Assembly (NCBI RefSeq): GCF_041435015.1
Contig: NZ_CP107989.1
Coordinates: forward strand, 9,672,001 to 9,736,000
Direction: 5' to 3'
Source: Streptomyces canus
Lineage (GTDB): Bacteria > Actinomycetota > Actinomycetes > Streptomycetales > Streptomycetaceae
Length of the DNA stretch: 64,000 nt
How positions within the stretch are numbered: the first letter of the stretch is position 1; each line of letters starts with the position of its first letter. The notes under the pieces were generated by a model, which saw nothing but the letters and a program-made list of their open reading frames with translations, was not told where the DNA came from and did no database searches. Position numbers and translations under genes: made by a program. Positions 1 through 64,000 of the stretch are shown here, piece by piece.

Positions 1-214
1 GACGAGCGCCAGGGCGTCCGTGCCGTATCACGGCCGTGACCACCAGGACCAGGAACGCCACACCGACGACAGGGGCGACGATCCCGGCAACGCGGTATCC
101 CGCGGCGAGCACGGCGGCCACCGCGCACACGGCTGCCACGACACCGGCGAAAGCGGGCAGCACGTCGCGGAACCTGGGCCCGTAGCGCCCCTGAGCCCGC
201 AGCGCGCGCACCAC
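1..214 (-). CDS. Small membrane protein, C-terminus off the left edge
   Basis: Reading leftwards from a GTG at 214 gives about 71 residues with no stop before the window edge. An arginine-rich start is followed by two hydrophobic stretches (about residues 20-42 and 45-62) separated by a Gly-Tyr-Arg turn, which looks like a helical hairpin, then a basic tail (RHGRPGAR). AGAGG lies 6 nt before the GTG, which supports this start. I do not recognise the family. It is divergent from the phosphatase that begins at 671, and nothing else seems to share its transcript inside the window. Confidence 0.5.
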   Translation of the reverse strand, partial: MVRALRAQGRYGPRFRDVLPAFAGVVAAVCAVAAVLAAGYRVAGIVAPVVGVAFLVLVVTAVIRHGRPGAR

Positions 215-670
215 ATGGTGCCTCTGTGATCGGCGTGACGGGACGAGGCCGGACGTCCACGATAGGCGTGCCACAGCCCAGCCCTCCCCATGCCGCCTGT
301 CTCCACCCGTGACTTCACGGATACCCAGTGCGCGGCCAAGTGCCTTGAAAGCAGGGGGGATTCGGCCACGCGTACCCGGCGCACGGAAGCGTCAGGGGGC
401 GCGAAGGTGTCGTGACTCCCCCTTCTCCACACTTGTCGCGAGCGCACACGCGCCGGGCGCACGCCAGGCAGACGCCACCGGTCACGTGGAGGATCCCGGC
501 GGTGACACAGGTCGCTTCCGCCCGCCCGGCCCTGCCGACCCGGTTGCGAGGTCTCGCTCACAGACGAGGCTGGATACATGGGTGCCGGGGCACACGGGAA
601 GGGCAGTACCGCCGAACGAAATGCCACCGACGGGCAAAGGGCGGCGGGCGACCAGCGAGGAGAGGAAGAC

Positions 671-2389
671 ATGACAGGCGCGGAGGACGCGGCGACCCCC
701 GGGAGACGAGCCACGGCCATGCCCGCGGCGGGGCTCACCGGGGCCCTGGAGGCCATCGGGACCGCGGCGTACGTCGTGGACGAGGAAGGCCGCGTCATCG
801 CCGTCAACGCCCACGCCGAACGCCTGCTGGTCCGGCCCGCCGAGGAGTTCCTCGGCCGCGACGCGCACGACCTGCTGCACCGGGACGCCCACGGCCACCC
901 CCTGCCGAGGAGCCGGTGCGATATGCGGCAGGCCTTCCACGCCGGGCGCACGGCCCAAACCGAGGGGGACCACTTCGAGCGCGGGGACGGCTCCTTGCTG
1001 CCCGTGTCATGGCTGATCACGCCGTACGTCGTGGACGGCCGGAAAGCCGGCACGCTCGTGCTCGTCCACGCCCAGCGCCCGCCGGAGCCCGCCAGACGAC
1101 CGGAGACGGCGGCCAACGCGCTGCCGGAACTCGAGCGGCTCGCACTGCTGGCCGAGACCACCACCCGCCTCACGTCCACGCTCGACATCGAGGAGACGCT
1201 CCGCCGGCTGCTGGACCTGGTGGTGCCCAGGCTGGCGGACTGGGCCGTCGTCGATCTGATCACCGAGCGCGACGAGGTGTGGCGCACCGCCGTCGTCCAC
1301 GCGGAGAACGACACCCTGGTGCACCACGAGGACCTCCAGGGACCGATGCCGCCGGTCCCGGAGGATTCGCCGATGCCCCTGTCCAGAGCCCTGCGCGGGG
1401 TCGCCTCGACGCTGGCCGGCCCGCAGACCTACCAGCAGGAACCGGATTCCGGTATCGCGGTGGAACAGCACCGGCTGTTCGAGGCCACCGGCATCCGCTC
1501 CGCCGCCATCGCCCCCATCCGCAGCACACGCGCGGTCCTGGGCGCACTGACCCTGGGCCGCGCCAAGGATCCGGTGAACTTCACCACCGCCGATCTCCCC
1601 CTGATAGAGGACATCGCCCGCCGTGCCGGACTGGCCCTGGACAACGCGCGTCTGTACCAGCGTCAGCGCAAGGTCGCCGAGACCATGCAGAACCACCTGC
1701 TGCCCCAGATGCCGCGGGTGCCCGGACTGCAGATGACGGCCCGCTACCTGCCCGCCCCCGATGCCTCACAGGTCGGCGGCGACTGGTACGACGCCTTCTC
1801 CCTCTCCGACGGCGCCACCGCACTGGCGGTCGGAGACGTCGTCGGCCACGACCTGGAGGCAGCGGCCGGCATGGCACAACTGCGCAACATGCTCCGCGCC
1901 TACGCCTGGGCCCACCAGGAACCGCCGAGCCGGATCGTCGCCCGGCTCGACGAGGCGGTCATGCACATCACCGACGTCACCATGGCCACCACGATCTTCG
2001 CCCGGATCGAGGAGCGGGACGACGGCCACTGGGAGCTGTCCTGGACCAACGCCGGCCACCCGCCACCCCTCCTGATCAGCCACGACGGCCTGGCCCGCTA
2101 CCTGACCGACGGGCACGGCATCCTCCTGGGCACCGGAGTCCGTACACCCCGTACCGACGCGACCGCCCCGCTGCCGCCCGGCTCCACCCTGCTGCTGTAC
2201 ACCGACGGCCTGATCGAGGCGCCCGGCCAAACCCTCGACGAGGGCCTGCAGCGCCTGCGCAGACACGCCGCCGCCCTCGCCCACCGCCCGCTGGCCTCCT
2301 TCACCGACCAGGTGCTGCGCCGGGTCCGGCACGTCACCAACGACGACGACGTCGCCCTCCTCGCCGTACGAGCACCCAGCCGAACATGA
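671..2389 (+). CDS. PAS-GAF-PP2C (SpoIIE-type) serine phosphatase, RsbU-like
   Basis: 572-residue cytoplasmic phosphatase of the RsbU/SpoIIE family, which dephosphorylates STAS anti-anti-sigma factors and so frees sigma factors under stress. Order: PAS domain about 25-130 (AAYVVDEEGRVIAVN), GAF about 155-310 (LTSTLDIEETLRRLLDLVV), PP2C about 340-565 with the metal-binding motifs GGDWYD (near 369), VGDVVGHD, NAGHPPP and YTDGLIE. The start at 671 follows GGAGAGGAAG; an in-frame GTG-like extension to 578 lacks a ribosome site. The sensory domains suggest a redox or small-molecule input, but no ligand can be read from sequence. It stands alone, transcribed away from the left-edge gene, about 150 nt before the DUF475 gene. 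Confidence 0.92.
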   Translation: MTGAEDAATPGRRATAMPAAGLTGALEAIGTAAYVVDEEGRVIAVNAHAERLLVRPAEEFLGRDAHDLLHRDAHGHPLPRSRCDMRQAFHAGRTAQTEGDHFERGDGSLLPVSWLITPYVVDGRKAGTLVLVHAQRPPEPARRPETAANALPELERLALLAETTTRLTSTLDIEETLRRLLDLVVPRLADWAVVDLITERDEVWRTAVVHAENDTLVHHEDLQGPMPPVPEDSPMPLSRALRGVASTLAGPQTYQQEPDSGIAVEQHRLFEATGIRSAAIAPIRSTRAVLGALTLGRAKDPVNFTTADLPLIEDIARRAGLALDNARLYQRQRKVAETMQNHLLPQMPRVPGLQMTARYLPAPDASQVGGDWYDAFSLSDGATALAVGDVVGHDLEAAAGMAQLRNMLRAYAWAHQEPPSRIVARLDEAVMHITDVTMATTIFARIEERDDGHWELSWTNAGHPPPLLISHDGLARYLTDGHGILLGTGVRTPRTDATAPLPPGSTLLLYTDGLIEAPGQTLDEGLQRLRRHAAALAHRPLASFTDQVLRRVRHVTNDDDVALLAVRAPSRT

Positions 2390-2535
2390 TCGGGGCAGCC
2401 GGTCCGACACCCGCCAGGGAGCCCGCGCCGGCACCCCGCGCCACCGCGGTGACGGACGACCGTGATAGACAACGCCCGTGACCCCACGGGCCATTTGCGC
2501 CCGCCACCCGGGCGACCGCCCGATGACAGGACTTG

Positions 2536-3663
2536 GTGCCAGTGATTTTGAAGACCTTTCGGTGGGCGTTCGCGGTCACCGCGCTCGGCCTGGCCGCAGG
2601 AGTGCTGTACGACGGCTGGGCCGCGTTCGGCATCGTGGCGATCCTGGCCGTGCTGGAGATCTCGCTGTCGTTCGACAACGCGGTGGTCAACGCCGGAATC
2701 CTGAAGAAGATGAACGCCTTCTGGCAGCGCATCTTCCTCACGGTCGGCGTACTGATCGCCGTGTTCGGCATGCGGCTGGTCTTCCCGGTCGTGATCGTCG
2801 CCATCACAGCGAAGCTCAATCCGTACGACGCGGTCCAGCTGGCCGTGACCGACAAGGACCGTTACCAGCAGCTGGTGACCGACGCGCATCCGGCGATCGC
2901 CGCGTTCGGTGGCATGTTCCTGCTGATGATCTTCCTGGACTTCATCTTCGAGGACCGGGACATCAAGTGGCTGGCCTGGCTGGAGCGGCCGCTCGCCAAG
3001 CTCGGCAAGGTCGACATGCTGTCGGTCTGCATCGCGCTGGTCGTCCTGCTGGTCACCGCGTTCACCTTCGCGACCCACGCCCACCAGCACGGCGGTGCAC
3101 ACGCCGACAAGGCCCAGACCGTCCTGATCTCCGGCATCGCGGGTCTGATCACCTACATGGTCGTCGGCGGTCTCTCCGGCTACTTCGAGAACAAACTCGA
3201 AGAGGAGGAGGAACGCGAGGAAGAAGCCGAACGCTCCGGCGGGACCCGATCGCCGGTCAAGCTGGCAGGTCAGGCGGCGTTCTTCATGTTCCTCTATCTC
3301 GAGGTTCTCGACGCCTCGTTCTCCTTCGACGGCGTGATCGGCGCGTTCGCCATCACCAACGACATCGTCCTGATGGCGCTGGGCCTCGGCATCGGCGCGA
3401 TGTACGTCCGGTCCCTGACCGTGTACCTGGTCCGCCAGGGCACCCTCGACGACTACGTCTACCTGGAGCACGGCGCCCACTACGCGATCGGCGCCCTCGC
3501 GGTGATCCTCATGGTCACCATCCAGTACCAGATCAACGAGATCATCACCGGTCTCGTCGGTGTCCTCCTGATCGGCTGGTCCTTCTGGTCCTCCGTGCGC
3601 CGCAACAAGGCGCTCTCGGCGGCCGAGGGGGAGACGGAGACGGACTCGGTCCCGGTGCCGTAG
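2536..3663 (+). CDS. DUF475 family integral membrane protein (TerC superfamily)
   Basis: About 375-residue polytopic membrane protein of the DUF475 branch of the TerC superfamily. Two half-repeats each carry an acidic helix typical of the family: LEISLSFDNAVVNAGIL near residue 45 and LEVLDASFSFDGVIGAF near 255. Between them a cytoplasmic loop holds a run of Glu/Arg (EEEEREEEAERSGG). TerC relatives are implicated in metal or tellurite stress and in membrane metalation; the exact role of DUF475 is unknown. The start is ambiguous among TTG 2533, GTG 2536 and GTG 2542; AGG lies 5 nt before 2536, and 2542 would give a start more like relatives I recall. It may be cotranscribed with the lipoprotein gene 70 nt downstream. 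Confidence 0.88.
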   Translation: MPVILKTFRWAFAVTALGLAAGVLYDGWAAFGIVAILAVLEISLSFDNAVVNAGILKKMNAFWQRIFLTVGVLIAVFGMRLVFPVVIVAITAKLNPYDAVQLAVTDKDRYQQLVTDAHPAIAAFGGMFLLMIFLDFIFEDRDIKWLAWLERPLAKLGKVDMLSVCIALVVLLVTAFTFATHAHQHGGAHADKAQTVLISGIAGLITYMVVGGLSGYFENKLEEEEEREEEAERSGGTRSPVKLAGQAAFFMFLYLEVLDASFSFDGVIGAFAITNDIVLMALGLGIGAMYVRSLTVYLVRQGTLDDYVYLEHGAHYAIGALAVILMVTIQYQINEIITGLVGVLLIGWSFWSSVRRNKALSAAEGETETDSVPVP

Positions 3664-3732
3664 GCCCGGACGGTCCGGCCCCCGCCGTCCGCCTCTGCCA
3701 TGGCTGGGGTGAACCGGGGCATCCGAGGCTGT

Positions 3733-4497
3733 ATGAAGGCGATGCCGACACGGCGCCTGACGCGCCTGATGGTGGTACTGGCGCTGCTGCCCCTCGCCGG
3801 GGCGTGCAGCGACGATGACGGCGGGGAATCCGGCGGCCCGCCGGCGGCGGGAACCTTCCGCGCGGCGGGCTCCGGAGACCACGTGGTGATCGCCACCGAC
3901 AACGGCCTGCGGCTGCGCCCGGCCGACGGCCGCGGCGTCACCGTCGACGACCGCGTCGACGAGCACTGGTCCCACCGCGGGAAGGTGTGGACGCTCGACC
4001 TGTCGTGCGCCGACCGGACCACGGGCGACGAGGGCTGCCCCAGGATGCCGTACGTGGAAGTCCCCGACGGTGTGAGGGTCACGGCCACCGCCCGCAACGC
4101 CGGCGTCGACGTGGCGGGCGTCGCCGCCGCGCTGGACATCACGACCGTCAACGGCGATGTGACGGTGACCCGTTCCGGACGCGCCGACGCCGACCTGCGG
4201 CTGTCCACCCGCAACGGCTCGGTGCGCGCGACGAGCGTGGCAGCGGAGCGGGTGCACGCGGCAACCACGAACGGCGACGTGGTGGTGGGATGTGCCGCGG
4301 TCCCGTCGGGCGTCAGCGCCGCGACCGTCAACGGCTCGGTCGACGTCACCGTGCCCCACGACAGCCCGGCCTACCGGGTCACCGCCTCCACCGACAACGG
4401 CCGCGCCGCGGTGGCCGTCCCAGTACAACGCGCCGACCGCAACCACACCATGACGCTGACCACGGTCAACGGCGACGTCGACGCCCGCCGGGACTGA
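3733..4497 (+). CDS. Secreted lipoprotein with DUF4097 beta-solenoid domain
   Basis: 254-residue putative lipoprotein. A basic N-terminus and hydrophobic core end in LAGAC (Cys25), a lipobox-like site, then an Asp/Gly-rich linker. The body is a DUF4097-type repeat: TVNGDV, TRNGSV, TTNGDV, TVNGSV, TDNGRA and TVNGDV recur every 20-25 residues, the pattern of a right-handed beta-solenoid. Function unknown; such proteins occur beside stress and envelope genes. ATG 3733 follows GAGG by 4 nt; ATG 3700 is an alternative without a clear ribosome site. Three cysteines in the mature part could form a disulphide outside the cell. Confidence 0.8.
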   Translation: MKAMPTRRLTRLMVVLALLPLAGACSDDDGGESGGPPAAGTFRAAGSGDHVVIATDNGLRLRPADGRGVTVDDRVDEHWSHRGKVWTLDLSCADRTTGDEGCPRMPYVEVPDGVRVTATARNAGVDVAGVAAALDITTVNGDVTVTRSGRADADLRLSTRNGSVRATSVAAERVHAATTNGDVVVGCAAVPSGVSAATVNGSVDVTVPHDSPAYRVTASTDNGRAAVAVPVQRADRNHTMTLTTVNGDVDARRD

Positions 4498-4778
4498 TCC
4501 GGGCCGGAGAGCAGCGTCCGTGCGGTGACGACCGGCGGTCTCGGTCTCCCGTCCTGGAAGCCCGACGTGTGCCGAGAGAAGAGCTGAACGGGAGGCGGGT
4601 TTGGGCCGGGGCGGCCCGGGCAGACGGGCGGCAGGTGCTTGGGATCACAGGCCCACCGCGGAAGCGGCCGAATGCGGCTCTCCTTGGTGTGTCCGCCGAG
4701 GCCTCTCCCGCGACAGTCCGAGTGACGCGGCGGATGGGACCGCCCTCACTCCCCCCTGCGCAGATGGAGGAGCGAATC

Positions 4779-5009
4779 ATGCTCATGGCCCACCCCGCCC
4801 TTCTGACCGACCTGCTCGAGCGCTACGAGGCGCTGCGTGTTCTGCACGCGGAGGAGGGCAGCGTCGGGGCCCGTCAGCGCCTCGAGGATGTGTCCTACAC
4901 CCTGTGCATCGCCACCGGCACCCGTGACATCGACTCCGCCCTGGCAGCTGCCCGCCGTCAGCTGTCCGGCGCCCGCCCCGACGACGACGCGCTGATGGCG
5001 GACGCGTGA
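4779..5009 (+). CDS. DUF5133 domain-containing small protein
   Basis: 76-residue soluble protein beginning MLMAHPALLTDLLERYEALR and continuing with LEDVSYTLCIATGTRDIDSALAAAR, the signature of the actinobacterial DUF5133 family. The family has no established biochemical role, but members are often found beside anti-sigma or stress genes. GGAGG lies 8 nt before the ATG. It starts 282 nt after the lipoprotein gene, so it probably has its own promoter. Predicted mostly helical, with no membrane segment. Confidence 0.85.
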   Translation: MLMAHPALLTDLLERYEALRVLHAEEGSVGARQRLEDVSYTLCIATGTRDIDSALAAARRQLSGARPDDDALMADA

Positions 5010-5120
5010 CGTGAGTGGCGCGAGCCGACCGGATACTCGGGTGATCCGCCGAACACCGGTCGGCGGCTGCCCGCCGTACCGAGGGCTGTCATCTGCCGAG
5101 AACCCAAGGAGCCACAGATC

Positions 5121-5273
5121 ATGACGGACGTGTCCGGTACCGGTCCCGCTCCGGCGGACGACCGCAAGGTGCTCACCAACCGCCAGGGCCACCCGGTCCA
5201 CGACAACCAGAACCAGCGCACCGTCGGCGCCCGCGGGCCCGCCACGCTGGAGAACTACGTCGTGACCCGCTGA
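5121..5273 (+). pseudogene. Catalase N-terminal stub (50 residues, premature stop)
   Basis: Starts ATG with AAGGAG 9 nt upstream and reads 50 codons to TGA. Residues 17-46 match the N-terminal arm of clade 3-like monofunctional catalases: [27 protein letters not shown]. In intact catalases LENY leads into the F-x-REKIPERVVHARG heme-pocket segment; here it is replaced by VVTR and a stop, and no catalase sequence follows. Either a remnant after deletion of about 90 percent of the gene, or a stub still translated because its ribosome site survives. The next gene starts 80 nt downstream. Confidence 0.7.
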
Positions 5274-5352
5274 TCCACAGTGAACGGGGGCGGCACCGAT
5301 ACCGACAACATGAGATCGTTGGGCCACCGATCCGTGAGAGGCGACCCGGACG

Positions 5353-6702
5353 ATGAACGAGGTGGAGCCGGACGGCTCCGGTACCGCGGCGCGGACGCTG
5401 GCCAGGCTGGCTCTGCTCTGCCTGGCGGGCGTGGTGGCGGCGGTCGTGGCCGCGGGCCAGTGGCTGCTCCTGCTGCTGGGTCTGGTGGGGCTCTGCCTGG
5501 CCGGCGCGGGCATCTGGTGGGCTGTGGCACATCGGGGTGTGGCGCGGCTGTGCGGCGCCCTGCTGGCCGTCGCCGCGCCCGTCGCCGTCCTGGTCCTGTA
5601 CGCGGTGTCCGGCCTGTGGCCGTTCGCGGCGGCGGCGCTGGGCCTGTGGACGGCGGCACTGGCCTGCGCGAGAAGCGCGCTGCGCCGACTGCGGACACCC
5701 CGTGGCATGCACTCGCATCCGGTCCGGCCGCCCCGCAGACCGGTGCTGATCATGAACCCGCTGTCGGGCGGCGGGAAGGTCGCCGAGCACGGCCTTGTGG
5801 AGCGGGCTGAGGCGTTGGGTGCCCGAGTGATCCTGCTCGACGTGGACAACGACCCCGATCCGGCGGCTCTGGCTCGCCAGGCCGTCGCGGAGGGCGCGGA
5901 TCTGCTCGGCGTGGCCGGTGGTGACGGCACCCAGGCCCTGGTGGCGGCGGTGGCCGCCGAACACGATGTGCCGTTCGTGGTCCTCGCCGCCGGAACCCGC
6001 AACCACTTCGCGATGGACCTGGGCCTGGACCGCGACGATCCGGCAAGCGGGCTCAAGGCTCTCTCGCACGGTGTGGAGATCCGTGTCGATCTGGGCGACG
6101 TGGCGGGTCGGCCCTTCGTGAACACGGTCTCGTTCGGGACGTACGCGGAGATCGTGCAGAGGCCCGAATACCGCGAGGCCAAGGCGTCCACCACTCTCGA
6201 CGTGCTGCCGGACCTGCTGGCCGGCGAGGCCGGAGCACAGCTGACCGCCACGGCGGACGACCAGCGCCTCGAAGCCCCGCACGCGCTGCTGGTGAGCAAC
6301 AACCCCTACGTGCAGGCCGGCCCGATGGGCGTCGGACGACGATCCCACCTGGACGGAGGCCGACTCGGCGTGATCAGCCTGCGGATCGAGGGCGCCGCAC
6401 AGGCCGCCGAAGTCGCGCTGCGGGGCGAACGCGCCAGCGGGATCACCTCCTCGACCTCGCGCCGGGTGGTCGTCGAGGCCGACGCGGAGACCATCCCGGT
6501 GGCCGTGGACGGCGAAGCGCTGCTGCTGCCCCAGCCGGTCGTGTGCACCGTACGCCCCAAGGCCCTGCGGGTTCGGGTACCGAGAAACCGTCCCGGCGCG
6601 CCGTACACTGCCCCGTCCGTCGACTGGCGCCGTGTCGTCCGACTGGCCCTCAAACGGACTCCCTTCCCGGCCGTCAAGAACCAGGAGCAGAGCGATGCTT
6701 GA
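5353..6702 (+). CDS. Diacylglycerol kinase-family lipid kinase with N-terminal membrane domain
   Basis: 449 residues. The first 110 hold about four hydrophobic helices; from residue 135 there is a DAGK catalytic domain (YegS/DgkB/LCB5 type) with the nucleotide-binding motif NPLSGGGK, the signature VAGGDGTQA and the AAGTRNHFA segment. The expected reaction is ATP-dependent phosphorylation of a lipid alcohol such as diacylglycerol or undecaprenol. It overlaps the downstream PAP2 phosphatase gene by 8 nt, so kinase and phosphatase are probably made together, a common pairing in lipid or polyprenol recycling. The N-terminal membrane part is an addition relative to minimal soluble YegS-like kinases. 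Confidence 0.9.
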   Translation: MNEVEPDGSGTAARTLARLALLCLAGVVAAVVAAGQWLLLLLGLVGLCLAGAGIWWAVAHRGVARLCGALLAVAAPVAVLVLYAVSGLWPFAAAALGLWTAALACARSALRRLRTPRGMHSHPVRPPRRPVLIMNPLSGGGKVAEHGLVERAEALGARVILLDVDNDPDPAALARQAVAEGADLLGVAGGDGTQALVAAVAAEHDVPFVVLAAGTRNHFAMDLGLDRDDPASGLKALSHGVEIRVDLGDVAGRPFVNTVSFGTYAEIVQRPEYREAKASTTLDVLPDLLAGEAGAQLTATADDQRLEAPHALLVSNNPYVQAGPMGVGRRSHLDGGRLGVISLRIEGAAQAAEVALRGERASGITSSTSRRVVVEADAETIPVAVDGEALLLPQPVVCTVRPKALRVRVPRNRPGAPYTAPSVDWRRVVRLALKRTPFPAVKNQEQSDA

Positions 6703-7309
6703 CCGACCGCAGCGCCAACAGCGAACCTCCCGCGAGCTGTTGCGGGATCTCGCCGCCCTCGACCAGGCGCTGTACGAGGCCGTGACGGTCACCAGGACAC
6801 CGGCCCTGGACTACGCCCTGCGGCGGCTGTCGGCCGCGGCGGACCACTCCAAGATCTCGTTCACGATCGCCGGACTGCTCGCCCTGTGCCCCGGACGGCC
6901 CCGGCGCGCCGCCGCCCTCGGGGTCGCGGCCATCGGTGTCGCCTCGGCGAGCGCGAACATGCTCGGCAAGCGCCTGGTCCGGCGACCGCGTCCGCACCGG
7001 GCCGAGGACTCGCCGTTTCCGGGGCGGCACGTGCCGATGCCGGAGTCCGCGTCCTTCCCCTCGGGGCACACGGCGTCCGCGGTCGCGTTCGCGGCGGCGG
7101 TAGGGCCCGCGCTTCCCGTCGCCACGGTGCCGCTGGGCCTGTTGGCCTGCGCGGTGGGCTACTCACGGATCCACACCGGGGTGCACTATCCGGGCGACGT
7201 GGTCGCCGGTGCCGTACTGGGCACCGGAGCGGCCGCCGCGGTCCTCGCGGCCGCCGGATGGCAGGGGCGGGGCGGGGGCGGTTTCCGTCTCTCGCGGCCG
7301 ACCCGCTGA
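6695..7309 (+). CDS. PAP2-family membrane phosphatase
   Basis: 204-residue type 2 phosphatidic acid phosphatase. All three family motifs are intact: KRLVRRPRP (KX6RP), FPSGHTAS (PSGH) and SRIHTGVHYPGD (SRX5HX3D), set among four to five hydrophobic helices. Likely substrates are phosphatidic acid or an undecaprenyl pyrophosphate. The ATG at 6695 lies inside the end of the lipid kinase gene with GGAG 8 nt before it, so the two are translationally coupled. An in-frame upstream start at 6632 lies deep in the kinase gene and is not needed. Confidence 0.92.
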   Translation: MLDRPQRQQRTSRELLRDLAALDQALYEAVTVTRTPALDYALRRLSAAADHSKISFTIAGLLALCPGRPRRAAALGVAAIGVASASANMLGKRLVRRPRPHRAEDSPFPGRHVPMPESASFPSGHTASAVAFAAAVGPALPVATVPLGLLACAVGYSRIHTGVHYPGDVVAGAVLGTGAAAAVLAAAGWQGRGGGGFRLSRPTR

Positions 7310-7503
7310 ATGACCCTCGACATGAGCCGCGGCGCGGCGTTCGTCAGTTGGCCGCTCTGCGGCGCGACCACGCGGTCCTGGGGCCTCGGCCCGCAGTGCG
7401 CGCGCCCGCGGCCTCCGCGACATCCGATGGGCGTGCTGTCTCGCCTGCTTCCGTTGGTGCGGCGTCAGTTGCTGCCGCACGCCGCTGTCGTAGTGATAGG
7501 ACG

Positions 7504-7519
7504 CAGGACACGTGTCCTG
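7504..7519. promoter_or_regulatory. Perfect 16-bp palindrome, putative operator
   Basis: CAGGACACGTGTCCTG is its own reverse complement and lies in a gene-free stretch 150 nt upstream of the lipoprotein-like gene. Length and symmetry fit a dimeric repressor site such as a TetR-family operator; no regulator can be assigned from the window. Confidence 0.4.
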
Positions 7520-7529
7520 TTCCGTACTT

Positions 7530-7561
7530 GTGCCGCACCGGCAGGCCGTCCGGTGCGGCAC
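7530..7561. terminator. 12-bp stem hairpin without U-tract
   Basis: GTGCCGCACCGG and its exact complement CCGGTGCGGCAC flank an 8-nt loop. GC-rich hairpins without a T run often end transcripts in Streptomyces, so it may terminate the kinase/PAP2 transcript. It could equally act with the palindrome 10 nt upstream. Confidence 0.45.
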
Positions 7562-7666
7562 ACGAGCGTCGGCGACCGCGTATATCGGGCTGTGGGTGGG
7601 GCAAGCGGGGCCGGCAGCGAGGACCGGTCCGCCTCGTAGGGGCAGCCACAGTCCTCGCCCGCTCAG

Positions 7667-8392
7667 GTGGTCCAGGCGACCAACAAGAAGACCGCGCAGG
7701 CGAAGACGGCCCGCATCAAGCCGGCGACCACCGTCGCCGCGGGCGGCAACAGCGAGACGACCACCGGTTCCGGCGTGCTGGACCTGCACGACGGTACGAG
7801 CCGTATGCGGCTGGGCCAGGGCGGGCAGCAGCTCGAACAGCGGATCGTGAACCAGGTTCTGTACCAGAAGCCCCCTGCGGCAAGCGGCCAACTGCCCGAG
7901 GGCAAGAGCTGGATGAAGGTGGACCTGCAGCGACTGAATCGCTCGCAGGGCGCCGGTGGCCCCACGATGAGCGACCCGGCGAATTCCTTCGCCTACACCA
8001 AGTCCCTGTCCGAGAAGGACGTGCGGAAGGTGGGCGAGGAGACCGTGAACGGCGTGTCCACCACGCACTACCGGGTCGATCTCGACCTGTCGAAGCCGGC
8101 CGAGGGCGATTCGGCCCAAGAGCGGAAGCTGCGCGCGCAGTTGGGCGACGACGTGCCCGTCGATCTCTGGATCGACGAGGACGGGCTCACCCGCCGTCAG
8201 CAGATCCGGATGATCGTCAAGGACACTGCGCAGACCGGCGGGACCGGCGCCCGGCAGGCGCAGGCGAAGGTCGTCATGGACTTCAGCGGCTTCGCCACCG
8301 ACGTCGAGGTTGCCGCGCCTCCGGCCGCCGACACCGTCGACATGACCGACAAGGTGTCGGGGCGGAGCGGAACGAGCTCGCAGACGAACTGA
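7667..8392 (+). CDS. LppX/LolA-like lipoprotein domain lacking its signal peptide
   Basis: 241 residues from GTG 7667. The sequence (VVQATNKKTAQAKTARIK, then alternating strands such as TTTGSGVLDLHDGTSRMRL and DLWIDEDGLTRRQQIRMIV) matches the mature part of actinobacterial lipoproteins with an LppX/LprG/LolA-like fold, which bind lipids or acyl chains at the membrane face. Such proteins normally begin with a lipobox signal peptide about 35 residues earlier. Here the frame is closed by TAG at 7637, only 10 codons upstream, and no lipobox appears in the other two forward frames. It is therefore probably 5'-truncated and mislocalised, or a recent pseudogene; the remaining frame is intact. No good ribosome site precedes the GTG. 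Confidence 0.6.
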   Translation: MVQATNKKTAQAKTARIKPATTVAAGGNSETTTGSGVLDLHDGTSRMRLGQGGQQLEQRIVNQVLYQKPPAASGQLPEGKSWMKVDLQRLNRSQGAGGPTMSDPANSFAYTKSLSEKDVRKVGEETVNGVSTTHYRVDLDLSKPAEGDSAQERKLRAQLGDDVPVDLWIDEDGLTRRQQIRMIVKDTAQTGGTGARQAQAKVVMDFSGFATDVEVAAPPAADTVDMTDKVSGRSGTSSQTN

Positions 8393-8485
8393 CCCGCTCG
8401 TCAGGCAGGCATACCGCAACTGCGTGACGGTACGCGGTGCCCGGTCCGGCGGCTGGTGGATGTCGATCGGGGTACACGGGTCGGC

Positions 8486-8779
8486 ATGACACACACCGAC
8501 GACACCACGGCGGCCAGGGCCGCAAGGCAGCTGCGCCGCATCCGGGCCTTCTACGCGGCCGGCGTCGTCCTGTGGACGGCATCGTCAGCCTGGACGATGG
8601 GGGATTCTCCCGGCAGCCGGCCCATGTGGACCTCCTTGCTGCTCCTGGCCGTGTTCACGGGGCTGCTGGCCATGGCCTGCCGGTGGCTGCGGCGCCTCGG
8701 GTCCACCGGGTCGGCCCGGCCTTCTCGCCACGTCGCACTTTCCGGGAGGGCCGGGCGTCACGCGATGTCCAAGCCCTGA
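8486..8779 (+). CDS. Small two-helix membrane protein
   Basis: 97 residues from ATG 8486. After a hydrophilic start (MTHTDDTTAARAARQLRRIR) come two predicted membrane helices, about residues 24-42 and 54-73, then a basic tail. Small proteins of this layout are common in Streptomyces and uncharacterised. The ribosome site is weak, and the start is chosen because the helix-flanking basic segment begins there. It follows the lipoprotein-like gene by 93 nt. Confidence 0.6.
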   Translation: MTHTDDTTAARAARQLRRIRAFYAAGVVLWTASSAWTMGDSPGSRPMWTSLLLLAVFTGLLAMACRWLRRLGSTGSARPSRHVALSGRAGRHAMSKP

Positions 8780-9365
8780 TCACTTCGATAGCGGGGTACT
8801 GGCCCGCTCCGGCGCTCACCACGGGGCCCCGGCAGAAGTGCCGCGCCGCACGACTCGCCGGAGCGGCCGTCCCCGCACGGAGGGCACGGACACCCCGGCC
8901 GGTGCCCAGCAGCACGGACTGCGACCGGTGGGCTCACGGGCCAGGAGGACGGCGAACGCAGCAGCTGCGGATCCAGCGCACCTGGCGACGAGGCGCCGCG
9001 GGCGTACGACATGTTCAAGCGGAAGCCCGGCCATACCTCGACCGTGGAGCCGAACCCTTCGCAGACGCGCGTCGGGCTGCCGCGTTCGGCGTGTACACGG
9101 CGGGCTGGCCCGTGGCGGTACGGCTTCGCGGGCGCCCGCTGCTCGACCGGCCAGCCCCCTGGGACGTGCTTGGCCGGGGCTGACGCACCGCAGCTGGCGT
9201 ACGGCGTGCTGGTCGACAGGACCATCGACGGCTGCCCCAGAATCACGCTCATCTGTGGATGATCTGCCTCAAACGCGCATTTCTACGCGTATCGGTCGAT
9301 CTCCTGGGCACTTGGGGGTCACCATGAGACAGGCGGGACCTTCGGCGACACCTCAAGGAGCGACT
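8780..9365. other. 586-nt stretch with no convincing gene
   Basis: Several open frames cross this region on both strands, but all are Arg/Pro/Ser/Ala-rich in the way antisense frames of GC-rich DNA are, and none has a recognisable domain. An ATG at 9324 is in frame with the downstream ligase but 42 nt above the ribosome site. Possibly degraded coding sequence plus the promoter of the ligase operon. Confidence 0.5.
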
Positions 9366-10544
9366 GTGGTCATGCGCATCGGAGTCGAGGAGGAATTCCA
9401 CATCCTGCAAGTGGAAAGCGGACTGCTGGTGCCGCGGGCCGATGCGGTCCTGCGTCGGCTTCCCCGGCGCACCTTCACCAAGGAACTGCACCAGTCCACC
9501 GTGGAGTCGAACAGCAGGGTGCACGCGACACTGGGCGGCCTGTACGCCGACCTCACCAGAACCAGACGGCGGCTCGACGCGGCCGCCTCCTCACTGGGCC
9601 TCGCGGTCGTGGCCGCGGGCACGGCACCGCTTGCCCCGGCCGCCTCCGGACACCCCACCGCCGGCGCGCGCTATCGCCACATGGTCGAGGAGTACCGCCA
9701 GGTGGCCGACGAACAGCTCATCTGCGGCGCTCAGATCCACGTGGACATACCCGACCGCGAGACGGCCGTGGGGGTGATGTGCGCGGTCTCTCCCTGGCTG
9801 CCCGTGCTGTTGGCGCTGTCCGCCAGTTCGCCGTTCTGGCAGGGAGCCGACACCGGCTATGCCAGCTGGCGCACCCTGCTCTGGCAGCGCTGGCCCACCG
9901 CGGGTCCCGTCGGCTGCTTCCCCAGCGTGGCCGACTACGACGCCGTGGTACGCGACCTCGTCCGGGCCGGGGTCATCAGCGACCCGGGGATGATCTACTA
10001 CGACGTCCGTCCCTCCGCGCACCTGCGGACGCTGGAACTGCGTATCTGCGACGCCTGCCCGCGGGCGGAGACCGTCGTGCTGGTGGCCGGCCTGTTCCGT
10101 GCCCTGGTGACCGAGGCCATCGAGCTGCACGCGTCCGGCGCGGTGGTGTGCGACGGCCGCCACGAATGGCTGCGCGGCGCGTCCTGGCGGGCTGCCCGGT
10201 CCGGCCTGGAGGGTGCGCTGGTGGATCCGAGGACCCACCGGGAGGCGCCTGCCGCCGACGTCGTACGCGGGCTGCTGGCCCGGTCGCGTCCCACGCTGGA
10301 GGCCCACGGCGACTGGCGGACCGTGAGAGATCTGACCGAGGCGGCCCTGGCGGACGGGAGCGCCGCCGAGCGCATGCGCCGCAAGGCTCGCGAAGAGGAC
10401 CTGCTGGCCTGCACGGACCTGCTGATCGCGGACACCCGCGGCGAGCGGCGACACCGCAGGCCGGCCTCCGTCGGCCGCAGGAGAGTCGCGCGCTCCACCG
10501 CGGGTGCGGCAGGTTCCGGGGCACCGAAGGTCCTGGGCAGCTGA
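9366..10544 (+). CDS. YbdK-type carboxylate-amine ligase (GCS2 family)
   Basis: About 392 residues of the glutamate-cysteine ligase 2 superfamily. The family start RIGVEEEFHILQVESG is followed by KELHQSTVESNS, GAQIHVDIPDRE and VRPSAHLRTLELRICD, the conserved metal- and carboxylate-binding segments. Expected reaction: ATP-dependent amide-bond formation between an amino-acid carboxylate and an amine. AAGGAG ends 5 nt before GTG 9366; ATG 9372 is an alternative. About 170 nt downstream lies an amidotransferase of the N-acetylglutaminylglutamine type, so this ligase may supply or modify the dipeptide precursor in the same pathway. The basic C-terminal tail (RRHRRPASVGRRRVARS) is unlikely to be catalytic. 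Confidence 0.88.
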   Translation: MVMRIGVEEEFHILQVESGLLVPRADAVLRRLPRRTFTKELHQSTVESNSRVHATLGGLYADLTRTRRRLDAAASSLGLAVVAAGTAPLAPAASGHPTAGARYRHMVEEYRQVADEQLICGAQIHVDIPDRETAVGVMCAVSPWLPVLLALSASSPFWQGADTGYASWRTLLWQRWPTAGPVGCFPSVADYDAVVRDLVRAGVISDPGMIYYDVRPSAHLRTLELRICDACPRAETVVLVAGLFRALVTEAIELHASGAVVCDGRHEWLRGASWRAARSGLEGALVDPRTHREAPAADVVRGLLARSRPTLEAHGDWRTVRDLTEAALADGSAAERMRRKAREEDLLACTDLLIADTRGERRHRRPASVGRRRVARSTAGAAGSGAPKVLGS

Positions 10545-10617
10545 CCCGGTTGCGCGCGATGCGTCCCCCTGCCCGTCCGCCCTTCACCCGACACAACCCG
10601 AGGAGAGGTTTCGTTCA

Positions 10618-10728
10618 TGTCCAGCAATACCGCCCGGGTCGCGACCGGCAGGCGCGACCCGGGCTTCCCGTCCAGGCTCGTGTCCGACGGCCCCAGGGAA
10701 GGGGGCGGAGCGTCATGTGCGGTCTGAG
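10618..10728 (+). CDS. Possible 36-residue leader peptide before the amidotransferase gene
   Basis: ATG 10618 has a strong GGAGAGG site 8 nt upstream and opens a 36-codon frame ending in TGA at 10726, overlapping the first five codons of the amidotransferase gene. The peptide is Gly/Arg/Ser-rich and resembles nothing I know. Its good ribosome site and overlap suggest a coupling leader; it could also be the residue of a deleted upstream gene such as the GNAT/ATP-grasp synthetase usually found here. A RiPP precursor is not supported, because no other maturation gene is present. Confidence 0.35.
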
Positions 10729-12499
10729 CGGCGAGATCCGCTTCGACGGCAGGCGACCCGGCCTCGCGGCCGTCGAGCGCATGGCCGACCGGCTCGCCGC
10801 CCGCGGGCCCGACGGCCGCGGCATCTGGACACAGGGCGCGGTGGCGCTGGGGCACCGACGACTGAAGATCATCGATCTGTCCGACCTCGGCGCCCAGCCG
10901 ATGACCGACGCCGACGGCGAGATCACCGGCGTCTTCAACGGCTGCGTCTACAACTACCGGGAGCTGCGCGAAGAGCTCGGACGGCTCGGGCACCGCTTCG
11001 AGTCGACGTCCGACACGGAGGTCGTGCTCCATGCCTACCGGCAGTGGGGAACCGCCTGCGTGGAGCGCTTCCACGGGATGTTCGCCTTCGCGCTCGCCGA
11101 GCACCGCACCGGTCGTGTCGTGCTCGGCCGTGACCGGCTGGGGATCAAGCCGCTGTATCTGGCGCCGACGCCGGACCGGTTGCGATTCGCCTCCTCCCTG
11201 CCCGCTCTCCTGGCTGCCGGCGACGTGGACACCTCCGTCGATCCGGTGGCCGTCCACCAGTACCTGAGCTGGCACGCCACGGTCGCCCCGCCGCGCACCG
11301 TCCTGAACGGCGTGCGCAAACTGCCGCCGGCCACGGTACGGGTGGTCGAACCGGACGGCAGCCACCGCGACCACCGCTACTGGCAGCCGTCCTACACGCG
11401 TCGCGCCGAGTACGCGGGCATGGGGCCCGACGAGTGGCGTGACGTGGTGCTGGAGGCGCTGCGTACGGCCGTACGCCGCCGGATGGTCTCCGACGTGCCC
11501 GTCGGCGTCCTGCTGTCCGGCGGCCTGGACTCCAGCCTCATCGTCGCCCTGCTCGCCGAGGAGGGGCAGCGAGGCCTCAAGACGTTCAGCGTGGGATTCG
11601 AGGCCGAAGGCGGGGAGCAGGGAGACGAGTTCCGCTACTCGGACCTGGTCGCCCGGGAGTTCGGCACGGACCACCGCCGGATGACGGTGCCCTCCGAGCG
11701 GGTCTCGGCCGGCCTGGACGACGCCGTCTCCGCGATGAGCGAGCCGATGATCAGCCACGACGTGGTCGCCTTCCACCTGCTGTCGGAGCAGGTCTCCAAG
11801 GAGGTGAAGGTCGTACAGAGCGGGCAGGGCGCCGACGAGGTGTTCGCCGGGTACCACTGGTACCCGGAGCTGGCCGCGGTCGCGCGCGAGGAGGAGCCGC
11901 AGAGGTACGCCGAGACGTACTTCGACCGTCCCCACGCCGACCTGGCGAGGATCCTCCAGCCGCACATGCTGCTCCCGGACGACGTGTCGGGCCGCTTCGT
12001 CAGGGACCACATGGCACGTCCCGGCGCGCAGACCGCCCTGGACGCGGCCCTGCGACTGGACACCCACGTCATGCTCGTCGACGACCCGGTGAAGCGGGTC
12101 GACAACATGACCATGGCCTGGGGGCTGGAGGCCCGCGTGCCCTTCCTCGACCACGAGCTGGTGGAGCTGGCCGCGGCTTGCCCGCCGGAGCTCAAACTCG
12201 CCGACGGCGGCAAGGGCGTCCTGAAGGAGGCGGGACGCAAGCTCCTGCCGCGGGAGATCGTCGACCGGCCCAAGGGCTACTTCCCCGTCCCGGCCATCCG
12301 GCACATGGCCGGCCCCGTCCTGGACCGGGTGCGCGAGGTCCTCTCGGCACCCGAGGCGAAGAAGCGGGGGATCTTCCAGGAGTCGTACGTGGCCGAGCTC
12401 CTGGCGGCGCCCGACGAGCACCGGACCAAACGCGGCGCCAACGCCCTGTGGCAGGTGGCACTGCTGGAGACATGGCTGCAGACACACGGAATCACGTGA
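10715..12499 (+). CDS. N-acetylglutaminylglutamine amidotransferase (asparagine synthase family)
   Basis: 594 residues. Class II glutamine amidotransferase domain starting with Cys2 (MCGLSGEIRF), with RGPDGRG and HRRLKIIDLS; then the ATP-pyrophosphatase domain with LLSGGLDSSLIV. The region SEPMISHDVVAFHLLSEQV to QSGQGADEVFAGYHWYPE, and DDPVKRVDNMTMAWGLEAR near the C-terminus, fit the subfamily that makes N-acetylglutaminylglutamine amide (NAGGN), a compatible solute, better than generic AsnB. It should transfer glutamine-derived ammonia to the C-terminal carboxylate of the acetylated dipeptide. The usual partners are a GNAT/ATP-grasp synthetase and an M42 peptidase; neither is present, and a GCS2 ligase and an S9 peptidase flank it instead. 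Its stop overlaps the peptidase start (GTGA). Confidence 0.9.
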   Translation: MCGLSGEIRFDGRRPGLAAVERMADRLAARGPDGRGIWTQGAVALGHRRLKIIDLSDLGAQPMTDADGEITGVFNGCVYNYRELREELGRLGHRFESTSDTEVVLHAYRQWGTACVERFHGMFAFALAEHRTGRVVLGRDRLGIKPLYLAPTPDRLRFASSLPALLAAGDVDTSVDPVAVHQYLSWHATVAPPRTVLNGVRKLPPATVRVVEPDGSHRDHRYWQPSYTRRAEYAGMGPDEWRDVVLEALRTAVRRRMVSDVPVGVLLSGGLDSSLIVALLAEEGQRGLKTFSVGFEAEGGEQGDEFRYSDLVAREFGTDHRRMTVPSERVSAGLDDAVSAMSEPMISHDVVAFHLLSEQVSKEVKVVQSGQGADEVFAGYHWYPELAAVAREEEPQRYAETYFDRPHADLARILQPHMLLPDDVSGRFVRDHMARPGAQTALDAALRLDTHVMLVDDPVKRVDNMTMAWGLEARVPFLDHELVELAAACPPELKLADGGKGVLKEAGRKLLPREIVDRPKGYFPVPAIRHMAGPVLDRVREVLSAPEAKKRGIFQESYVAELLAAPDEHRTKRGANALWQVALLETWLQTHGIT

Positions 12500-14586
12500 C
12501 CGGCGAGTACGGCCCCCGACCTGTGCAGACACCGGCGCCCGCCCCGGCGCAGGGGCCCGCCCGCGCCGCGGCCCCCGCCTCGATGCCGTTGCCCGAGGCA
12601 GAGGGCCCGCGGGACGCCGTGACCCGGCTGCACGCGCACGGCTGCTGGTATCCCTCCGCCGCTCCCGACGGCACCGAGGTGGCCTTCATCTGCGACCGGG
12701 GCGGCGTCCCCCAGCTGTGGGCCGGGCCCGTGCACGGGGAGGGGATCCGGCTGCTCGACTCCTCCCCGGATCCCGTGAAGGAGGTGTCCTGGTCACCCGA
12801 CGGCCGCTGGATCGCGTACACCACCGCGCCGGGCGGCGGTGAGCACTCACGGGTGCTGTGCGTGCGCCCCGACGGCACCGGTCGTCGCCTGCTGGCCGGT
12901 GCCGACCCCGACAGCTCCGCCTACCTCGGCTGCTGGGCCCACGACGGCTCGGCCGTCGCCGTCACCCTCGCCGCACCACCCACCGCCCGCGCCCAGGCAG
13001 ACGGTCTGTGGCAGTCGACGGACGCCGTCCTGGCCCACTGGACGGCCTGGGACGGCCGAGCGACCCTCCTCGGCACCGCCGCGTACGCCGTGGGACCGGG
13101 CGGGACACCGGCGACCCGGCCGGGCGGAGGTCTGTCCGCCTACCTGATCGACCCCGACGGTCTGGCCTCCCCCGTGCTGCTCGCCTCGGAACCGCACGCC
13201 CCCACTCTCCGGGTGTGCGACCTCAGCCGCGACGGCCGGCTCGCGCTGCTGCGCCGGGGACCGCGCGGACGGCGGGAGGCGGTCATCCGGCGCACCTCCG
13301 ACGCGGCGACCACTTTCACCCTGGCAGTCGCCGACGGTGACCAGTGGATCGGCCGGTTCTCGCCCGACAGGCGGACGCTGTGGCTGCGCAGCGACGCCGA
13401 CCGGGAGTACGCGGCCCTGTTCGCCGTCGCTCTCGGCGCCGACGGCACGCCGCGCGGCAGGACCGTCGTGGCGGAACGCGAGGACAGCGACCTCGAACTG
13501 CTGACGATGGCACACGACGGCCGGACGGCCGTGCTGGCCTGGAACGTGCGGGGCGCGAACGAACTCGAGGTCGTCGAGACCTCCCCGGGGCACGGAGCCT
13601 TGGACGCCGCCGGACCGGCGCGGCCGGTACCGCTGCCCCACGAGGTCGTCACGCGGGTCGCTGCCGCCGGGCCGGGGCGGCTGCTGCTGGCGCTGTCCGG
13701 TTCACAACGCCGCCCCGGCGTGTGGTGGGCCCACGAAGGAGTGTCCCTGCTGCGCACCCCGTGGTCATCCCGGGACGAGGACGCCGTCCCGCCGGGCCGC
13801 CCGCCGGTACGTCCTGTCCTCTCGCGCCTCGCCGCCAGGGACGGACTGCCCCTCAGCGGCTGGTACTACCGTGCTCCGGGACGTGCCCCGAACGAGCCGG
13901 CGCCCTGCGTGATCCACCTGCACGGCGGCCCCGAGGACCAGGAACGCCCCGTGTTCGACCCGCTGTACCACGAGCTGGTCGGGCGCGGCCTGGACGTTTT
14001 CGCCCCCGACGTCCGCGGCTCCGGCGGACACGGCCGGTCCTTCGTCGACGCGGACCTGGGCACCGGCCGCTTCGCCGCGCTCGACGACGTCGCGGACTGC
14101 GCGGCGCACGCGGTCACGGCCGGCCCCGCGGACCCGACCCGGCTGGCGGTGATGGGGCGCTCGTACGGTGGCTACCTCACCTTCGCCTCCCTCGTCTGGC
14201 ACCCGGACCTCTTCCGCACCGGCGTCGCCGTCTGCGGCATGTCCGACCTGCTGACCTTCTTCGCCGGCACCGAGCCCTGGATCGCGGAATCGGCGGCGCA
14301 CAAGTACGGCCACCCCGAGCGCGACCGCGAACTGCTGCACGCCCTGTCGCCGATGAGCCGTATCGACGCGCTGCGGACCCCGCTGCTCGCCGTCCACGGC
14401 GAGCACGACACCAACGTGCCGCCGGGGGAGTCGGAACAGTTCGTGCGGGCCGCCCGTGAGCGCGGTGTCCCCGCCGAGCTCCTCGTCCTGCGTGACGAGG
14501 GGCACGACTTCCTGCGCGCGGACAACCGGCGCCTGTTCCGCCGGACCGCGGCGGACTGGATGGAGCGGCACCTGCACCCCTTCTGA
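12496..14586 (+). CDS. S9-family prolyl oligopeptidase-like serine peptidase
   Basis: 696 residues. The N-terminal two thirds form a beta-propeller of TolB/DPP-like blades (PSAAPDGTEVAFICDRGG, VSWSPDGRWIAYTT). The C-terminal alpha/beta hydrolase domain has a complete triad: Ser556 in GRSYGGY, Asp638 in HGEHDTNVPP and His670 in DEGHDF. No signal peptide, so intracellular; propeller-gated S9 enzymes cleave short peptides. The start at GTG 12496 overlaps the amidotransferase stop by 4 nt, which implies coupled translation and a shared pathway: it may turn over the dipeptide amide, in place of the M42 peptidase of canonical NAGGN loci. The function is inferred from context; activity on such a peptide is untested. 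Confidence 0.9.
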   Translation: MTGEYGPRPVQTPAPAPAQGPARAAAPASMPLPEAEGPRDAVTRLHAHGCWYPSAAPDGTEVAFICDRGGVPQLWAGPVHGEGIRLLDSSPDPVKEVSWSPDGRWIAYTTAPGGGEHSRVLCVRPDGTGRRLLAGADPDSSAYLGCWAHDGSAVAVTLAAPPTARAQADGLWQSTDAVLAHWTAWDGRATLLGTAAYAVGPGGTPATRPGGGLSAYLIDPDGLASPVLLASEPHAPTLRVCDLSRDGRLALLRRGPRGRREAVIRRTSDAATTFTLAVADGDQWIGRFSPDRRTLWLRSDADREYAALFAVALGADGTPRGRTVVAEREDSDLELLTMAHDGRTAVLAWNVRGANELEVVETSPGHGALDAAGPARPVPLPHEVVTRVAAAGPGRLLLALSGSQRRPGVWWAHEGVSLLRTPWSSRDEDAVPPGRPPVRPVLSRLAARDGLPLSGWYYRAPGRAPNEPAPCVIHLHGGPEDQERPVFDPLYHELVGRGLDVFAPDVRGSGGHGRSFVDADLGTGRFAALDDVADCAAHAVTAGPADPTRLAVMGRSYGGYLTFASLVWHPDLFRTGVAVCGMSDLLTFFAGTEPWIAESAAHKYGHPERDRELLHALSPMSRIDALRTPLLAVHGEHDTNVPPGESEQFVRAARERGVPAELLVLRDEGHDFLRADNRRLFRRTAADWMERHLHPF

Positions 14587-14649
14587 GGCTCCGGGGGACC
14601 GGACGGCTGTGCCGAGCGCCGGCCCACAACACGGTGTTCGGACTCGAGG

Positions 14650-14721
14650 GTGCCCGTGCTGGAGGAGGGGCTCGCCGCCGACCCCTCGGTCAAGACGCTG
14701 CGGGCGGTGGCGCGGCACTGA
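14650..14721 (+). other. Possible 24-codon coding remnant
   Basis: GTG 14650 opens a short frame ending in TGA that reads like the C-terminal helix of a protein (VLEEGLAADPSVKTLRAVARH). It overlaps the 3' end of the convergent phosphatase gene and has no start context. Perhaps the tail of a deleted gene; low confidence. Confidence 0.2.
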
Positions 14722-17146
14722 GGCCGACCGCGCCTCCTGCCACCCGGATTCCCACGATGCAGGTGTCGTCGTCCGTGTCGGACCTGCTGTGGGTGAGCAG
14801 ACGGTCCAACTGCTGGTCCAGTGTGGGCGGGACGGCCCGTGCGATCGTCAGGAACTGAGCCAGGGACTCCTCCACGGACCGGTCCCGGCGTTCGATCAGA
14901 CCGTCCGTGTACATCAGCAGCGTGTCGTCGACGGCGAGCTGAACCTCGTGCTCCTCATATGTGGCCTCCGGTACGGCACCCAGCAGCAGCCCCTTGACCA
15001 GCGGCAGCGGTGCCGCATCCGAGCCGCGCACGAGGACCGGCGGCAGATGCCCGGCCCGCGCCCAGCGCAGGGTGTTGTTCTCGGGGTCGTACAGGCCGCA
15101 GACCGCGGTGGCGGTGACGGCGCCGGTCAGATGGTGGGCCACCATGTTGAGCCAGGACAGCAGCTGGCCGGGCCCGGCGCCGGTCACGGCGAGCCCGCGC
15201 AGCGCGTTGCGCAGGACGACCATGCTGGTGGCCGCCTCGATGCCGTGCCCGGCGACGTCGCCCACGCACACCAGCACCAGCCGGGACGGCAGCACGACCG
15301 CGTCGTACCAGTCACCGCCGACCAGATGCTGGGTCTCCGCGGGCCGGTAGCGCACCGCCACGTCCAGCCCCGGAACCTCCAGCGGCGCCCGCGTCGGGGG
15401 CATGATGGCGTGCTGCAACTGCAGGGTCAGCCGGTTGCGTTCGCTGGCCTGCTGCTCGCTGTGGGCGAGCTGGTCCCGGGTGGCGGCGAGGGCGACCTCC
15501 GTCCAGTGGTGGGCGGAGATGTCCTGGTAGGCGCCGCGCACGACATACAGCTGACCGGCGGAGTCGAGAACGGGCTCCGCCACGATCCGGATGTGGCGGG
15601 TGACCCCGTCGGGGCGTTGCAGACGGAACGCGGTGGACGCGGGACGGCGCTGGTGGAGCAGGGTGCGCAGAAACCGTCCGATGGCGATGGCGTCGTCGGG
15701 GTGGGCGTGGGCGGGCAGGTCCTCCAGCGGCACGGCGGCGTCGGAGACGGGCCTGCCGTAGAGGTGGTAGAGCTGACCGTTCCAGGTGATCTCGCCCGTC
15801 AGCAGGTTCTCCTCGAAACCGCCGATGCGACCCAGGCGCTGGGCGTGCTGGAGCAGGCTCGCCAGGCGCGCCGTCTCGTCCTCGATGCGCCAGATGAGCA
15901 GGACGCTGCCGCCGTGCCGGCTGATGTTGATGTCGGCGACGGCCGCGAGCGGGACGTCGTCCACCAGGGCGGTGAGCCGCATGCGGTGGGCGCGGAAGGG
16001 CTCACCGGTGGCGTAGACGCGCTCCATCCGTTCGAACAGCTCGCTCTGACCGGCGGCCATCGGGTACGCCTCCAGCAGCAGCGCGCCGCTCACGACGCCC
16101 CGCGGCCGGCCCGCCGGGTCGAGGAAGCGGCTGTTGACGTGGTGGATGCGGAAGTCGACGAGGTGCCCGTCGGAGTCCAGGTGCGGCACCAGCACCAGCG
16201 CCGGGTCGTGGAGGCCGTCGGCCAGATCCATCAGCTCGGAGACGTCCGGCAGGACGCGCGGGTGCGGGGCGCCGTCGGGATGGTGGAGGGCGTACGTCTC
16301 CAGGGTGTGCGCGCACAACTCGGCCAGCGCCTCGACCTGGCGGACGATCTGCGGGGGAGGGGGCTCCAGCGGCGCGGCCCAGGCGATCTCCAGGACGCCG
16401 TGGATACGCCCGCCGGTCTCCGCCGGTACGGCGACCCGGCCGCCGTCGGAGTGGTGGTGCTGGCCGATGGACGGCAGCCCGATCTCGGACAGGCTGCGGA
16501 TCCACTGCCCGGTGCGCTCGGCGAGCCCACGGCGCGCCACGGTCGTCACGCCCGGCGGCACATGCCGCCAGCGTCCGGCCTCGGCCGTGGAGAACCCGGC
16601 GCTGCCCGCCAGGGCGAGGGACCCGTCGGCACCCAGGGCCCAGATGGCCACCGCCTCCGCGCCCAGCGGGGTCAGCGCGTGTTCCAGCAGGGAGTCGGCG
16701 ACGGCCTGGGTGTCCTGGGCGGCGAGCGCACCACTCTCGGCGGTGCGCAGCCGTACGGCGGAGGAGTGCCCGTCCGGTGGGTCGGCGGTCGCGGCGAGGA
16801 AGGCACTGGACACCTCCGACACCCGGTCGCGCGAGGCCTGGTTGATCACCTCGACCGCGAACTCCAACGGCGTCACACCCGCCTGCGCCGTGAGCTCGGC
16901 GAGCTGCCGCGAGGCCTGCGCCGGACCGCAGCCCAGCCGCTCGACCAGGATGCCCTTGGCCAGTTCGATCAGGGCCCGCCCGTCCGCCTCGGCCTGCGCG
17001 GTTCGTACCTCCCGGCGCAGCCGCTCCACGGTCGCCGCCAGTCTGCCGACGGGAGAGGACTGCCCGTCACTGTCGTTTCCGTGGACGGTGGCCCGGTTGT
17101 CCACGGCGGGACTCCGGGGCTCGGGCGGCTGACGTAGATCACTCAC
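14690..17146 (-). CDS. ANTAR-GAF-PAS-PAS-PP2C phosphatase
   Basis: 818 residues from GTG 17146 (AGG 6 nt upstream). An ANTAR-type helical domain lies near residues 40-105 (DGRALIELAKGILVERLGC, ending PLEFAVEVIN); then a GAF-like domain, two PAS domains (the second with RPDGVTRHIRIVAEPVLD), a short coiled linker and a SpoIIE-type PP2C domain with VGGDWYD, VGDVAGHG, ARAGHLPP and YTDGLIE. ANTAR domains bind RNA hairpins when activated; their fusion to PP2C phosphatases is an actinobacterial architecture of unknown mechanism. The gene starts 58 nt after the poly-HAMP kinase stop on the same strand, so the two are probably cotranscribed and may form one sensory pathway. A longer start at 17281 would overlap the kinase and is less likely. 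Confidence 0.87.
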   Translation of the reverse strand: MSDLRQPPEPRSPAVDNRATVHGNDSDGQSSPVGRLAATVERLRREVRTAQAEADGRALIELAKGILVERLGCGPAQASRQLAELTAQAGVTPLEFAVEVINQASRDRVSEVSSAFLAATADPPDGHSSAVRLRTAESGALAAQDTQAVADSLLEHALTPLGAEAVAIWALGADGSLALAGSAGFSTAEAGRWRHVPPGVTTVARRGLAERTGQWIRSLSEIGLPSIGQHHHSDGGRVAVPAETGGRIHGVLEIAWAAPLEPPPPQIVRQVEALAELCAHTLETYALHHPDGAPHPRVLPDVSELMDLADGLHDPALVLVPHLDSDGHLVDFRIHHVNSRFLDPAGRPRGVVSGALLLEAYPMAAGQSELFERMERVYATGEPFRAHRMRLTALVDDVPLAAVADINISRHGGSVLLIWRIEDETARLASLLQHAQRLGRIGGFEENLLTGEITWNGQLYHLYGRPVSDAAVPLEDLPAHAHPDDAIAIGRFLRTLLHQRRPASTAFRLQRPDGVTRHIRIVAEPVLDSAGQLYVVRGAYQDISAHHWTEVALAATRDQLAHSEQQASERNRLTLQLQHAIMPPTRAPLEVPGLDVAVRYRPAETQHLVGGDWYDAVVLPSRLVLVCVGDVAGHGIEAATSMVVLRNALRGLAVTGAGPGQLLSWLNMVAHHLTGAVTATAVCGLYDPENNTLRWARAGHLPPVLVRGSDAAPLPLVKGLLLGAVPEATYEEHEVQLAVDDTLLMYTDGLIERRDRSVEESLAQFLTIARAVPPTLDQQLDRLLTHSRSDTDDDTCIVGIRVAGGAVGLSAAPPPAAS

Positions 17147-17204
17147 GGTGGGCCTGTTCCTGGGCTGGGACGTCACGCGGTCGGCTGCTGGTCTGGGCGT
17201 GGGT

Positions 17205-21482
<4,278 letters not shown>

Positions 21483-21610
21483 GCCCACCCTCGTTCCGCT
21501 CCCCAAGAGCCCCCGCACCGAGGACTCGGAACCGTGCCGGGCTCGTCAAGGGCCCGTTCACCAGCGACAATTCCGCACCCCACGGAACTGCCCGATGAGA
21601 AATCCGTCGA

Positions 21611-21639
21611 AGATTAACCCAGGTGCGCAGCGGCGACAA
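21611..21639 (-). promoter_or_regulatory. Sigma70-type promoter for the hybrid kinase
   Basis: On the minus strand TTGTCG (21639-21634) and TAATCT (21616-21611) are 17 nt apart, a good housekeeping-type match, about 130 nt before the kinase start. The 21483-21726 gap otherwise holds only leader sequence and a CCGGGTACCCGG palindrome (21707-21718) beyond the STAS stop. Confidence 0.45.
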
Positions 21640-21726
21640 AAGCCTGGTGGAAGCGTTGTGTCAGGCCGAAAATAGACGGTGTGAAGTCGGCATGGGGGGA
21701 GTGATCCCGGGTACCCGGCCCGATTT

Positions 21727-22107
21727 TCACGCGCCTGGGTGTGCCGACGCGAGGGCTTCCTCCAGGGTGGGGTGACAGGGGACGACGGTGTCGAGTCCCA
21801 CGAGCTGCAAGGTGCGCAGCACGGCGCCCCGCACCACCACGAGGCGCAGCCATCCCTGCGCGGCCTGAGCGGACTGGAAGGCGGCGATCAGAGCGTTGAC
21901 ACCGCTGGAGTCCATGAAGGTGACCCCGCTCAGATCGATGACCACCCGGTGCCCTCCTGGGGCGTCGGCCAGAGACAGGGCCCGCGTCAGGCCGCCCACG
22001 CTCTGATGGTCGATCTCTCCGTCGAGGCCGAGCACGGTGATGTCGTCGGCGTCGGTCCGGACCACGGACAGTCTGCCGTGTCCCACTGCTTCCCGGTTGT
22101 CTGCCAC
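21727..22107 (-). CDS. STAS-domain anti-anti-sigma factor (RsbV-like)
   Basis: 126 residues, a single STAS domain. The phosphorylation loop DLSGVTFMDSSGVNAL carries the conserved serine that a partner switch kinase phosphorylates; unphosphorylated protein captures the anti-sigma factor. Start GTG 22107 follows GAGGA by 4 nt; the frame stays open upstream but loses protein-like composition. The gene is divergent from the HATPase anti-sigma kinase at 22327, and the pair plausibly forms one switch module. PP2C phosphatases elsewhere in the window (671, 14690) are candidates to dephosphorylate it. Confidence 0.9.
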   Translation of the reverse strand: MADNREAVGHGRLSVVRTDADDITVLGLDGEIDHQSVGGLTRALSLADAPGGHRVVIDLSGVTFMDSSGVNALIAAFQSAQAAQGWLRLVVVRGAVLRTLQLVGLDTVVPCHPTLEEALASAHPGA

Positions 22108-22326
22108 TGGGTCCTCTGCGCACTCGATGGGGGCTGTCACGTCCTTGGTGCCACCGTTGCCCAGGAAGCCCGAGCACGATGCATGAGACGGCGCTCTGGT
22201 TCCTGGACGACACAAGAACAGCGCGGCACAGGAGTAAGGCGGGTATGACGGGGTATCCGCGCGCCCATGAACGGGGTATTGGAGATGGTCGGCAGGCTGC
22301 GGGTCCTGCCTGAGGAGTGTGCGTGG

Positions 22327-22761
22327 ATGCCGGAAGCCGCACCTGCCGAGGTGACCGTGGCTCTGGACGGAGCGGACGGCTGTATCGCCGACGCTCGGGC
22401 CCAGACGTCGAAGTTCCTGACGCGGGTGCAGGGCGAGTACGGGCTGCCGGTGTCGGCCCGCGCCATGGACCTGGGGCAGCTGGTGGTCAGCGAGTTGGTC
22501 ACCAACGCGCTGAAATACGCGCCCGGGCCGGTGCTGCTGATGCTGCGCATCGCCGACGCCGTGCTGGAGATCGAGGTGTGGGACACCGATCCGACGCTTC
22601 CGCTGGCCCGCGCCGCCGACGCCGGTCGGGTGGGCCAGCACGGTCTGGAGATCGTGATGGCGGTGGTACAGGGAATCGAGGTACGCAGAGAGCCCGTCGG
22701 TAAGCGGATCACGGCTCTTCTCGCGTTGTTCGACGACCCACAGCAGGACTTTTCTGGCTGA
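22327..22761 (+). CDS. RsbW-like anti-sigma factor kinase (HATPase_c)
   Basis: 144 residues from ATG 22327 (GGAG 9 nt upstream), or 164 from ATG 22267, which has no ribosome site. GHKL-type ATP-binding fold: N-box VVSELVTNALKYA, D-box VWDTDPTLP, G-box GRVGQHGLEIV. Proteins of this type bind a sigma factor or phosphorylate a STAS partner serine. It is divergently transcribed from the STAS gene at 21727-22107. The region between carries GGGTAT-like sequences but no convincing paired promoter elements. Confidence 0.88.
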   Translation: MPEAAPAEVTVALDGADGCIADARAQTSKFLTRVQGEYGLPVSARAMDLGQLVVSELVTNALKYAPGPVLLMLRIADAVLEIEVWDTDPTLPLARAADAGRVGQHGLEIVMAVVQGIEVRREPVGKRITALLALFDDPQQDFSG

Positions 22762-22870
22762 ACGGGCCTCGCGGCCGACGACCGTGGACATCAGAAGGTC
22801 GTGTCTCGGGTCGTGTGCCGGCCCTGTCCCGTCCTGGAGGCCCGGCGGCGCAGCCGGCCGCCGCCGGTCA

Positions 22871-22897
22871 CCAAGGGCGGTCTTGGGCTGCCCTTGG
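22871..22897. terminator. Hairpin between convergent genes
   Basis: CCAAGGGC and GCCCTTGG form an 8-bp stem with an 11-nt loop just beyond the stop of the SRPBCC gene and downstream of the anti-sigma kinase gene. Position between convergent genes fits a terminator; no T-run. Confidence 0.4.
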
Positions 22898-22902
22898 AGG
22901 CA

Positions 22903-23361
22903 TCAGCCGGCAACGATCGCCTTCTCGGCGGCCGTCTTGATCCGGGTGCCGAAGGCAGGGGCGTCCTTGCGGGCCGCGGCGAGCGCCAGACCGACCAGCA
23001 GTTTGCCCAGACCATGGCCCTCGAGATGGTTGAAGATACGGACGCGAGTCCTGCCGTCGGCCAGGGCTTCCAGGTCGTAGCCACCTTCGCGCACCGTCAC
23101 GCTGTTTTTGGACACCTCGGCCCAGCGAAGCTTCACCGGCGCTTCGAGTTCGGTGATGCGGAACTCCCGGGCGGTCTTCATGCCCGCGTCCTTGACGGCG
23201 CTGCGGAAGACCGTGCCCACAGCGGTCGGGGTGTCCGGGATCCTCTCGATGGTGAGGACCCGGGGGCTGAACTGAGGATCGTTGCGCCCGTCGGCGAGGT
23301 AGGCGAACACCTCCTCCACGGGCCGATCGACCTCGACCACCGCTTCGAACTGTCCAGACAT
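22903..23361 (-). CDS. SRPBCC-family polyketide cyclase/START-like protein
   Basis: 152 residues. Begins MSGQFEAVVEVDRPVEEVFAYLADGRNDPQFSP, the typical SRPBCC opening (strand, then the VFAYLAD helix), and ends in a long amphipathic helix (GLGKLLVGLALAAARKD). These helix-grip proteins bind hydrophobic ligands; members of this size are usually annotated as cyclase/dehydrase-like without a known substrate. ATG 23361 has GGAG 5 nt upstream. It stands alone, convergent with the anti-sigma kinase gene. Confidence 0.85.
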   Translation of the reverse strand: MSGQFEAVVEVDRPVEEVFAYLADGRNDPQFSPRVLTIERIPDTPTAVGTVFRSAVKDAGMKTAREFRITELEAPVKLRWAEVSKNSVTVREGGYDLEALADGRTRVRIFNHLEGHGLGKLLVGLALAAARKDAPAFGTRIKTAAEKAIVAG

Positions 23362-23902
23362 GGGCACTCCTCATCTCCGCGGCTCGGCCGACGTGCGACC
23401 CGGGCCGTAGGCCCCTTCTGCCGTGGCGGCACCGTGACCCTACGGGAGGACCCGACCTCGCGCGAGACGAGCGGTGACCGCGGCGGCGTACTGACCGAGC
23501 GCTCCGCCGGAAGTGAAGCCGCGCCACACGCTGCCGTCGCCGAGGTCGACCTTCGGGGCGGGGACGGTCACGGTCCGGGTGTCGATCCGGATGGTGCCGA
23601 CCTGGGTGGTGCCCGCACCGAGCGCCGTGCGGGGGGCTTCGCCCCGGGCAGGCCCTACCTGACCCAGGGCGCCCAGTGCCGTTCTCGAAGGCAGTTCGAC
23701 GAGGTCCTCCCGATGAACGAGGACGAGTACGCGAGCAGGAACTGCGGGAGAAGTAGTGCTCCGGCCCGGAACGCGAACGCTCCCCGACAGGCGCAGCGGA
23801 CACGATCATTCGCCGACCTTGATATCCGACATCAGCGAGTCGGCGATCCACCAACCAGGGTCAGGGCGTACGGCGTGGTCGCCGACTGCTCGGCCCCGGG
23901 GC
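23362..23902. other. 541-nt stretch without an intact gene
   Basis: On the minus strand, about 23454-23600 reads as a plausible protein tail (TIRIDTRTVTVPAPKVD ... AAVTARLARGRVLP, stop), and about 23680-23760 in the same frame contains VLVLVHREDLVEL, which looks like a helicase motif. Neither is long enough to assign. This may be decayed coding DNA; I see no promoter or repeat. Confidence 0.3.
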
Positions 23903-24526
23903 TCAGCCGGTGAATTCGTTGACGCCGAGGGCGAAGTCCCAGTGGCCAACCCCGTTGCCGGCGAGGGCCACCGTGACCAGGCCCATTCCTTCCAGCCAGT
24001 GCGCCATGCTCAGGCCGCCGACGTCCAGCGGGCGCAGCCCGAGGCTCTCGATGAATGCCGCCACGCCCGCCTTGGCCTGCGCATCGTCGCCGGCCATGAA
24101 GACGGTGGGCCGACCCTTCTCCAGGACATTACGGAAGATGGTGTTGAACGCCTTCACCACGCCGGCGCCGGCCGGGGCCACCTTGGCGACTTCCTGCGCG
24201 ACCGAGGTCTCCTCGCTGTGGGCCAGTCCGTCGAACGTGGCGTTGAAGGGGTTGCTGATGTCGACGATGACCTTGCCCGCGAGGGCGTCTCCGTACTCCG
24301 CGACGACCGGAACGACACCGTCGTACAACAGGGCCGTGATGACGATGTCCCCGGCCGGGACCGCGCCCCACTTGCCCGTCGTCGCGCCGCCGCCCAGAGC
24401 CTTGGCCAGGGCATCGGCCTTGGACTGATCGCGTCCCATGACCTCGACGGTATTGCCTCCCGCCACTGCGAGCGTGCCGATGGCACGGGCCATGTTTCCC
24501 GTACCGATGAGGGTGATGCCGCTCAT
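23903..24526 (-). CDS. NADPH-dependent F420 reductase-like oxidoreductase
   Basis: 207 residues starting MSGITLIGTGNMARAIGTLAVAGG, a Rossmann GxGxxA dinucleotide site. The sequence continues with VEVMGRDQSKADALA, VIVDISNPFNAT and VVKAFNTIF, characteristic of the F420H2:NADP oxidoreductase-like family (NADP_oxidoreductase/F420 binding). It probably uses NADP(H); the true co-substrate is not readable. It lies 44 nt downstream of the SDR gene on the same strand, so the two form an operon divergent from a LysR regulator. Confidence 0.88.
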   Translation of the reverse strand: MSGITLIGTGNMARAIGTLAVAGGNTVEVMGRDQSKADALAKALGGGATTGKWGAVPAGDIVITALLYDGVVPVVAEYGDALAGKVIVDISNPFNATFDGLAHSEETSVAQEVAKVAPAGAGVVKAFNTIFRNVLEKGRPTVFMAGDDAQAKAGVAAFIESLGLRPLDVGGLSMAHWLEGMGLVTVALAGNGVGHWDFALGVNEFTG

Positions 24527-24570
24527 GAGGTGTGCTCTCTTCCCGTTCGATTCGTTGCTGCGACTGTGGT

Positions 24571-25305
24571 TCAGATGGCGGTGGTGCCGCCGTCGGTCAC
24601 CAGTTCCAGGCCGTTGACGTAGCTGGAGTCGTCGGAGGCGAGGAACAGGGCGACGGTGGCGATCTCTTCGGGGCGGCCCATCTTTCCGCGGGGGATGAGG
24701 GACTCGAATGCGGCCTTGGTCGCCTCGTCGAACAGTTCTTCCTGTTTGGCGGTGGCGACCTGGCCGGGGGTCAGGACATTGACGCGGATCTTGCGGTCGC
24801 GCAGTTCGTTGAGCCAGACGCGGGCCCAGGCCTGCTGGACGGCCTTGCTTCCCGCGTAGAGGCTCCAGCCGGGGAAGGCGCCGAGGGAGGCGTTGGATCC
24901 GGTCATGAAGATCGAGCCGTTGTCGTTGATCAGCGGCAGTGCCTTCTGCACCGTGAACAGGGTGCCGCGCGCGTTGAGCCAGAAGGCGCGGTGGAACTGT
25001 TCCTCGGTGATCTCGCCGAGGGTGGCGGATTCGCCCATCCCGGCGCTGGCCCACAGCACGTCGATCGATCCCTTTTCCCGCTTGACGGTGTCGTACAAGC
25101 GGTCCAGGTCGTCCAGTTCGGCCGCGTCACCCTGGACGGCGGTGACGTTGCGGCCGATCAGCTTGACGGCGTCGTCCAGTGCCTCCTGCCGCCGGGCCTG
25201 GATGAAGACGTGCGCTCCTTCCTCGACGAAAAGTTTGGCGCCGGCCAGTGCCATGCCGGTGGATCCGCCGGTGATCACCGCTACCTTGCCATCGAGCTTT
25301 CCCAC
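24571..25305 (-). CDS. SDR-family oxidoreductase with altered glycine motif
   Basis: 244 residues. N-terminal GKLDGKVAVITGGSTGMALAGAKLF is a short-chain dehydrogenase cofactor segment, but the last Gly of TGxxxGxG is Ala (TGGSTGMA). Catalytic Ser and YxxxK are present (SNASLGAFPGWSLYAGSKA), and RVNVLTPGQVAT plus the C-terminal LELVTDGGTTAI complete the fold. Start GTG 25305 has GGAG 5 nt upstream; GTG 25311 would overlap that site. Heads an operon with the NADP reductase, and faces a LysR gene across 155 nt that contain a 14-bp palindrome, so it is probably the LysR target. Confidence 0.9.
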   Translation of the reverse strand: MGKLDGKVAVITGGSTGMALAGAKLFVEEGAHVFIQARRQEALDDAVKLIGRNVTAVQGDAAELDDLDRLYDTVKREKGSIDVLWASAGMGESATLGEITEEQFHRAFWLNARGTLFTVQKALPLINDNGSIFMTGSNASLGAFPGWSLYAGSKAVQQAWARVWLNELRDRKIRVNVLTPGQVATAKQEELFDEATKAAFESLIPRGKMGRPEEIATVALFLASDDSSYVNGLELVTDGGTTAI

Positions 25306-25361
25306 GATCACTCCGTTGAATTGATGGGTATCCGAAACAGTGCCGAATTGGCTTCGGTCTC

Positions 25362-25375
25362 AATAGGTACCTATT
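25362..25375. promoter_or_regulatory. Perfect 14-bp palindrome in the SDR/LysR divergent region
   Basis: AATAGGTACCTATT is self-complementary and unusually AT-rich for this DNA. It lies 57 nt before the SDR start and 86 nt before the LysR start, the usual place for a LysR operator. It contains short arms around a GTAC centre rather than an obvious T-N11-A box, so the assignment to this regulator is inferred. Confidence 0.5.
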
Positions 25376-25460
25376 CAGGCTGCCATTGGCCTGAGCGGGT
25401 GTCCAAGACTTCTTTTAGTCGTGGTGATACCCTGAAGGCATCACCGGATTGGGAGGCGCC

Positions 25461-26372
25461 ATGGAGGATATGGACCTGCGCAAACTGCGCTACTTCGCTG
25501 CCGTGGCCGATCAGTTGCACTTCGGCCGCGCCGCTGATGAGCTGCATATCGCGCAGCCGGTGCTCAGCCGGCAGATCCGCGCGCTCGAGCAGGATCTCGG
25601 CGCCTCGCTGTTCACCAGGGATCGCCACGGCGTGGCGCTGACCGACGCGGGCCGACAATTGCTGGCCGATGCCGGTCCGCTGCTCGCCTCCGCGCACGCG
25701 GTCCGCCGCCGCGTGTCCGCGGCCGCCCGCGGCAGCCGACGGCTGATGGTCGGTTTCCGGGCCGGCATCCCGGTCATCCCGGCAGCGCGGGCGTTCGAGG
25801 TCCGGCACCCGGACGTGGTCGTGGACGTGCAGCGGATCGAAGGGGACGACCAGGCTCCGATGCTGCTCGACGGCCGCATCGACGTCGCCTATGTGCGGCT
25901 GCCCATCGACGAGACCGGCCTGCGCGTCAGCCCGCTGTACACCGAGCCGCGGGTGGCGGTGCTGCCCGCCGGTCACCGGTTGGCCGGCAAGGAGGAGGTC
26001 ACCGAGGCCGACCTGGCCGGCGAACCGTTGGTCTGGCATGCCGACCCGAGTACGCAGCCCACCAGGCGCCCGCACCCCAACGCCGGGTACCAGGTGCGCG
26101 GGGTGGACGAGACGCTCGAGCATGTCGCGGCCGGCCGGGGCATCTCCTTCCTGGCCCGTTCCGCGTCCGTGTTCTCCTCGCATCCGGACGTCATCTATGT
26201 GCCCATCCCGGATCTGGCGCCCGAGCAGGTGTGCCTCGCGGCGGCGGCGCGCACCTCGTCCGTGGTGGATGACTTCTTCGCCGCGGCTCAGGCGACGGCC
26301 GAGATCACGGCAGAATGTGGGAATTATGAAATGTGGCAGCGTGGAAGCGATGCCGTTTCAAAGCGCGGTTGA
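25461..26372 (+). CDS. LysR-family transcriptional regulator
   Basis: 303 residues. The winged HTH covers about residues 4-62 (LRKLRYFAAVADQLHFGRAA, HIAQPVLSRQIRALEQDLG), followed by a LysR substrate-binding domain (VAVLPAGHRLAG, FLARSASVFSS). GGGAGG lies 4 nt before ATG 25461. Divergent from the SDR-NADP reductase operon, which it most likely controls with an unknown effector. The last 20 codons are less typical, and the base composition shifts AT-ward after 26300. Confidence 0.93.
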   Translation: MEDMDLRKLRYFAAVADQLHFGRAADELHIAQPVLSRQIRALEQDLGASLFTRDRHGVALTDAGRQLLADAGPLLASAHAVRRRVSAAARGSRRLMVGFRAGIPVIPAARAFEVRHPDVVVDVQRIEGDDQAPMLLDGRIDVAYVRLPIDETGLRVSPLYTEPRVAVLPAGHRLAGKEEVTEADLAGEPLVWHADPSTQPTRRPHPNAGYQVRGVDETLEHVAAGRGISFLARSASVFSSHPDVIYVPIPDLAPEQVCLAAAARTSSVVDDFFAAAQATAEITAECGNYEMWQRGSDAVSKRG

Positions 26373-26502
26373 GCAGTCCGAATGACAACAGACGGTGTCG
26401 ATTCTCGCTGGGCGTCTACATGGCATTCGCCCCCGAGCTCAATGCCCGTCAAAGGCATTCTCGATCAATTCCGCGAGACGCTTCCACTCCTCGATCTCCG
26501 TC

Positions 26503-26868
26503 TCAATTCTCCATCTCTCCGAGCATGCGAAGAATCCGCGCGGACGGTGTGATCTGCAGGAGCCTGATGTGGCGGATTTCCTTGCGGTGGTGTGTGTAGG
26601 CGATGGGCAGGGCGCCGTCCGGTGTCTGCGCTGTCGAGGGATAGGACAGTTCGCGGCCGTCGCGGGAGTTGTTGGTGAGGCAGTAGCCGTCGCCGGTCAC
26701 GAGGTCGGCGCGCCGCGGCCAGGTCAGACCGCCGTCGGACGAGAGGGCGAGGCTGAGCGGCGCGCGCGGGGCGCCCCAGAACGCGGTCGAGGGGGTCTGC
26801 CGTACCGCCGTCGTCACCGAATCGTCCGGGGCCTCGCCGTCGGCGAGTGAGTCCGTGTCGGTGGCCCG
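26503..26868 (-). pseudogene. Sialidase/neuraminidase C-terminal remnant
   Basis: The minus-strand frame from just inside 26868 to the TGA at 26503 encodes a BNR-type sialidase tail: APRAPLSLALSSDGGLTW (an Asp-box), TGDGYCLTNNSRDGRELSYP and DGALPIAYTHHRKEIRHI. The conserved final segment of exo-alpha-sialidases is present, but the frame is closed by TAG upstream, where the rest of the enzyme should be. Truncated on its N-terminal side at the junction with the DeoR remnant on the other strand; not functional. Confidence 0.7.
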
Positions 26869-27145
26869 AACCTACGGCGGCGCGATGGCGCTGACCGCCC
26901 ACCCGGAGGCGTCGCTCCGGCAGCGTACGGGCGAGGCGTTCGAGGAGAGGCGCGCCAGCGCACGCCGGGCCGCCGGCGAGGTGCGCGCCGGCGAGACCGT
27001 GCTGCTGGACGCCGGATCGACCGTGGGCGCCCTCGCCCACGAACTGCGCTCCGCGAAGGAACTCACGGTCGCGACCCCGGGGCTGACGGCCCGGCAGGAA
27101 CTCTCCGACGTCGAGACGGTGCACGTCGAGTGTCTCGGCGGCACG
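26855..27145 (+). pseudogene. DeoR-family regulator fragment (sensor domain only)
   Basis: From about 26855 the plus strand encodes VARTYGGAMALTAHPEASL, then EVRAGETVLLDAGSTVGALAHELR and LTVATPGLTARQELSDVETVHVECLGGT, the start of the DeoR C-terminal sugar-phosphate sensor domain (DAGST motif). The winged HTH that should precede it is absent, and after CLGGT near 27145 the frame turns into low-complexity sequence. Truncated at both ends. DeoR regulators often neighbour sialic-acid genes, so this and the adjacent sialidase tail are probably relics of one locus. Confidence 0.65.
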
Positions 27146-27301
27146 CCCGGAGGGCGGTCTGGGCGACGCGGACTGGAGCACTCCCAGCATGGCGACCACA
27201 ACGTTTCGCCCCAGGCCTTGTCCCGGCCGACCGGGTGTCCTGGTGCCCGGGGCGAAACTGCCGGATGACTCACCGCGTGGCGGTGCCGGCTGCGGTCCCG
27301 G

Positions 27302-28207
27302 TCAGGAGCGCCGTGTGCGGCGGGTGCCGTAGAGGGCGGCCGCCCCAAGGGCGATCACCGCGGCGGCGCCGCCGGCTATCAGGCCGACCGGTGCGCTCGA
27401 ACCGGTCTCGGCCAGCGGCGGGGTGCTGTCGCTGGGCGAGGGCGCCGGGGCGGTGGGGGGCGTCGACTCCAGCGGAGGGACGTCCGGGGTGGTGGGCGGA
27501 GTGGAGGAGGTGGGGGGCGGAGTCGTCTGGTCCGCGGGCGGCTGGCTGGCGGGCGGGCTGCTCGGGCTGTCCGGAGTGGACGGGGAGGCAGGGGGCGTGG
27601 GGGAGTTCGGCTGCTCGGGGGTGCACGACTTGTCGCCGCCGTTCCACGCCGCGATCAGGTGGTAGGGCGTGACGACGTTGTCGGGCTGGTAGGGCGCGGG
27701 CCCATGACCCTTGCCCGACCCGCCGTCGTAGATGACGTCGTCGCCGTACAGGTCGATCTGTCCATAGCAGTCCGGCGTCTTCACCTTGAGCTTCTGCCAG
27801 GTCCGCTTGGCGTCGTCGGCGCCGGGGAGGTCCTCGGCGCCGAGATAGACCGTGGCGTGATCGGTGAGAGTCTGGAGACCGGAGGTGTACCAGTTGGGAC
27901 CCTCGGTGGTGTATTCGGCCAGCGAGACCGGGTACTTGCAGCCCTCGCCGACCGTCTGCCCCGGAGCCAGCCGCACCTCGACGGTGCCGGGGGCGGCGGA
28001 CCACTGGTGGAAGCCGCCCTGAGAGGTCCAGTCGGCATCGACCGGCTTTCCGGCGGCGTCGACGAGGCGGTACTGAACCGTGGCCGTCTGGCAGCCGCCG
28101 GCGGGTGTGGCACTGGCGGCAGCGGCCCCGAACAGGGGAGTGGCCGTGGCGATGAAGGCGGTTGCGGCAACAGCGGCCGACGTTCTGGAGCGTGAAAGGC
28201 GCGTCAA
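27302..28207 (-). CDS. LAETG-sorted surface protein with thioester/Cna-like ectodomain
   Basis: 301 residues from TTG 28207 (AGGA 6 nt upstream). Signal peptide to about residue 36 (cleavage near AAASA-TP), an ectodomain with three Cys, a Pro/Ser/Thr-rich stalk (about 205-260), then the sorting signal LAETG, a hydrophobic helix and the tail RRTRRS. LAxTG is the class E sortase recognition sequence used in Streptomyces, so the protein is probably covalently anchored to the wall. The ectodomain segment (QYRLVDAAGKPVDADWTSQG, DLPGADDAKRTWQ) is of unknown role. No sortase gene lies nearby; the housekeeping enzyme must act in trans. Confidence 0.82.
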   Translation of the reverse strand: MTRLSRSRTSAAVAATAFIATATPLFGAAAASATPAGGCQTATVQYRLVDAAGKPVDADWTSQGGFHQWSAAPGTVEVRLAPGQTVGEGCKYPVSLAEYTTEGPNWYTSGLQTLTDHATVYLGAEDLPGADDAKRTWQKLKVKTPDCYGQIDLYGDDVIYDGGSGKGHGPAPYQPDNVVTPYHLIAAWNGGDKSCTPEQPNSPTPPASPSTPDSPSSPPASQPPADQTTPPPTSSTPPTTPDVPPLESTPPTAPAPSPSDSTPPLAETGSSAPVGLIAGGAAAVIALGAAALYGTRRTRRS

Positions 28208-28513
28208 AATGTGTCCTGGCGGATTCGTGAGTGTGGGAGGTGGCAGGACGCGAGCAGCCGCGACAGGCGGAGAGTGGGAACGCAACCCGTGTCTGAGCCA
28301 CTCGCGTCACTTCGCCCGCTTCAGTGACAGCGAGCGAGCCGCATTCTTGTCGCTCTTCACAAGTCCCGTCAATCTTTCACGAGTTCGGCACGCACTGGAG
28401 TCCTGGCTTGCGAGTTCTGCCCTGGTATCCGCAGGTGGCCACGACGGGATGCCGGTACGTTCGGGAAGCGTCGGGCGCGAGTGTCGGGGCCGACCATTGG
28501 AGGAGATGTACGG
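28208..28513. other. Divergent promoter region, 306 nt
   Basis: Gene-free region between the surface protein and the epimerase. On the minus strand TTGACG (28372-28367) is a good -35 element for the surface protein gene, but the -10 at 17-18 nt is poor (AAGAAT). On the plus strand TTGTCG (28347-28352) with CAATCT 17 nt later could serve the epimerase. Neither is secure. Confidence 0.3.
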
Positions 28514-29530
28514 GTGAGAATCGTCGTGACGGGTGCGTCCGGGTTCCTCGGACGACTGCTGGTCGGCGCGTTGTTGCGGGCGGGGGCCTTCGACGGTGAG
28601 CCGATCAGTCGTCTGGTGCTGATCGACCGCGTGGCCTGGCCCGACGACTCGCAAGGTGGCCACACTCCGGTGCAGGTGGTGAACGGGGAACTGCTTGAGC
28701 ACCTGGACACGATCTTCGCCGAGCCGGTGGACGTGCTGTTCCATCTCGCCGCCGCGGTATCGGCCGAGTGCGAGGCCGACTTCGATCTCGGGATGCGCGC
28801 CAATGTGGACGCCACGCGTGCGCTGCTGGAGGCGGCGCGGGCGCAGTCCCGGTCGGGCGGGCCGGTGGTACGGATGCTGTTCGCCAGCAGTATCGCCGTC
28901 TACGGCTCCCACCCGGCCCTGCCGCTGCCACCGGCGGTCAGCGAGACGACGGTGCCGGTACCGCGGTCGAGTTACGGTACACAGAAGTTGATGTGTGAAC
29001 ATCTGATCGCGGACTGCACCCGCCGCGGCTTCATCGACGGGCGGGTCGTGCGGCTGATGACGGTGGCGGTACGTCCGGGCAGGCCCAACGCGGCCGCCTC
29101 CGGCTTCCTGTCCGGCATCGTCCGCGAGCCCCTCGCAGGTCTGCCCGCCGTCTGCCCGGTCGATCCCGGCCTGAAGGTGGCACTGTCCTCCCCTCGGCGC
29201 ACCGTGGCAGGAATCCTCCGCGTCGCCGAGGCGGAACGCGGCAGCGGACCGGGGCACTTGGACGGGCCGCTGCCGGTCAACCTGCCCGCCCTGACCGTCT
29301 CGGTCGCCGACATGCTCGCGACCCTGCGACGGGTGGCCGGTGACACCGTCGCCGACCGTGTCACCGTCGCCCCCGACCCGGCGGTCGAAGCGATCGTCGG
29401 CTCATGGCCGGCCGTCTTCGACCACCGACGCGCCGCCGCACTGGGCCTCGGCCCCGACCCGAGCTTCCTGTCGGTGCTCCAGGACTACCTCACCGATCAC
29501 CCGGACGCGGTCGCCACCCCAGTGGACTGA
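28514..29530 (+). CDS. NAD-dependent epimerase/dehydratase, D-erythronate dehydrogenase-like
   Basis: 338-residue extended SDR. The Rossmann site is VTGASGFLGRLL, followed by DVLFHLAAAVSAECEADFD, SSIAVYGS and the catalytic YGTQK. The internal PRRTVAGILRVAE segment and the overall length match the DenD-type subfamily that oxidises D-erythronate or related sugar acids; the substrate here is inferred only. GTG 28514 lies 8 nt after GAGGAG. Monocistronic, convergent with rph. Confidence 0.87.
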   Translation: MRIVVTGASGFLGRLLVGALLRAGAFDGEPISRLVLIDRVAWPDDSQGGHTPVQVVNGELLEHLDTIFAEPVDVLFHLAAAVSAECEADFDLGMRANVDATRALLEAARAQSRSGGPVVRMLFASSIAVYGSHPALPLPPAVSETTVPVPRSSYGTQKLMCEHLIADCTRRGFIDGRVVRLMTVAVRPGRPNAAASGFLSGIVREPLAGLPAVCPVDPGLKVALSSPRRTVAGILRVAEAERGSGPGHLDGPLPVNLPALTVSVADMLATLRRVAGDTVADRVTVAPDPAVEAIVGSWPAVFDHRRAAALGLGPDPSFLSVLQDYLTDHPDAVATPVD

Positions 29531-29686
29531 CCCACGGCAGACGGCCATGTCGGACGGCACCGGCGGGTTGGTCGATCAACACGGGCCGGCCGGCCGACTC
29601 GCGGGCAGGGCGCGGGCACGACGAGAGAACGCCGGCAGCACCCTCACAGCGGGTGACCGGCACCGGGGGCGCCACCTGATTACCAT

Positions 29687-29718
29687 GCTCACGGAGGCGA
29701 GTCGCCCCCCCCGTGAGC
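29687..29718. terminator. Composite hairpin between epimerase and rph
   Basis: GCTCACGG and CCGTGAGC form an 8-bp outer stem, and GGCGA/TCGCC nest inside. It lies between two convergent genes, where a bidirectional terminator is expected. There is no T-run; the rest of the 235-nt gap is featureless. Confidence 0.45.
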
Positions 29719-29764
29719 CGCCGGCCCGCCACCGCAGCCACGGACCGGCCTCTCGGTGGATCCG

Positions 29765-32362
29765 TCAAGGCAGGATCTCGACGTACCCGTCGGTTCCGTG
29801 CACGCGGATCCGCTGTCCGTCCCGGATCCGGCGGGTGGCCTGCTCCACGCCCACGACGGCCGGCAAGCCGTACTCGCGGGCGATCACCGCGCCATGGGTC
29901 ATCAGACCGCCCACCTCCGTCACCAGGCCCGCGATGCCCACGAACAGCGGCGACCAGCTGGGATCCGTGAAGGTCGTGACCAGGATGTCGCCCTCTTCGA
30001 GCTCGGCCTCCGCGATGTCGAGGATGACGCGGGCCCGTCCCTCGATGGTCCCGGTGGAGACCGGCAGGCCGACCAGGGCGCCGTCCGGCACGTCGTCGCG
30101 TCGGTACGCCCCGTTGAGAGCCTCGCCGTCCGAGGTGAGGACCCGGGGAGGTGTCAGCGCCTGGTACGAGCGGAACGCGTCCTTGCGTCGCTGGACGAGC
30201 CGGTCGTCGACCTGCTTCGAGCGCACGACGTCGTGGAACTCCTGGAAGGTGAGGTAGAAGACGTCCTCCTTCCCGGCCAGCACGCCCGCCCGAACGAGGC
30301 GCTCGGCCTCCGCCAACAGGGCCTGCTTGTAGACGAAGTAGCGGCTGATGATGCCGTACTTCGGGTACTCCCGGTATCCGATGAAGGTGCGGACCCGCTC
30401 GATCATGCCCTTGGTCTCGTCGGCCTTCCGTTCCCCGTCCGGCAGGGTCCGCAGGCGTGACAGCACCTCCTGTTCCTTCTGCTGCGCCCTCCGGCGCCCT
30501 TGCTCGAAACGCCGCTGGGCCGCGCCCTGTTCGAAGTTCCTGACGTTGTCGAGGATCACGGGAACAAGGGTGCTGGGGCGCTCGCGCCAACGCGGCCTCG
30601 TGATGTCGATCTCGCCGACGCAGCGCATGCCGTACCGGTCGAGGTAGTCCTCGATGGCATCGCGCGCTTCGGTCCCGCCCGGGAGCTTCACCAGCTCGTC
30701 GAGGAAGCCGTCGTCCTCGACGCCCTCGAGGAACCCGACCACCTCCGGATGCGGGCGGATCGCGTCCGCGACGTCGAGCAGCGCGAGTCCCATCTCGGAC
30801 GTGACGTTGCCGGGGGCGGACAGGGTCAGCGTGTCAGCCGCGTTCTTCTCGCCGAGCCACTCCTCCAGCTTCTCGTTGAGCCACCATGTGGCCTCCATTC
30901 CCGCCATGATCACCTGGAGGTTCAGCGGATCACCGAGGACTCGTTTGTGCTCCTCGAAGGCCTCCAGCAGGAAGTCGAACAGCGCCGGTCCGGTCTTTGC
31001 CCGGGCGTCGCGCCGGAGGGCGGCGACGGACGCCCGGCTGCGCTCGATCAGCCCGGTGACGACGGCCGGATCGGTCGCGATCGGAGCAGGCGGGGAGGCG
31101 GCCGACGGCCTGCCGGGAGGCGCGTCCGGAAGCGACGGGACGAAATCCTCGCGGTCGAGGACGGTCTCCAGCGCGTCCCGGACCAACGGGTCGCCCTTTC
31201 CCATGAGGTCCAGCAGGCCCGTGCGGCTCGCGGGCGATGCCAGGCGCCGGGTGACGTCGACGAACAGCCTCCCGCCGGCCTCGTGCATCGGCACCATGGC
31301 CGTCAGCCGCCACAGGGAGAGGCCCAGGGGCTTCATGGCGTCGGTCATCATCTGCTGATGACCGACGGAGACATAGACGTGGTTCTCCTGGTCGTCGCTC
31401 TCGGGGACGGGGAACAGCGTGGTGATCGGCCTGCTCTGCACGATGTGGAAAGCGTCGTCGACCAGGCACCATTCGATGTCCTGCGGGCGGCCGAAGTGCG
31501 CTTCGATCCGCCTCCCGAGCTGCACGAGCCGGACCGCCTGCGCGTCCGTCAGCGCCGGCTGCTCCTGTCGCCGCGAGTCGATCTCCACCTCCTGTGTGCC
31601 GCCGGACGGCAGGGCGTGAACGGCACGCTGTTTGGCGGAGATCGTCCCGGCCACGACTTCGCCGTGCCGCACCTTGAAGACGTCCGGGTTCACCAGACCG
31701 GAGACCAGGGCCTCGCCGAGGCCGAAACCGGCGTCCACGGTGGCGACCGTCCGGTCGCCCGTGACGGGGTCGGCCGTGAACAGGATGCCGGACGCCTGCG
31801 GGAAGACCATCTGCTGCACGACCACGGCCATGTGGACCGTACGGTGGTCGATGCCGTTGCGTCGGCGGTAGATCACGGCCCGTTCGCTGAACAGTGAGGC
31901 CCAGCACCGGCTGATGTGCCGAAGGATCGCCGTCGGTCCCACCACGTTCAGGTACGTGTCCTGCTGGCCCGCGAAGGAGGCCGTCGGCAGGTCCTCCGCC
32001 GTGGCGCTGGATCGCACGGCGTAGGCGGCCTGCTCATCGGACCGGGCGAGCGCCCGAGTGATCGCCGCCGCGAGGTCGCCCGGGACGGCGATCTCTTCGA
32101 TGGCCCGGCGGATCTCCGCGCTGAGTGTGCGGATCGCCTCCTGATCGTCCGCGTTCACGCGCGACAGCTGTTCGAGTTGATCGTCGATCGACGGCGTTTG
32201 CGCCACGACCCGCCGGAAGGCGTCCGTCGTCACGCAGAAGCCCGCCGGTACGCGGATGCCGTCGATCCGGGACAGGGCGCCCAGGTGCGCGCCCTTGCCG
32301 CCGACGACGCCGATCTGACTCTCGTCAATCTCTTGAAGATCCAGCACGTACCGCTCGGTCAT
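29765..32362 (-). CDS. rph: Rifampin phosphotransferase
   Basis: 865 residues, the length of characterised Rph enzymes. It has an N-terminal ATP-grasp domain (VVGGKGAHLG, YAVRSSATAEDLPTASFAGQQDTYLN, IEWCLVDDAFHIVQSRPI), a central rifampin-binding helical domain starting near VSVGHQQMMTDAMKPLGLS, and a C-terminal swivelling His domain with GGLMTHGAVIAREYGLPAVV, His823 being the phospho-carrier. The reaction is rifampin + ATP + water to 21-phosphorifampin + AMP + Pi. The central domain and the HQQMMTDAMKPLG motif separate it from ordinary PEP synthase. It is preceded by a 19-bp repeat matching the rifamycin-associated element, so it is expected to be rifamycin-inducible. Start ATG 32362; an in-frame GTG-type extension to 32413 lacks a ribosome site. 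Confidence 0.95.
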   Translation of the reverse strand: MTERYVLDLQEIDESQIGVVGGKGAHLGALSRIDGIRVPAGFCVTTDAFRRVVAQTPSIDDQLEQLSRVNADDQEAIRTLSAEIRRAIEEIAVPGDLAAAITRALARSDEQAAYAVRSSATAEDLPTASFAGQQDTYLNVVGPTAILRHISRCWASLFSERAVIYRRRNGIDHRTVHMAVVVQQMVFPQASGILFTADPVTGDRTVATVDAGFGLGEALVSGLVNPDVFKVRHGEVVAGTISAKQRAVHALPSGGTQEVEIDSRRQEQPALTDAQAVRLVQLGRRIEAHFGRPQDIEWCLVDDAFHIVQSRPITTLFPVPESDDQENHVYVSVGHQQMMTDAMKPLGLSLWRLTAMVPMHEAGGRLFVDVTRRLASPASRTGLLDLMGKGDPLVRDALETVLDREDFVPSLPDAPPGRPSAASPPAPIATDPAVVTGLIERSRASVAALRRDARAKTGPALFDFLLEAFEEHKRVLGDPLNLQVIMAGMEATWWLNEKLEEWLGEKNAADTLTLSAPGNVTSEMGLALLDVADAIRPHPEVVGFLEGVEDDGFLDELVKLPGGTEARDAIEDYLDRYGMRCVGEIDITRPRWRERPSTLVPVILDNVRNFEQGAAQRRFEQGRRRAQQKEQEVLSRLRTLPDGERKADETKGMIERVRTFIGYREYPKYGIISRYFVYKQALLAEAERLVRAGVLAGKEDVFYLTFQEFHDVVRSKQVDDRLVQRRKDAFRSYQALTPPRVLTSDGEALNGAYRRDDVPDGALVGLPVSTGTIEGRARVILDIAEAELEEGDILVTTFTDPSWSPLFVGIAGLVTEVGGLMTHGAVIAREYGLPAVVGVEQATRRIRDGQRIRVHGTDGYVEILP

Positions 32363-32470
32363 CGCAGTACCGTCCCCGGTTGCGTTCCCCGTCGACGAGT
32401 CGGTCGAGAACAAGTCGTTTCCCCATCTCCGCAGGTTGTGGCCTCGGCCGACGATTGTGCGCGGTGACCC

Positions 32471-32489
32471 GGGTCTTGCCGCAAGCCCC
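32471..32489 (-). promoter_or_regulatory. Rifamycin-associated element (RAE) upstream of rph
   Basis: GGGTCTTGCCGCAAGCCCC reads, on the rph strand, as GGGGCTTGCGGCAAGACCC: an inverted repeat (CTTGC-G-GCAAG) that differs at one base from the RAE consensus as I recall it. RAEs lie upstream of rifamycin-inactivating genes in actinobacteria and are needed for rifamycin induction. It sits 108 nt upstream of the rph start. A TATAGC hexamer lies just beyond it on the same strand. Confidence 0.85.
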
Positions 32490-32512
32490 CCTGCGCGCTA
32501 TAACTTGAGAGT

Positions 32513-32536
32513 GGCAAGGAGAGTTCTCTCCTTGCC
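32513..32536. terminator. 11-bp inverted repeat upstream of the RAE
   Basis: GGCAAGGAGAG and CTCTCCTTGCC are exact complements with 2 nt between, followed on the plus strand by TTTGCCTTTTG. With so short a loop it may be a dyad operator rather than a hairpin. It lies between rph and the MarR gene that starts at 32711, so either may be controlled. The remaining gap (32537-32710) holds nothing recognisable. Confidence 0.45.
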
Positions 32537-32710
32537 TTTGCCTTTTGCCGTCCGCTGGGATTCACACGATCTCGCGAAGCGTCCAGGCCGAGCCGCCTGA
32601 TGTGTTCGCCGCGAGTGGCGCTCGGGTCGGGTCGAGGAGTGATCATGTGCTTGCTCGGCGACTGATCGGGTACCGCGTTTGAATGAGGGTGGTATCTGCA
32701 TGGCCAGGCG

Positions 32711-33211
32711 ATGACTGAAAGCGATGCGTGTGTGACTCGTCTCAGTGGCTCGGGTGATGACCCGCTCTCCGTCGCATGGGAGATCGCCGATGCCGTGGAC
32801 GGTCTCGCGAACGTGTGGTCGGTGGCCGCTCAGGGGGCGAGTCTGAGGTTGTCGCCGCACCAACTGAGAGCCCTTCGGGTCCTGGAGTCGGAACCGGGGC
32901 TCAATCTCACCACTCTGGCGGAGAGCATGGACATAGGGCCGCCGACTGCCAGTCGGTTGTGCGACCGGCTGGAGGCGGCCGGCCTGCTGGAGCGGCTGCT
33001 GCATCCGCACAGGCGACGTGAGGTGCAGCTCGTTCTCACGGGGCGTGGCCGGCAGATCCTGAACGAAGTCGCCGCGCGCAGATCTCAGGCGCTTGCCGTG
33101 GTCCTCGCGGCCATGGAGCCCGGCGAGCGGGCGGCGCTGGGCGGCGGCCTGCGGGCTTTCCTGACCGCGCAGGGCGATACCGGCACGCCGAGCGACGACC
33201 CCGAGCGCTGA
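32711..33211 (+). CDS. MarR-family regulator (first of two paralogues)
   Basis: 166 residues. The winged HTH core is LRALRVLESEPGLNLTTLAES, PPTASRLCDRLEAAGLLERL and RRREVQLVLTGRGRQIL. It is clearly paralogous to the MarR gene at 39709 (shared LNLxTLAES, TASRLCDRL and GRxxL blocks). The family usually represses a neighbouring gene and is released by a ligand or oxidation. Directly downstream and convergent is a decayed SpoIIE phosphatase; the other copy is paired with an intact one. The ribosome site is weak (AGG 2 nt before the ATG). Confidence 0.88.
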   Translation: MTESDACVTRLSGSGDDPLSVAWEIADAVDGLANVWSVAAQGASLRLSPHQLRALRVLESEPGLNLTTLAESMDIGPPTASRLCDRLEAAGLLERLLHPHRRREVQLVLTGRGRQILNEVAARRSQALAVVLAAMEPGERAALGGGLRAFLTAQGDTGTPSDDPER

Positions 33212-33219
33212 CGGTCCGC

Positions 33220-33615
33220 CCTGGCGTCGAGGCTCTGCCGCAGGAGCCGCTCGCCGAAGCCGCCCGTCGCGGAACGGGTGCCGTGGACACCGGTGTTGAC
33301 CACGATGAGACGGTCGCCGGGCTCGACGTGGAACGTCTCCTCCGCGTGGAGAGGTCGGTGAGACCGGGTCCCATGCCGTCGGCGCCGGTGGACCGGCCCA
33401 AGGTGTTGTCGCCGATGGCACAGACGGGTTCGAGGCGGCCGCCGAGGACGTACGCCTCGCGGGCGCAGCCCCGGCCGGGCAGGAGCTGCCGTCGCATCTC
33501 GGCGGCGAGGGGCGGCCGACGGGGGCGGCGGGCCTGGGGGGTGGACGGCGGTGTCGCGGTCCGCGGCGGTGAGCTCGTGTCCGAGTGCCGTGGCGAAGTC
33601 TCCGAGCTGGAGCAC
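33220..33615 (-). pseudogene. Decayed SpoIIE-type phosphatase
   Basis: Minus-strand remnants of the same protein as the intact gene at 38415-39587, spread over two frames. One frame gives LGDFATALGHELTAADRDT (cf. ADVLGHEVVVAERDT) and later EETFHVEPGDRLIVVNTGVH (cf. DFHVEPGDRLVFVSDGVH); the other gives LAAEMRRQLLPGRGCAREAYV and LGGRLEPVCAIGDN (cf. LAAEMQWQLLPGRACSRPEYD). The central catalytic region is missing, and at least two frameshifts separate the blocks. No start or PP2C active site remains. Confidence 0.75.
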
Positions 33616-33711
33616 AGGTGGGTCACCGGTGGCAGGACGGCCAGGCCGTTGCCGGCGACCGGGAGTGACCTCTGCTGTGCGCCTACCCGTTCGGCTGTGG
33701 TTCAGAGGCTT

Positions 33712-35451
33712 TCACGGCGTCACGGTGTGGCACAGCAGCAGGCAGACGTCGTCGTCCCGTTCGGAGTCGTGCAGGAGGGGTTTGAGCAGCGCGTCGGCGG
33801 CGGCGTTCAGGTCCTGTTCCAACTCCGGTGTGTTCAGCGCCGCGAGGGCGTGGCTCAGACGGCCGATACCGGGGTCGATGCCCTGCCCCCGGCGTTCGAC
33901 CAGGCCGTCGGTGTACAGGACCAGGGAGGAACCGGCGGGCAGGTCGGCCCGGTGATCCGTGTACACGTAGTGCAGCGGGATGCCGAGCATCACGCCGGGT
34001 TTGGCGTCCAGGACCCGTACGGTGCCGTCGGCGGCGCGCACGACCGCGGGCGGGTGGCCGGCCGACGCCCAGACCACTTCCGGTTCGCCCGGCCGGAAGC
34101 GGGCGATCAGCGCGGTGGCGTACAGGTCGGGCTGCAGGTGGCCGAGCATGCGGTGCAGGCGCGTGAGGATCTCGCCGGGGGTGGCGTTCTCGACGGCGTA
34201 GGCGCGCAGGGCCGTGCGCAACTGGCCCATGACGACTGCGGCGTGCAGTCCGTGGCCGGTGACGTCCCCTATGACGGCCAGCAGGCTGCCGTCGGGCTGG
34301 AGGAAGGCGTCGTACCAGTCGCCGCCGATGTTCATGCCCCAGGTGGCGGGCAGGTAGCGCGCGGCGAGCAGCACGCCGGGCGGGGTGGGCAGTTCGGTGA
34401 GCTGGGCACGCTGCAGGGCCACGGCGGTGTTGCGGGACTGCTGGTAACGGTGGGCGTGGTCCAGGGCGACGCCCACGCGGCGGGCGAGTTCGACCAGCAT
34501 GACGGAGGTGTCCTCGTCGAAGCGGGGGCCGGGGGCGGTCAGGGTGAGCACGCCCAGCAGGCGCTGTGCGACCAGCGGGATGGCCAGCAGCGGCCGCTGG
34601 GGGGACAGGACGGAGGGCGGGAGGTCCTCGACGCCGGGCAGGCCGCCGGGGTGGGCCGCGGCGTGCTGGGGACGGCCCGTGCGGGCGGCGGCGACGGCGG
34701 CGGCCGAGTGCTCCCGGACGCGGAGTGCGTGCTCGTCGTCGTGGTCCGCGTACTCCTCCTCGTCGAAGAGCCAGACGTCGAGATGCTCCGCGTAGTCCGG
34801 CACCAGCATGTCGGAGAGGCGGCGCAGGATGGCCGTATGACTGAGCGACGAGGTGATGGCGGCGCTGGCGTCACCGAGAAAGGTCAGCAGGCGCCGGGCT
34901 CGTTCCGCCTCGGCGCGCGCGGTCCGCTCGGCTTCCAGGAGGTCGCGCTGGGCGCGTGCCGCGGCCTCCAGGTCGGCATGGAGCGCAAGAACGCCCTGGT
35001 TGGTCTGATGCAGTTCCTCCCGGTGCAGCCGGACCAGGCTCTCCTGCTCGTCGAGGAGGTTCAGCACCGCCGCGGTGTTCTCGTCGGCGCGCAGGAGGGC
35101 CTCCGGCAGCGAGGTGGCGACGCCCAGTCCGTCCTGGGCGCGCTGGTGAGGCAGGGAGCACGTGAGTGAGGGCGCTGCGTCCAGCGGGCCCGGCCCGGAC
35201 TGGCCCACCGGGCTCAACCGAGCCTCGAGTCGACCGGTCTGCCCGGTGGCGGACTGCCGGACGTGGAGCAGGAGTTCCCACTCTCCGCCCCGGCCGAGGC
35301 AGCGGCGCAGCCGCGCCGTCAGCGCGGTCAGGAAGCGGGTTCGTTCCAGCGCCGGTGCCCCGGCGTCCGTGGCGATGCGGTCGACGGCGGCGCGGGCCCG
35401 GGCGGCGTCGGCGACGGAGGCGATGTTCCAGACGTCAGGGGGTGCGGTCAT
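33712..35451 (-). CDS. RsbU-like GAF-PP2C phosphatase, last gene of the stressosome operon
   Basis: 579 residues. An N-terminal region resembling a degenerate HATPase/regulatory part is followed by a coiled coil (about 125-185, EELHQTNQGVLALHADLE), a GAF domain (about 190-345) and a SpoIIE PP2C domain with NIGGDWYDAF, IGDVTGHGLH, ASAGHPPA and YTDGLVERRGQG. As an RsbU analogue it would dephosphorylate a STAS antagonist when activated by the switch kinase RsbT. The ATG at 35451 overlaps the upstream gene by 17 nt. This is the promoter-distal end of a five-gene array with overlaps or a short gap at every junction. Confidence 0.92.
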   Translation of the reverse strand: MTAPPDVWNIASVADAARARAAVDRIATDAGAPALERTRFLTALTARLRRCLGRGGEWELLLHVRQSATGQTGRLEARLSPVGQSGPGPLDAAPSLTCSLPHQRAQDGLGVATSLPEALLRADENTAAVLNLLDEQESLVRLHREELHQTNQGVLALHADLEAAARAQRDLLEAERTARAEAERARRLLTFLGDASAAITSSLSHTAILRRLSDMLVPDYAEHLDVWLFDEEEYADHDDEHALRVREHSAAAVAAARTGRPQHAAAHPGGLPGVEDLPPSVLSPQRPLLAIPLVAQRLLGVLTLTAPGPRFDEDTSVMLVELARRVGVALDHAHRYQQSRNTAVALQRAQLTELPTPPGVLLAARYLPATWGMNIGGDWYDAFLQPDGSLLAVIGDVTGHGLHAAVVMGQLRTALRAYAVENATPGEILTRLHRMLGHLQPDLYATALIARFRPGEPEVVWASAGHPPAVVRAADGTVRVLDAKPGVMLGIPLHYVYTDHRADLPAGSSLVLYTDGLVERRGQGIDPGIGRLSHALAALNTPELEQDLNAAADALLKPLLHDSERDDDVCLLLCHTVTP

Positions 35452-36511
35452 GCGGGTCCGTCCGGGGAGCAGGGGTCAGTACGGCCACACTGGCGTCGTC
35501 GCGCAAGGGGCGGGCGGCGCTGCCGGCGTCCCTCAGGACGACCGCGGCCACCACGGCCGGGTCGTGCAGGCCGAGTTGGGGATCGCCGGGAGGCACCCAG
35601 CGGCTGGGGAGTCCGTCGCTGTGCAGGACGAGCAGACTGTCCGGCGCCCAGTCGGTCGCGGCCAGCGGCACGGTGGCGGGGAAGTGGGCTCCGACGATGC
35701 CCGGGTGGGAGATGAGGGGCCGCCACGCGCCGTCGGTGCGCAGCCTGGCGCCGATGTTGCCGACACCGGCGAACGAGAGCCGGTCGCTGTCCTCGTCCAG
35801 CTGTGCGACGCCGACGGCCGCGCCTCGCGTGGCCCGCAGCGCTGTGTGCAGTTGCCGAAGGATCTCGGCCGGGGGCAGGTCGGCGCACCGGCGCAGTTCT
35901 TCTACGGCGGCGGTGGACGCCTCGGCCGCCTTCTGCCCGTGGCCCAGCCCGTCCACGAGCATCAGCGTGACGCGCGGACCGGAGCGCACCCGGCTGAAGG
36001 CGTCTCCGGAGAGCTCGGCGTGAGCGAGGGAGGTGGTGATCCCTCCGGCCCGGGTGCCCGTGCGCGAGCGGACCTCCCGGGGCTGAGGGCCGCCGGGCGC
36101 CCGGGCCGGGGCGATGCGTGCCACCGCGACGGTGCCCCCACCCGGTCGGCTGTGCAGGTCGAACTCGCTGGAGATGCGTCGGCAGGTGCCCAGGCCCGCC
36201 CCCAGGGAGGAACGGGCGGTCGTGTGACCGTCCCGCATCGCTGCCGGGATGTTGTCGATGCCGGGTCCGTGATCGAGCGAGGTGATCTGCACGCAGGGCA
36301 CGTTCTCGGCGCAGGTGTCGGAGGGGGCGGCCAGATTGATGAGGACGCGCCCGCCGCCGGCGTGCTTGACGAGGTTGGTGCCCAACTCGGTGGCCACCAG
36401 CGCCGCGACCGCCGTGGAATGCGCGTCCAGTCTCGCGCCGGCGCAGGCGGCTTCGGCGGCGACGCGTACGTCCCGGACGCGGGTGCTGTCCTGGACCGGG
36501 ATGTCCCACAC
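35435..36511 (-). CDS. Fused HATPase + PP2C phosphatase (RsbX-like)
   Basis: 358 residues. The N-terminal GHKL ATPase domain has the N-box ALVATELGTNLVKHAGG and DHGPGIDN; the C-terminal PP2C domain has DGLGHG and VGNIGA. In bacilli RsbX, the feedback phosphatase of the stressosome, is a stand-alone PP2C; here a kinase-like domain is fused to it, which is usual in actinobacteria. It may reset RsbR/RsbS phosphorylation. GTG 36511 lies 5 nt after the RsbT stop, and its own 3' end overlaps the RsbU-like gene. Confidence 0.88.
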   Translation of the reverse strand: MWDIPVQDSTRVRDVRVAAEAACAGARLDAHSTAVAALVATELGTNLVKHAGGGRVLINLAAPSDTCAENVPCVQITSLDHGPGIDNIPAAMRDGHTTARSSLGAGLGTCRRISSEFDLHSRPGGGTVAVARIAPARAPGGPQPREVRSRTGTRAGGITTSLAHAELSGDAFSRVRSGPRVTLMLVDGLGHGQKAAEASTAAVEELRRCADLPPAEILRQLHTALRATRGAAVGVAQLDEDSDRLSFAGVGNIGARLRTDGAWRPLISHPGIVGAHFPATVPLAATDWAPDSLLVLHSDGLPSRWVPPGDPQLGLHDPAVVAAVVLRDAGSAARPLRDDASVAVLTPAPRTDPHDRTP

Positions 36512-36516
36512 CCTGC

Positions 36517-36963
36517 TCAAGGCGCACCTGTGCGGGGCGCGGGCAGGCCGGAGACCCAGTCGGTGATGGTGACAGTGGTGCCCTGGCCGGGACGGCTGTC
36601 GAGAGCGAACTCCTTGACGAGCCGCTTGGCCCCGCTCAGCCCCATGCCCAGGCCGCCGCCGGTGGTGTAACCGTCGGTCATGGCGAGCTCGACGTCCCGG
36701 ATGCCGGGGCCCGCGTCGACGAAGGACAGCCGCAGTCCGCGGTGGGTGCCTTCTGCCAGCACCGTCATCTCCATGTGCCCGCCGCCGCCGTGCACGAGGG
36801 CGTTGCGGGCCAGTTCGCTGGCGGCGGTCACCAGTTTCGTCTGCTGGACCAGATTGAAGCCGAGGTCGGCAGCGCTCTGGCGCACTTGTTGTCGTACCCA
36901 GGCCAGGTCGGCGTCCGAGCCGATGGGCAGACGCGTGGTCGCGGTGATGGGGGCATGCATCAT
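36517..36963 (-). CDS. rsbT: RsbT-like switch kinase
   Basis: 148 residues, a single GHKL kinase. The segment VRQSAADLGFNLVQQTKLVTAASELARNALVHGGGG and DAGPGIRD, with TTGGGLGMGLSGAKRL, is the RsbT signature. RsbT phosphorylates RsbR and RsbS in the stressosome and, when released, activates an RsbU phosphatase. GAGG 4 nt upstream of ATG 36963; its ATGA start overlaps the RsbS stop. The gene order R-S-T is the conserved stressosome module. Confidence 0.92.
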   Translation of the reverse strand: MMHAPITATTRLPIGSDADLAWVRQQVRQSAADLGFNLVQQTKLVTAASELARNALVHGGGGHMEMTVLAEGTHRGLRLSFVDAGPGIRDVELAMTDGYTTGGGLGMGLSGAKRLVKEFALDSRPGQGTTVTITDWVSGLPAPRTGAP

Positions 36964-37385
36964 GCACCCTCTTCCAGGTGAGCGGTCGGAGCCGCCGAGG
37001 ACGCCCGGCCCAGCAGGGACAGCGCCTTCTCGACGTTCAGGGCGGTGCTCAGGCCGGGCAGGGTGAGACCCAGTTCGACCAGGGTGATGGCCACCGCCGG
37101 ACGCATGCCGGCCAGTGTGGTGCGCGCGGCCAGCAGGCGTGCGCTCGCGGCGATCTCGGCCAGGACACGGCCGAGGAAGGAGTCGATGATCTCCACGCCG
37201 GAAAGGTCGATCACCACACCCGCGACGGGCATCGGACTGGACGCTATGCGCCGGGAGATGTCGTGCTGGAGTTGTTCGGCGGCCCCGTCGTGCAGTTCTC
37301 CCTGCAGGGTGACCAGCAGGACGTCTCCCAGGGCCAGTACCGGTACGGGGCCCGGTCCGGGATGCATGGCGGGGAGGCCGGTCAC
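36960..37385 (-). CDS. rsbS: RsbS-like STAS stressosome scaffold
   Basis: 141 residues, a lone STAS domain with DLSGVEIIDSFLGRVLAEIA; the Ser in VDSF/IDSF is the RsbT target in RsbS. RsbS forms the core of the icosahedral stressosome with RsbR and holds RsbT until phosphorylated. Start GTG 37385 overlaps the RsbR stop by 4 nt (GTGA), and its own stop overlaps the RsbT ATG by 2 nt, so all three are translationally coupled. Confidence 0.9.
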   Translation of the reverse strand: MTGLPAMHPGPGPVPVLALGDVLLVTLQGELHDGAAEQLQHDISRRIASSPMPVAGVVIDLSGVEIIDSFLGRVLAEIAASARLLAARTTLAGMRPAVAITLVELGLTLPGLSTALNVEKALSLLGRASSAAPTAHLEEGA

Positions 37386-38281
37386 CGCGGGCCCGCCTCC
37401 GTGACGGGGCGCGCGGAGACGACGATGCCCTGCCGGGTGAGCGCGTAGGCCAGCGCGTCGGCGAGGCCGGCCCGAGTGATGATCGACCCGAGGTCGATGC
37501 CGAGCTGGACGATGGTCTGCGCGATGGCGGGACGGATCCCGGAGACGATGCACTCCGCGCCCATCAGCCGGGCCGCGGCGACCGTCTTCATCAGGTGCTG
37601 GGCCACGAGCGAGTCGACGGTGGGGACGCCGGTGATGTCGAGGATGGCGTACGCGGCCCGCTGGTCCACGATGGCTTCGAGCAGGCTCTCCATCACGACC
37701 TGGCTGCGGGCGCTGTCCAGGGTGCCGATCAGCGGTACGGCGACGACGCCGTCCCACAGCTTGATGACGGGCGTGGCCACCTCCAGGAGCTGCTGGCGCT
37801 GCCGGGCGATGAGCTCCTCGCCCGCGCTCACCGTCGTCTCCATGATCACCAGGCGCAGCGTGGAGGTCAGGACCGTCACCGCCTGCGTGCAGGCGGTGAC
37901 CCGCGCGTCGTCGGCGTCGTCCTGGAACTCGGCACGCAGCAGCGCGGTCACGGGCTCGCGCAGGCCCGCGACCTCGCCGGCGATCTGCGTCGGCGTGAAC
38001 CCGGCCCGGGCCCGGGCCGCGGCCATCCGGCCGAGCTGGTCTCTCACGGTGAAGAATCCGGGAGCCTCGACATCCTCCAGCCGTCCGGAGCGGGACACGT
38101 CGGCCAGGGCGTCCACCACCGCTTTGCACGCCTCGACCGCCTCGTCCCGGGAGACGGTGAAGACCGTACGGAACAGGGCGGCGTCCGCCCAGCGTTGGGC
38201 GATCTGTTCACGACGGTGTTCCAGAAAGGCACCCAGCTCCTTCGCCGTCCCCGGGGCCGTGTCGTGCTCCGCCACCTGCAT
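37382..38281 (-). CDS. RsbR-type stressosome sensor
   Basis: 299 residues. An N-terminal helical RsbRD-like sensor (about 10-150, LGAFLEHRREQIAQRWADAAL) precedes a C-terminal STAS domain (about 165-285) with VPLIGTLDSARSQVVME, LDITGVPTVDSLVAQHL and GIRPAIAQTIVQLGIDL, diagnostic of RsbR. At the position of the RsbR phosphothreonine in the second site it has Ser (VDSLVA). AAGGAG lies 3 nt before the ATG. First gene of the five-gene operon; the upstream 133 nt hold a TTGCC-N4-GGCAA dyad. Confidence 0.92.
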   Translation of the reverse strand: MQVAEHDTAPGTAKELGAFLEHRREQIAQRWADAALFRTVFTVSRDEAVEACKAVVDALADVSRSGRLEDVEAPGFFTVRDQLGRMAAARARAGFTPTQIAGEVAGLREPVTALLRAEFQDDADDARVTACTQAVTVLTSTLRLVIMETTVSAGEELIARQRQQLLEVATPVIKLWDGVVAVPLIGTLDSARSQVVMESLLEAIVDQRAAYAILDITGVPTVDSLVAQHLMKTVAAARLMGAECIVSGIRPAIAQTIVQLGIDLGSIITRAGLADALAYALTRQGIVVSARPVTEAGPR

Positions 38282-38339
38282 CGTCTCCTTGCCTGCGAGG
38301 CCGTAGGGCCCGCCGGGCGGTCAGGCCATGTAGCAATTA

Positions 38340-38353
38340 TTGCCGCATGGCAA
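38340..38353. promoter_or_regulatory. TTGCC-GCAT-GGCAA dyad before the stressosome operon
   Basis: A 5-bp inverted repeat around GCAT in an AT-rich island (GCAATTATTGC precedes it), 59 nt upstream of the RsbR start and 62 nt beyond the convergently placed phosphatase stop. Half-sites TTGCC/GGCAA also occur in the 11-bp repeat at 32513-32536, near the other MarR paralogue. Candidate operator for one of the MarR proteins, inferred only. Confidence 0.35.
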
Positions 38354-38414
38354 ACGTTAACGCGAGCGTGTGGGGCGAACAACATGCGGTCGCCGCCATG
38401 GGATCGTTCGTCCG

Positions 38415-39587
38415 TCACGTGAACTGTGGCCTGCCACGCCAGTCCAGACACACGATCAGCGCGTCGTCGTCCGGCATGGCTTCGCCGCGGTGGCCGGTGA
38501 GCTCCCGCAGGATCGCGCGCGGCACCTCTGCGGCGGGCAGCAGTCGCGTGGAGTGGATGGCCCGGGCGAGCGCTGCCTCTCCGTAAGCCTCTCCCTTGGG
38601 GGAAGCCACGGCATGGACGCCGTCGCTGACGAAGACGAGCCGGTCACCGGGCTCGACGTGGAAGTCCTGCGCCACGTAGTCGGTCTCCTCGAACATGCCC
38701 AGCGGGAGCTGGGCGTCGAAGGCGACGCGTTCCACGCTCCCGCCGCGCAGACGCAGCAACTGTGGGGAGCCGGCGTCCACGACGGTCGCCCGGCCGCTGG
38801 CCAGATCGAAGTCGAACATCAAAACGGACACATAGCAGTGTCCCCGGTAGTGGGCGTAGACGGCCTGGTCCGACAGGGCCGCCTGGTCCGCGATGGAGAG
38901 CCCGGCACGCCGTGCGTTGCGCAGCGCTTTGATGGCCAGGTTCGTCAGCAGGGAGGCCTCGATGCCCTCGCCCATGCCGTTGGTGACGTACAGCATCAGA
39001 TGGTCGGCGGTGGCGGACCAGTCGAAGTTGTCGCCGAAGATGGCGTAGGCAGGCTCCAGTTGGGCCCCCAGGTCGTACTCCGGGCGGGAGCAGGCGCGGC
39101 CGGGCAGCAGCTGCCACTGCATCTCGGCGGCCAGCGTCAGCCGGTCCTTGCGCCGCGCCTGGAGATACACGTCGGTATCCCGCTCGGCCACGACCACCTC
39201 GTGCCCCAGTACGTCGGCGATGTCTGCCAGTTCGGACTCCCACCGGTGCGCGGCGTCGCCGTCGGACAGCGTGAGCGACAGCACGCCGAGCCGGTCGCCG
39301 CGCACACTGACCGGCAGATGCAGGCGGGTCCGCCCGTTCCGTCCTTCCTCCCGGTACGGCTTCTGGGAGCCGAAGGCCCGGCCGGGCGGGCTGTTGTGCA
39401 CCGACATCGGCACCAGCGTGTGCGGCAGCACCGACACCGGCTGGAGCACGCTCAGGCCGTAGTCGGCCATGAACAGCTCGACGTCCTCCGCGCCGTACTG
39501 CTCGATCAGTACGGCGCGGATGGCGTCGAGCAACTCGTGGGGGGCCGCTGTACGCAGAGCGCGTTCAACGGCCAGAAATCTCTTCAT
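38415..39587 (-). CDS. SpoIIE-type PP2C phosphatase paired with MarR
   Basis: 390 residues from ATG 39587 (MKRFLAVERALRTAAPHELLDA). A helical N-terminal domain and a GAF-like part are followed by a PP2C domain (AEMQWQLLPGRACSRPEYD, AIFGDNFDWSATADHLMLYVTNGMGEG, DAGSPQLLRL, HVEPGDRLVFVSDGVHAV). The usual GGDWYD is here GDNFDWS, so the first metal site is altered, a known variant of this subfamily. The protein is divergent from a MarR gene across 121 nt with a nested dyad. A second, broken copy with the other MarR lies at 33220-33615. Confidence 0.85.
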   Translation of the reverse strand: MKRFLAVERALRTAAPHELLDAIRAVLIEQYGAEDVELFMADYGLSVLQPVSVLPHTLVPMSVHNSPPGRAFGSQKPYREEGRNGRTRLHLPVSVRGDRLGVLSLTLSDGDAAHRWESELADIADVLGHEVVVAERDTDVYLQARRKDRLTLAAEMQWQLLPGRACSRPEYDLGAQLEPAYAIFGDNFDWSATADHLMLYVTNGMGEGIEASLLTNLAIKALRNARRAGLSIADQAALSDQAVYAHYRGHCYVSVLMFDFDLASGRATVVDAGSPQLLRLRGGSVERVAFDAQLPLGMFEETDYVAQDFHVEPGDRLVFVSDGVHAVASPKGEAYGEAALARAIHSTRLLPAAEVPRAILRELTGHRGEAMPDDDALIVCLDWRGRPQFT

Positions 39588-39652
39588 GATGTGAAATACA
39601 CCTGTCCTTCGCCGGACGACGTACGGGGTCCCACTCATCCCGGTCCCGTGTG

Positions 39653-39679
39653 GTCAGCGCGTGTGCCTAGTAGGCTGAC
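39653..39679. promoter_or_regulatory. Nested inverted repeats in the phosphatase/MarR divergent region
   Basis: GTCAGC and GCTGAC are 15 nt apart, and GCCTA-G-TAGGC lies between them. Set 30 nt upstream of the MarR start and 66 nt upstream of the phosphatase start, so a likely autoregulatory operator. Confidence 0.4.
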
Positions 39680-39708
39680 AGCAGCCCAGTGCCTGCGAGA
39701 GTGTGATC

Positions 39709-40188
39709 GTGACTGCCTTCCGCCGCCGCTCAGAGCGCGATGAGGTCGCACGCGTGACCACCACAGCCGTCGAGCTGCTGGAGGTCGTGTGGGGCCGGGC
39801 CTCGACCGCGCCCACCTCCGCGTCGCAGCTTCGGGTGCTGCACATCCTCGAACACCACGACGGCATCAACCTGCGCACCCTCGCCGAGTCCCTCGCCTCG
39901 ACCCCGCCGTCCACCAGTCGGCTGTGCGACAGGCTGGTGGCGGCCGGGTTCGTCGAGCGGGTCGTGAGCGAGGAGAACAGGCGTGAGGTGCGGCTGCATC
40001 TCAGTGGTCCGGGCCGCGCCTTCCTCGTCGACCTGCGCGCCCGCAGGGAGAGGGAGTTGCAGACCGTGCTGGCGGACATGCCTGCCGCCAAGCGGGTCGC
40101 GCTGCTGGAAGGGCTGGAGGCGTTCTGCGTCGCCGCGGCCACGCAGATACACGACGACGCGGCGGATTCCGGCAGCCGGACCGCCTGA
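39709..40188 (+). CDS. MarR-family regulator (second paralogue)
   Basis: 159 residues from GTG 39709 (GAGAG 7 nt upstream; GTG 39703 is an alternative). The winged HTH reads QLRVLHILEHHDGINLRTLAES, PPSTSRLCDRLVAAGFVERV and RREVRLHLSGPGRAFL, with a C-terminal dimerisation helix. Closely similar to the protein at 32711. It is divergent from the SpoIIE phosphatase at 38415-39587 and probably represses it and itself. Confidence 0.9.
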   Translation: MTAFRRRSERDEVARVTTTAVELLEVVWGRASTAPTSASQLRVLHILEHHDGINLRTLAESLASTPPSTSRLCDRLVAAGFVERVVSEENRREVRLHLSGPGRAFLVDLRARRERELQTVLADMPAAKRVALLEGLEAFCVAAATQIHDDAADSGSRTA

Positions 40189-40429
40189 ACCGACCATCGC
40201 GCCGACAGCGTCTTTGTCACCTCTCGACAGGTCCTTCCCCATACGTCCGACACGGTTGCTGTGTTGCTTCCCGGCTTTTGTTGTCAAACGGCAACAGTGC
40301 GTCTGACCGCCCTTACCCGAACTCGGTTACCCCGTCATGGCGAGTTCTTCGGTGGGTGTGCCGTTTGTCTCTCGAACGAGGGAAGCCGTGCATGTGCGGA
40401 GCCATCCGGGGAAGGGGATGGATTTCTGC

Positions 40430-41539
40430 TCAGCCGAAGCGCAACGTACGCGGCGCGAAGGTGCCTTCGGGGCCGTCGGCGCGGCCGACCGACCACACCG
40501 TGTCGGTGCCTGGTACCGGTGTCAGTCGCAGTGTCCGGGAGTCTCCCTCTCCCGCCACCGTCGGTTCGCTGTACTCGGTGAACGACTGGCCGTTCCAGGA
40601 GAGGAAATCCGGCCCCGGGACAAGCGGCGGAGAGCTGCCGGCCGGGCCCCACTTCTGCGAGCGGGCCACCGACACCCAGGCCAGTCCGCCGGACGGGGAG
40701 GCCGCCAGTGAGCTGATCGAGCCGAAATCGGTGGGGACGCTCACCCGGTTCCACGTCTGCCCGTCGAAGCGGAGCAGCAGCGGTGGAATCGGCCGGCCCG
40801 GCGGGCCGCCGACGAACCCGGCCGTGCCACCCGCCCATACCTCGGTCGGCGAGACCGCCAGCACACTGCCCACCGCCGACCGCGGGAAGCCGTCCACGAT
40901 CGTCTGCTGCCACGCCTGCCCGTCCCAGTGGGACACGGCCGCACCGGAGTCGGTGGCGCCCGCGGCCCAGACGTCGTCGGCCGCCTTGACGTGCAGGCCG
41001 TACACCGCGCCCGGCGGCACGGGCATGTCCCGCCAGCCGCTCCCGTCCCGGCGCAGCAGCACCTGGGCACCGTCCCGTGAGCCGATCAGCCAGGTCTCAT
41101 CGCCGCCGGTGACGACTTCGGTCAGCAGCACACCGGACGGCGGCCGGCTCTCCGACCAGGCGATGCCGTCGAAGCGGAGCAGACGGGCGCCGCCCGCCGC
41201 ATCGCGGCCGACCGCCCAGACCATGGTCGGTGAGGTGGCGGCGATGGACAGCAGCTCTCCCTGCCAGCCGATCCCCCACAGGCTCTGGCGGTGCCACGCG
41301 GTTCCGTCCCAGCGCAGCACCAGCGGGAAGCCCGGCGCCTCGCGCCCCACGGCGTCCGCGCCCACGGCCCACGCCCGGTCCGGGCCGAGGGCGACAGCCT
41401 CGTTCAGCGCCGCCTGGGGGCGTACCTGTGCCGGAACCGGAACGTGCTGCCAGGACAGGGGCTGCGCCGCGGCCGAGCCCATGACCGCGATGAGGGTCAT
41501 GGCGACAGCGAGGGCCGCGACGAGAAGTCTTCTTGTCAT
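40430..41539 (-). CDS. Secreted beta-propeller-like protein B
   Basis: 369 residues. A signal peptide (MTRRLLVAALAVAMTLIAVMG, cleavage near SAAAQ) precedes six or so repeats with the motif WxWDGTAWHR / LLRFDGIAW / VSHWDGQAWQQ and AWAVG / VWAAG strands, typical of a WD-like propeller. Extracellular, function unknown. ATG 41539 follows GGGAGG by 6 nt and lies 2 nt after the stop of its paralogue upstream, so the two are coupled. Confidence 0.82.
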   Translation of the reverse strand: MTRRLLVAALAVAMTLIAVMGSAAAQPLSWQHVPVPAQVRPQAALNEAVALGPDRAWAVGADAVGREAPGFPLVLRWDGTAWHRQSLWGIGWQGELLSIAATSPTMVWAVGRDAAGGARLLRFDGIAWSESRPPSGVLLTEVVTGGDETWLIGSRDGAQVLLRRDGSGWRDMPVPPGAVYGLHVKAADDVWAAGATDSGAAVSHWDGQAWQQTIVDGFPRSAVGSVLAVSPTEVWAGGTAGFVGGPPGRPIPPLLLRFDGQTWNRVSVPTDFGSISSLAASPSGGLAWVSVARSQKWGPAGSSPPLVPGPDFLSWNGQSFTEYSEPTVAGEGDSRTLRLTPVPGTDTVWSVGRADGPEGTFAPRTLRFG

Positions 41540-41541
41540 GC

Positions 41542-42609
41542 TCAGCCTCCCAGACGCTCGCTCATCAGGTTCGGTTTCGAGCCGTAGATCTCGACGGTGC
41601 CGAAGGACAGCAGTGAGGACCCCGCCCTCGTCAGCACACGCGGTGTGACGTCGATCGCGTTCGTGCGCTCCGGACCGTAGGAGAAGGTGGTGCGGGGGCC
41701 GTCCACCCGCGCGTACTTCGACTGGAACGCGCGGTCGCTGCGCACCGGCAGCCACAGAGCGCCGTCCGGGCCGCGCACCATGCCCTCGGTATAGGTGTCG
41801 CCCAGCGGCGGGTGGGAAATGCGCCAGACGCGTCCGTTGAAGGTCATCAGGTAGGTGCGGGCCACGCCGTCGGTGTACTGGCTGCCACCGATCGTGATCC
41901 GGCCGGAGGGTTCGAGCAGCAGCGTGTGCACGTTGCTGTCCGGCGGCAGCGGTACCTGCGCGTCCTGCCATGCCGTGCCGTCCCAGTGCAGGACGGCGGT
42001 CCCGGTGCTGGTGTCCGCCCAGGCCCACGCGTCGTCGGCGGCACGCGCGGTGACTCCCATCAGGTACAGCACGCCGGCCGGGGTGGTCTGTGCGGTCCAG
42101 CGCGAACCGTCGTAGTGCAGCACCTTCAGCCCCGTGGCGTCCTCACCGACCACCCACGCGGCTCCCGGCGTCGCGGTGAAGTCCTGGTAGGTCCACAGGG
42201 TTTGCGGCAGCGGGAGGGCACTCCACCCACTCGCCGACCGGCGCAGGATCTCGCCCTCCCCCGCGCGGTTGTGGAAGATCCACACGTCCGTGCCGACGAA
42301 CTGCACCTTGCCGAGCCAGCCCGGCTCACCGGCACCGGGGAAGGTGGTGTCCCGGCTCCACGTCGTGCCGTTCCACCGGTACAACATCGGCCGCAATCCG
42401 TCGGAGGCCTGTTCGTACCCGGTCGCCCACGCCTCGGCCGGCCCGCGGGCGGCCAGATCGGACACGGTCACGGGCGGGGCCGCCGCGGGCACCGGTAGCG
42501 CCGACCAGCCCGGTGTCACGGCAGGGTTCTGTGGCACGGCCGCAGCCGGCGACACCACCGCGGCACACGCGATCACAAGACAGACGACGACCGCACGGAG
42601 ACCGTTCAC
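41542..42609 (-). CDS. Secreted beta-propeller-like protein A
   Basis: 355 residues from GTG 42609 (GGGAGG 4 nt upstream). Signal peptide to about residue 25 (VVSPAAA), then repeats with YRWNGTTW, LHYDGSRW, LHWDGTAWQ and FNGRVW and intervening AWATG/AWVVG/AWAWA strands, the same architecture as the downstream gene. The pair arose by duplication and has diverged. No catalytic or binding motif is apparent; a carbohydrate- or cell-surface-binding role is possible. Confidence 0.82.
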   Translation of the reverse strand: MNGLRAVVVCLVIACAAVVSPAAAVPQNPAVTPGWSALPVPAAAPPVTVSDLAARGPAEAWATGYEQASDGLRPMLYRWNGTTWSRDTTFPGAGEPGWLGKVQFVGTDVWIFHNRAGEGEILRRSASGWSALPLPQTLWTYQDFTATPGAAWVVGEDATGLKVLHYDGSRWTAQTTPAGVLYLMGVTARAADDAWAWADTSTGTAVLHWDGTAWQDAQVPLPPDSNVHTLLLEPSGRITIGGSQYTDGVARTYLMTFNGRVWRISHPPLGDTYTEGMVRGPDGALWLPVRSDRAFQSKYARVDGPRTTFSYGPERTNAIDVTPRVLTRAGSSLLSFGTVEIYGSKPNLMSERLGG

Positions 42610-42784
42610 GAGACCTCCCAGAATGCGAAGGCCGCACACGTTATGGGCCTTCACCGATCCGTGGACAGACGGCATTCGGCCGATCGCGGTCCCTGGGAGC
42701 GTGGGGCAGCAGGGTTGCGGGTTCGGGCGGGGGCGCGAGATCGTTTGAGGCGATACTGCTGGTGTCGTCCTTCGGAGGCCCTGC

Positions 42785-43132
42785 GTGAGCGATCCCGTGC
42801 CCGCGTCGCTGCCCGCCCCGCCCTATTACGCGGTGGTGTTCACGGCAGTGCGGACGGCCGGCGACAACGGCTATGCGGAGATGGACGAGCGGTTGTTCAA
42901 ACTGGCTGCCGACCAGCCGGGATTCCTCGGTGTCGATGCCGCTCGCGGTGCGAACGGCCTGGGGATCACGGTGTCGTACTGGAGGGACGAGGAATCGATC
43001 GCCGCATGGCGGGATCACGCAGAGCACGTCCTGGCCCGTGCGTACGGACGCGAGCACTGGTATGCCTCGTTCTCGCTCCACGTGGCCAAGGTCGAGCGTG
43101 CCCACGCCTTCACCCGCCCGGCGGACGCGTAG
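42785..43132 (+). CDS. Antibiotic biosynthesis monooxygenase (ABM) family protein
   Basis: 115 residues. A dimeric alpha-beta barrel of the ABM/YgiN type: YYAVVFTAVRTAGDNGYAEMDERLFKLAADQPGFLGV, SYWRDEESIAAWRDHAEH and AREHWYASFSLHVAKVER-like C-terminus. Members are heme-degrading, quinone-modifying or of unknown role. GGAGG 7 nt before GTG 42785. Convergent with, and overlapping by 23 nt, the end of the molybdoenzyme gene. Confidence 0.88.
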   Translation: MSDPVPASLPAPPYYAVVFTAVRTAGDNGYAEMDERLFKLAADQPGFLGVDAARGANGLGITVSYWRDEESIAAWRDHAEHVLARAYGREHWYASFSLHVAKVERAHAFTRPADA

Positions 43133-45440
43133 GTCCTGTTGCGTTCGGTCGGGCGGGCGTGGGCTCGAGGCGTACGACGATGCCCTTCGACGTGGGCTGG
43201 TTGCTGATGTCGGCGACGCTGTCCAGCGGCACCAGGACGTTGGTCTCGGGGTAGTAGGCAGCCGCGGAGCCCTGGGCGGCCGGGTACGGGACGATCTCGA
43301 AGTTCTCGGCGCGGCGCTCGGTGCCGTCCGCCCAGACGCTCACCAGGTCGACGTGGTCGCCCTGGGCGAGGCCGAGTTCGCGCAGGTCGGCCGGGTTGAC
43401 GAGCACGACGTGGCGGCTGCCGTGGATGCCGCGGTAGCGGTCGTCGAGCGTGTAGGGGATGGTGTTCCACTGGTCGTGCGAGCGCAGGGTCTGCAACAGC
43501 AGATGGCCCTCGGGCGCCTTGGGGACCACGCCCTCGTTGCGGGTGAACAGCGCTTTGCCGGCCGAGGTGTTGAACACGCCCTCGTTGACGGGGTTGGGCA
43601 GTTGGAAGCCGCCGGGTCGTGTCACCCGCGCGTTGAAGTCGTGGAATCCCGGCACGATGCGGGAGATGCGGTCACGGATCGTGCCGTAGTCCCCCTCGAA
43701 CCGGTCCCAGGGGATGTCCGGCTTGCCGTCGAGGGCGCGGCGGGCCAGCCGGCACAGGATCGCGACCTCGCTCAGCAGCAGGGGGGACGCCGGTTCGAGG
43801 CGCCCCTGGGAGGTGTGCACCTCGCTCATGGAGTTCTCGACCGTGACGAACTGCTCGCCGTCGGCCTGTACGTCGCGTTCGGTGCGGCCGAGGGTCGGCA
43901 GGATGAGCGCCGTGTCACCGCAGACGGTGTGCGAGCGGTTCAGCTTGGTGGAGATGTGGGCGGTCAGCCGGCACGAACGCATGGCCTCCTCGGTGATCTC
44001 GCTGTCGGGAGCGGCGCGTACGAAGTTGCCGGCCAGGGCGAGGAACACCTTGACGCGGCCCTCGCGCATCGCCTTGATCGCGTTCACCGAGTCGAGTCCG
44101 TGCGGGCGCGGCGGATCGAAGCCGAACTCCTTCTGCAGCGCGTCGAGGAAGGAGTCCGGCATCTGCTCCCAGATGCCCATCGTGCGGTCGCCCTGGACGT
44201 TGCTGTGTCCGCGCACAGGGCAGACGCCGGTGCCGGCGCGGCCGAGGTTGCCGCGCAGCATCATGAAGTTGACGATCTCCCGGATGGTGGGCACGCCGTG
44301 CTTGTGCTGGGTGATGCCCATCGCCCAGCAGACGACGACACGTTCGCTGCGCAGGACCTCGTCGTGGACCTTCTCGATCTCCGCGCGGGTCAGCCCGGTC
44401 GCCGCGCGCACGTCGTCCCAGTCGACGCTCCGGGCATGCCGCGCGAACTCCTCGAAGCCGGCGGTGTGGGCGTCGATGAAGTCGTGGTCCAGGACGGTGC
44501 CGGGCCGGGCGTCCTCGGCTTCCAGCAACAGGAGGTTGAGGGCCTGGAAGAGGGCGAGGTCGCCACCGGGCTTGATGTGCAGGAAGCGGTCGGCGATCTG
44601 GGTGCCCCGTCCGATGACCCCACGTGGTTTCTGCGGGTTCTTGAAACGCCGAAGCCCGGCCTCGGGCAGCGGGTTGACCGCCACGATGCGGGCGCCGTTG
44701 CGTTTGGCCTCCTCCAGGGCCGTCAGCTGGCGCGGATGGTTGGTGCCGGGGTTCTGCCCCACCAGGAAGATCAGGTCGGCGTGGTGGAGGTCGTCGAGGC
44801 TGACGGTGCCCTTGCCGGTGCCGAGCGTCTCGCTCAGGGCGAAGCCGCTGGACTCGTGGCACATGTTGCTGCAGTCGGGCAGGTTGTTGGTGCCGAAGGC
44901 ACGGGCGAAGAGCTGCAGGACGAAGGCGGCCTCGTTACTGGCCCGGCCCGAGGTGTAGAAGACGGCCTCGTCCGGGGTGGCGAGGGAGGTGAGTTCTCCG
45001 GCGAGCACACCCAGGGCGTCGTTCCAGCCGATGGGCTCGTAGTGGTCCGAGCCCGGCCGCTTGATCATGGGTTCGGTGAGCCGGCCCTGCTGGTTGAGCC
45101 ACATGTCGGAGCGCGAGGCGAGGTCGGAGACGCTGTGCTCACGGAAGAAGTCGGCGGGGATCCGGCGTTTCGTGGCCTCGTCGTTGATGTGCTTGGCGCC
45201 GTTCTCGCAGTACTCGTTGCGATGGCGCTGCCCCGGGACCGGATCAGCCCAGGCGCAGCCGGGACAGTCGATCCCGCCCACCTGGTTCATGGCCAGCAGG
45301 TCCACCCCGGTCTTGCGCGGGGAGGTCTGCTCCAGGGAGTACTCCAGCGCGTGCACGACCGCGGGGACCCCGGCCGCCCACTTCTTCGGCGGTGTCACCG
45401 AGAGGGTGGTCTCCGGCTCCTCGCCGGACGGGTTCTGCAT
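43110..45440 (-). CDS. FdhF/YdeP-type molybdopterin oxidoreductase
   Basis: 776 residues. The N-terminus has two Cys in GIDCPGCAWADP and no classic 4Cys iron-sulfur motif; the molybdopterin domains follow with FYTSGRASNEAAFVLQLFAR, CSNMCHESSGFALSETLG (the active-site Cys position), GQNPGTNHPRQL and the C-terminal MoCo-binding HGSRHVVLVNPADL. It belongs to the YdeP group related to formate dehydrogenase alpha subunits, whose physiological substrate is unknown; in enterobacteria YdeP is linked to acid resistance. ATG 45440 has AAGG 7 nt upstream. It lies 50 nt after an SRPBCC gene on the same strand. No fdhD or membrane subunit nearby. Confidence 0.9.
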   Translation of the reverse strand: MQNPSGEEPETTLSVTPPKKWAAGVPAVVHALEYSLEQTSPRKTGVDLLAMNQVGGIDCPGCAWADPVPGQRHRNEYCENGAKHINDEATKRRIPADFFREHSVSDLASRSDMWLNQQGRLTEPMIKRPGSDHYEPIGWNDALGVLAGELTSLATPDEAVFYTSGRASNEAAFVLQLFARAFGTNNLPDCSNMCHESSGFALSETLGTGKGTVSLDDLHHADLIFLVGQNPGTNHPRQLTALEEAKRNGARIVAVNPLPEAGLRRFKNPQKPRGVIGRGTQIADRFLHIKPGGDLALFQALNLLLLEAEDARPGTVLDHDFIDAHTAGFEEFARHARSVDWDDVRAATGLTRAEIEKVHDEVLRSERVVVCWAMGITQHKHGVPTIREIVNFMMLRGNLGRAGTGVCPVRGHSNVQGDRTMGIWEQMPDSFLDALQKEFGFDPPRPHGLDSVNAIKAMREGRVKVFLALAGNFVRAAPDSEITEEAMRSCRLTAHISTKLNRSHTVCGDTALILPTLGRTERDVQADGEQFVTVENSMSEVHTSQGRLEPASPLLLSEVAILCRLARRALDGKPDIPWDRFEGDYGTIRDRISRIVPGFHDFNARVTRPGGFQLPNPVNEGVFNTSAGKALFTRNEGVVPKAPEGHLLLQTLRSHDQWNTIPYTLDDRYRGIHGSRHVVLVNPADLRELGLAQGDHVDLVSVWADGTERRAENFEIVPYPAAQGSAAAYYPETNVLVPLDSVADISNQPTSKGIVVRLEPTPARPNATGPTRPPGG

Positions 45441-45490
45441 CGCTTCGCCTTTCTCTTGCCGCGTCCGTCCTGCCGCGTCCGGTACGGGGG

Positions 45491-46111
45491 TCAGCCGACG
45501 GGCCACTGGGCCACACGGCTCCTCGGCGGTTCCGGGTGGTCGTGCTGTACCCGGCCGTTGCGGATGGTCCCGCGCCAGGCCCCGCCCTCCTGTCCCAGCC
45601 CCTCGATGAACTGCTTGAAGTGCTGGAGCTCGCGGCGGACCACCCGGGCGGTCACCTGCGTGACCTTGGAAGAGCCGGTGAGCCGTTTCGCGGCCCCGCG
45701 TGGCTCGAGCAGCATCCGGACGGTGATGGCCGTGCCGCCCGACTCCGTCGGCCTGAACTCCACCTCGCCCTGGTGCGAGGGGCGCTGCTCCAGGCCACGC
45801 CAGGCCAGGTAGGAGTCGGGGTCCTGCTCCACGATCTCCACCGCGAAACGGCGGCGCAGCGGCCCGTAGCCGATGGTCCACGCGGTCACGGTGGGCCTGA
45901 CCTGTTCGACGCCGTGCACCACGGGCGAGAACCGGGGGAAGGTCTTGAACTGCGTCCACTGGTTGTACGCGGTCCGCACGGGCACGGCGACCTCGACCGT
46001 CTCCTCGACGTGCTGCCTCGGCAGCGGCCGGCGGCGGGTGACACCGTCGGGGTCGGGGCGCATGCCCGGCGTGTGCGGGACGGCCTGCCGGGAGTCCTGT
46101 TCGCGCGCCAT
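45491..46111 (-). CDS. SRPBCC cyclase/dehydrase-family protein
   Basis: 206 residues. After a basic hydrophilic leader, EETVEVAVPVRTAYNQWTQFKTFPRFSPVVHGVEQV is the conserved opening of the polyketide_cyc2/SRPBCC family, with RVQHDHPEPPRSRVAQWPV at the end. Similar proteins are frequent in stress and general-metabolism loci, with ligands unknown. GGAGGAG ends 9 nt before ATG 46111. Upstream of the molybdoenzyme, probably cotranscribed. Confidence 0.85.
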   Translation of the reverse strand: MAREQDSRQAVPHTPGMRPDPDGVTRRRPLPRQHVEETVEVAVPVRTAYNQWTQFKTFPRFSPVVHGVEQVRPTVTAWTIGYGPLRRRFAVEIVEQDPDSYLAWRGLEQRPSHQGEVEFRPTESGGTAITVRMLLEPRGAAKRLTGSSKVTQVTARVVRRELQHFKQFIEGLGQEGGAWRGTIRNGRVQHDHPEPPRSRVAQWPVG

Positions 46112-46275
46112 CGTGGCCTCTCCTCCGGTGCAGGGATCCGGGCCTCGTGCACCCGCCTCCCTCTCGTGTGTCAGTGCTCCTCTCCCGGTTCCCCCATCGC
46201 GGTCTTCGAGTCGTGCGAATGCGCCTCCATCCTGCTCGGTCCCCGGCGTCGGGGTCCGGGGCGCCGTCGGCGGTC

Positions 46276-46339
46276 ACCCGGCACAGGGGCAGCGCCCCTC
46301 GACCGGTCGTAGGGACCGTCAAGAGGCGCTGTGCCGGGT
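46276..46339. terminator. Long imperfect hairpin after the phosphoesterase gene
   Basis: The 3' arm (46323-46339) pairs throughout with the 5' arm (ACCCGGCACAG, CGCC, CTC) apart from a 6-nt and a 1-nt bulge. It lies 16 nt beyond the phosphoesterase stop on the minus strand, in the place of a terminator. No T-run. The remaining gap to the SRPBCC gene (46112-46275) has no gene. Confidence 0.55.
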
Positions 46340-46354
46340 CGGACCTGCTGACGC

Positions 46355-48205
46355 TCAGCGCGTCGCGGCGCGCGTCCTGCGGCGGCGAAGGGCGAACACC
46401 GTGGTCGTGGCGACGGCGGTGGCGAGCCCGGCGGCGAGCGTGATCGGCAGGGCCGGGGAGGTGCTGCCGCTGTCGGCGGCGTTCTGTGCCTTGAGGTCCG
46501 CGACGTACGGCGCGTACGGGGTCGTGTCCGACGTGGCCGAGGACGCCTGGAAGTGGCGCGGAATCCTCTGCACCGACTTGACCGAGCCGTCGGTGTTCAG
46601 CAGGACCTGCTTGTTGTGGGGGTGCCGGAAGTCGAACATGCCGGTGAGGCTGCCCGCCCGCTGGTCGAAGGAGGCGCCGCCGATGCGGCCGGTGCGCCAA
46701 TTGTTCTCGATGAACTGGGTGATCGACGTCTGCTCGGTGGCGGTGTGGTCGACCTTGTTGACCTTGCTGTAGGGGGAGATGACCAGCAGCGGCTGCCGGG
46801 TGCCGGGTCCGCACCGGTTTGCGTCACCGCCCGCGGCGGCGGGACCGGACTGGCAGGCGGGGCTGTCGAGGGCCTTGCCGTTGGAGCCGACGGTCGTGTC
46901 CTGGGAACCGTTGAGCACCTCGGAGGTGACGTGGTCGTACCAGCCGTCGGAGTCGTCGTAGGCGATCACGATCGCGGTGGACGTCCACTCCGGGGACTTC
47001 TGGAGGGCGTTGATCTCCTTGACCAGGAAGTGCTGCTCGTCGAGCGGGTCGGAGTAGCCGGCGTGGCCGTCCTGGTACTCGCCGGCCTTCAGGAAGCTGA
47101 CCGCGGGCAGGTTTCCGGCATCGAGCGCGGCGTCGAAGTCGCTCAGGTCGTAGTTGTGGTTGGCGCGCCCGTCATGGCCGATCTCGGCGACGCTCCTGGG
47201 GGCGAGGTGGTGCGGGTTGGCCGTCGACTTGTAGTAGGCGAACGGGTTGTGGTGCGGGCTGTAGTCGACGGCCGCCGCGCCGCCCACGTTGGTGTGGGCG
47301 GTGTCGCACTTGGCGTAGTCGCTCCGCTCGCCGTCCCACGCGGTGCTGGGCCGGAAGCCGCCCTGGAACCAACCCCAGCTCACGCCCTTGGAGTTGAGCA
47401 GGTCACCGATGTTCCTGCCCTGCATCGCGGCGAGCGCGCTGGTGCTGGTGTGGTCCCTGTCCGCGCAGTCGTCGTAGGCCGGGTCGGGGTCGTTGACGAC
47501 CGTACCGACGCCCTTGGCGTCCGGCGAGACCACGGCGTACGAGTCCGGCGTCCTCGTCTGCTTCGGGTTCTCGGTGCCGGTGGACGGGTCCACGGAGATG
47601 ACGCCGTGCGTCTGACCGGAGACGAGATTGAGGGCACCTGGCGTGGAGGGGCCGTAGACCGAGCTGAAGGAGCGGTCGTTGAGGGAGTAGTGCTGGGCGT
47701 AGTTCCACAGCGCGGTGACGGTGTTGCCGTCGTAGTAGTCCACCACCAGGCCGGGCTCGCCGAACAGCCCGGTGCACTTGGTGACCTCGGTGTTCTCGAC
47801 GTACTTGTCGGCCTTGCCGCCGTCGGCCGCGTACTGCTCGGGGCCGTAGGAGTGGTTCTGGTCGCAGGTCATGGCCTGGGAACCGGCCAGCCGCTCGGGG
47901 GCGTACAGGTTCGGGTTGTTCTTCAGCAGCCCGGCGCTCAGGAGGTTGTCGGCCTCCGGGGTGTGCTTGGCCGCGGTGAACCGGGTGCCGTCGGTGTTCG
48001 CCGCCTTGGGGTAGGTGGCGAAGTAGTGGTCGAACGAGATGTTCTCGTCGTAGATCACCACCATGTGCTTGATCGGCGTAGTGGTCGGAGTGGCGGGGTG
48101 GCCGTGGTGTGCGGTGGCCGCCGTGGCGGGCACCGCACCGGTCGCCGCGAGGGCGGCCGCGCCGAGCAGGGCGCCCACGGTTCTTGCTGTGGTCGAGCCG
48201 ATCAT
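46355..48205 (-). CDS. Secreted AcpA/phospholipase C-type phosphoesterase
   Basis: 616 residues. A signal peptide (to about 30, ATAATA) is followed by the phosphoesterase domain: IKHMVVIYDENISFDHYF, VYGPSTPGALNLVSGQTHG, AYDDSDGWYDHV and ISPYSKVN, matching the acid phosphatase AcpA/phospholipase C family (PF04185). The protein ends with a hydrophobic helix and RRRRTR, so it stays membrane-anchored on the outside. LPITL just before that helix resembles a sorting motif but lacks the final G/A. AAAGG 9 nt upstream of ATG. Probably scavenges phosphate from phosphoesters. Confidence 0.9.
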   Translation of the reverse strand: MIGSTTARTVGALLGAAALAATGAVPATAATAHHGHPATPTTTPIKHMVVIYDENISFDHYFATYPKAANTDGTRFTAAKHTPEADNLLSAGLLKNNPNLYAPERLAGSQAMTCDQNHSYGPEQYAADGGKADKYVENTEVTKCTGLFGEPGLVVDYYDGNTVTALWNYAQHYSLNDRSFSSVYGPSTPGALNLVSGQTHGVISVDPSTGTENPKQTRTPDSYAVVSPDAKGVGTVVNDPDPAYDDCADRDHTSTSALAAMQGRNIGDLLNSKGVSWGWFQGGFRPSTAWDGERSDYAKCDTAHTNVGGAAAVDYSPHHNPFAYYKSTANPHHLAPRSVAEIGHDGRANHNYDLSDFDAALDAGNLPAVSFLKAGEYQDGHAGYSDPLDEQHFLVKEINALQKSPEWTSTAIVIAYDDSDGWYDHVTSEVLNGSQDTTVGSNGKALDSPACQSGPAAAGGDANRCGPGTRQPLLVISPYSKVNKVDHTATEQTSITQFIENNWRTGRIGGASFDQRAGSLTGMFDFRHPHNKQVLLNTDGSVKSVQRIPRHFQASSATSDTTPYAPYVADLKAQNAADSGSTSPALPITLAAGLATAVATTTVFALRRRRTRAATR

Positions 48206-48368
48206 GCTGTCTCGCCTTTCCAGGGAGCACGGGGGAGGGGGTTGCTCCAGGAACCCTCGGCCATGGTGACGGTGGATCAGGGGAGCGGCGATGACGCGCG
48301 GGCGAATGTTCGGTCAGGAACATCTCATGGGATTTTGAGCCGTTCTTGACCGGTATCGGCGGGCGGCA

Positions 48369-49580
48369 TCACGCCATCAGAGCGCGACCCAGCCAGTCGG
48401 ACGTGTTCCTCACCCCGGGCAGGGCGAAGAAGTAGCCACCGCCGAACGGGATGACGTAGTCGACCAGCGGCTCACCGGCCAGCCGTTTCTGCACGGTCTC
48501 GAACTGCCGGGTCAGGTCCTGCTGGTAACAGCAGAAGAGCAGACCCATGTCGAGGTTGCCGTTGCTGTCCGTACCCCGGTCGTAGTTGTAGCCGCGGCGC
48601 AGAATGCGCTGGTCGCCGGTGGAGCCGGTGCGCGGATTGGCGAGCCGGATATGGCTGTCCAGCGGGATCACCTCACCCTGCGGATCCTGCGCGTACCGCG
48701 GTGCGTCCCTCTCGTGGCGGCCGTCCAGCGGGGCGCCGGTGTCCCGGGCGCGGCCGAACATCCGTTCCTGCTCGGTGATCGAGACCCGGTCCCAGAACTC
48801 GACCAGCATCCGGATAAGCCGTACGACCTGGTAGCTGCCGCCCGCCGCCCAGTCCGGCTCACCGCTGTCCGCGCCCACCCACACCAGGCGGTCCATCGCC
48901 CGGCCGTCGGTCACGTCCGGGTTGGCGATGCCGTCCTTGAACCCCAGGTGGTTGCGCGGGGCCCCGGAGGGCCGGGAGGGGCTGACGAAGCCGTCCATGC
49001 GCCAGCGCACCTGCATACCGCCGCGGGTGTGCCGGGCGAGGTCGCGCAGGGCGTGCAGCACGGTGTCGATGTTGTCTGCGCACAGCTGCACGCTGAGGTC
49101 ACCGTGGCACCAGGCGGCATCGAGGTCGTCGTCGGGGAAGGACGGCATGGTGGTGAGCCGGTGCGGTCTGCGGGTGGCGAGGCCGTAGCGGTCGTCGAAG
49201 AGCGAGGCACCGACGCCGACGGTGACGGTGAGCCGGTCGGCGGGGACCTGCGGGCCGAGGGTGCCGGAGTCGGCGGGCGGGGCGGTGATCCCGGGGGAGT
49301 CCGGGGAGCCTCCGGTGGTCAGGAAACGGGCCCGTTCGGTGAGCGTGCGCAGCAGATCGGTCAGTTCGGTGCGGTCTTGGGCCGTCGCGTCGAAGGACAC
49401 GAACGCCGTGGCGCGCTGTGCCGGCGTGAGGATGCCGGCCTGGTGGCGGCCGTGGAAGGGCACGCTCGGGGTGTCGCTCGCGGCGCCCTCGGGAGCACCG
49501 GCCGCCACGAGGCCCGTGCCCGCCACGACGGCCGCTCCTGCCAGGAAGCCCCGGCGGCCCACCTGGTTCGCGGAGATCAC
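48369..49580 (-). CDS. efeB: Tat-secreted Dyp-type peroxidase EfeB
   Basis: 403 residues. N-terminal [17 protein letters not shown] is a twin-arginine signal (RRxFL) typical of EfeB. The Dyp peroxidase fold has the GFKDGIANP motif (catalytic Asp), RxxxN region [11 protein letters not shown], and SFDA. It oxidises ferrous iron or porphyrin with peroxide in the EfeUOB ferrous-iron system, and is transported folded with heme. CGGAGG is 5 nt before GTG 49580, which overlaps the efeO stop (GTGA). No efeU ferroxidase/permease lies in the window. Confidence 0.93.
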
Positions 49581-50824
49581 GCGGTCCTCCGTACGTCGGT
49601 GAGGGCGGCGACATCGGCCAGCCGTTCGACAAGTTCGCCCAGGTCGGCGTCGACCTTCTCCCGCTGGGCGCGGGACAGTTCGGCGAGCGGGGTCCAGCGG
49701 CCGTCGTGGGCGAAGGCGTCCAGAGTGTGCCGGGCGCGGTTCGTCCACGCGTCGATTCCGGTCAGCCCGGTGGTGCGGGTCTTGAGGAGCGGGCGCAGGT
49801 AGCCGAGCAGGACCCGGGTGCCGTCGAGGTTGGCGCGGGCCGTGGCGAGGTTGGTGCCGCTGCCGTAGTCGGTGCGGCCGGTCAGTTCGAACTGCACGGT
49901 GTTCTCCAGGATCTCGTGGGCCCGCAGGCCGACGTCGGCCGGATCCATCCGCTGGTCGGGCCACCTGTCCCGCAAGGCGTGCACGGCTTCGTCGAGCCGG
50001 TCGGCCGGCCCGCGCAGGCCGCTCGCGGACTCGCCGTGCCACAGCCCGTACTCGACCCGGTGGAAGCCGGTGAAGTCCCGGTCACGCACCCCACCGGCCA
50101 GCCCGGCCGTGGTCCCGTCGATCTGCGCGTCGGCGTCGCCGAAGGTGCCGTAGGCGGCACCCATCCGCTCGTACACGAGATGCGCGGGCAGCCAGGCGGC
50201 CCGCGCGGCGGCCAGGTCCCCGCGGTCGACGGCCGCGCGCAGCACATCGGTCTCGCGGGCCAGCTCGACCGTGCGGGCCTGGATCCACTTCTGGTAGGCG
50301 AGAGTGGGCGGGATGAGCTCCTGCTGCGTGACCGGCACGGCGGCCGGGCCGCTCTTCACGCTCCCGCCGCCGGTGATCCGCACGGTGGGCCCGGTCACGG
50401 CGTCGGCGTCGTCGGGCAGGCAGGTGAAGGCGTACGAGCCGTTGCCGAGAGTTGCCCGGAGAGGCCGGGTCGTGCCGGGGCCGAGCCCCTCGACCTCGCC
50501 GTGGACCGCGCCGGTTCCGGCGTCGGTGAGATACACCTCCGCCGGGGTGGCGGAGGTGTTGTGCAGGTCGAAGACCTGGGGCCCCGGCACGGGGTGGGTC
50601 CAGCCGCGTCCACAGCCGCTGGTGGCGACCTGGATGGTGGTGTGGGGCAGACCGTCGGGGGCGAGGGCCTGTCCGTCCCTGCCCGCTCGTGCGTCTCCGG
50701 TGGCCAGTACGGCCACCGTCACCCCTGCCGAGACCACGAGGGCACCGGCCGCGAACAGCACGCCACGCCGCCGGAGGACCGGGAGGGGCGCGGCGGCCAC
50801 GGCTCCGGGTTCGGGTGGGGACAC
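49577..50824 (-). CDS. efeO: EfeO iron-uptake lipoprotein-like protein (cupredoxin + M75)
   Basis: 415 residues from GTG 50824 (GGAG 7 nt upstream). A short N-terminal anchor ([17 protein letters not shown]) is followed by a cupredoxin domain (about 60-160) with RGWTHP and [11 protein letters not shown], then the M75 (imelysin-like) domain with [11 protein letters not shown] (HxxE metal motif) and [10 protein letters not shown]. It binds ferric/ferrous iron and delivers it to the EfeU permease. It is coupled to efeB. Upstream (50825-51044) no efeU is found. Confidence 0.92.
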
Positions 50825-51044
50825 GCCGGGGCTCCAGAGGGTCGTACGGGATTCATCGGGGCGCTGACGATCGTAAGCAGGCCGTCGGTCCCTGAAGCGC
50901 CTTCCTGACCAGCTCCTGACCAGAGGGAAAGCCAGAATTCGTCGGCGGTTCATCCACGGCTCGCCGCGTGCGGCGCGGGGAGGTTCACCCGAACGGCCTG
51001 CCCTGCAAGGCCCTGCGCGTGCCGTCCGTCCGGGTCTCCAGGGC

Positions 51045-51623
51045 GTGCAGCACGGCCACCATGTCTTCAGCGCTGCTCAGCTCATCCGGCGCGACGGGGT
51101 CGCCGCCACCGGCATGCGTGAGGTCGCCGCACACGCCGGCGCGCCGCGCGGTTCGCTCCAGCACTACTTCCCCGGCGGCAAGGAGCAACTGGTCAACGAG
51201 GCGGTCGAGTGGGCAGCCCGGTACGCGGGCAACCGGGTCGCTCGTTTCCTCGCCGCCCTGCCCGAACCGACGCCTGGCGGGCTGTTCGCGGAAATGGTGC
51301 GCCAGTGGACCGACGAGTACGAGAGCGTCGGCTTCGCGGGAGGCTGCCCCGTCGCCGCCGCCACAGTGGACTGGGCGGAGTCGACCACGTCCACCCGGGC
51401 GGCCGTCGCGGACGCGTTCGCCACCTGGACCGCTCCGGTGGCCCGGGCGCTGACCGGCATGGGCGTGCCCGGGGAACGAGCGGCGGCGCTGGCCACCCTC
51501 ATGGTCAGCGCCTTGGAGGGAGCGATCCTCATGGCCCGGGCGGAGCGGGACGTACGTCCGCTGACGACCGTGGCCCGCGAACTCGGCCCCCTCCTCGACG
51601 CGGCGGTGAGCAAGGACGGCTGA
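51045..51623 (+). CDS. TetR-family regulator
   Basis: 192 residues. The HTH is AAQLIRRDGVAATGMREVAAHAGAPRGSLQHYFPGGKEQLV, near-perfect for the TetR family; the C-terminal domain has MVRQWTDEYESVGFAGGCPVAAATVDWA and GVPGERAAALATLMVSALEGAILMARA of the LmrA/YxaF type. The first 10 residues (MQHGHHVF) are atypical, and the ribosome site before GTG 51045 is poor, so the N-terminus may have been altered. No divergent target gene: the efeO gene begins 220 nt away on the other strand and could be its target. Confidence 0.88.
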   Translation: MQHGHHVFSAAQLIRRDGVAATGMREVAAHAGAPRGSLQHYFPGGKEQLVNEAVEWAARYAGNRVARFLAALPEPTPGGLFAEMVRQWTDEYESVGFAGGCPVAAATVDWAESTTSTRAAVADAFATWTAPVARALTGMGVPGERAAALATLMVSALEGAILMARAERDVRPLTTVARELGPLLDAAVSKDG

Positions 51624-51890
51624 CCGACGAGGGTGGCCAGGGTCACGCCGAGCAGGGGAGTTCGAACTGCGAGGGGTCGCTCCTGCTGACGCGCGCGGAG
51701 GCGATCGAGATGGCCGGTCCGCTTCCCCTGGCACTGGCTGGGCCCGGTTGACGCATCGGCGGAGACGGCCGAGCTCCGGGACGCGACCACCGGACCGGTG
51801 ACTCGCCACGGCCACGGGCGTGCAGCACCACGAGGCCTGGGAGAACAGCGCGGTGGAGTGGTCCGCCACGTCCAGGCGACCGTGTCGACA
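51624..51890. other. Gap between convergent genes
   Basis: 267 nt between the TetR stop and the GNAT stop. Frames here are low complexity on both strands; I see no gene, repeat or strong hairpin. Confidence 0.4.
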
Positions 51891-52439
51891 TCAAGCGAGC
51901 GGTGTGACCGGGGACCACTCGCCCATCCACTGTTCGGCGTCCCACTTGACGAACCTTTGCACCTCGGTGAACCCCAGCCTGGCCGCGAGTCGCATCGAGC
52001 GGGCATTGGCGGTCTGGGTGTAGAGCACCACCGGCACGCCGGGACGTGCGTGGGCGAACCAGTCGAGTGCCGCTGCGCACGCCTCGGCGGCGTACCCGCG
52101 TCCCCATGCGCCCGGCAGGAACAGGTAGCTGAGCTCGGCCTCCCCGGCGTCCGCACGGACATTGCCACGACGCTCCGCTTCGCGCCGGCTGACCTCGACA
52201 GTGCCGATCATCGCTCCGTCGAGCTCGATCACGAAAAGGCCAGGGCGCCGCCCGGGCGTCTCGGGCACCGAGCGCTCGAGCTCATCACGCGGTTGTGGTC
52301 CACCGAGGTAGGTATGCACCTCCGATGAGGCGAGCAGCTCGATGAACGCGGCACGGTCCCGGGCCTCGGACTCGCGGAGCACGAGCCGCTCGGTTCTGAT
52401 GGGGGCAAGTGGCCAGGCGACGACACCGAGTTCAGTCAT
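51891..52439 (-). CDS. GNAT-family N-acetyltransferase (RimJ/RimL-like)
   Basis: 182 residues. IRTERLVLRESEARDRAAFIELL opens the RimJ/RimL-type GNAT fold; GEAELSYLFLPGAWGRGYAAEACAAALDWF is the acetyl-CoA-binding motif A, with YTQTANARSMRLAARLGFTEV as motif B. It acetylates an amino or amine group of an unknown substrate. ATG 52439 with a weak site. Neighbours do not point to a target. Confidence 0.9.
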   Translation of the reverse strand: MTELGVVAWPLAPIRTERLVLRESEARDRAAFIELLASSEVHTYLGGPQPRDELERSVPETPGRRPGLFVIELDGAMIGTVEVSRREAERRGNVRADAGEAELSYLFLPGAWGRGYAAEACAAALDWFAHARPGVPVVLYTQTANARSMRLAARLGFTEVQRFVKWDAEQWMGEWSPVTPLA

Positions 52440-52485
52440 GACGGGCAACTTATCGCAGGCCCGGGAGACCGAGCCGTCGCGTCGG

Positions 52486-52675
52486 CTACAGGTCCGGTCG
52501 GTCGGGGTTCCACCGGTACTGCGCGTCCTGGTTCTTCAGCAGCAGGCCATGCGCCCACGCCCACAGACTCCACGGACCGCACCGCACCCGTACGCCTGAG
52601 AACGGACACCGGCGCCCCGTACCGCGCCCGGCATGACAAGCTGTGATTCCCACTGCCCGAACCCAGGAGGTCACG
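52486..52675. other. Promoter region of DUF5302, with a possible coding remnant
   Basis: On the minus strand, 52560-52486 reads GLLLKNQDAQYRWNPDRPDL followed by TAG, which looks like a genuine protein tail but has no recognisable body upstream. Otherwise the gap before the DUF5302 gene is non-coding. Confidence 0.25.
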
Positions 52676-52918
52676 ATGACCGCAGAAGCTGCATCCCCAG
52701 AAGGTTCGGAGCCGGCTGAGCCCGAGACGTCCGCACTCGCGCCCGACAGCGACGGCAACTACGACCTCAAGCGCAAGTTCCGCGAGGCCTTGGCGCGCAA
52801 GCGCGGTGCGCAGGCGGATGCCGCCGACCTCGCTGCCAACCCCCAGGCCTCGAAGATCCGTGGAGCGCACGGCCCGGCTGCGAGCCAGCGGTCGTTCCGG
52901 CGGAAGAGCGGGGGCTGA
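52676..52918 (+). CDS. DUF5302 domain-containing protein
   Basis: 80 residues. MTAEAASPEGSEPAEPE, then YDLKRKFREALARKRG and ASKIRGAHGPAASQRSFRRKSGG at the end, the DUF5302 signature found in most Streptomyces genomes. Highly charged, no membrane segment, probably disordered at both ends; function unknown. A perfect AGGAGG lies 5 nt before the ATG. Confidence 0.9.
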   Translation: MTAEAASPEGSEPAEPETSALAPDSDGNYDLKRKFREALARKRGAQADAADLAANPQASKIRGAHGPAASQRSFRRKSGG

Positions 52919-53483
52919 GCCGGAGCGGTTCCGGGAAGCTGCCGCTGCTGAGGGGCGACGACGTCGTCGTGGCCGCGCTGTGATGGCCACGACCAGAACC
53001 CGATCCACCATGCCGACGGACTGACGGCAGCCGGTCGCTCGGACGGGCTGATGGAGCAACGACCGCCCGTGGGGGAGTTCATGAATTCCCCCACGGCGAT
53101 CTGGGCTCTGGTCTTCAGTGGCCGATGGTGAAGCGGCGCTGAACGAAGCCCGAGCTGGTCGAGGACGGTGTACAGGACTCTTCGGAGTTCGGCGCGCACC
53201 GCTCCTGGTTCGATCCGGAGGCTGCCGGCGCCGCCGATCACGATGATCGCCGCACGGTGTCCTCACGCCCCGCCTTCCCCGACCTGCCACCCGCAGCCGT
53301 CGCCCACCTCCCGCGTATGTCGGCCCTCCAGCGCCGGCACTGAACGGAGGCCTGGGCGGCCACGCGCCCGACCGACCCGCGCTGCGTGTGCAACGGCCCG
53401 CGCTCCGAGGCTGGTCGAGGTGGCTGTCACCCCCGCCGGGATACCCCGTTGAACGAGCTGTCACCGCCACATAGGTTCCGCGT
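52919..53483. other. 565-nt stretch without an intact gene
   Basis: Holds a 30-nt near-palindrome (53067-53096, listed separately). On the minus strand 53245-53117 reads like coding with one frame change (ELRRVLYTVLDQ, then GFVQRRFTIGH and a stop), perhaps a decayed gene tail. No RNA gene: a GGTTCGATCC string at 53211 lacks a pairing stem. Confidence 0.4.
53067..53096. terminator. 30-nt near-perfect palindrome
   Basis: CCGTGGGGGA and TCCCCCACGG flank a central GTTCATGAAT, with one mismatched base pair in 15. It may form a hairpin ending the DUF5302 transcript, or a dyad operator; it lies 150 nt beyond that gene. No T-run. Confidence 0.45.
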
Positions 53484-54401
53484 ATGACGAACGTACGGAT
53501 CGGCGTGATGTACGACCGCGACTGGGCCCCGGAGGGGCTGCCCGACTTCGCGCGGCAGGCAGAGGCGCTCGGCGTGGACGACGTGTGGGTGGTGGAGGAC
53601 CTCGGGTGGAACGGCGGGGTGTCGGCAGCGGCCGTGGCCCTGGGAGCCACGGAACGCATCAAGGTGGGCATCGGCATTGCCCCGGCCCCGTTGCGCAGCC
53701 CGGCGCTTCTGGCGATGGAACTGGCCACGTTGGCACGGGTGTTCCCCGGACGGCTGGTGGCCGGCATCGGGCACGGGGTGCAGGAGTGGATGGCCCAGGT
53801 GGGCGCCGCGGCCCGTTCCCCGCTGGCCCTGCTGGAGGAGACGATCACCTCGGTACGCGCCCTGCTGCACGGAGAGCGGGTGGAACTCGCGGGCCGCGAA
53901 GTGCACCTGGACGGAGTCCAGTTGACACATCCGCCCGCCGAAGTGCCGCCGGTGGTCGCGGGCGTTGTGCGCGCTCGCTCCCTGGAACTGTCCGGCCGGG
54001 TCGCGGACGGCACCGTGATCACTGAGGGCCACGGACCGCGCGACCTGGAGAACGCCCGCGTGCTGACCGCCAAGGGCGGCGCCGCGTCCGACCACGCCCT
54101 GACGGTCTTCGCCTTCGCCTGCGTCGGTGAGGACGCCGACGAAGTGGCCCGGGTCCTGCACCCGCACATCGAGGGCCACGGCGCCTGGCTCGGCCGCCCG
54201 CCGCACGAGGTGTTCACCGTCTCGGGCCCCGCCTCGCAGGCAGCCGAGCGTCTTCGTGCTCTGGCGACGGCCGGCGCGGACACGGTCGTCCTGCGGATCG
54301 CCGGCCCTGATCCGCTACTTCAACTGGAAGCCGTACTGGATGCCCACCGCGGTGGGACCGCGGAACCGACGCCCCGGAGCCGGTCGGTGAACCCGATCTG
54401 A
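53484..54401 (+). CDS. LLM-class flavin/F420-dependent oxidoreductase
   Basis: 305 residues, the usual length of a luciferase-like monooxygenase. IGVMYDRDWAPEGLPDFARQAEALGVDDVWVVEDLGW starts the TIM barrel; VKVGIGIAPAPLRSPALLAMELATLARVFPGR and AGIGHGVQEWM are the F420/FMN-binding segments. It may use F420, as most actinobacterial members do. No ligand-defining neighbour. The start ATG 53484 lacks a strong site. Confidence 0.9.
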   Translation: MTNVRIGVMYDRDWAPEGLPDFARQAEALGVDDVWVVEDLGWNGGVSAAAVALGATERIKVGIGIAPAPLRSPALLAMELATLARVFPGRLVAGIGHGVQEWMAQVGAAARSPLALLEETITSVRALLHGERVELAGREVHLDGVQLTHPPAEVPPVVAGVVRARSLELSGRVADGTVITEGHGPRDLENARVLTAKGGAASDHALTVFAFACVGEDADEVARVLHPHIEGHGAWLGRPPHEVFTVSGPASQAAERLRALATAGADTVVLRIAGPDPLLQLEAVLDAHRGGTAEPTPRSRSVNPI

Positions 54402-54638
54402 TCGGCGTCTACGACGCGGCCGCCGAGCCGGCCCGGGGACGGCTCGGGTATGCCTCCGAAGAAGTTCCACTCCTGGGGTCCCAGTGATACCCGGACCGGC
54501 CGGCCGCTTGGCCAAGGGGTCGTGGCCCGGCGGGTGATGCGCGAACGCACTCCCGCCGGGACCGCGAACCCACCGCACCCCAGGGCCGCGCCCGCCGTCG
54601 CGCCCATGGTCCGTGGGACATGGCAGCGGCCGCGACCA

Positions 54639-54968
54639 CTACTTGGGCGGCAGACTCGCTGCGAAGGCGCGTCCCTCGTCGATCCACGCTCCCAGGGCCT
54701 CGTCCTCCGTCACGGCGGACCCGGCGACCACGACCCAGCCGCGCATCGGGCGGCCGGTCATGTCGAAGACGCGCGCCCCGGGCCGGGCGAGGGCCGCGTC
54801 GGCGGCGTCGGGACCGATCCGGACCATGAGCTCGTCGCCGGTTACGCCGACGGCCATGTTGCCCCGGTACAGGAAAACGATGCTGCCGAACATGCGCTTC
54901 TCGGTGATGTCGTGATCCGCGCCGAGGTATTGGCGGATGCGCTCGGCGAGCCCTTCGTCGTACGCCAT
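54639..54968 (-). CDS. TfoX/Sxy N-terminal domain protein
   Basis: 109 residues: LAERIRQYLGADHDITEKRMFGSIVFLYRGNMAVGV, then ELMVRIGPDAADAAL and RPMRGWVVV, the TfoX N-terminal domain. Stand-alone versions in Streptomyces are unrelated to natural competence and of unknown function. Its ATG overlaps the SRPBCC stop by 1 nt (TGATG), so it is cotranslated with the upstream gene. Confidence 0.9.
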   Translation of the reverse strand: MAYDEGLAERIRQYLGADHDITEKRMFGSIVFLYRGNMAVGVTGDELMVRIGPDAADAALARPGARVFDMTGRPMRGWVVVAGSAVTEDEALGAWIDEGRAFAASLPPK

Positions 54969-55426
54969 CAGATGTCTCCTTGCCGCTCGGAGAGTCTGCG
55001 CTCGAGGTCACGCAGATCCTTGGTGAGGGAGGAACGGACCTGGCGGGCGAGCAGGGGTGATGCCAGGCGCAGAACACCGTCGGGGCCACCGCGGACCCGG
55101 ATGGCTGCGAGTGTGCCGCGCGGGTGCGCCTCGAAGGAGTAGGTCACGTGCATCGGCATGGGAGCGACCACGGAGACCATGTCCAGCAGCCTCGGGGGTT
55201 CGTACGCGGCCACACGCAGGACGTAGTCGATGCGCCGGCCGAGAAAGTACGCCGTACGGGTGACCTCGGCGCCCGTCCCGAATCCGCCGCCGTCCGTCTG
55301 CCGGGTCAGCTCCGCCCTACGGATGCCCTGCGTCCACTCGGCGTCGTGTCGCCAGTCCATGGCGTACGCCGCCACCCGCTCGGGCGGCAGCGGGATCTGG
55401 CGCCGCACTGTCACGTCGATCGTCAT
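54968..55426 (-). CDS. SRPBCC-family protein
   Basis: 152 residues: VTVRRQIPLPPERVAAYAMDWRHDAEWTQGIRRAELTR, then YVLRVAAYEPPRLLDM and a C-terminal helix of DLRDLERRL. START-like ligand-binding fold. ATG 55426 has GGTGAG 3 nt upstream, and it is coupled to the TfoX gene. The pairing of SRPBCC with TfoX is recurrent in the genus as far as I recall, but unexplained. Confidence 0.85.
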   Translation of the reverse strand: MTIDVTVRRQIPLPPERVAAYAMDWRHDAEWTQGIRRAELTRQTDGGGFGTGAEVTRTAYFLGRRIDYVLRVAAYEPPRLLDMVSVVAPMPMHVTYSFEAHPRGTLAAIRVRGGPDGVLRLASPLLARQVRSSLTKDLRDLERRLSERQGDI

Positions 55427-55655
55427 CGTCTCACCGCCTCGTACCCCTGACCCCGGTTGCCGTCGGTGCGCTCCGTCGCTTCCAGCATGGCCGTGATCGT
55501 CGGCGGGTGCGCGCCGCAGGGGTCGCGCCCACCTCGGAGAACGACTCCACCAGAGGTGGGGACGGAACAACGGGAGAAACGACCTCTGAAGACAGTCGAC
55601 CGATTGTTTCGCGTAAGACAACCTTTGTCAGAGCCTGAACGTCCAATGAACAACA

Positions 55656-55672
55656 GGAGACGCATAGTCTCC
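55656..55672. promoter_or_regulatory. Small dyad before the glycosyltransferase
   Basis: GGAGAC-GCATA-GTCTCC lies 17 nt before the GT2 start, overlapping the leader just before the ribosome site (GGGGAG). It could form a small RNA hairpin near the ribosome site. The 260-nt gap also contains a TTGT...ACAA half-repeat (55602-55618). Confidence 0.3.
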
Positions 55673-55688
55673 GTTGGGGGGAGCGTTC

Positions 55689-57407
55689 ATGCTGAAGGTC
55701 AGCATCGTGGTGCCCGTCTACAACGCGGGTCGTTACATAGACATATGTGCGCCGTCACTCTTACGTCAGACCCTGGGGGATGACGCGTACGAGATCATCT
55801 ACGTCGACGACGGCTCGACCGACGACTCCGCGCAGCGGCTCGACGAGTTGGCGGGCAAGCACGCCCATGTGCGCGTGATCCACCAGGAGAACTCCGGCTG
55901 GCCCGGCAAACCCCGCAACGTCGGCATCCGGGAGGCCCGCGGGGAGTACGTCCAATTCGTCGACCAGGACGACGAGTTGACCCCGACGGCCCTCGAACAC
56001 CTGCACCGACTGGCCACCCGCAACGGCTCCGACATCGTCCTGGGCAAGGTCGTGGGCACCATGGCCGGCCCCAGCAACGTCTTCAAACGCACCCTGGAGC
56101 GCTGCACGGTCGAGGACGCACCGCTCATGGAAAGCCTCACCCCGCACAAGATGTTCCGCCGCGACTTCCTGCTCGCCCACGACCTCAGGTTCCCCGAGGG
56201 CCCGGTGCGGCTGGAGGACCAACTGTTCATGGTCCGCGCCTACTTGCGCGCCAAGACGGTCTCGATCCTCGCCGACCACCCCTGCTACGTATGGAAACGC
56301 CGGGACGACGGCGGCAACACCAGCAGCCGCGCCTCCACCCCGGAGGACTATTACGGTCACCTCCGCACCGTCGTCGAGGCCATCAAGCAGGAGACCCGAC
56401 CCGGCCCCCTGCAGAACCACTTGCTCCGCCGCTCCTACCGCGTCGAACTCCTCCGTCCGGTGGGTGAGCCCCGTGTTCTCCAGCGCACCGGCAAGAACCT
56501 CGAGCGCTACTTCGACGTCGTACGCGCCATGGCCCTCGAGGCCTACCCGCCCGGTGTCCGCGACGGCCTCCCCGCACTCACCCGACTCCGGGCGCACCTG
56601 CTGGAGGAGGGCCACCTGGACTCCCTCGTCGAACTCACCCGCCGCACCCAGCGCATCAGGCCCGAGGTCACCGTGGACGACATCCGCTGGCGCGACGGAA
56701 AGCTCCACGTCACCACCACGATCGGTATGCGCCGCGCCGACGGTGAACCCCTCGCCCTCGTCGAGCGCTACGGCCGTATGCTCCTCGACCCCGACCTGTT
56801 GGACGGCATCAAGGGCGCCGAGGGCTGGGAGGCCCCGCACCCCCTTGGCCACGCCTACGGCGAACTCCTCGTCCACGACACGGCCCAGGACCTGTGGTGG
56901 TACCCGGACGCCGACCTGACCCCGCGCACGCAGCCGCTCGGCGGTGGCCGCCACCGCGTCGTGCTCACCGGTGAAACAGCCATCGACCCCCTCACCCTGG
57001 CCGGCGGCCGGCCGATGGAGCCCGGCACGCACGTGGTGTGGGCGAGCGCCCAACTCCTCGGTGTGGGCCGCAGGGCGCGGGTGACACGCAGCGACACCGC
57101 AACGCGCGGTGTCGGCCCAGGCCCCGGGGTCGTCCCCGTCCCCGTCCCCGGTCTCGGCTTCGGCTCGGTCAGGGTCGGTACTCCACCCCACCTGGTGGTC
57201 TCGGGCTGGGGCGGCGCGGCCGGCCAACTCCGCCTCGCCGTCCGCCCACCGGGCCGGGCCACGCTCCCACACCGCATCTACCTGCGCACCACATCGGTCC
57301 CGCCCATCCGCCGCGCGGCCCGTACGGTCCTCCACCGTCTCCCCCCGGACGCACGCCGCCGGGCGAAGAAGCTGGCGCGCAGGGCGGATCCCTGGAGCGG
57401 CGCCTGA
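55689..57407 (+). CDS. Family 2 glycosyltransferase with C-terminal extension
   Basis: 572 residues. GT-A domain: VSIVVPVYNAGRYIDICAPSLL, IYVDDGSTDDSAQRL, NSGWPGKPRNVGIREARGEYVQFVDQDD (the metal-binding QDD) and LEDQLFMVRAYL. The last 250 residues are an extra domain with beta strands (DIRWRDGKLHVTTTIGM), resembling the C-terminal part of GT2 proteins that extend teichoic or other wall polymers. GGGGAG 5 nt before ATG 55689. Monocistronic; acceptor unknown. Confidence 0.9.
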   Translation: MLKVSIVVPVYNAGRYIDICAPSLLRQTLGDDAYEIIYVDDGSTDDSAQRLDELAGKHAHVRVIHQENSGWPGKPRNVGIREARGEYVQFVDQDDELTPTALEHLHRLATRNGSDIVLGKVVGTMAGPSNVFKRTLERCTVEDAPLMESLTPHKMFRRDFLLAHDLRFPEGPVRLEDQLFMVRAYLRAKTVSILADHPCYVWKRRDDGGNTSSRASTPEDYYGHLRTVVEAIKQETRPGPLQNHLLRRSYRVELLRPVGEPRVLQRTGKNLERYFDVVRAMALEAYPPGVRDGLPALTRLRAHLLEEGHLDSLVELTRRTQRIRPEVTVDDIRWRDGKLHVTTTIGMRRADGEPLALVERYGRMLLDPDLLDGIKGAEGWEAPHPLGHAYGELLVHDTAQDLWWYPDADLTPRTQPLGGGRHRVVLTGETAIDPLTLAGGRPMEPGTHVVWASAQLLGVGRRARVTRSDTATRGVGPGPGVVPVPVPGLGFGSVRVGTPPHLVVSGWGGAAGQLRLAVRPPGRATLPHRIYLRTTSVPPIRRAARTVLHRLPPDARRRAKKLARRADPWSGA

Positions 57408-57551
57408 GAAGCGGGGGACACGCGGCGGAGAGCAGGCTTCCGGGCTGACCTGCCGCCCGCAGGGGTACTTGCAAGACCTGCGGTGGCGGTGGTGAACGTT
57501 CCCGGGGAGGTCTTGTGGCGCACCTGCCCGGGCGACGGTGGCGGGGGTTGA

Positions 57552-58064
57552 ATGGCCATCATGTTGCGTAGAGGAACGTCATCCACCCCCGCCGTTGCCC
57601 TGGTTGTCGCTTGCGTGTTCGCCGTCCTCACGTCGTGTTCCTCGGATTCTTCGGACGGGCCCTCCGCCGGAGGCCAGGCCGGCAGGTCCGGATCCGGGTC
57701 GGCGTCCGATCGCACACAGACGGCCACGCCGTCGCCCTCGCCGACGGGACCATGTGCTGACGGGACGTGCGAGATCAAGGTCGCCGTGGGAGACGCCGTG
57801 ACAGTTCCGGAAGCGTACGGTCTGGGGCCGATCAAGGTGACCGCGATCGCCGACGGAGAGGTGAACATGGTCGCTCAGCTGACCGGGTCGGGTTACAGCA
57901 TCTCGGGCTGTTCCGGTGGCGGCAGCGTGTCGTCGGACGGCGGAGGCGGTGTCGGGTTCAGCTGCGGCGAGGGCCCGGCTGCGACCATCAACGACGCCAT
58001 GAGCCTGACGGTCGTCGACATCCTGGATTCGACCGCCGTCCTCCGCATCAAACCCGCCGGTTGA
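57552..58064 (+). CDS. Secreted lipoprotein, unknown function
   Basis: 170 residues: a basic start, hydrophobic core and lipobox FAVLTSC (Cys29 or so), then a Ser/Thr/Pro-rich linker (SGSASDRTQTATPSPSPTGP) and a compact domain with four Cys. The end, SLTVVDILDSTAVLRIKP, looks like a beta-sandwich. No family recognised. GGGG 4 nt before ATG 57552; ATG 57561 is also possible. Confidence 0.8.
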   Translation: MAIMLRRGTSSTPAVALVVACVFAVLTSCSSDSSDGPSAGGQAGRSGSGSASDRTQTATPSPSPTGPCADGTCEIKVAVGDAVTVPEAYGLGPIKVTAIADGEVNMVAQLTGSGYSISGCSGGGSVSSDGGGGVGFSCGEGPAATINDAMSLTVVDILDSTAVLRIKPAG

Positions 58065-58094
58065 CGTACGGCCCGGTGCTGGTGGCGGGGCCGT

Positions 58095-58225
58095 CCCTTC
58101 GTCATCGAGGTCGTCGACGATGCGATAGCTGCCCTTGCCGCCCATGGCGGCAAGCACAGCGCGGACCCCCGGGTCGCGGAACGCAGAGTTCAGGTCGGAG
58201 ACACGATCCTCGGCGCGAAGTCCGC
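58095..58225 (-). pseudogene. S66 LD-carboxypeptidase (MccF-like) fragment
   Basis: The minus strand encodes about 35 residues, RVSDLNSAFRDPGVRAVLAAMGGKGSYRIVDDLD, a close match to the conserved segment before the nucleophile of S66 peptidases (DPxVRAV...GGxGSYR). It has no start, no catalytic Ser/Glu/His and no continuation. The rest of the gene has been lost. Confidence 0.55.
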
Positions 58226-58314
58226 AAGACGTCAGTACTTGAACAGACTGTCCAAGGAGTCCGTGCCGCGATCTTGCCGCGCACGTCCAGCCGAAGCCAA
58301 GCCCCGCGGAGCAG

Positions 58315-58758
58315 TCACTCGTCGGCAGGCGAGCAGGCAGGCGTGTGCGGAAGAGTCGTGAGGCGCTGAAGCAGATCGAGGAGGGTTGCGCGGTCCGCGT
58401 CCGGCAGGGCGGAGAAGCAGTCGGCGAGCACTTCGTCGGCGATCTTGTGGCCGGCCGCCAGGATTCTTCGGCCGGCGGGTGTGAGGTGGTGTTCGATGCG
58501 CCGGCCGTGTCCTGGTCGGCGTTCCACGAGGTCCTGGGCGGTGAGGCGGCCGGCGAGTGTCCCGAAGGCCTGTTCGGTCTGGAACGTGGCTGCGGCCAGT
58601 TCACGGGCGGACGCTCCGGGGGAGCGGCTGATCGCGCGCAGGGCGTCCCACTGGGCCAGTGTCGTGTCGATGGCCTGGAGGGCGCTGTCGAGGGCCCGAT
58701 GCTGACGGTACTGGGCCTGTTTGACCGCTCTGCCGAGTTCTTGCAGCTCAACGTGCAT
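58315..58758 (-). CDS. MarR-family regulator paired with hydrolase
   Basis: 147 residues: LAQWDALRAISRSPGASARELAAATFQTEQAFGTLAGRL, then GRRIEHHLTPAGRRILAAG, a MarR wHTH with the effector pocket N-terminal. Divergent from an alpha/beta hydrolase with only 53 nt between, in an AT-rich island with AAGCTAGCTT, so it most likely represses that gene and itself. Distinct from the two MarR proteins near the stressosome. Confidence 0.9.
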   Translation of the reverse strand: MHVELQELGRAVKQAQYRQHRALDSALQAIDTTLAQWDALRAISRSPGASARELAAATFQTEQAFGTLAGRLTAQDLVERRPGHGRRIEHHLTPAGRRILAAGHKIADEVLADCFSALPDADRATLLDLLQRLTTLPHTPACSPADE

Positions 58759-58780
58759 GCATCGAGTCTACGCCATGACC

Positions 58781-58790
58781 AAGCTAGCTT
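58781..58790. promoter_or_regulatory. AAGCTAGCTT palindrome and TATA-rich promoter
   Basis: Perfect 10-bp palindrome followed at once by TATATAAAG, between the divergent MarR and hydrolase genes. A TATAAA at 58792-58797 could be the hydrolase -10, putting the transcript start just before the ATG. Overlap of palindrome and -10 region fits repression by the MarR. Confidence 0.5.
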
Positions 58791-58811
58791 ATATAAAGAT
58801 GTTTAGTTACT

Positions 58812-59615
58812 ATGGTCGGCATGTCCATCAACGCATCAGCCATGTACACCGACCTGTCCCTGACCCTGTCCGAGGCCGGAACAGGCAGGCCGGTCCTCGT
58901 CCTGCACGGCGGCGGAGGCCCCGCCACCGTCGCCGGCCTCGCCCAGCACCTCTCCCGCACCGCCCACACGATCACACCCGTGCACCCCGGCTGGGACGGC
59001 GCCCGCCGCCCCGCCGGGCTCACCGGCATCGACGACCTCGCCCTCGCCTATCTGCACATGCTGCGCGAACGCCGACTGCGCGACGTTCTCGTCGTCGGCT
59101 CCTCCCTCGGGGGCTGGATAGCCGCCGAGATGGCCGCACGCGACAGTGCGGGAAGCATCACCGGCCTCGTCCTGATCGACGCGGTGGGCGTGCAGGTCGA
59201 GACGGAACCCATCACGGACTTCTTCGCCCTTGACGCCCGCGGCGTTGCGGAGCACTCCTGGCACGACCCGGACCGCTACTACCTCGACCCGGCCGGCATC
59301 CCGGGCGAGGAACTCGCGCGCAGACAAGCCAACATGGCCACCATGCGCATCCTCGCCGGCGATCCCTACATGCACGACCCCACGCTGCTGCGCCGGCTCG
59401 GGCAGGTCCAGGTGCCTTCCCTTCTGCTCTGGGGGGAGAGCGACCGCATCGTCACCCCTGCCTACGGCGCCGCGTACGCCGCAGCATTCGGCGACGGCCG
59501 ACTCGAAGTCGTCCCCAAGGCCGGCCATCTTCCGCAGATCGAACAGCCGGAAGCCACCTTCGCTCTGATCGACGCACACCTGCGCCAGTCGGGCAGTCGG
59601 TCGGATCAGCAGTGA
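58812..59615 (+). CDS. Alpha/beta-fold hydrolase
   Basis: 267 residues. Classic hydrolase fold: VLVLHGGGGPATVAGLA (oxyanion loop), VVGSSLGGWIAAEMA (nucleophile Ser near 96), LLLWGESDRIVTPAYGAA (acid Asp) and VPKAGHLPQIEQPE (His near 247). Substrate unknown. No Shine-Dalgarno before ATG 58812 or 58821, so it may be leaderless. Divergent from its MarR regulator. Confidence 0.9.
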   Translation: MVGMSINASAMYTDLSLTLSEAGTGRPVLVLHGGGGPATVAGLAQHLSRTAHTITPVHPGWDGARRPAGLTGIDDLALAYLHMLRERRLRDVLVVGSSLGGWIAAEMAARDSAGSITGLVLIDAVGVQVETEPITDFFALDARGVAEHSWHDPDRYYLDPAGIPGEELARRQANMATMRILAGDPYMHDPTLLRRLGQVQVPSLLLWGESDRIVTPAYGAAYAAAFGDGRLEVVPKAGHLPQIEQPEATFALIDAHLRQSGSRSDQQ

Positions 59616-60173
59616 CCGGGTGTTGGCGAGGGGGTGACCCGCCTGTACGGCGCCTACGGCTTGGCCCGTCTGGTCTGCCGTCCGGTTGAGGGTTGTGCGG
59701 ACTCGGCTTCTTCGACTTCTCGGGCGAGTTTCGCGATTCTTGTCTTCGCTGGGGTGATGCCGCGGAGGATGAGGCGTAGGTTGGGTGGCGGACTGGGGTA
59801 CGACCGCCTCGAGTTCGTCCAGCCGTCGCTGTTGCGCGCCGAGTGCGGACCTCAGTCGTGCGGCCCGGTCGGGGGGTGGGGGAGGGGCGGTCCCGTTGAA
59901 GACGACGTTGTGCAGGGGCCGTTCGGCTTGGACGGCTTCACGCTCGGCTGCGTGTGCGTCGTCGGGGTAGTCGATCTGGATGGCGATGACGCGGCGGCCC
60001 CAGGGCTGTTGGTGCAGGTGGGTGCGGATGCGGGTGAGCGGACAGGTGGAGATGCCGACGTAAAGCAGGCCTTCGGGGCCGTGGAGCCGGTACAGGGCGG
60101 TGCGGCCGGCGGTGTGCAGGCTGCCTTCCTCGTCGAACAGGCTGCGCAGGAACTGTGTGTCGATGTCGGTCAT
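58836..60173 (-). CDS. GIY-YIG nuclease-domain protein, C-terminus read-through
   Basis: The first 110 residues are a GIY-YIG nuclease domain: TALYRLHGPEGLLYVGISTCPLTRIRTHLHQQPW, then DYPDDAHAAEREAVQAERPLHN. After a Pro/Arg-rich linker (to about 190) the frame has no stop and continues for 260 codons antisense to the hydrolase gene, where it is not protein-like. The stop at 58836 is thus unlikely to be the true end; a frameshift near 59700 or loss of the original stop is probable. Start ATG 60173. The catalytic Tyr and Arg of the motif are present. Confidence 0.5.
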   Translation of the reverse strand: MTDIDTQFLRSLFDEEGSLHTAGRTALYRLHGPEGLLYVGISTCPLTRIRTHLHQQPWGRRVIAIQIDYPDDAHAAEREAVQAERPLHNVVFNGTAPPPPPDRAARLRSALGAQQRRLDELEAVVPQSATQPTPHPPRHHPSEDKNRETRPRSRRSRVRTTLNRTADQTGQAVGAVQAGHPLANTRSLLIRPTARLAQVCVDQSEGGFRLFDLRKMAGLGDDFESAVAECCGVRGAVGRGDDAVALPPEQKGRHLDLPEPAQQRGVVHVGIAGEDAHGGHVGLSAREFLARDAGRVEVVAVRVVPGVLRNAAGVKGEEVRDGFRLDLHAHRVDQDEAGDASRTVACGHLGGYPAPEGGADDENVAQSAFAQHVQIGEGEVVDAGEPGGAAGAVPAGVHGCDRVGGAGEVLGEAGDGGGASAAVQDEDRPACSGLGQGQGQVGVHG

Positions 60174-60518
60174 GACGCGGCCTTCCTCGGCTCAGGGCGC
60201 GTGGTGACCGGCGCGGCGTCGACCGCGCGCCGCTTGTCCATCTCCTCACGGTCCCACGTGGGTGTGACAGAGCCTCTCCGACCAGCACGTCAGGCGTCGG
60301 GGCGGATCAGCTGCAAGTGCTCCGCGGCCGGGCTGGTGGCCACAACCGGTCCATGGGCAGGGGTGCGGTGCGGATGCCCCTGCGTCTCTGCCGAACATGG
60401 GCTCCGGCCCCAGCCCTGTCTCCGATAGCCATGTACCGTTCCGCGACTACGGATGTGAGTCCGGTGAGGGCGCACCTTCCTGCGACGGATGGGACCTGGG
60501 TCAGAGGTCCTTGGCCGG
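60174..60518. other. 345-nt stretch without a gene
   Basis: Between the GIY-YIG gene and the PucR remnant. No frame with recognisable content on either strand and no strong dyad. Confidence 0.4.
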
Positions 60519-60798
60519 TCAGTCCAGCAGCCGCGCGCCGATCACGGCCGTCTGGAGCAAGTAACGGTGGGCGGGATCGGCCGGGTTGGCGCCGGTGAGT
60601 TTGTGGATGCGTTCCAGGCGGTACGTCAGCGCGCGCACGCTGAGGGGCAGGCGGCGTGCGGCCTCGGCGGCGACGCAGCCGGAGTCGAAGTACGCGGTCG
60701 ATCTGTTGCCGGGTAAGGCGTCGGCCGGTGGCCGAGACGTCCGTCAGGATGCTGTCGTAGCCGTCGAGATACTGCCAGGGCGTCTCCCGGTCGGTCAC
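60519..60798 (-). pseudogene. PucR-type regulator remnant
   Basis: From GTG 60798 one frame reads DRETPWQYLDGYDSILTDVSATGRRLTR, an N-terminal PucR piece. After an internal loss and a shift of frame, YFDSGCVAAEAARRLPLSVRALTYRLERIHKLTGANPAD and ARLLD-stop match the C-terminal helix-turn-helix of CdaR/PucR regulators. The central domain is absent. Non-functional. Confidence 0.65.
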
Positions 60799-61042
60799 TT
60801 CGTCCCCGATTCTTGACGCGTCGATGACGGATTCTTCACGGCCACCGGCAGGCAGACCTTGGTGAACACTGCCGGGAATCGGCAATGCGCCGCCGGGATT
60901 CGATCGTGCAGCATGGTCGTGGGGAGCACGGCGGATGGTTCCGGTGCCGGATACCGGCAGGTGTCCTGCACCGGAGTCCGAAGGGGCCGTGCACCGTCGC
61001 ACTCGACGGTTGTGCGGCGCGGCTGGGGAGGGGGACCGGGGG
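60799..61042. other. Upstream region of the flotillin cluster
   Basis: 244 nt leading to the membrane protein gene. No gene and no clear promoter pair; GC-rich, with a GGGGAGGGGGACCGGGGG run as the ribosome site region. Confidence 0.35.
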
Positions 61043-61528
61043 ATGCGGACGTTTCTGGTGGCCGCCACGGGGCCGCCCACGATCCTGCTGACCGCGGCCC
61101 TCGTCGTGCTCGCGTGCTTCTGGCTGCTGGTCGCAGGGGGCGTCACCGACGTCGACACCTTCGACGCGGACGTGGACCTGCGGAGGTGGCGCCTGGACGG
61201 GGTTCCCGCGATGGTCGCCGTCTCGCTGCTGACGGTGATCGCCTGGTCCTTGAGCGTCGGGGCGACGGTTGTGCTGGTGGTGTTCGCGGCTCCGGGACCT
61301 GCCACCGGGCTGTTGCGCCTCATCCTCCCGGTGGGAGCACTGCTCGCCGCCTGGGGCATGACCTGCCTGATCGTACGGCTGTTGCACCGCCGCTTCCCGG
61401 ACGAACCCGCGCTGTCCGGGCTGAGCGAAACTCGCACCACAGGCGGAGCGCGGGATGCCGGCGGCCCGGATCCCTGCGGGGGCGCGTCGACCGGCACCGC
61501 GCTCTGGCCGGGCGACCGCGCCGCCTGA
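61043..61528 (+). CDS. Three-helix membrane protein upstream of flotillin
   Basis: 161 residues from ATG 61043. Three predicted membrane helices: about 9-30 (PPTILLTAALVVLACFWLLV), 56-80 and 88-112. The tail is hydrophilic. Position directly before a YqiK-type flotillin suggests a partner comparable to YqiJ/NfeD, but no OB-fold is present, so homology is not claimed. 76 nt before the flotillin start, likely cotranscribed. Confidence 0.8.
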   Translation: MRTFLVAATGPPTILLTAALVVLACFWLLVAGGVTDVDTFDADVDLRRWRLDGVPAMVAVSLLTVIAWSLSVGATVVLVVFAAPGPATGLLRLILPVGALLAAWGMTCLIVRLLHRRFPDEPALSGLSETRTTGGARDAGGPDPCGGASTGTALWPGDRAA

Positions 61529-61604
61529 GCCGCGAGGGCGCCGGATGCCACCCGGCACCTGTATTTCTCACGCTCAACTCCCTTACGCCTCAAGGACGTA
61601 TGCC

Positions 61605-63638
61605 ATGACTGCCATGATCGCGGGTATCGGCGTGCTCGTCGCTGCCTGCCTGCTCGCCGTACTCGTCGTCTCCCTGCTGTTCCGCAAGGTGGAGCAGGGC
61701 AAGGCACTGATCGTCTCCAAGCTGCGGAAGGTGGACGTGACCTTCACCGGGCAGGTCGTGTTGCCGGTGCTGCACAAGGCCGAGGTGATGGACATCTCGG
61801 TGAAGACCATCGAGATCACCCGGGCCGGCAAGGACGGGCTGATCTGCCGGGACAACATCCGTGCGGACATCCGCATCTCGTTCTTCGTGAAGGTCAGCAA
61901 GACCGTCGAGGACGTCATCAAGGTCGCCCAGGCGGTCGGGACGGCACGGGCCAGCGACCGGGACACGCTCCAGGAGCTGTTCCACGCGAAGTTCTCCGAG
62001 GCGCTGAAGACCGTCGGCAAGCAGCTGGACTTCACCGACCTGTACACCAAGCGTGAGGAGCTGCGGTACCGGATCATCGAGGTCATCGGCGTCGACCTCA
62101 ACGGCTACCACTTGGAGGACGCGGCGATCGACTATCTGGAGCAGACGCCGCTCACCCAACTGGACCCGGCCAACGTCCTGGACGCCCAGGGCATCCGCAA
62201 GATCACCGAGTTGACGGCCATCGAGCACGTGCGCACCAACGAGTTCCAGCGCACCGAGGAGAAGGAGATCACCCGGCAGAACGTCGACGCCCGCGAGGCC
62301 ATCCTGGAGCTGGAGCGCCGTCAGGCCGACGCCGAGATCAAGCAGCGCCGCGAGATCGAGACCGTCCGGGCCCGGGAGGAGGCCGAGACGGCTCGGGTGG
62401 TGGAGGAGGAGCGGCTGCGTGCGCAGGGCGCGTTCCTCAAGACCGAGGAGCAGCTCGGTATCCAGCGTGAGAACCAGGCCCGCGAGGTCGCCGTCGCACA
62501 GAAGAACCGTGAGCGGGTCATCGCCATCGAGAACGAGCGCATCGAGAAGGACCGGCTCCTCGAAGTCATCGCACGGGAGCGGGAGACCGAGCTGACCCGC
62601 ATCTCCGCCTCGAAGGAGGTCGAGGCGGAGAAGCGGGAGATCGCCGAGGTCGTGCGCGAGCGCATCGCGGTGGACCGTACGGTCGCCGAGCAGGAGGAGT
62701 CCATCAAGAAGCTGCGTGCCGTCGAGGAGGCGGAGCGGCAGCGGCAGGCCGTGATCATCGCCGCTGAGGCCGAGGCGCAGGAGCAGCTGGTCAAGGACAT
62801 CAAGGCCGCCGAAGCCGCCGAGCAGGCCGCCGTGCACCGCGCCGCGGAGGAAGTGACCCTGGCCGAGGCCCGGTTGAAGAGTGCCGACCTCGACGCGCGG
62901 GCCAAGCTGCGGCTCGCCGAGGGGGTCCAGGCCGAATCCGCGGCCGAGGGGCTCGCGGCCGTCCAGGTCCGTGACAAGGAGGCCGAGGTCATCGAGAAGG
63001 CCGGCCGCGCCGAGGCCGGAGCCGCCGAGGCGCGCATGCGCGCGGAGGCGGAGGGCGCCCGGGCGAAGGCGCTCGCGCAGGCGGAGGGCATCGGCGAGAA
63101 GCTGAAGGCCGAAGCGGCCGGTCTGACCGAGAAGGCCGCCGCGATGGCGGCGCTCGACGACGCCTCCCGCGGTCATGAGGAGTACCGGCTGCGTCTGGAG
63201 GCGGAGAAGGACATCCGGCTCGCCGGTCTTGACGTGCAGCGGCAGGTCGCCGAGGCACAGGCCACGGTGCTCGCCACCGGGCTGGAGAACGCCGACATCA
63301 GCATTGTCGGTGGGGAGTCGGTCTTCTTCGACCGGTTGATGTCCTCCATCGCCCTCGGCAAGGGCGTCGACGGCTTCATGCAGCACTCCGAGACCGCGCA
63401 GGCGCTCGCGCAGCCCTGGCTGGACGGCACCTCCAGGTTCACCGACGACCTGAGCCGTGTTCTCGGCTCCGTCTCGACGGCCGACGTGCGGAACCTGACC
63501 GTGTCCGCCCTGCTGAGGAAGCTCATGAACAGCGCGGACACGAACACCGGAGAGGTGAAGCAACTGCTGGACAGGGCCGGTGAGCTGGGCCTGGCCGACA
63601 CCTCGCTCGCCGCGCTCAACGGCAGCGCAAGGGCCTGA
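61605..63638 (+). CDS. YqiK-type flotillin (SPFH/band 7 family)
   Basis: 677 residues. Single N-terminal membrane helix (about 5-28), then the SPFH domain (about 30-220: GKALIVSKLRKVDVTFTGQVVLP, GKDGLICRDNIRADIRISFFV), a long coiled coil of Glu/Ala/Arg repeats (about 225-520) and the C-terminal flotillin region. It scaffolds ordered membrane microdomains; in bacteria flotillins organise signalling, secretion and fluidity. ATG 61605 has AAGGA 9 nt upstream. Followed, after a strong hairpin, by a DNA-repair ATPase gene. Confidence 0.93.
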   Translation: MTAMIAGIGVLVAACLLAVLVVSLLFRKVEQGKALIVSKLRKVDVTFTGQVVLPVLHKAEVMDISVKTIEITRAGKDGLICRDNIRADIRISFFVKVSKTVEDVIKVAQAVGTARASDRDTLQELFHAKFSEALKTVGKQLDFTDLYTKREELRYRIIEVIGVDLNGYHLEDAAIDYLEQTPLTQLDPANVLDAQGIRKITELTAIEHVRTNEFQRTEEKEITRQNVDAREAILELERRQADAEIKQRREIETVRAREEAETARVVEEERLRAQGAFLKTEEQLGIQRENQAREVAVAQKNRERVIAIENERIEKDRLLEVIARERETELTRISASKEVEAEKREIAEVVRERIAVDRTVAEQEESIKKLRAVEEAERQRQAVIIAAEAEAQEQLVKDIKAAEAAEQAAVHRAAEEVTLAEARLKSADLDARAKLRLAEGVQAESAAEGLAAVQVRDKEAEVIEKAGRAEAGAAEARMRAEAEGARAKALAQAEGIGEKLKAEAAGLTEKAAAMAALDDASRGHEEYRLRLEAEKDIRLAGLDVQRQVAEAQATVLATGLENADISIVGGESVFFDRLMSSIALGKGVDGFMQHSETAQALAQPWLDGTSRFTDDLSRVLGSVSTADVRNLTVSALLRKLMNSADTNTGEVKQLLDRAGELGLADTSLAALNGSARA

Positions 63639-63699
63639 CCCGCCGGGTCCTGACCGGCACGGCCAGGACCCGACCTGCGGGACACGGCCTCACCCGGCC

Positions 63700-63744
63700 C
63701 GTGGTCCGGAGCTGCCGCACAGGGGACGGCAGCTCCGGACCACG
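63700..63744 (+). terminator. 18-bp perfect-stem terminator or attenuator
   Basis: CGTGGTCCGGAGCTGCCG and its exact complement flank a 9-nt loop and are followed by TATTTT (63745-63750), the clearest intrinsic terminator in the window. It lies between flotillin and the ATPase gene, 22 nt before that gene's ATG. Confidence 0.8.
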
Positions 63745-63771
63745 TATTTTCCGACTTCCGAGAGGGACCCC

Positions 63772-64000
63772 ATGACCACCGGTCCGGACACCGGCACCTA
63801 CGAGGTGCTGCGCGACCGCCTCGCCGCGCAGGCCGGCGAACTCGCCCGCCGCGCTGAGGCGCTCAACTCCCGTCGCACCAAGGAATTCGGCTCCACCCGG
63901 CTGGAGTTGACGCGCACCGAGCGGCTGCGCACGGCACACACCTGCGTCCCCCGCGACATCGTTTCCCTCGGCGACGCCGTCCTCTTCGGCCACAACCTTT
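63772..64000 (+). CDS. DNA-repair ATPase, N-terminus (runs off the right edge)
   Basis: First 76 residues only. YEVLRDRLAAQAGELARRAEALNSRRTKEFGS and CVPRDIVSLGDAVLFGHNL are the start of the large actinobacterial AAA-type protein annotated as DNA repair ATPase, often encoded beside YqiK-type flotillins. AGGG 5 nt before ATG 63772. Its catalytic domains lie outside the window. Confidence 0.8.
   Translation, partial: MTTGPDTGTYEVLRDRLAAQAGELARRAEALNSRRTKEFGSTRLELTRTERLRTAHTCVPRDIVSLGDAVLFGHNL

Follow-up and report, generated by a model that had tools for sequence, protein, structure and literature searches.

A rifamycin phosphotransferase gene of Streptomyces canus and the rifamycin-associated element before it, a putative shared -35 region of two divergent promoters

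We analyzed a 64,000-nucleotide stretch of Streptomyces canus DNA (the window) carrying rph, a gene whose 865-aa product is, judged by its sequence, a rifamycin phosphotransferase. The 19-mer at 32471-32489, upstream of this gene, is on motif and conservation a true rifamycin-associated element (RAE), and rph with its RAE is a new member of an already known pairing. From the comparison of many loci, the RAE appears to be the core of a larger bidirectional element. In our best explanation, which we hold with about equal confidence and doubt, the RAE is the shared -35 region of two divergent promoters and also the site of the rifamycin-responsive step. By analogy with published work on other RAE genes, rph would be inducible by rifamycin.

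The rph gene, its product and the RAE

29765..32362, minus strand: rph, rifamycin-inactivating phosphotransferase, 865 aa (NF041857, Pfam, phmmer)
32471..32489, minus strand: RAE, 19-bp palindrome GGGGCTTGCGGCAAGACCC (motif match, genome scan, conservation at orthologues)
32711-33211, plus strand: MarR-family gene in the window, divergent from rph

The rph open reading frame starts with ATG and encodes 865 aa; a mechanical list of reading frames had begun it at an upstream TTG, giving 882 aa. The preliminary description had credited the product with the full Rph architecture and with His823 as phospho-carrier, and both claims were borne out. The protein scored 1644 bits against NF041857, the NCBIfam equivalog for rifamycin-inactivating phosphotransferases (cut-off 999), which was its highest-scoring family, and Pfam placed PPDK_N at residues 19-316 and PEP-utilizers at residues 788-859. 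In phmmer, the best solved relatives were the Listeria RPH entries 5HV1, 5FBS and 5HV2 (1070-1075 bits, residues 3-864). The alignment with Listeria RPH (5HV1, 5FBS) runs end to end and covers the central rifampin-binding region; the ATP-grasp domain, this central region and the C-terminal swivel His domain are all present, and His823 aligns with His825 of the Listeria enzyme. Following the residue numbering and functional list in the excerpted text of PMC4844700, Lys22, Gln336/337, Val368, Thr523, Arg666, Glu667, Lys670 and His825 are identical in the alignment. The two enzymes thus share full length, domain order, catalytic His and the Arg-Glu plus Lys motif, as well as the QQ pair and the Thr near the phosphate, residues again as given in that excerpt. 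They differ at Tyr351, which aligns with Trp in the rph product; replacing Tyr351 by Phe in the Listeria enzyme is reported in the same excerpt to have little effect (PMC4844700). The allele-level Rph model NF000283 gave 1486 bits, below the required 1700.

An ordinary PEP synthase relative preceded by a chance palindrome would also have ATP-grasp and swivel domains, which are common to the rph product and PEP synthases, and the protein passed all three PRK06241 models that bear the name phosphoenolpyruvate synthase (NF004877, NF004879 and NF004878). However, it failed the model for true PEP synthases (TIGR01418, 397 of the required 740 bits) and NF041857 tops its scores. Its best matches are therefore not PEP synthases without a rifampin domain, and it matched the solved RPH structures end to end, central region included, although those PDB chains are also named phosphoenolpyruvate synthase.

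On the coding strand, GGGGCTTGCGGCAAGACCC lies at 32489-32471, 108 nt 5' of the rph ATG, exactly where a 19-bp inverted repeat had been noticed, and it matches the GGGNCTTGCNGCAAGNCCC palindrome exactly. Its single deviation from the RAE consensus, an A for G at position 16, is ordinary, with A in 53/133 of the loci compared below. When the window was scanned with up to 3 mismatches, only the RAE site matched, on both its strands, and shuffled sequences averaged 0.02 matches. Exact GGGNCTTGCNGCAAGNCCC occurs at only three places in the 10.7-Mb genome, from which the backward control pattern is absent. When 2 mismatches were tolerated, the RAE pattern was found at 4 places versus 19 for the backward control, so that only exact copies are telling. 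The three exact copies precede rph, a rox-type monooxygenase gene (NF033145, 919 bits, cut-off 800) and helR (NF041254, 1273 bits, cut-off 750); in these positions, as in being a full 19-bp palindrome, the element matches the known actinobacterial RAE. A genome-wide search for a rifamycin cluster yielded one PF00797 gene and no ansamycin-type NCBIfam label, a weak negative since the surroundings were listed as open reading frames only. The genome has one rpoB match, and we take the sequence of its rifamycin site to be ordinary.

The exact RAE was present in 126/150 genomes of the genus sample and in 158/394 genomes of the class sample, which we took to be Streptomyces and Actinomycetes, respectively; the backward control was present in 3 genomes of each. 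A protein search of the 150 genus genomes recovered 48 full-length Rph proteins with at least 73% identity (genome G000 included) and three more that were partial or split. These three comprised an Rph match in two pieces inside one open frame (G066), a match covering residues 1-618 only (G075) and a match in two pieces with a TGA within one of them (G032). Fifty rph loci, namely the 48 full-length ones plus G066 and G075 but not G032, were examined for an RAE within 700 nt upstream of the gene: it was exact in 39/50 and had one mismatch in 10/50, and a single locus (L038) lacked an RAE within 3 mismatches. Contrary to what would be expected if the 19-mer were not conserved upstream of orthologues, an RAE was thus present at 49/50 rph loci. 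This conservation, the NF041857 score and the RPH alignment contradict a PEP synthase with a chance palindrome, a reading that we regard as barely conceivable. At G000:C1:1389321-1392235, genome G000 also has a 376-aa open frame that contains a second PPDK_N-type region; farther along, a separate open frame shows a PEP-utiliser-type match to Rph.

Promoter signatures and a hairpin around the RAE

32479..32484, minus strand: predicted gene-ward -35, TTGCGG, within the RAE (19 bp to NANNNT in 131/133 loci)
32454..32459, minus strand: predicted gene-ward -10, CACAAT (CANAAT-like; C at the first position in 126/133)
32476..32481, plus strand: predicted antisense (divergent) -35, TTGCCG, within the RAE (from sequence)
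32501..32506, plus strand: predicted antisense -10, TAACTT (TANNNT at the exact spacing in 131/133 loci)
32513..32536, plus strand: terminator-like hairpin in the antisense direction (10-pair stem; starts exactly at the predicted antisense +1)
32537..32546, plus strand: U-rich tail TTTGCCTTTT after the hairpin (terminator-like call)

The flanks of the RAE were compared in a set of 151 loci, in which tblastn searches with Rph, Rox and HelR fixed the gene and its orientation and promoter features played no part. Thirteen loci remained unassigned; the other 138 sites were reduced to 135 without duplicates (rph 56, helR 51, rox 28) and, after removal of two with short flanks, to 133, all from the window's class. 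Many of these 133 loci were found via the RAE itself, but their flanks were unselected. The antisense strand has TANNNT at a distance of 19 bp from TTGCNG in 131/133 loci, and at any other spacing from 8 to 39 bp in 0 to 3. The gene-ward strand likewise has TTGCNG, 19 bp and NANNNT in 131/133 loci, the last mostly as CANAAT; the looser NANNNT is also met at a gene-ward spacing of 22 in 57/133 and at an antisense spacing of 25 in 82/133. The predicted antisense +1 is G in 132/133 loci and +2 is G in 129/133. At the sequence level, it is this comparison that establishes both promoter signatures, their exact spacing and the set of genes they precede. A sense -10 at TATAGC, in the same place, was considered and rejected: it is well conserved, but its sixth base is C in 132/133 loci, and the loci seen with a disrupted TATA still keep the antisense TANNNT. 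A spacer of 19 bp is long for the primary sigma factor. A consensus promoter scanner, which needs a spacer of 16-18 bp, called no promoter at the window RAE or at the Stenotrophomonas locus L235 described below.

The composite pattern was found in 153/388 class genomes, a draw slightly different from that of the 394-genome RAE scan, and in no viral contig. As an independent check, we scanned GTDB contigs for the pattern; at least 119 stretches were obtained, of which 80 loci (81 sites) were used. Among the matches listed, 68/70 actinobacterial sites had both -10s at exactly 19 bp, where the better-fitting orientation, which favours a match, was taken for the 2/70 sites at which no gene was found. 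In the two failing sites, L174 and L233, the spacer seems to have changed by one base. Likewise among the matches listed, 68/70 actinobacterial sites precede rox (27), helR (26), rph (6), rgt (5) or arr (4); the rgt query (L091) was Rgt-like with 537 bits, under the Rgt cut-off of 800, and the arr query (L126) was Arr with 205 bits (cut-off 130).

Twelve of the loci left unassigned in the comparative set have an RAE, and by the rule of our script both -10s are present in 10 of them and absent in L147 and L162. By eye, L074, L076, L091, L141 and L145 look like rifamycin glycosyltransferase loci; L126 is Arr, L092 is helR with a longer leader, L137 starts like rox and L106 is ambiguous. At L142 (G201:C34), an RAE at positions 7407-7425 of the contig, with both -10s, precedes a fragment of a DrrA-like ABC ATPase gene and no known rifamycin enzyme; the ATPase is possibly a further member of the regulon. 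Separately, at the RAEs of G339:C138:50189-50241 and G348:C525:28865-28917 the composite pattern fits either orientation.

The hairpin at 32513-32536 folds with -18.1 kcal/mol (z -3.9); as a terminator it is weak when taken alone, with shuffles of the region giving 0.5 such calls. Within the genus, a strong stem was found in 65/73 loci, versus 12.4 in shuffles (max 18) and 60.1 when arms were swapped between loci (max 65). Because the maximum for swapped arms equals the count for a locus's own arms, these genus loci give no evidence that the arms change together. Among the other genera of the class, a strong stem was present in 20/60 loci, versus 6.5 for arm swaps (max 11) and 4.7 for shuffles (max 6), which indicates that here the arms do change together. 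The hairpin is not universal, as most loci from other genera (all but these 20/60) have no strong stem. On the antisense strand, 4.9 of the 8 bases after the stem are T in the 85 strong-stem loci; for the sense side, over all 133 loci, the figure is 2.5 of 8. An Rfam search with the hairpin gave no match up to E = 1.

Part of this layout has a counterpart in Mycobacterium smegmatis, where, according to the excerpt of PMC10719064, the -35 of the mapped helD promoter P2 overlaps the RAE; the predicted gene-ward promoter agrees with this P2. The same excerpt describes two sense promoters for helD and no antisense one. More generally, the portions of published RAE accounts available to us (PMC12802891, PMC10719064, PMC8655204) place the element in Actinobacteria and mention no antisense promoter. 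Our literature search found no antisense promoter at an RAE in the texts it reached; the original RAE paper and two 2022 HelR papers may describe flanking features. Compared with the known actinobacterial RAE, the difference is thus that here the element is the centre of two divergent promoter signatures and a hairpin. The pairing of gene and RAE is already known; the literature searched yielded no bidirectional layout in which a hairpin stands at the start of an antisense promoter.

Stenotrophomonas arr loci and other non-actinobacterial sites

Eleven sites among the matches listed in the GTDB scan were non-actinobacterial by record title, one being a MAG titled just "bacterium". Three of the 11 had both -10s, two from Stenotrophomonas maltophilia and one from a Chloroflexi MAG, and at 9/11 sites no gene was found, so that the better-fitting orientation, which favours a match, was taken. 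The Chloroflexi MAG record (L237) contains rph with an RAE, its Rph being 71% identical to that of the window; it may represent misbinned actinobacterial DNA.

A protein search detected Arr (Pfam Arr-ms) in 33/81 Stenotrophomonas genomes. The arr loci, found by protein and not by motif, were read in 30 cases, those of G576, G597 and G589 being left out. All 30, with 24 distinct sequences among them, carry an exact RAE with invariant arms and a variable centre, and in all 30 an antisense TA(A/C)TCT and a gene-ward TAGACT stand at 19 bp each. A stem begins no more than 1 nt from the predicted antisense +1 in 30/30 (stem score at least 7 in 29), and the 8 bases after it include 5 or more T in 30/30. 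At L235, for example, the hairpin is GGAGGCGC-AGC-GCGCCTCC, then six T. L235, L231 and L291-L320 are cases of an RAE with full flanks and a terminator-like hairpin before arr in the Gram-negative Stenotrophomonas. The composite pattern occurred in 2/369 gammaproteobacterial genomes, both of which are also in the Stenotrophomonas sample, and in none of the 369 beyond that sample. This is a second difference from the known actinobacterial RAE: the element also precedes arr in Stenotrophomonas. The literature texts searched contained no RAE in this genus, with the same reservation for the RAE and HelR papers named above.

A proposed mechanism and its rivals

We propose that rph would be driven from a divergent promoter centred on the RAE, which would give the -35 (TTGCNG) to two mutually exclusive promoters. 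The gene-ward one would have a 19-bp spacer and a CANAAT box, with C in place of the consensus T. The antisense one, also with a 19-bp spacer and nearer to consensus with its TANNNT, would start with GG at the base of the terminator-like hairpin, and its RNA would end there after about 30 nt. Without rifamycin, polymerase would idle on the terminated antisense promoter and rph would stay low; with rifamycin, the gene-ward promoter would win, and the Rph produced would phosphorylate rifamycins with ATP (the Listeria enzyme does so at C21). We infer three points: activity of the antisense promoter, termination at the hairpin and switching of the element with rifamycin.

As the whole mechanism, plain competition of two promoters that exclude each other is rejected by a steady-state model, in which induction never exceeded 1-fold over 200,000 parameter sets; a toy model of convergent promoters does induce. 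What reads rifamycin would therefore be either a factor on the RAE arms or a polymerase route other than exclusion. We favour a putative regulator bound to the RAE arms, because the GGG...CCC ends are kept though a -35 needs none of them and because promoter competition alone fails in the kinetic model. In this genome, rox and helR are preceded by the same element as rph. The search for a candidate regulator of the RAE found none: the neighbouring MarR gene was rejected as a general one, since a MarR gene lies within about 1.5 kb on each side of just 3/50 rph loci, the window's own included.

The scarcity of MarR genes beside rph also speaks for an unlikely but serious alternative, that RNA polymerase itself is the sensor and no dedicated regulator exists: its high traffic on the terminated antisense promoter would sample rifamycin, and arrest would free the gene-ward promoter. 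The module is intact on a single gene in another phylum (Stenotrophomonas arr), and we know of no regulator common to the RAE loci of Actinobacteria and Stenotrophomonas. The elements of this logic, a stronger antisense and a weaker sense promoter, are those of the Bacillus subtilis helD/pps alarm, in which polymerase is the sensor and two convergent promoters have starts 39 bp apart (PMC12802891). In both systems a sense and an antisense promoter, the antisense one stronger (here by prediction), precede rifamycin-defence genes. In B. subtilis, however, the promoters converge, whereas the predicted promoters at the window RAE diverge, overlap and share a -35 region, so that the convergent two-promoter layout is absent there. 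Moreover, a B. subtilis deletion that made the promoters mutually exclusive abolished induction (PMC12802891), the exclusive model gives no induction while the toy convergent one does, and the RAE arms are conserved beyond any -35. An extension of this alternative, which we put forward as a speculation a little more doubtful still, is that the RAE-centred element works as a portable rifamycin sensor, complete in itself, with polymerase idling on the terminated antisense promoter as the detector and no dedicated factor; the one-gene module would then be intact in both Actinobacteria and Stenotrophomonas because polymerase itself detects the drug.

At the other extreme, the RAE could be the operator of a transcription factor, the conserved outer bases belonging to it or to a single sense promoter, without a working antisense promoter. 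This fits the published view, in the excerpts of PMC12802891 and PMC10719064, of a palindrome possibly bound by a factor and overlapping a sense promoter, and the report that deleting half of the RAE abolishes helD induction (excerpt of PMC10719064). Yet the bases that do not vary on the antisense strand coincide with the three hallmark positions of a -10, at a spacing that suits polymerase and with GG at a canonical +1 beyond them. The tail after strong hairpins, moreover, is rich in T on the antisense strand (4.9/8 in 85 loci versus 2.5/8 on the sense side in 133), as it is in the 30 arr loci of Stenotrophomonas (5 or more of 8 in each). An operator predicts none of these, and we therefore judge an operator alone improbable, preferring an RAE that combines a shared -35 region with the rifamycin-responsive step.

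In the available part of a 2026 paper (PMC12802891), rifamycin sensing by the RAE is described as an unsolved question. The layout described here names exact bases, namely a predicted antisense start, which lies 24 nt upstream of the RAE, with its -10 and the hairpin that begins there, as well as a predicted gene-ward -10 that departs from consensus in a conserved way. The Stenotrophomonas arr loci extend the RAE to a Gram-negative genus, and genes of rifamycin defence are preceded by this design in bacteria as distant as Actinobacteria and Stenotrophomonas. The occurrence of the element in more than one phylum limits what the sensor can be.
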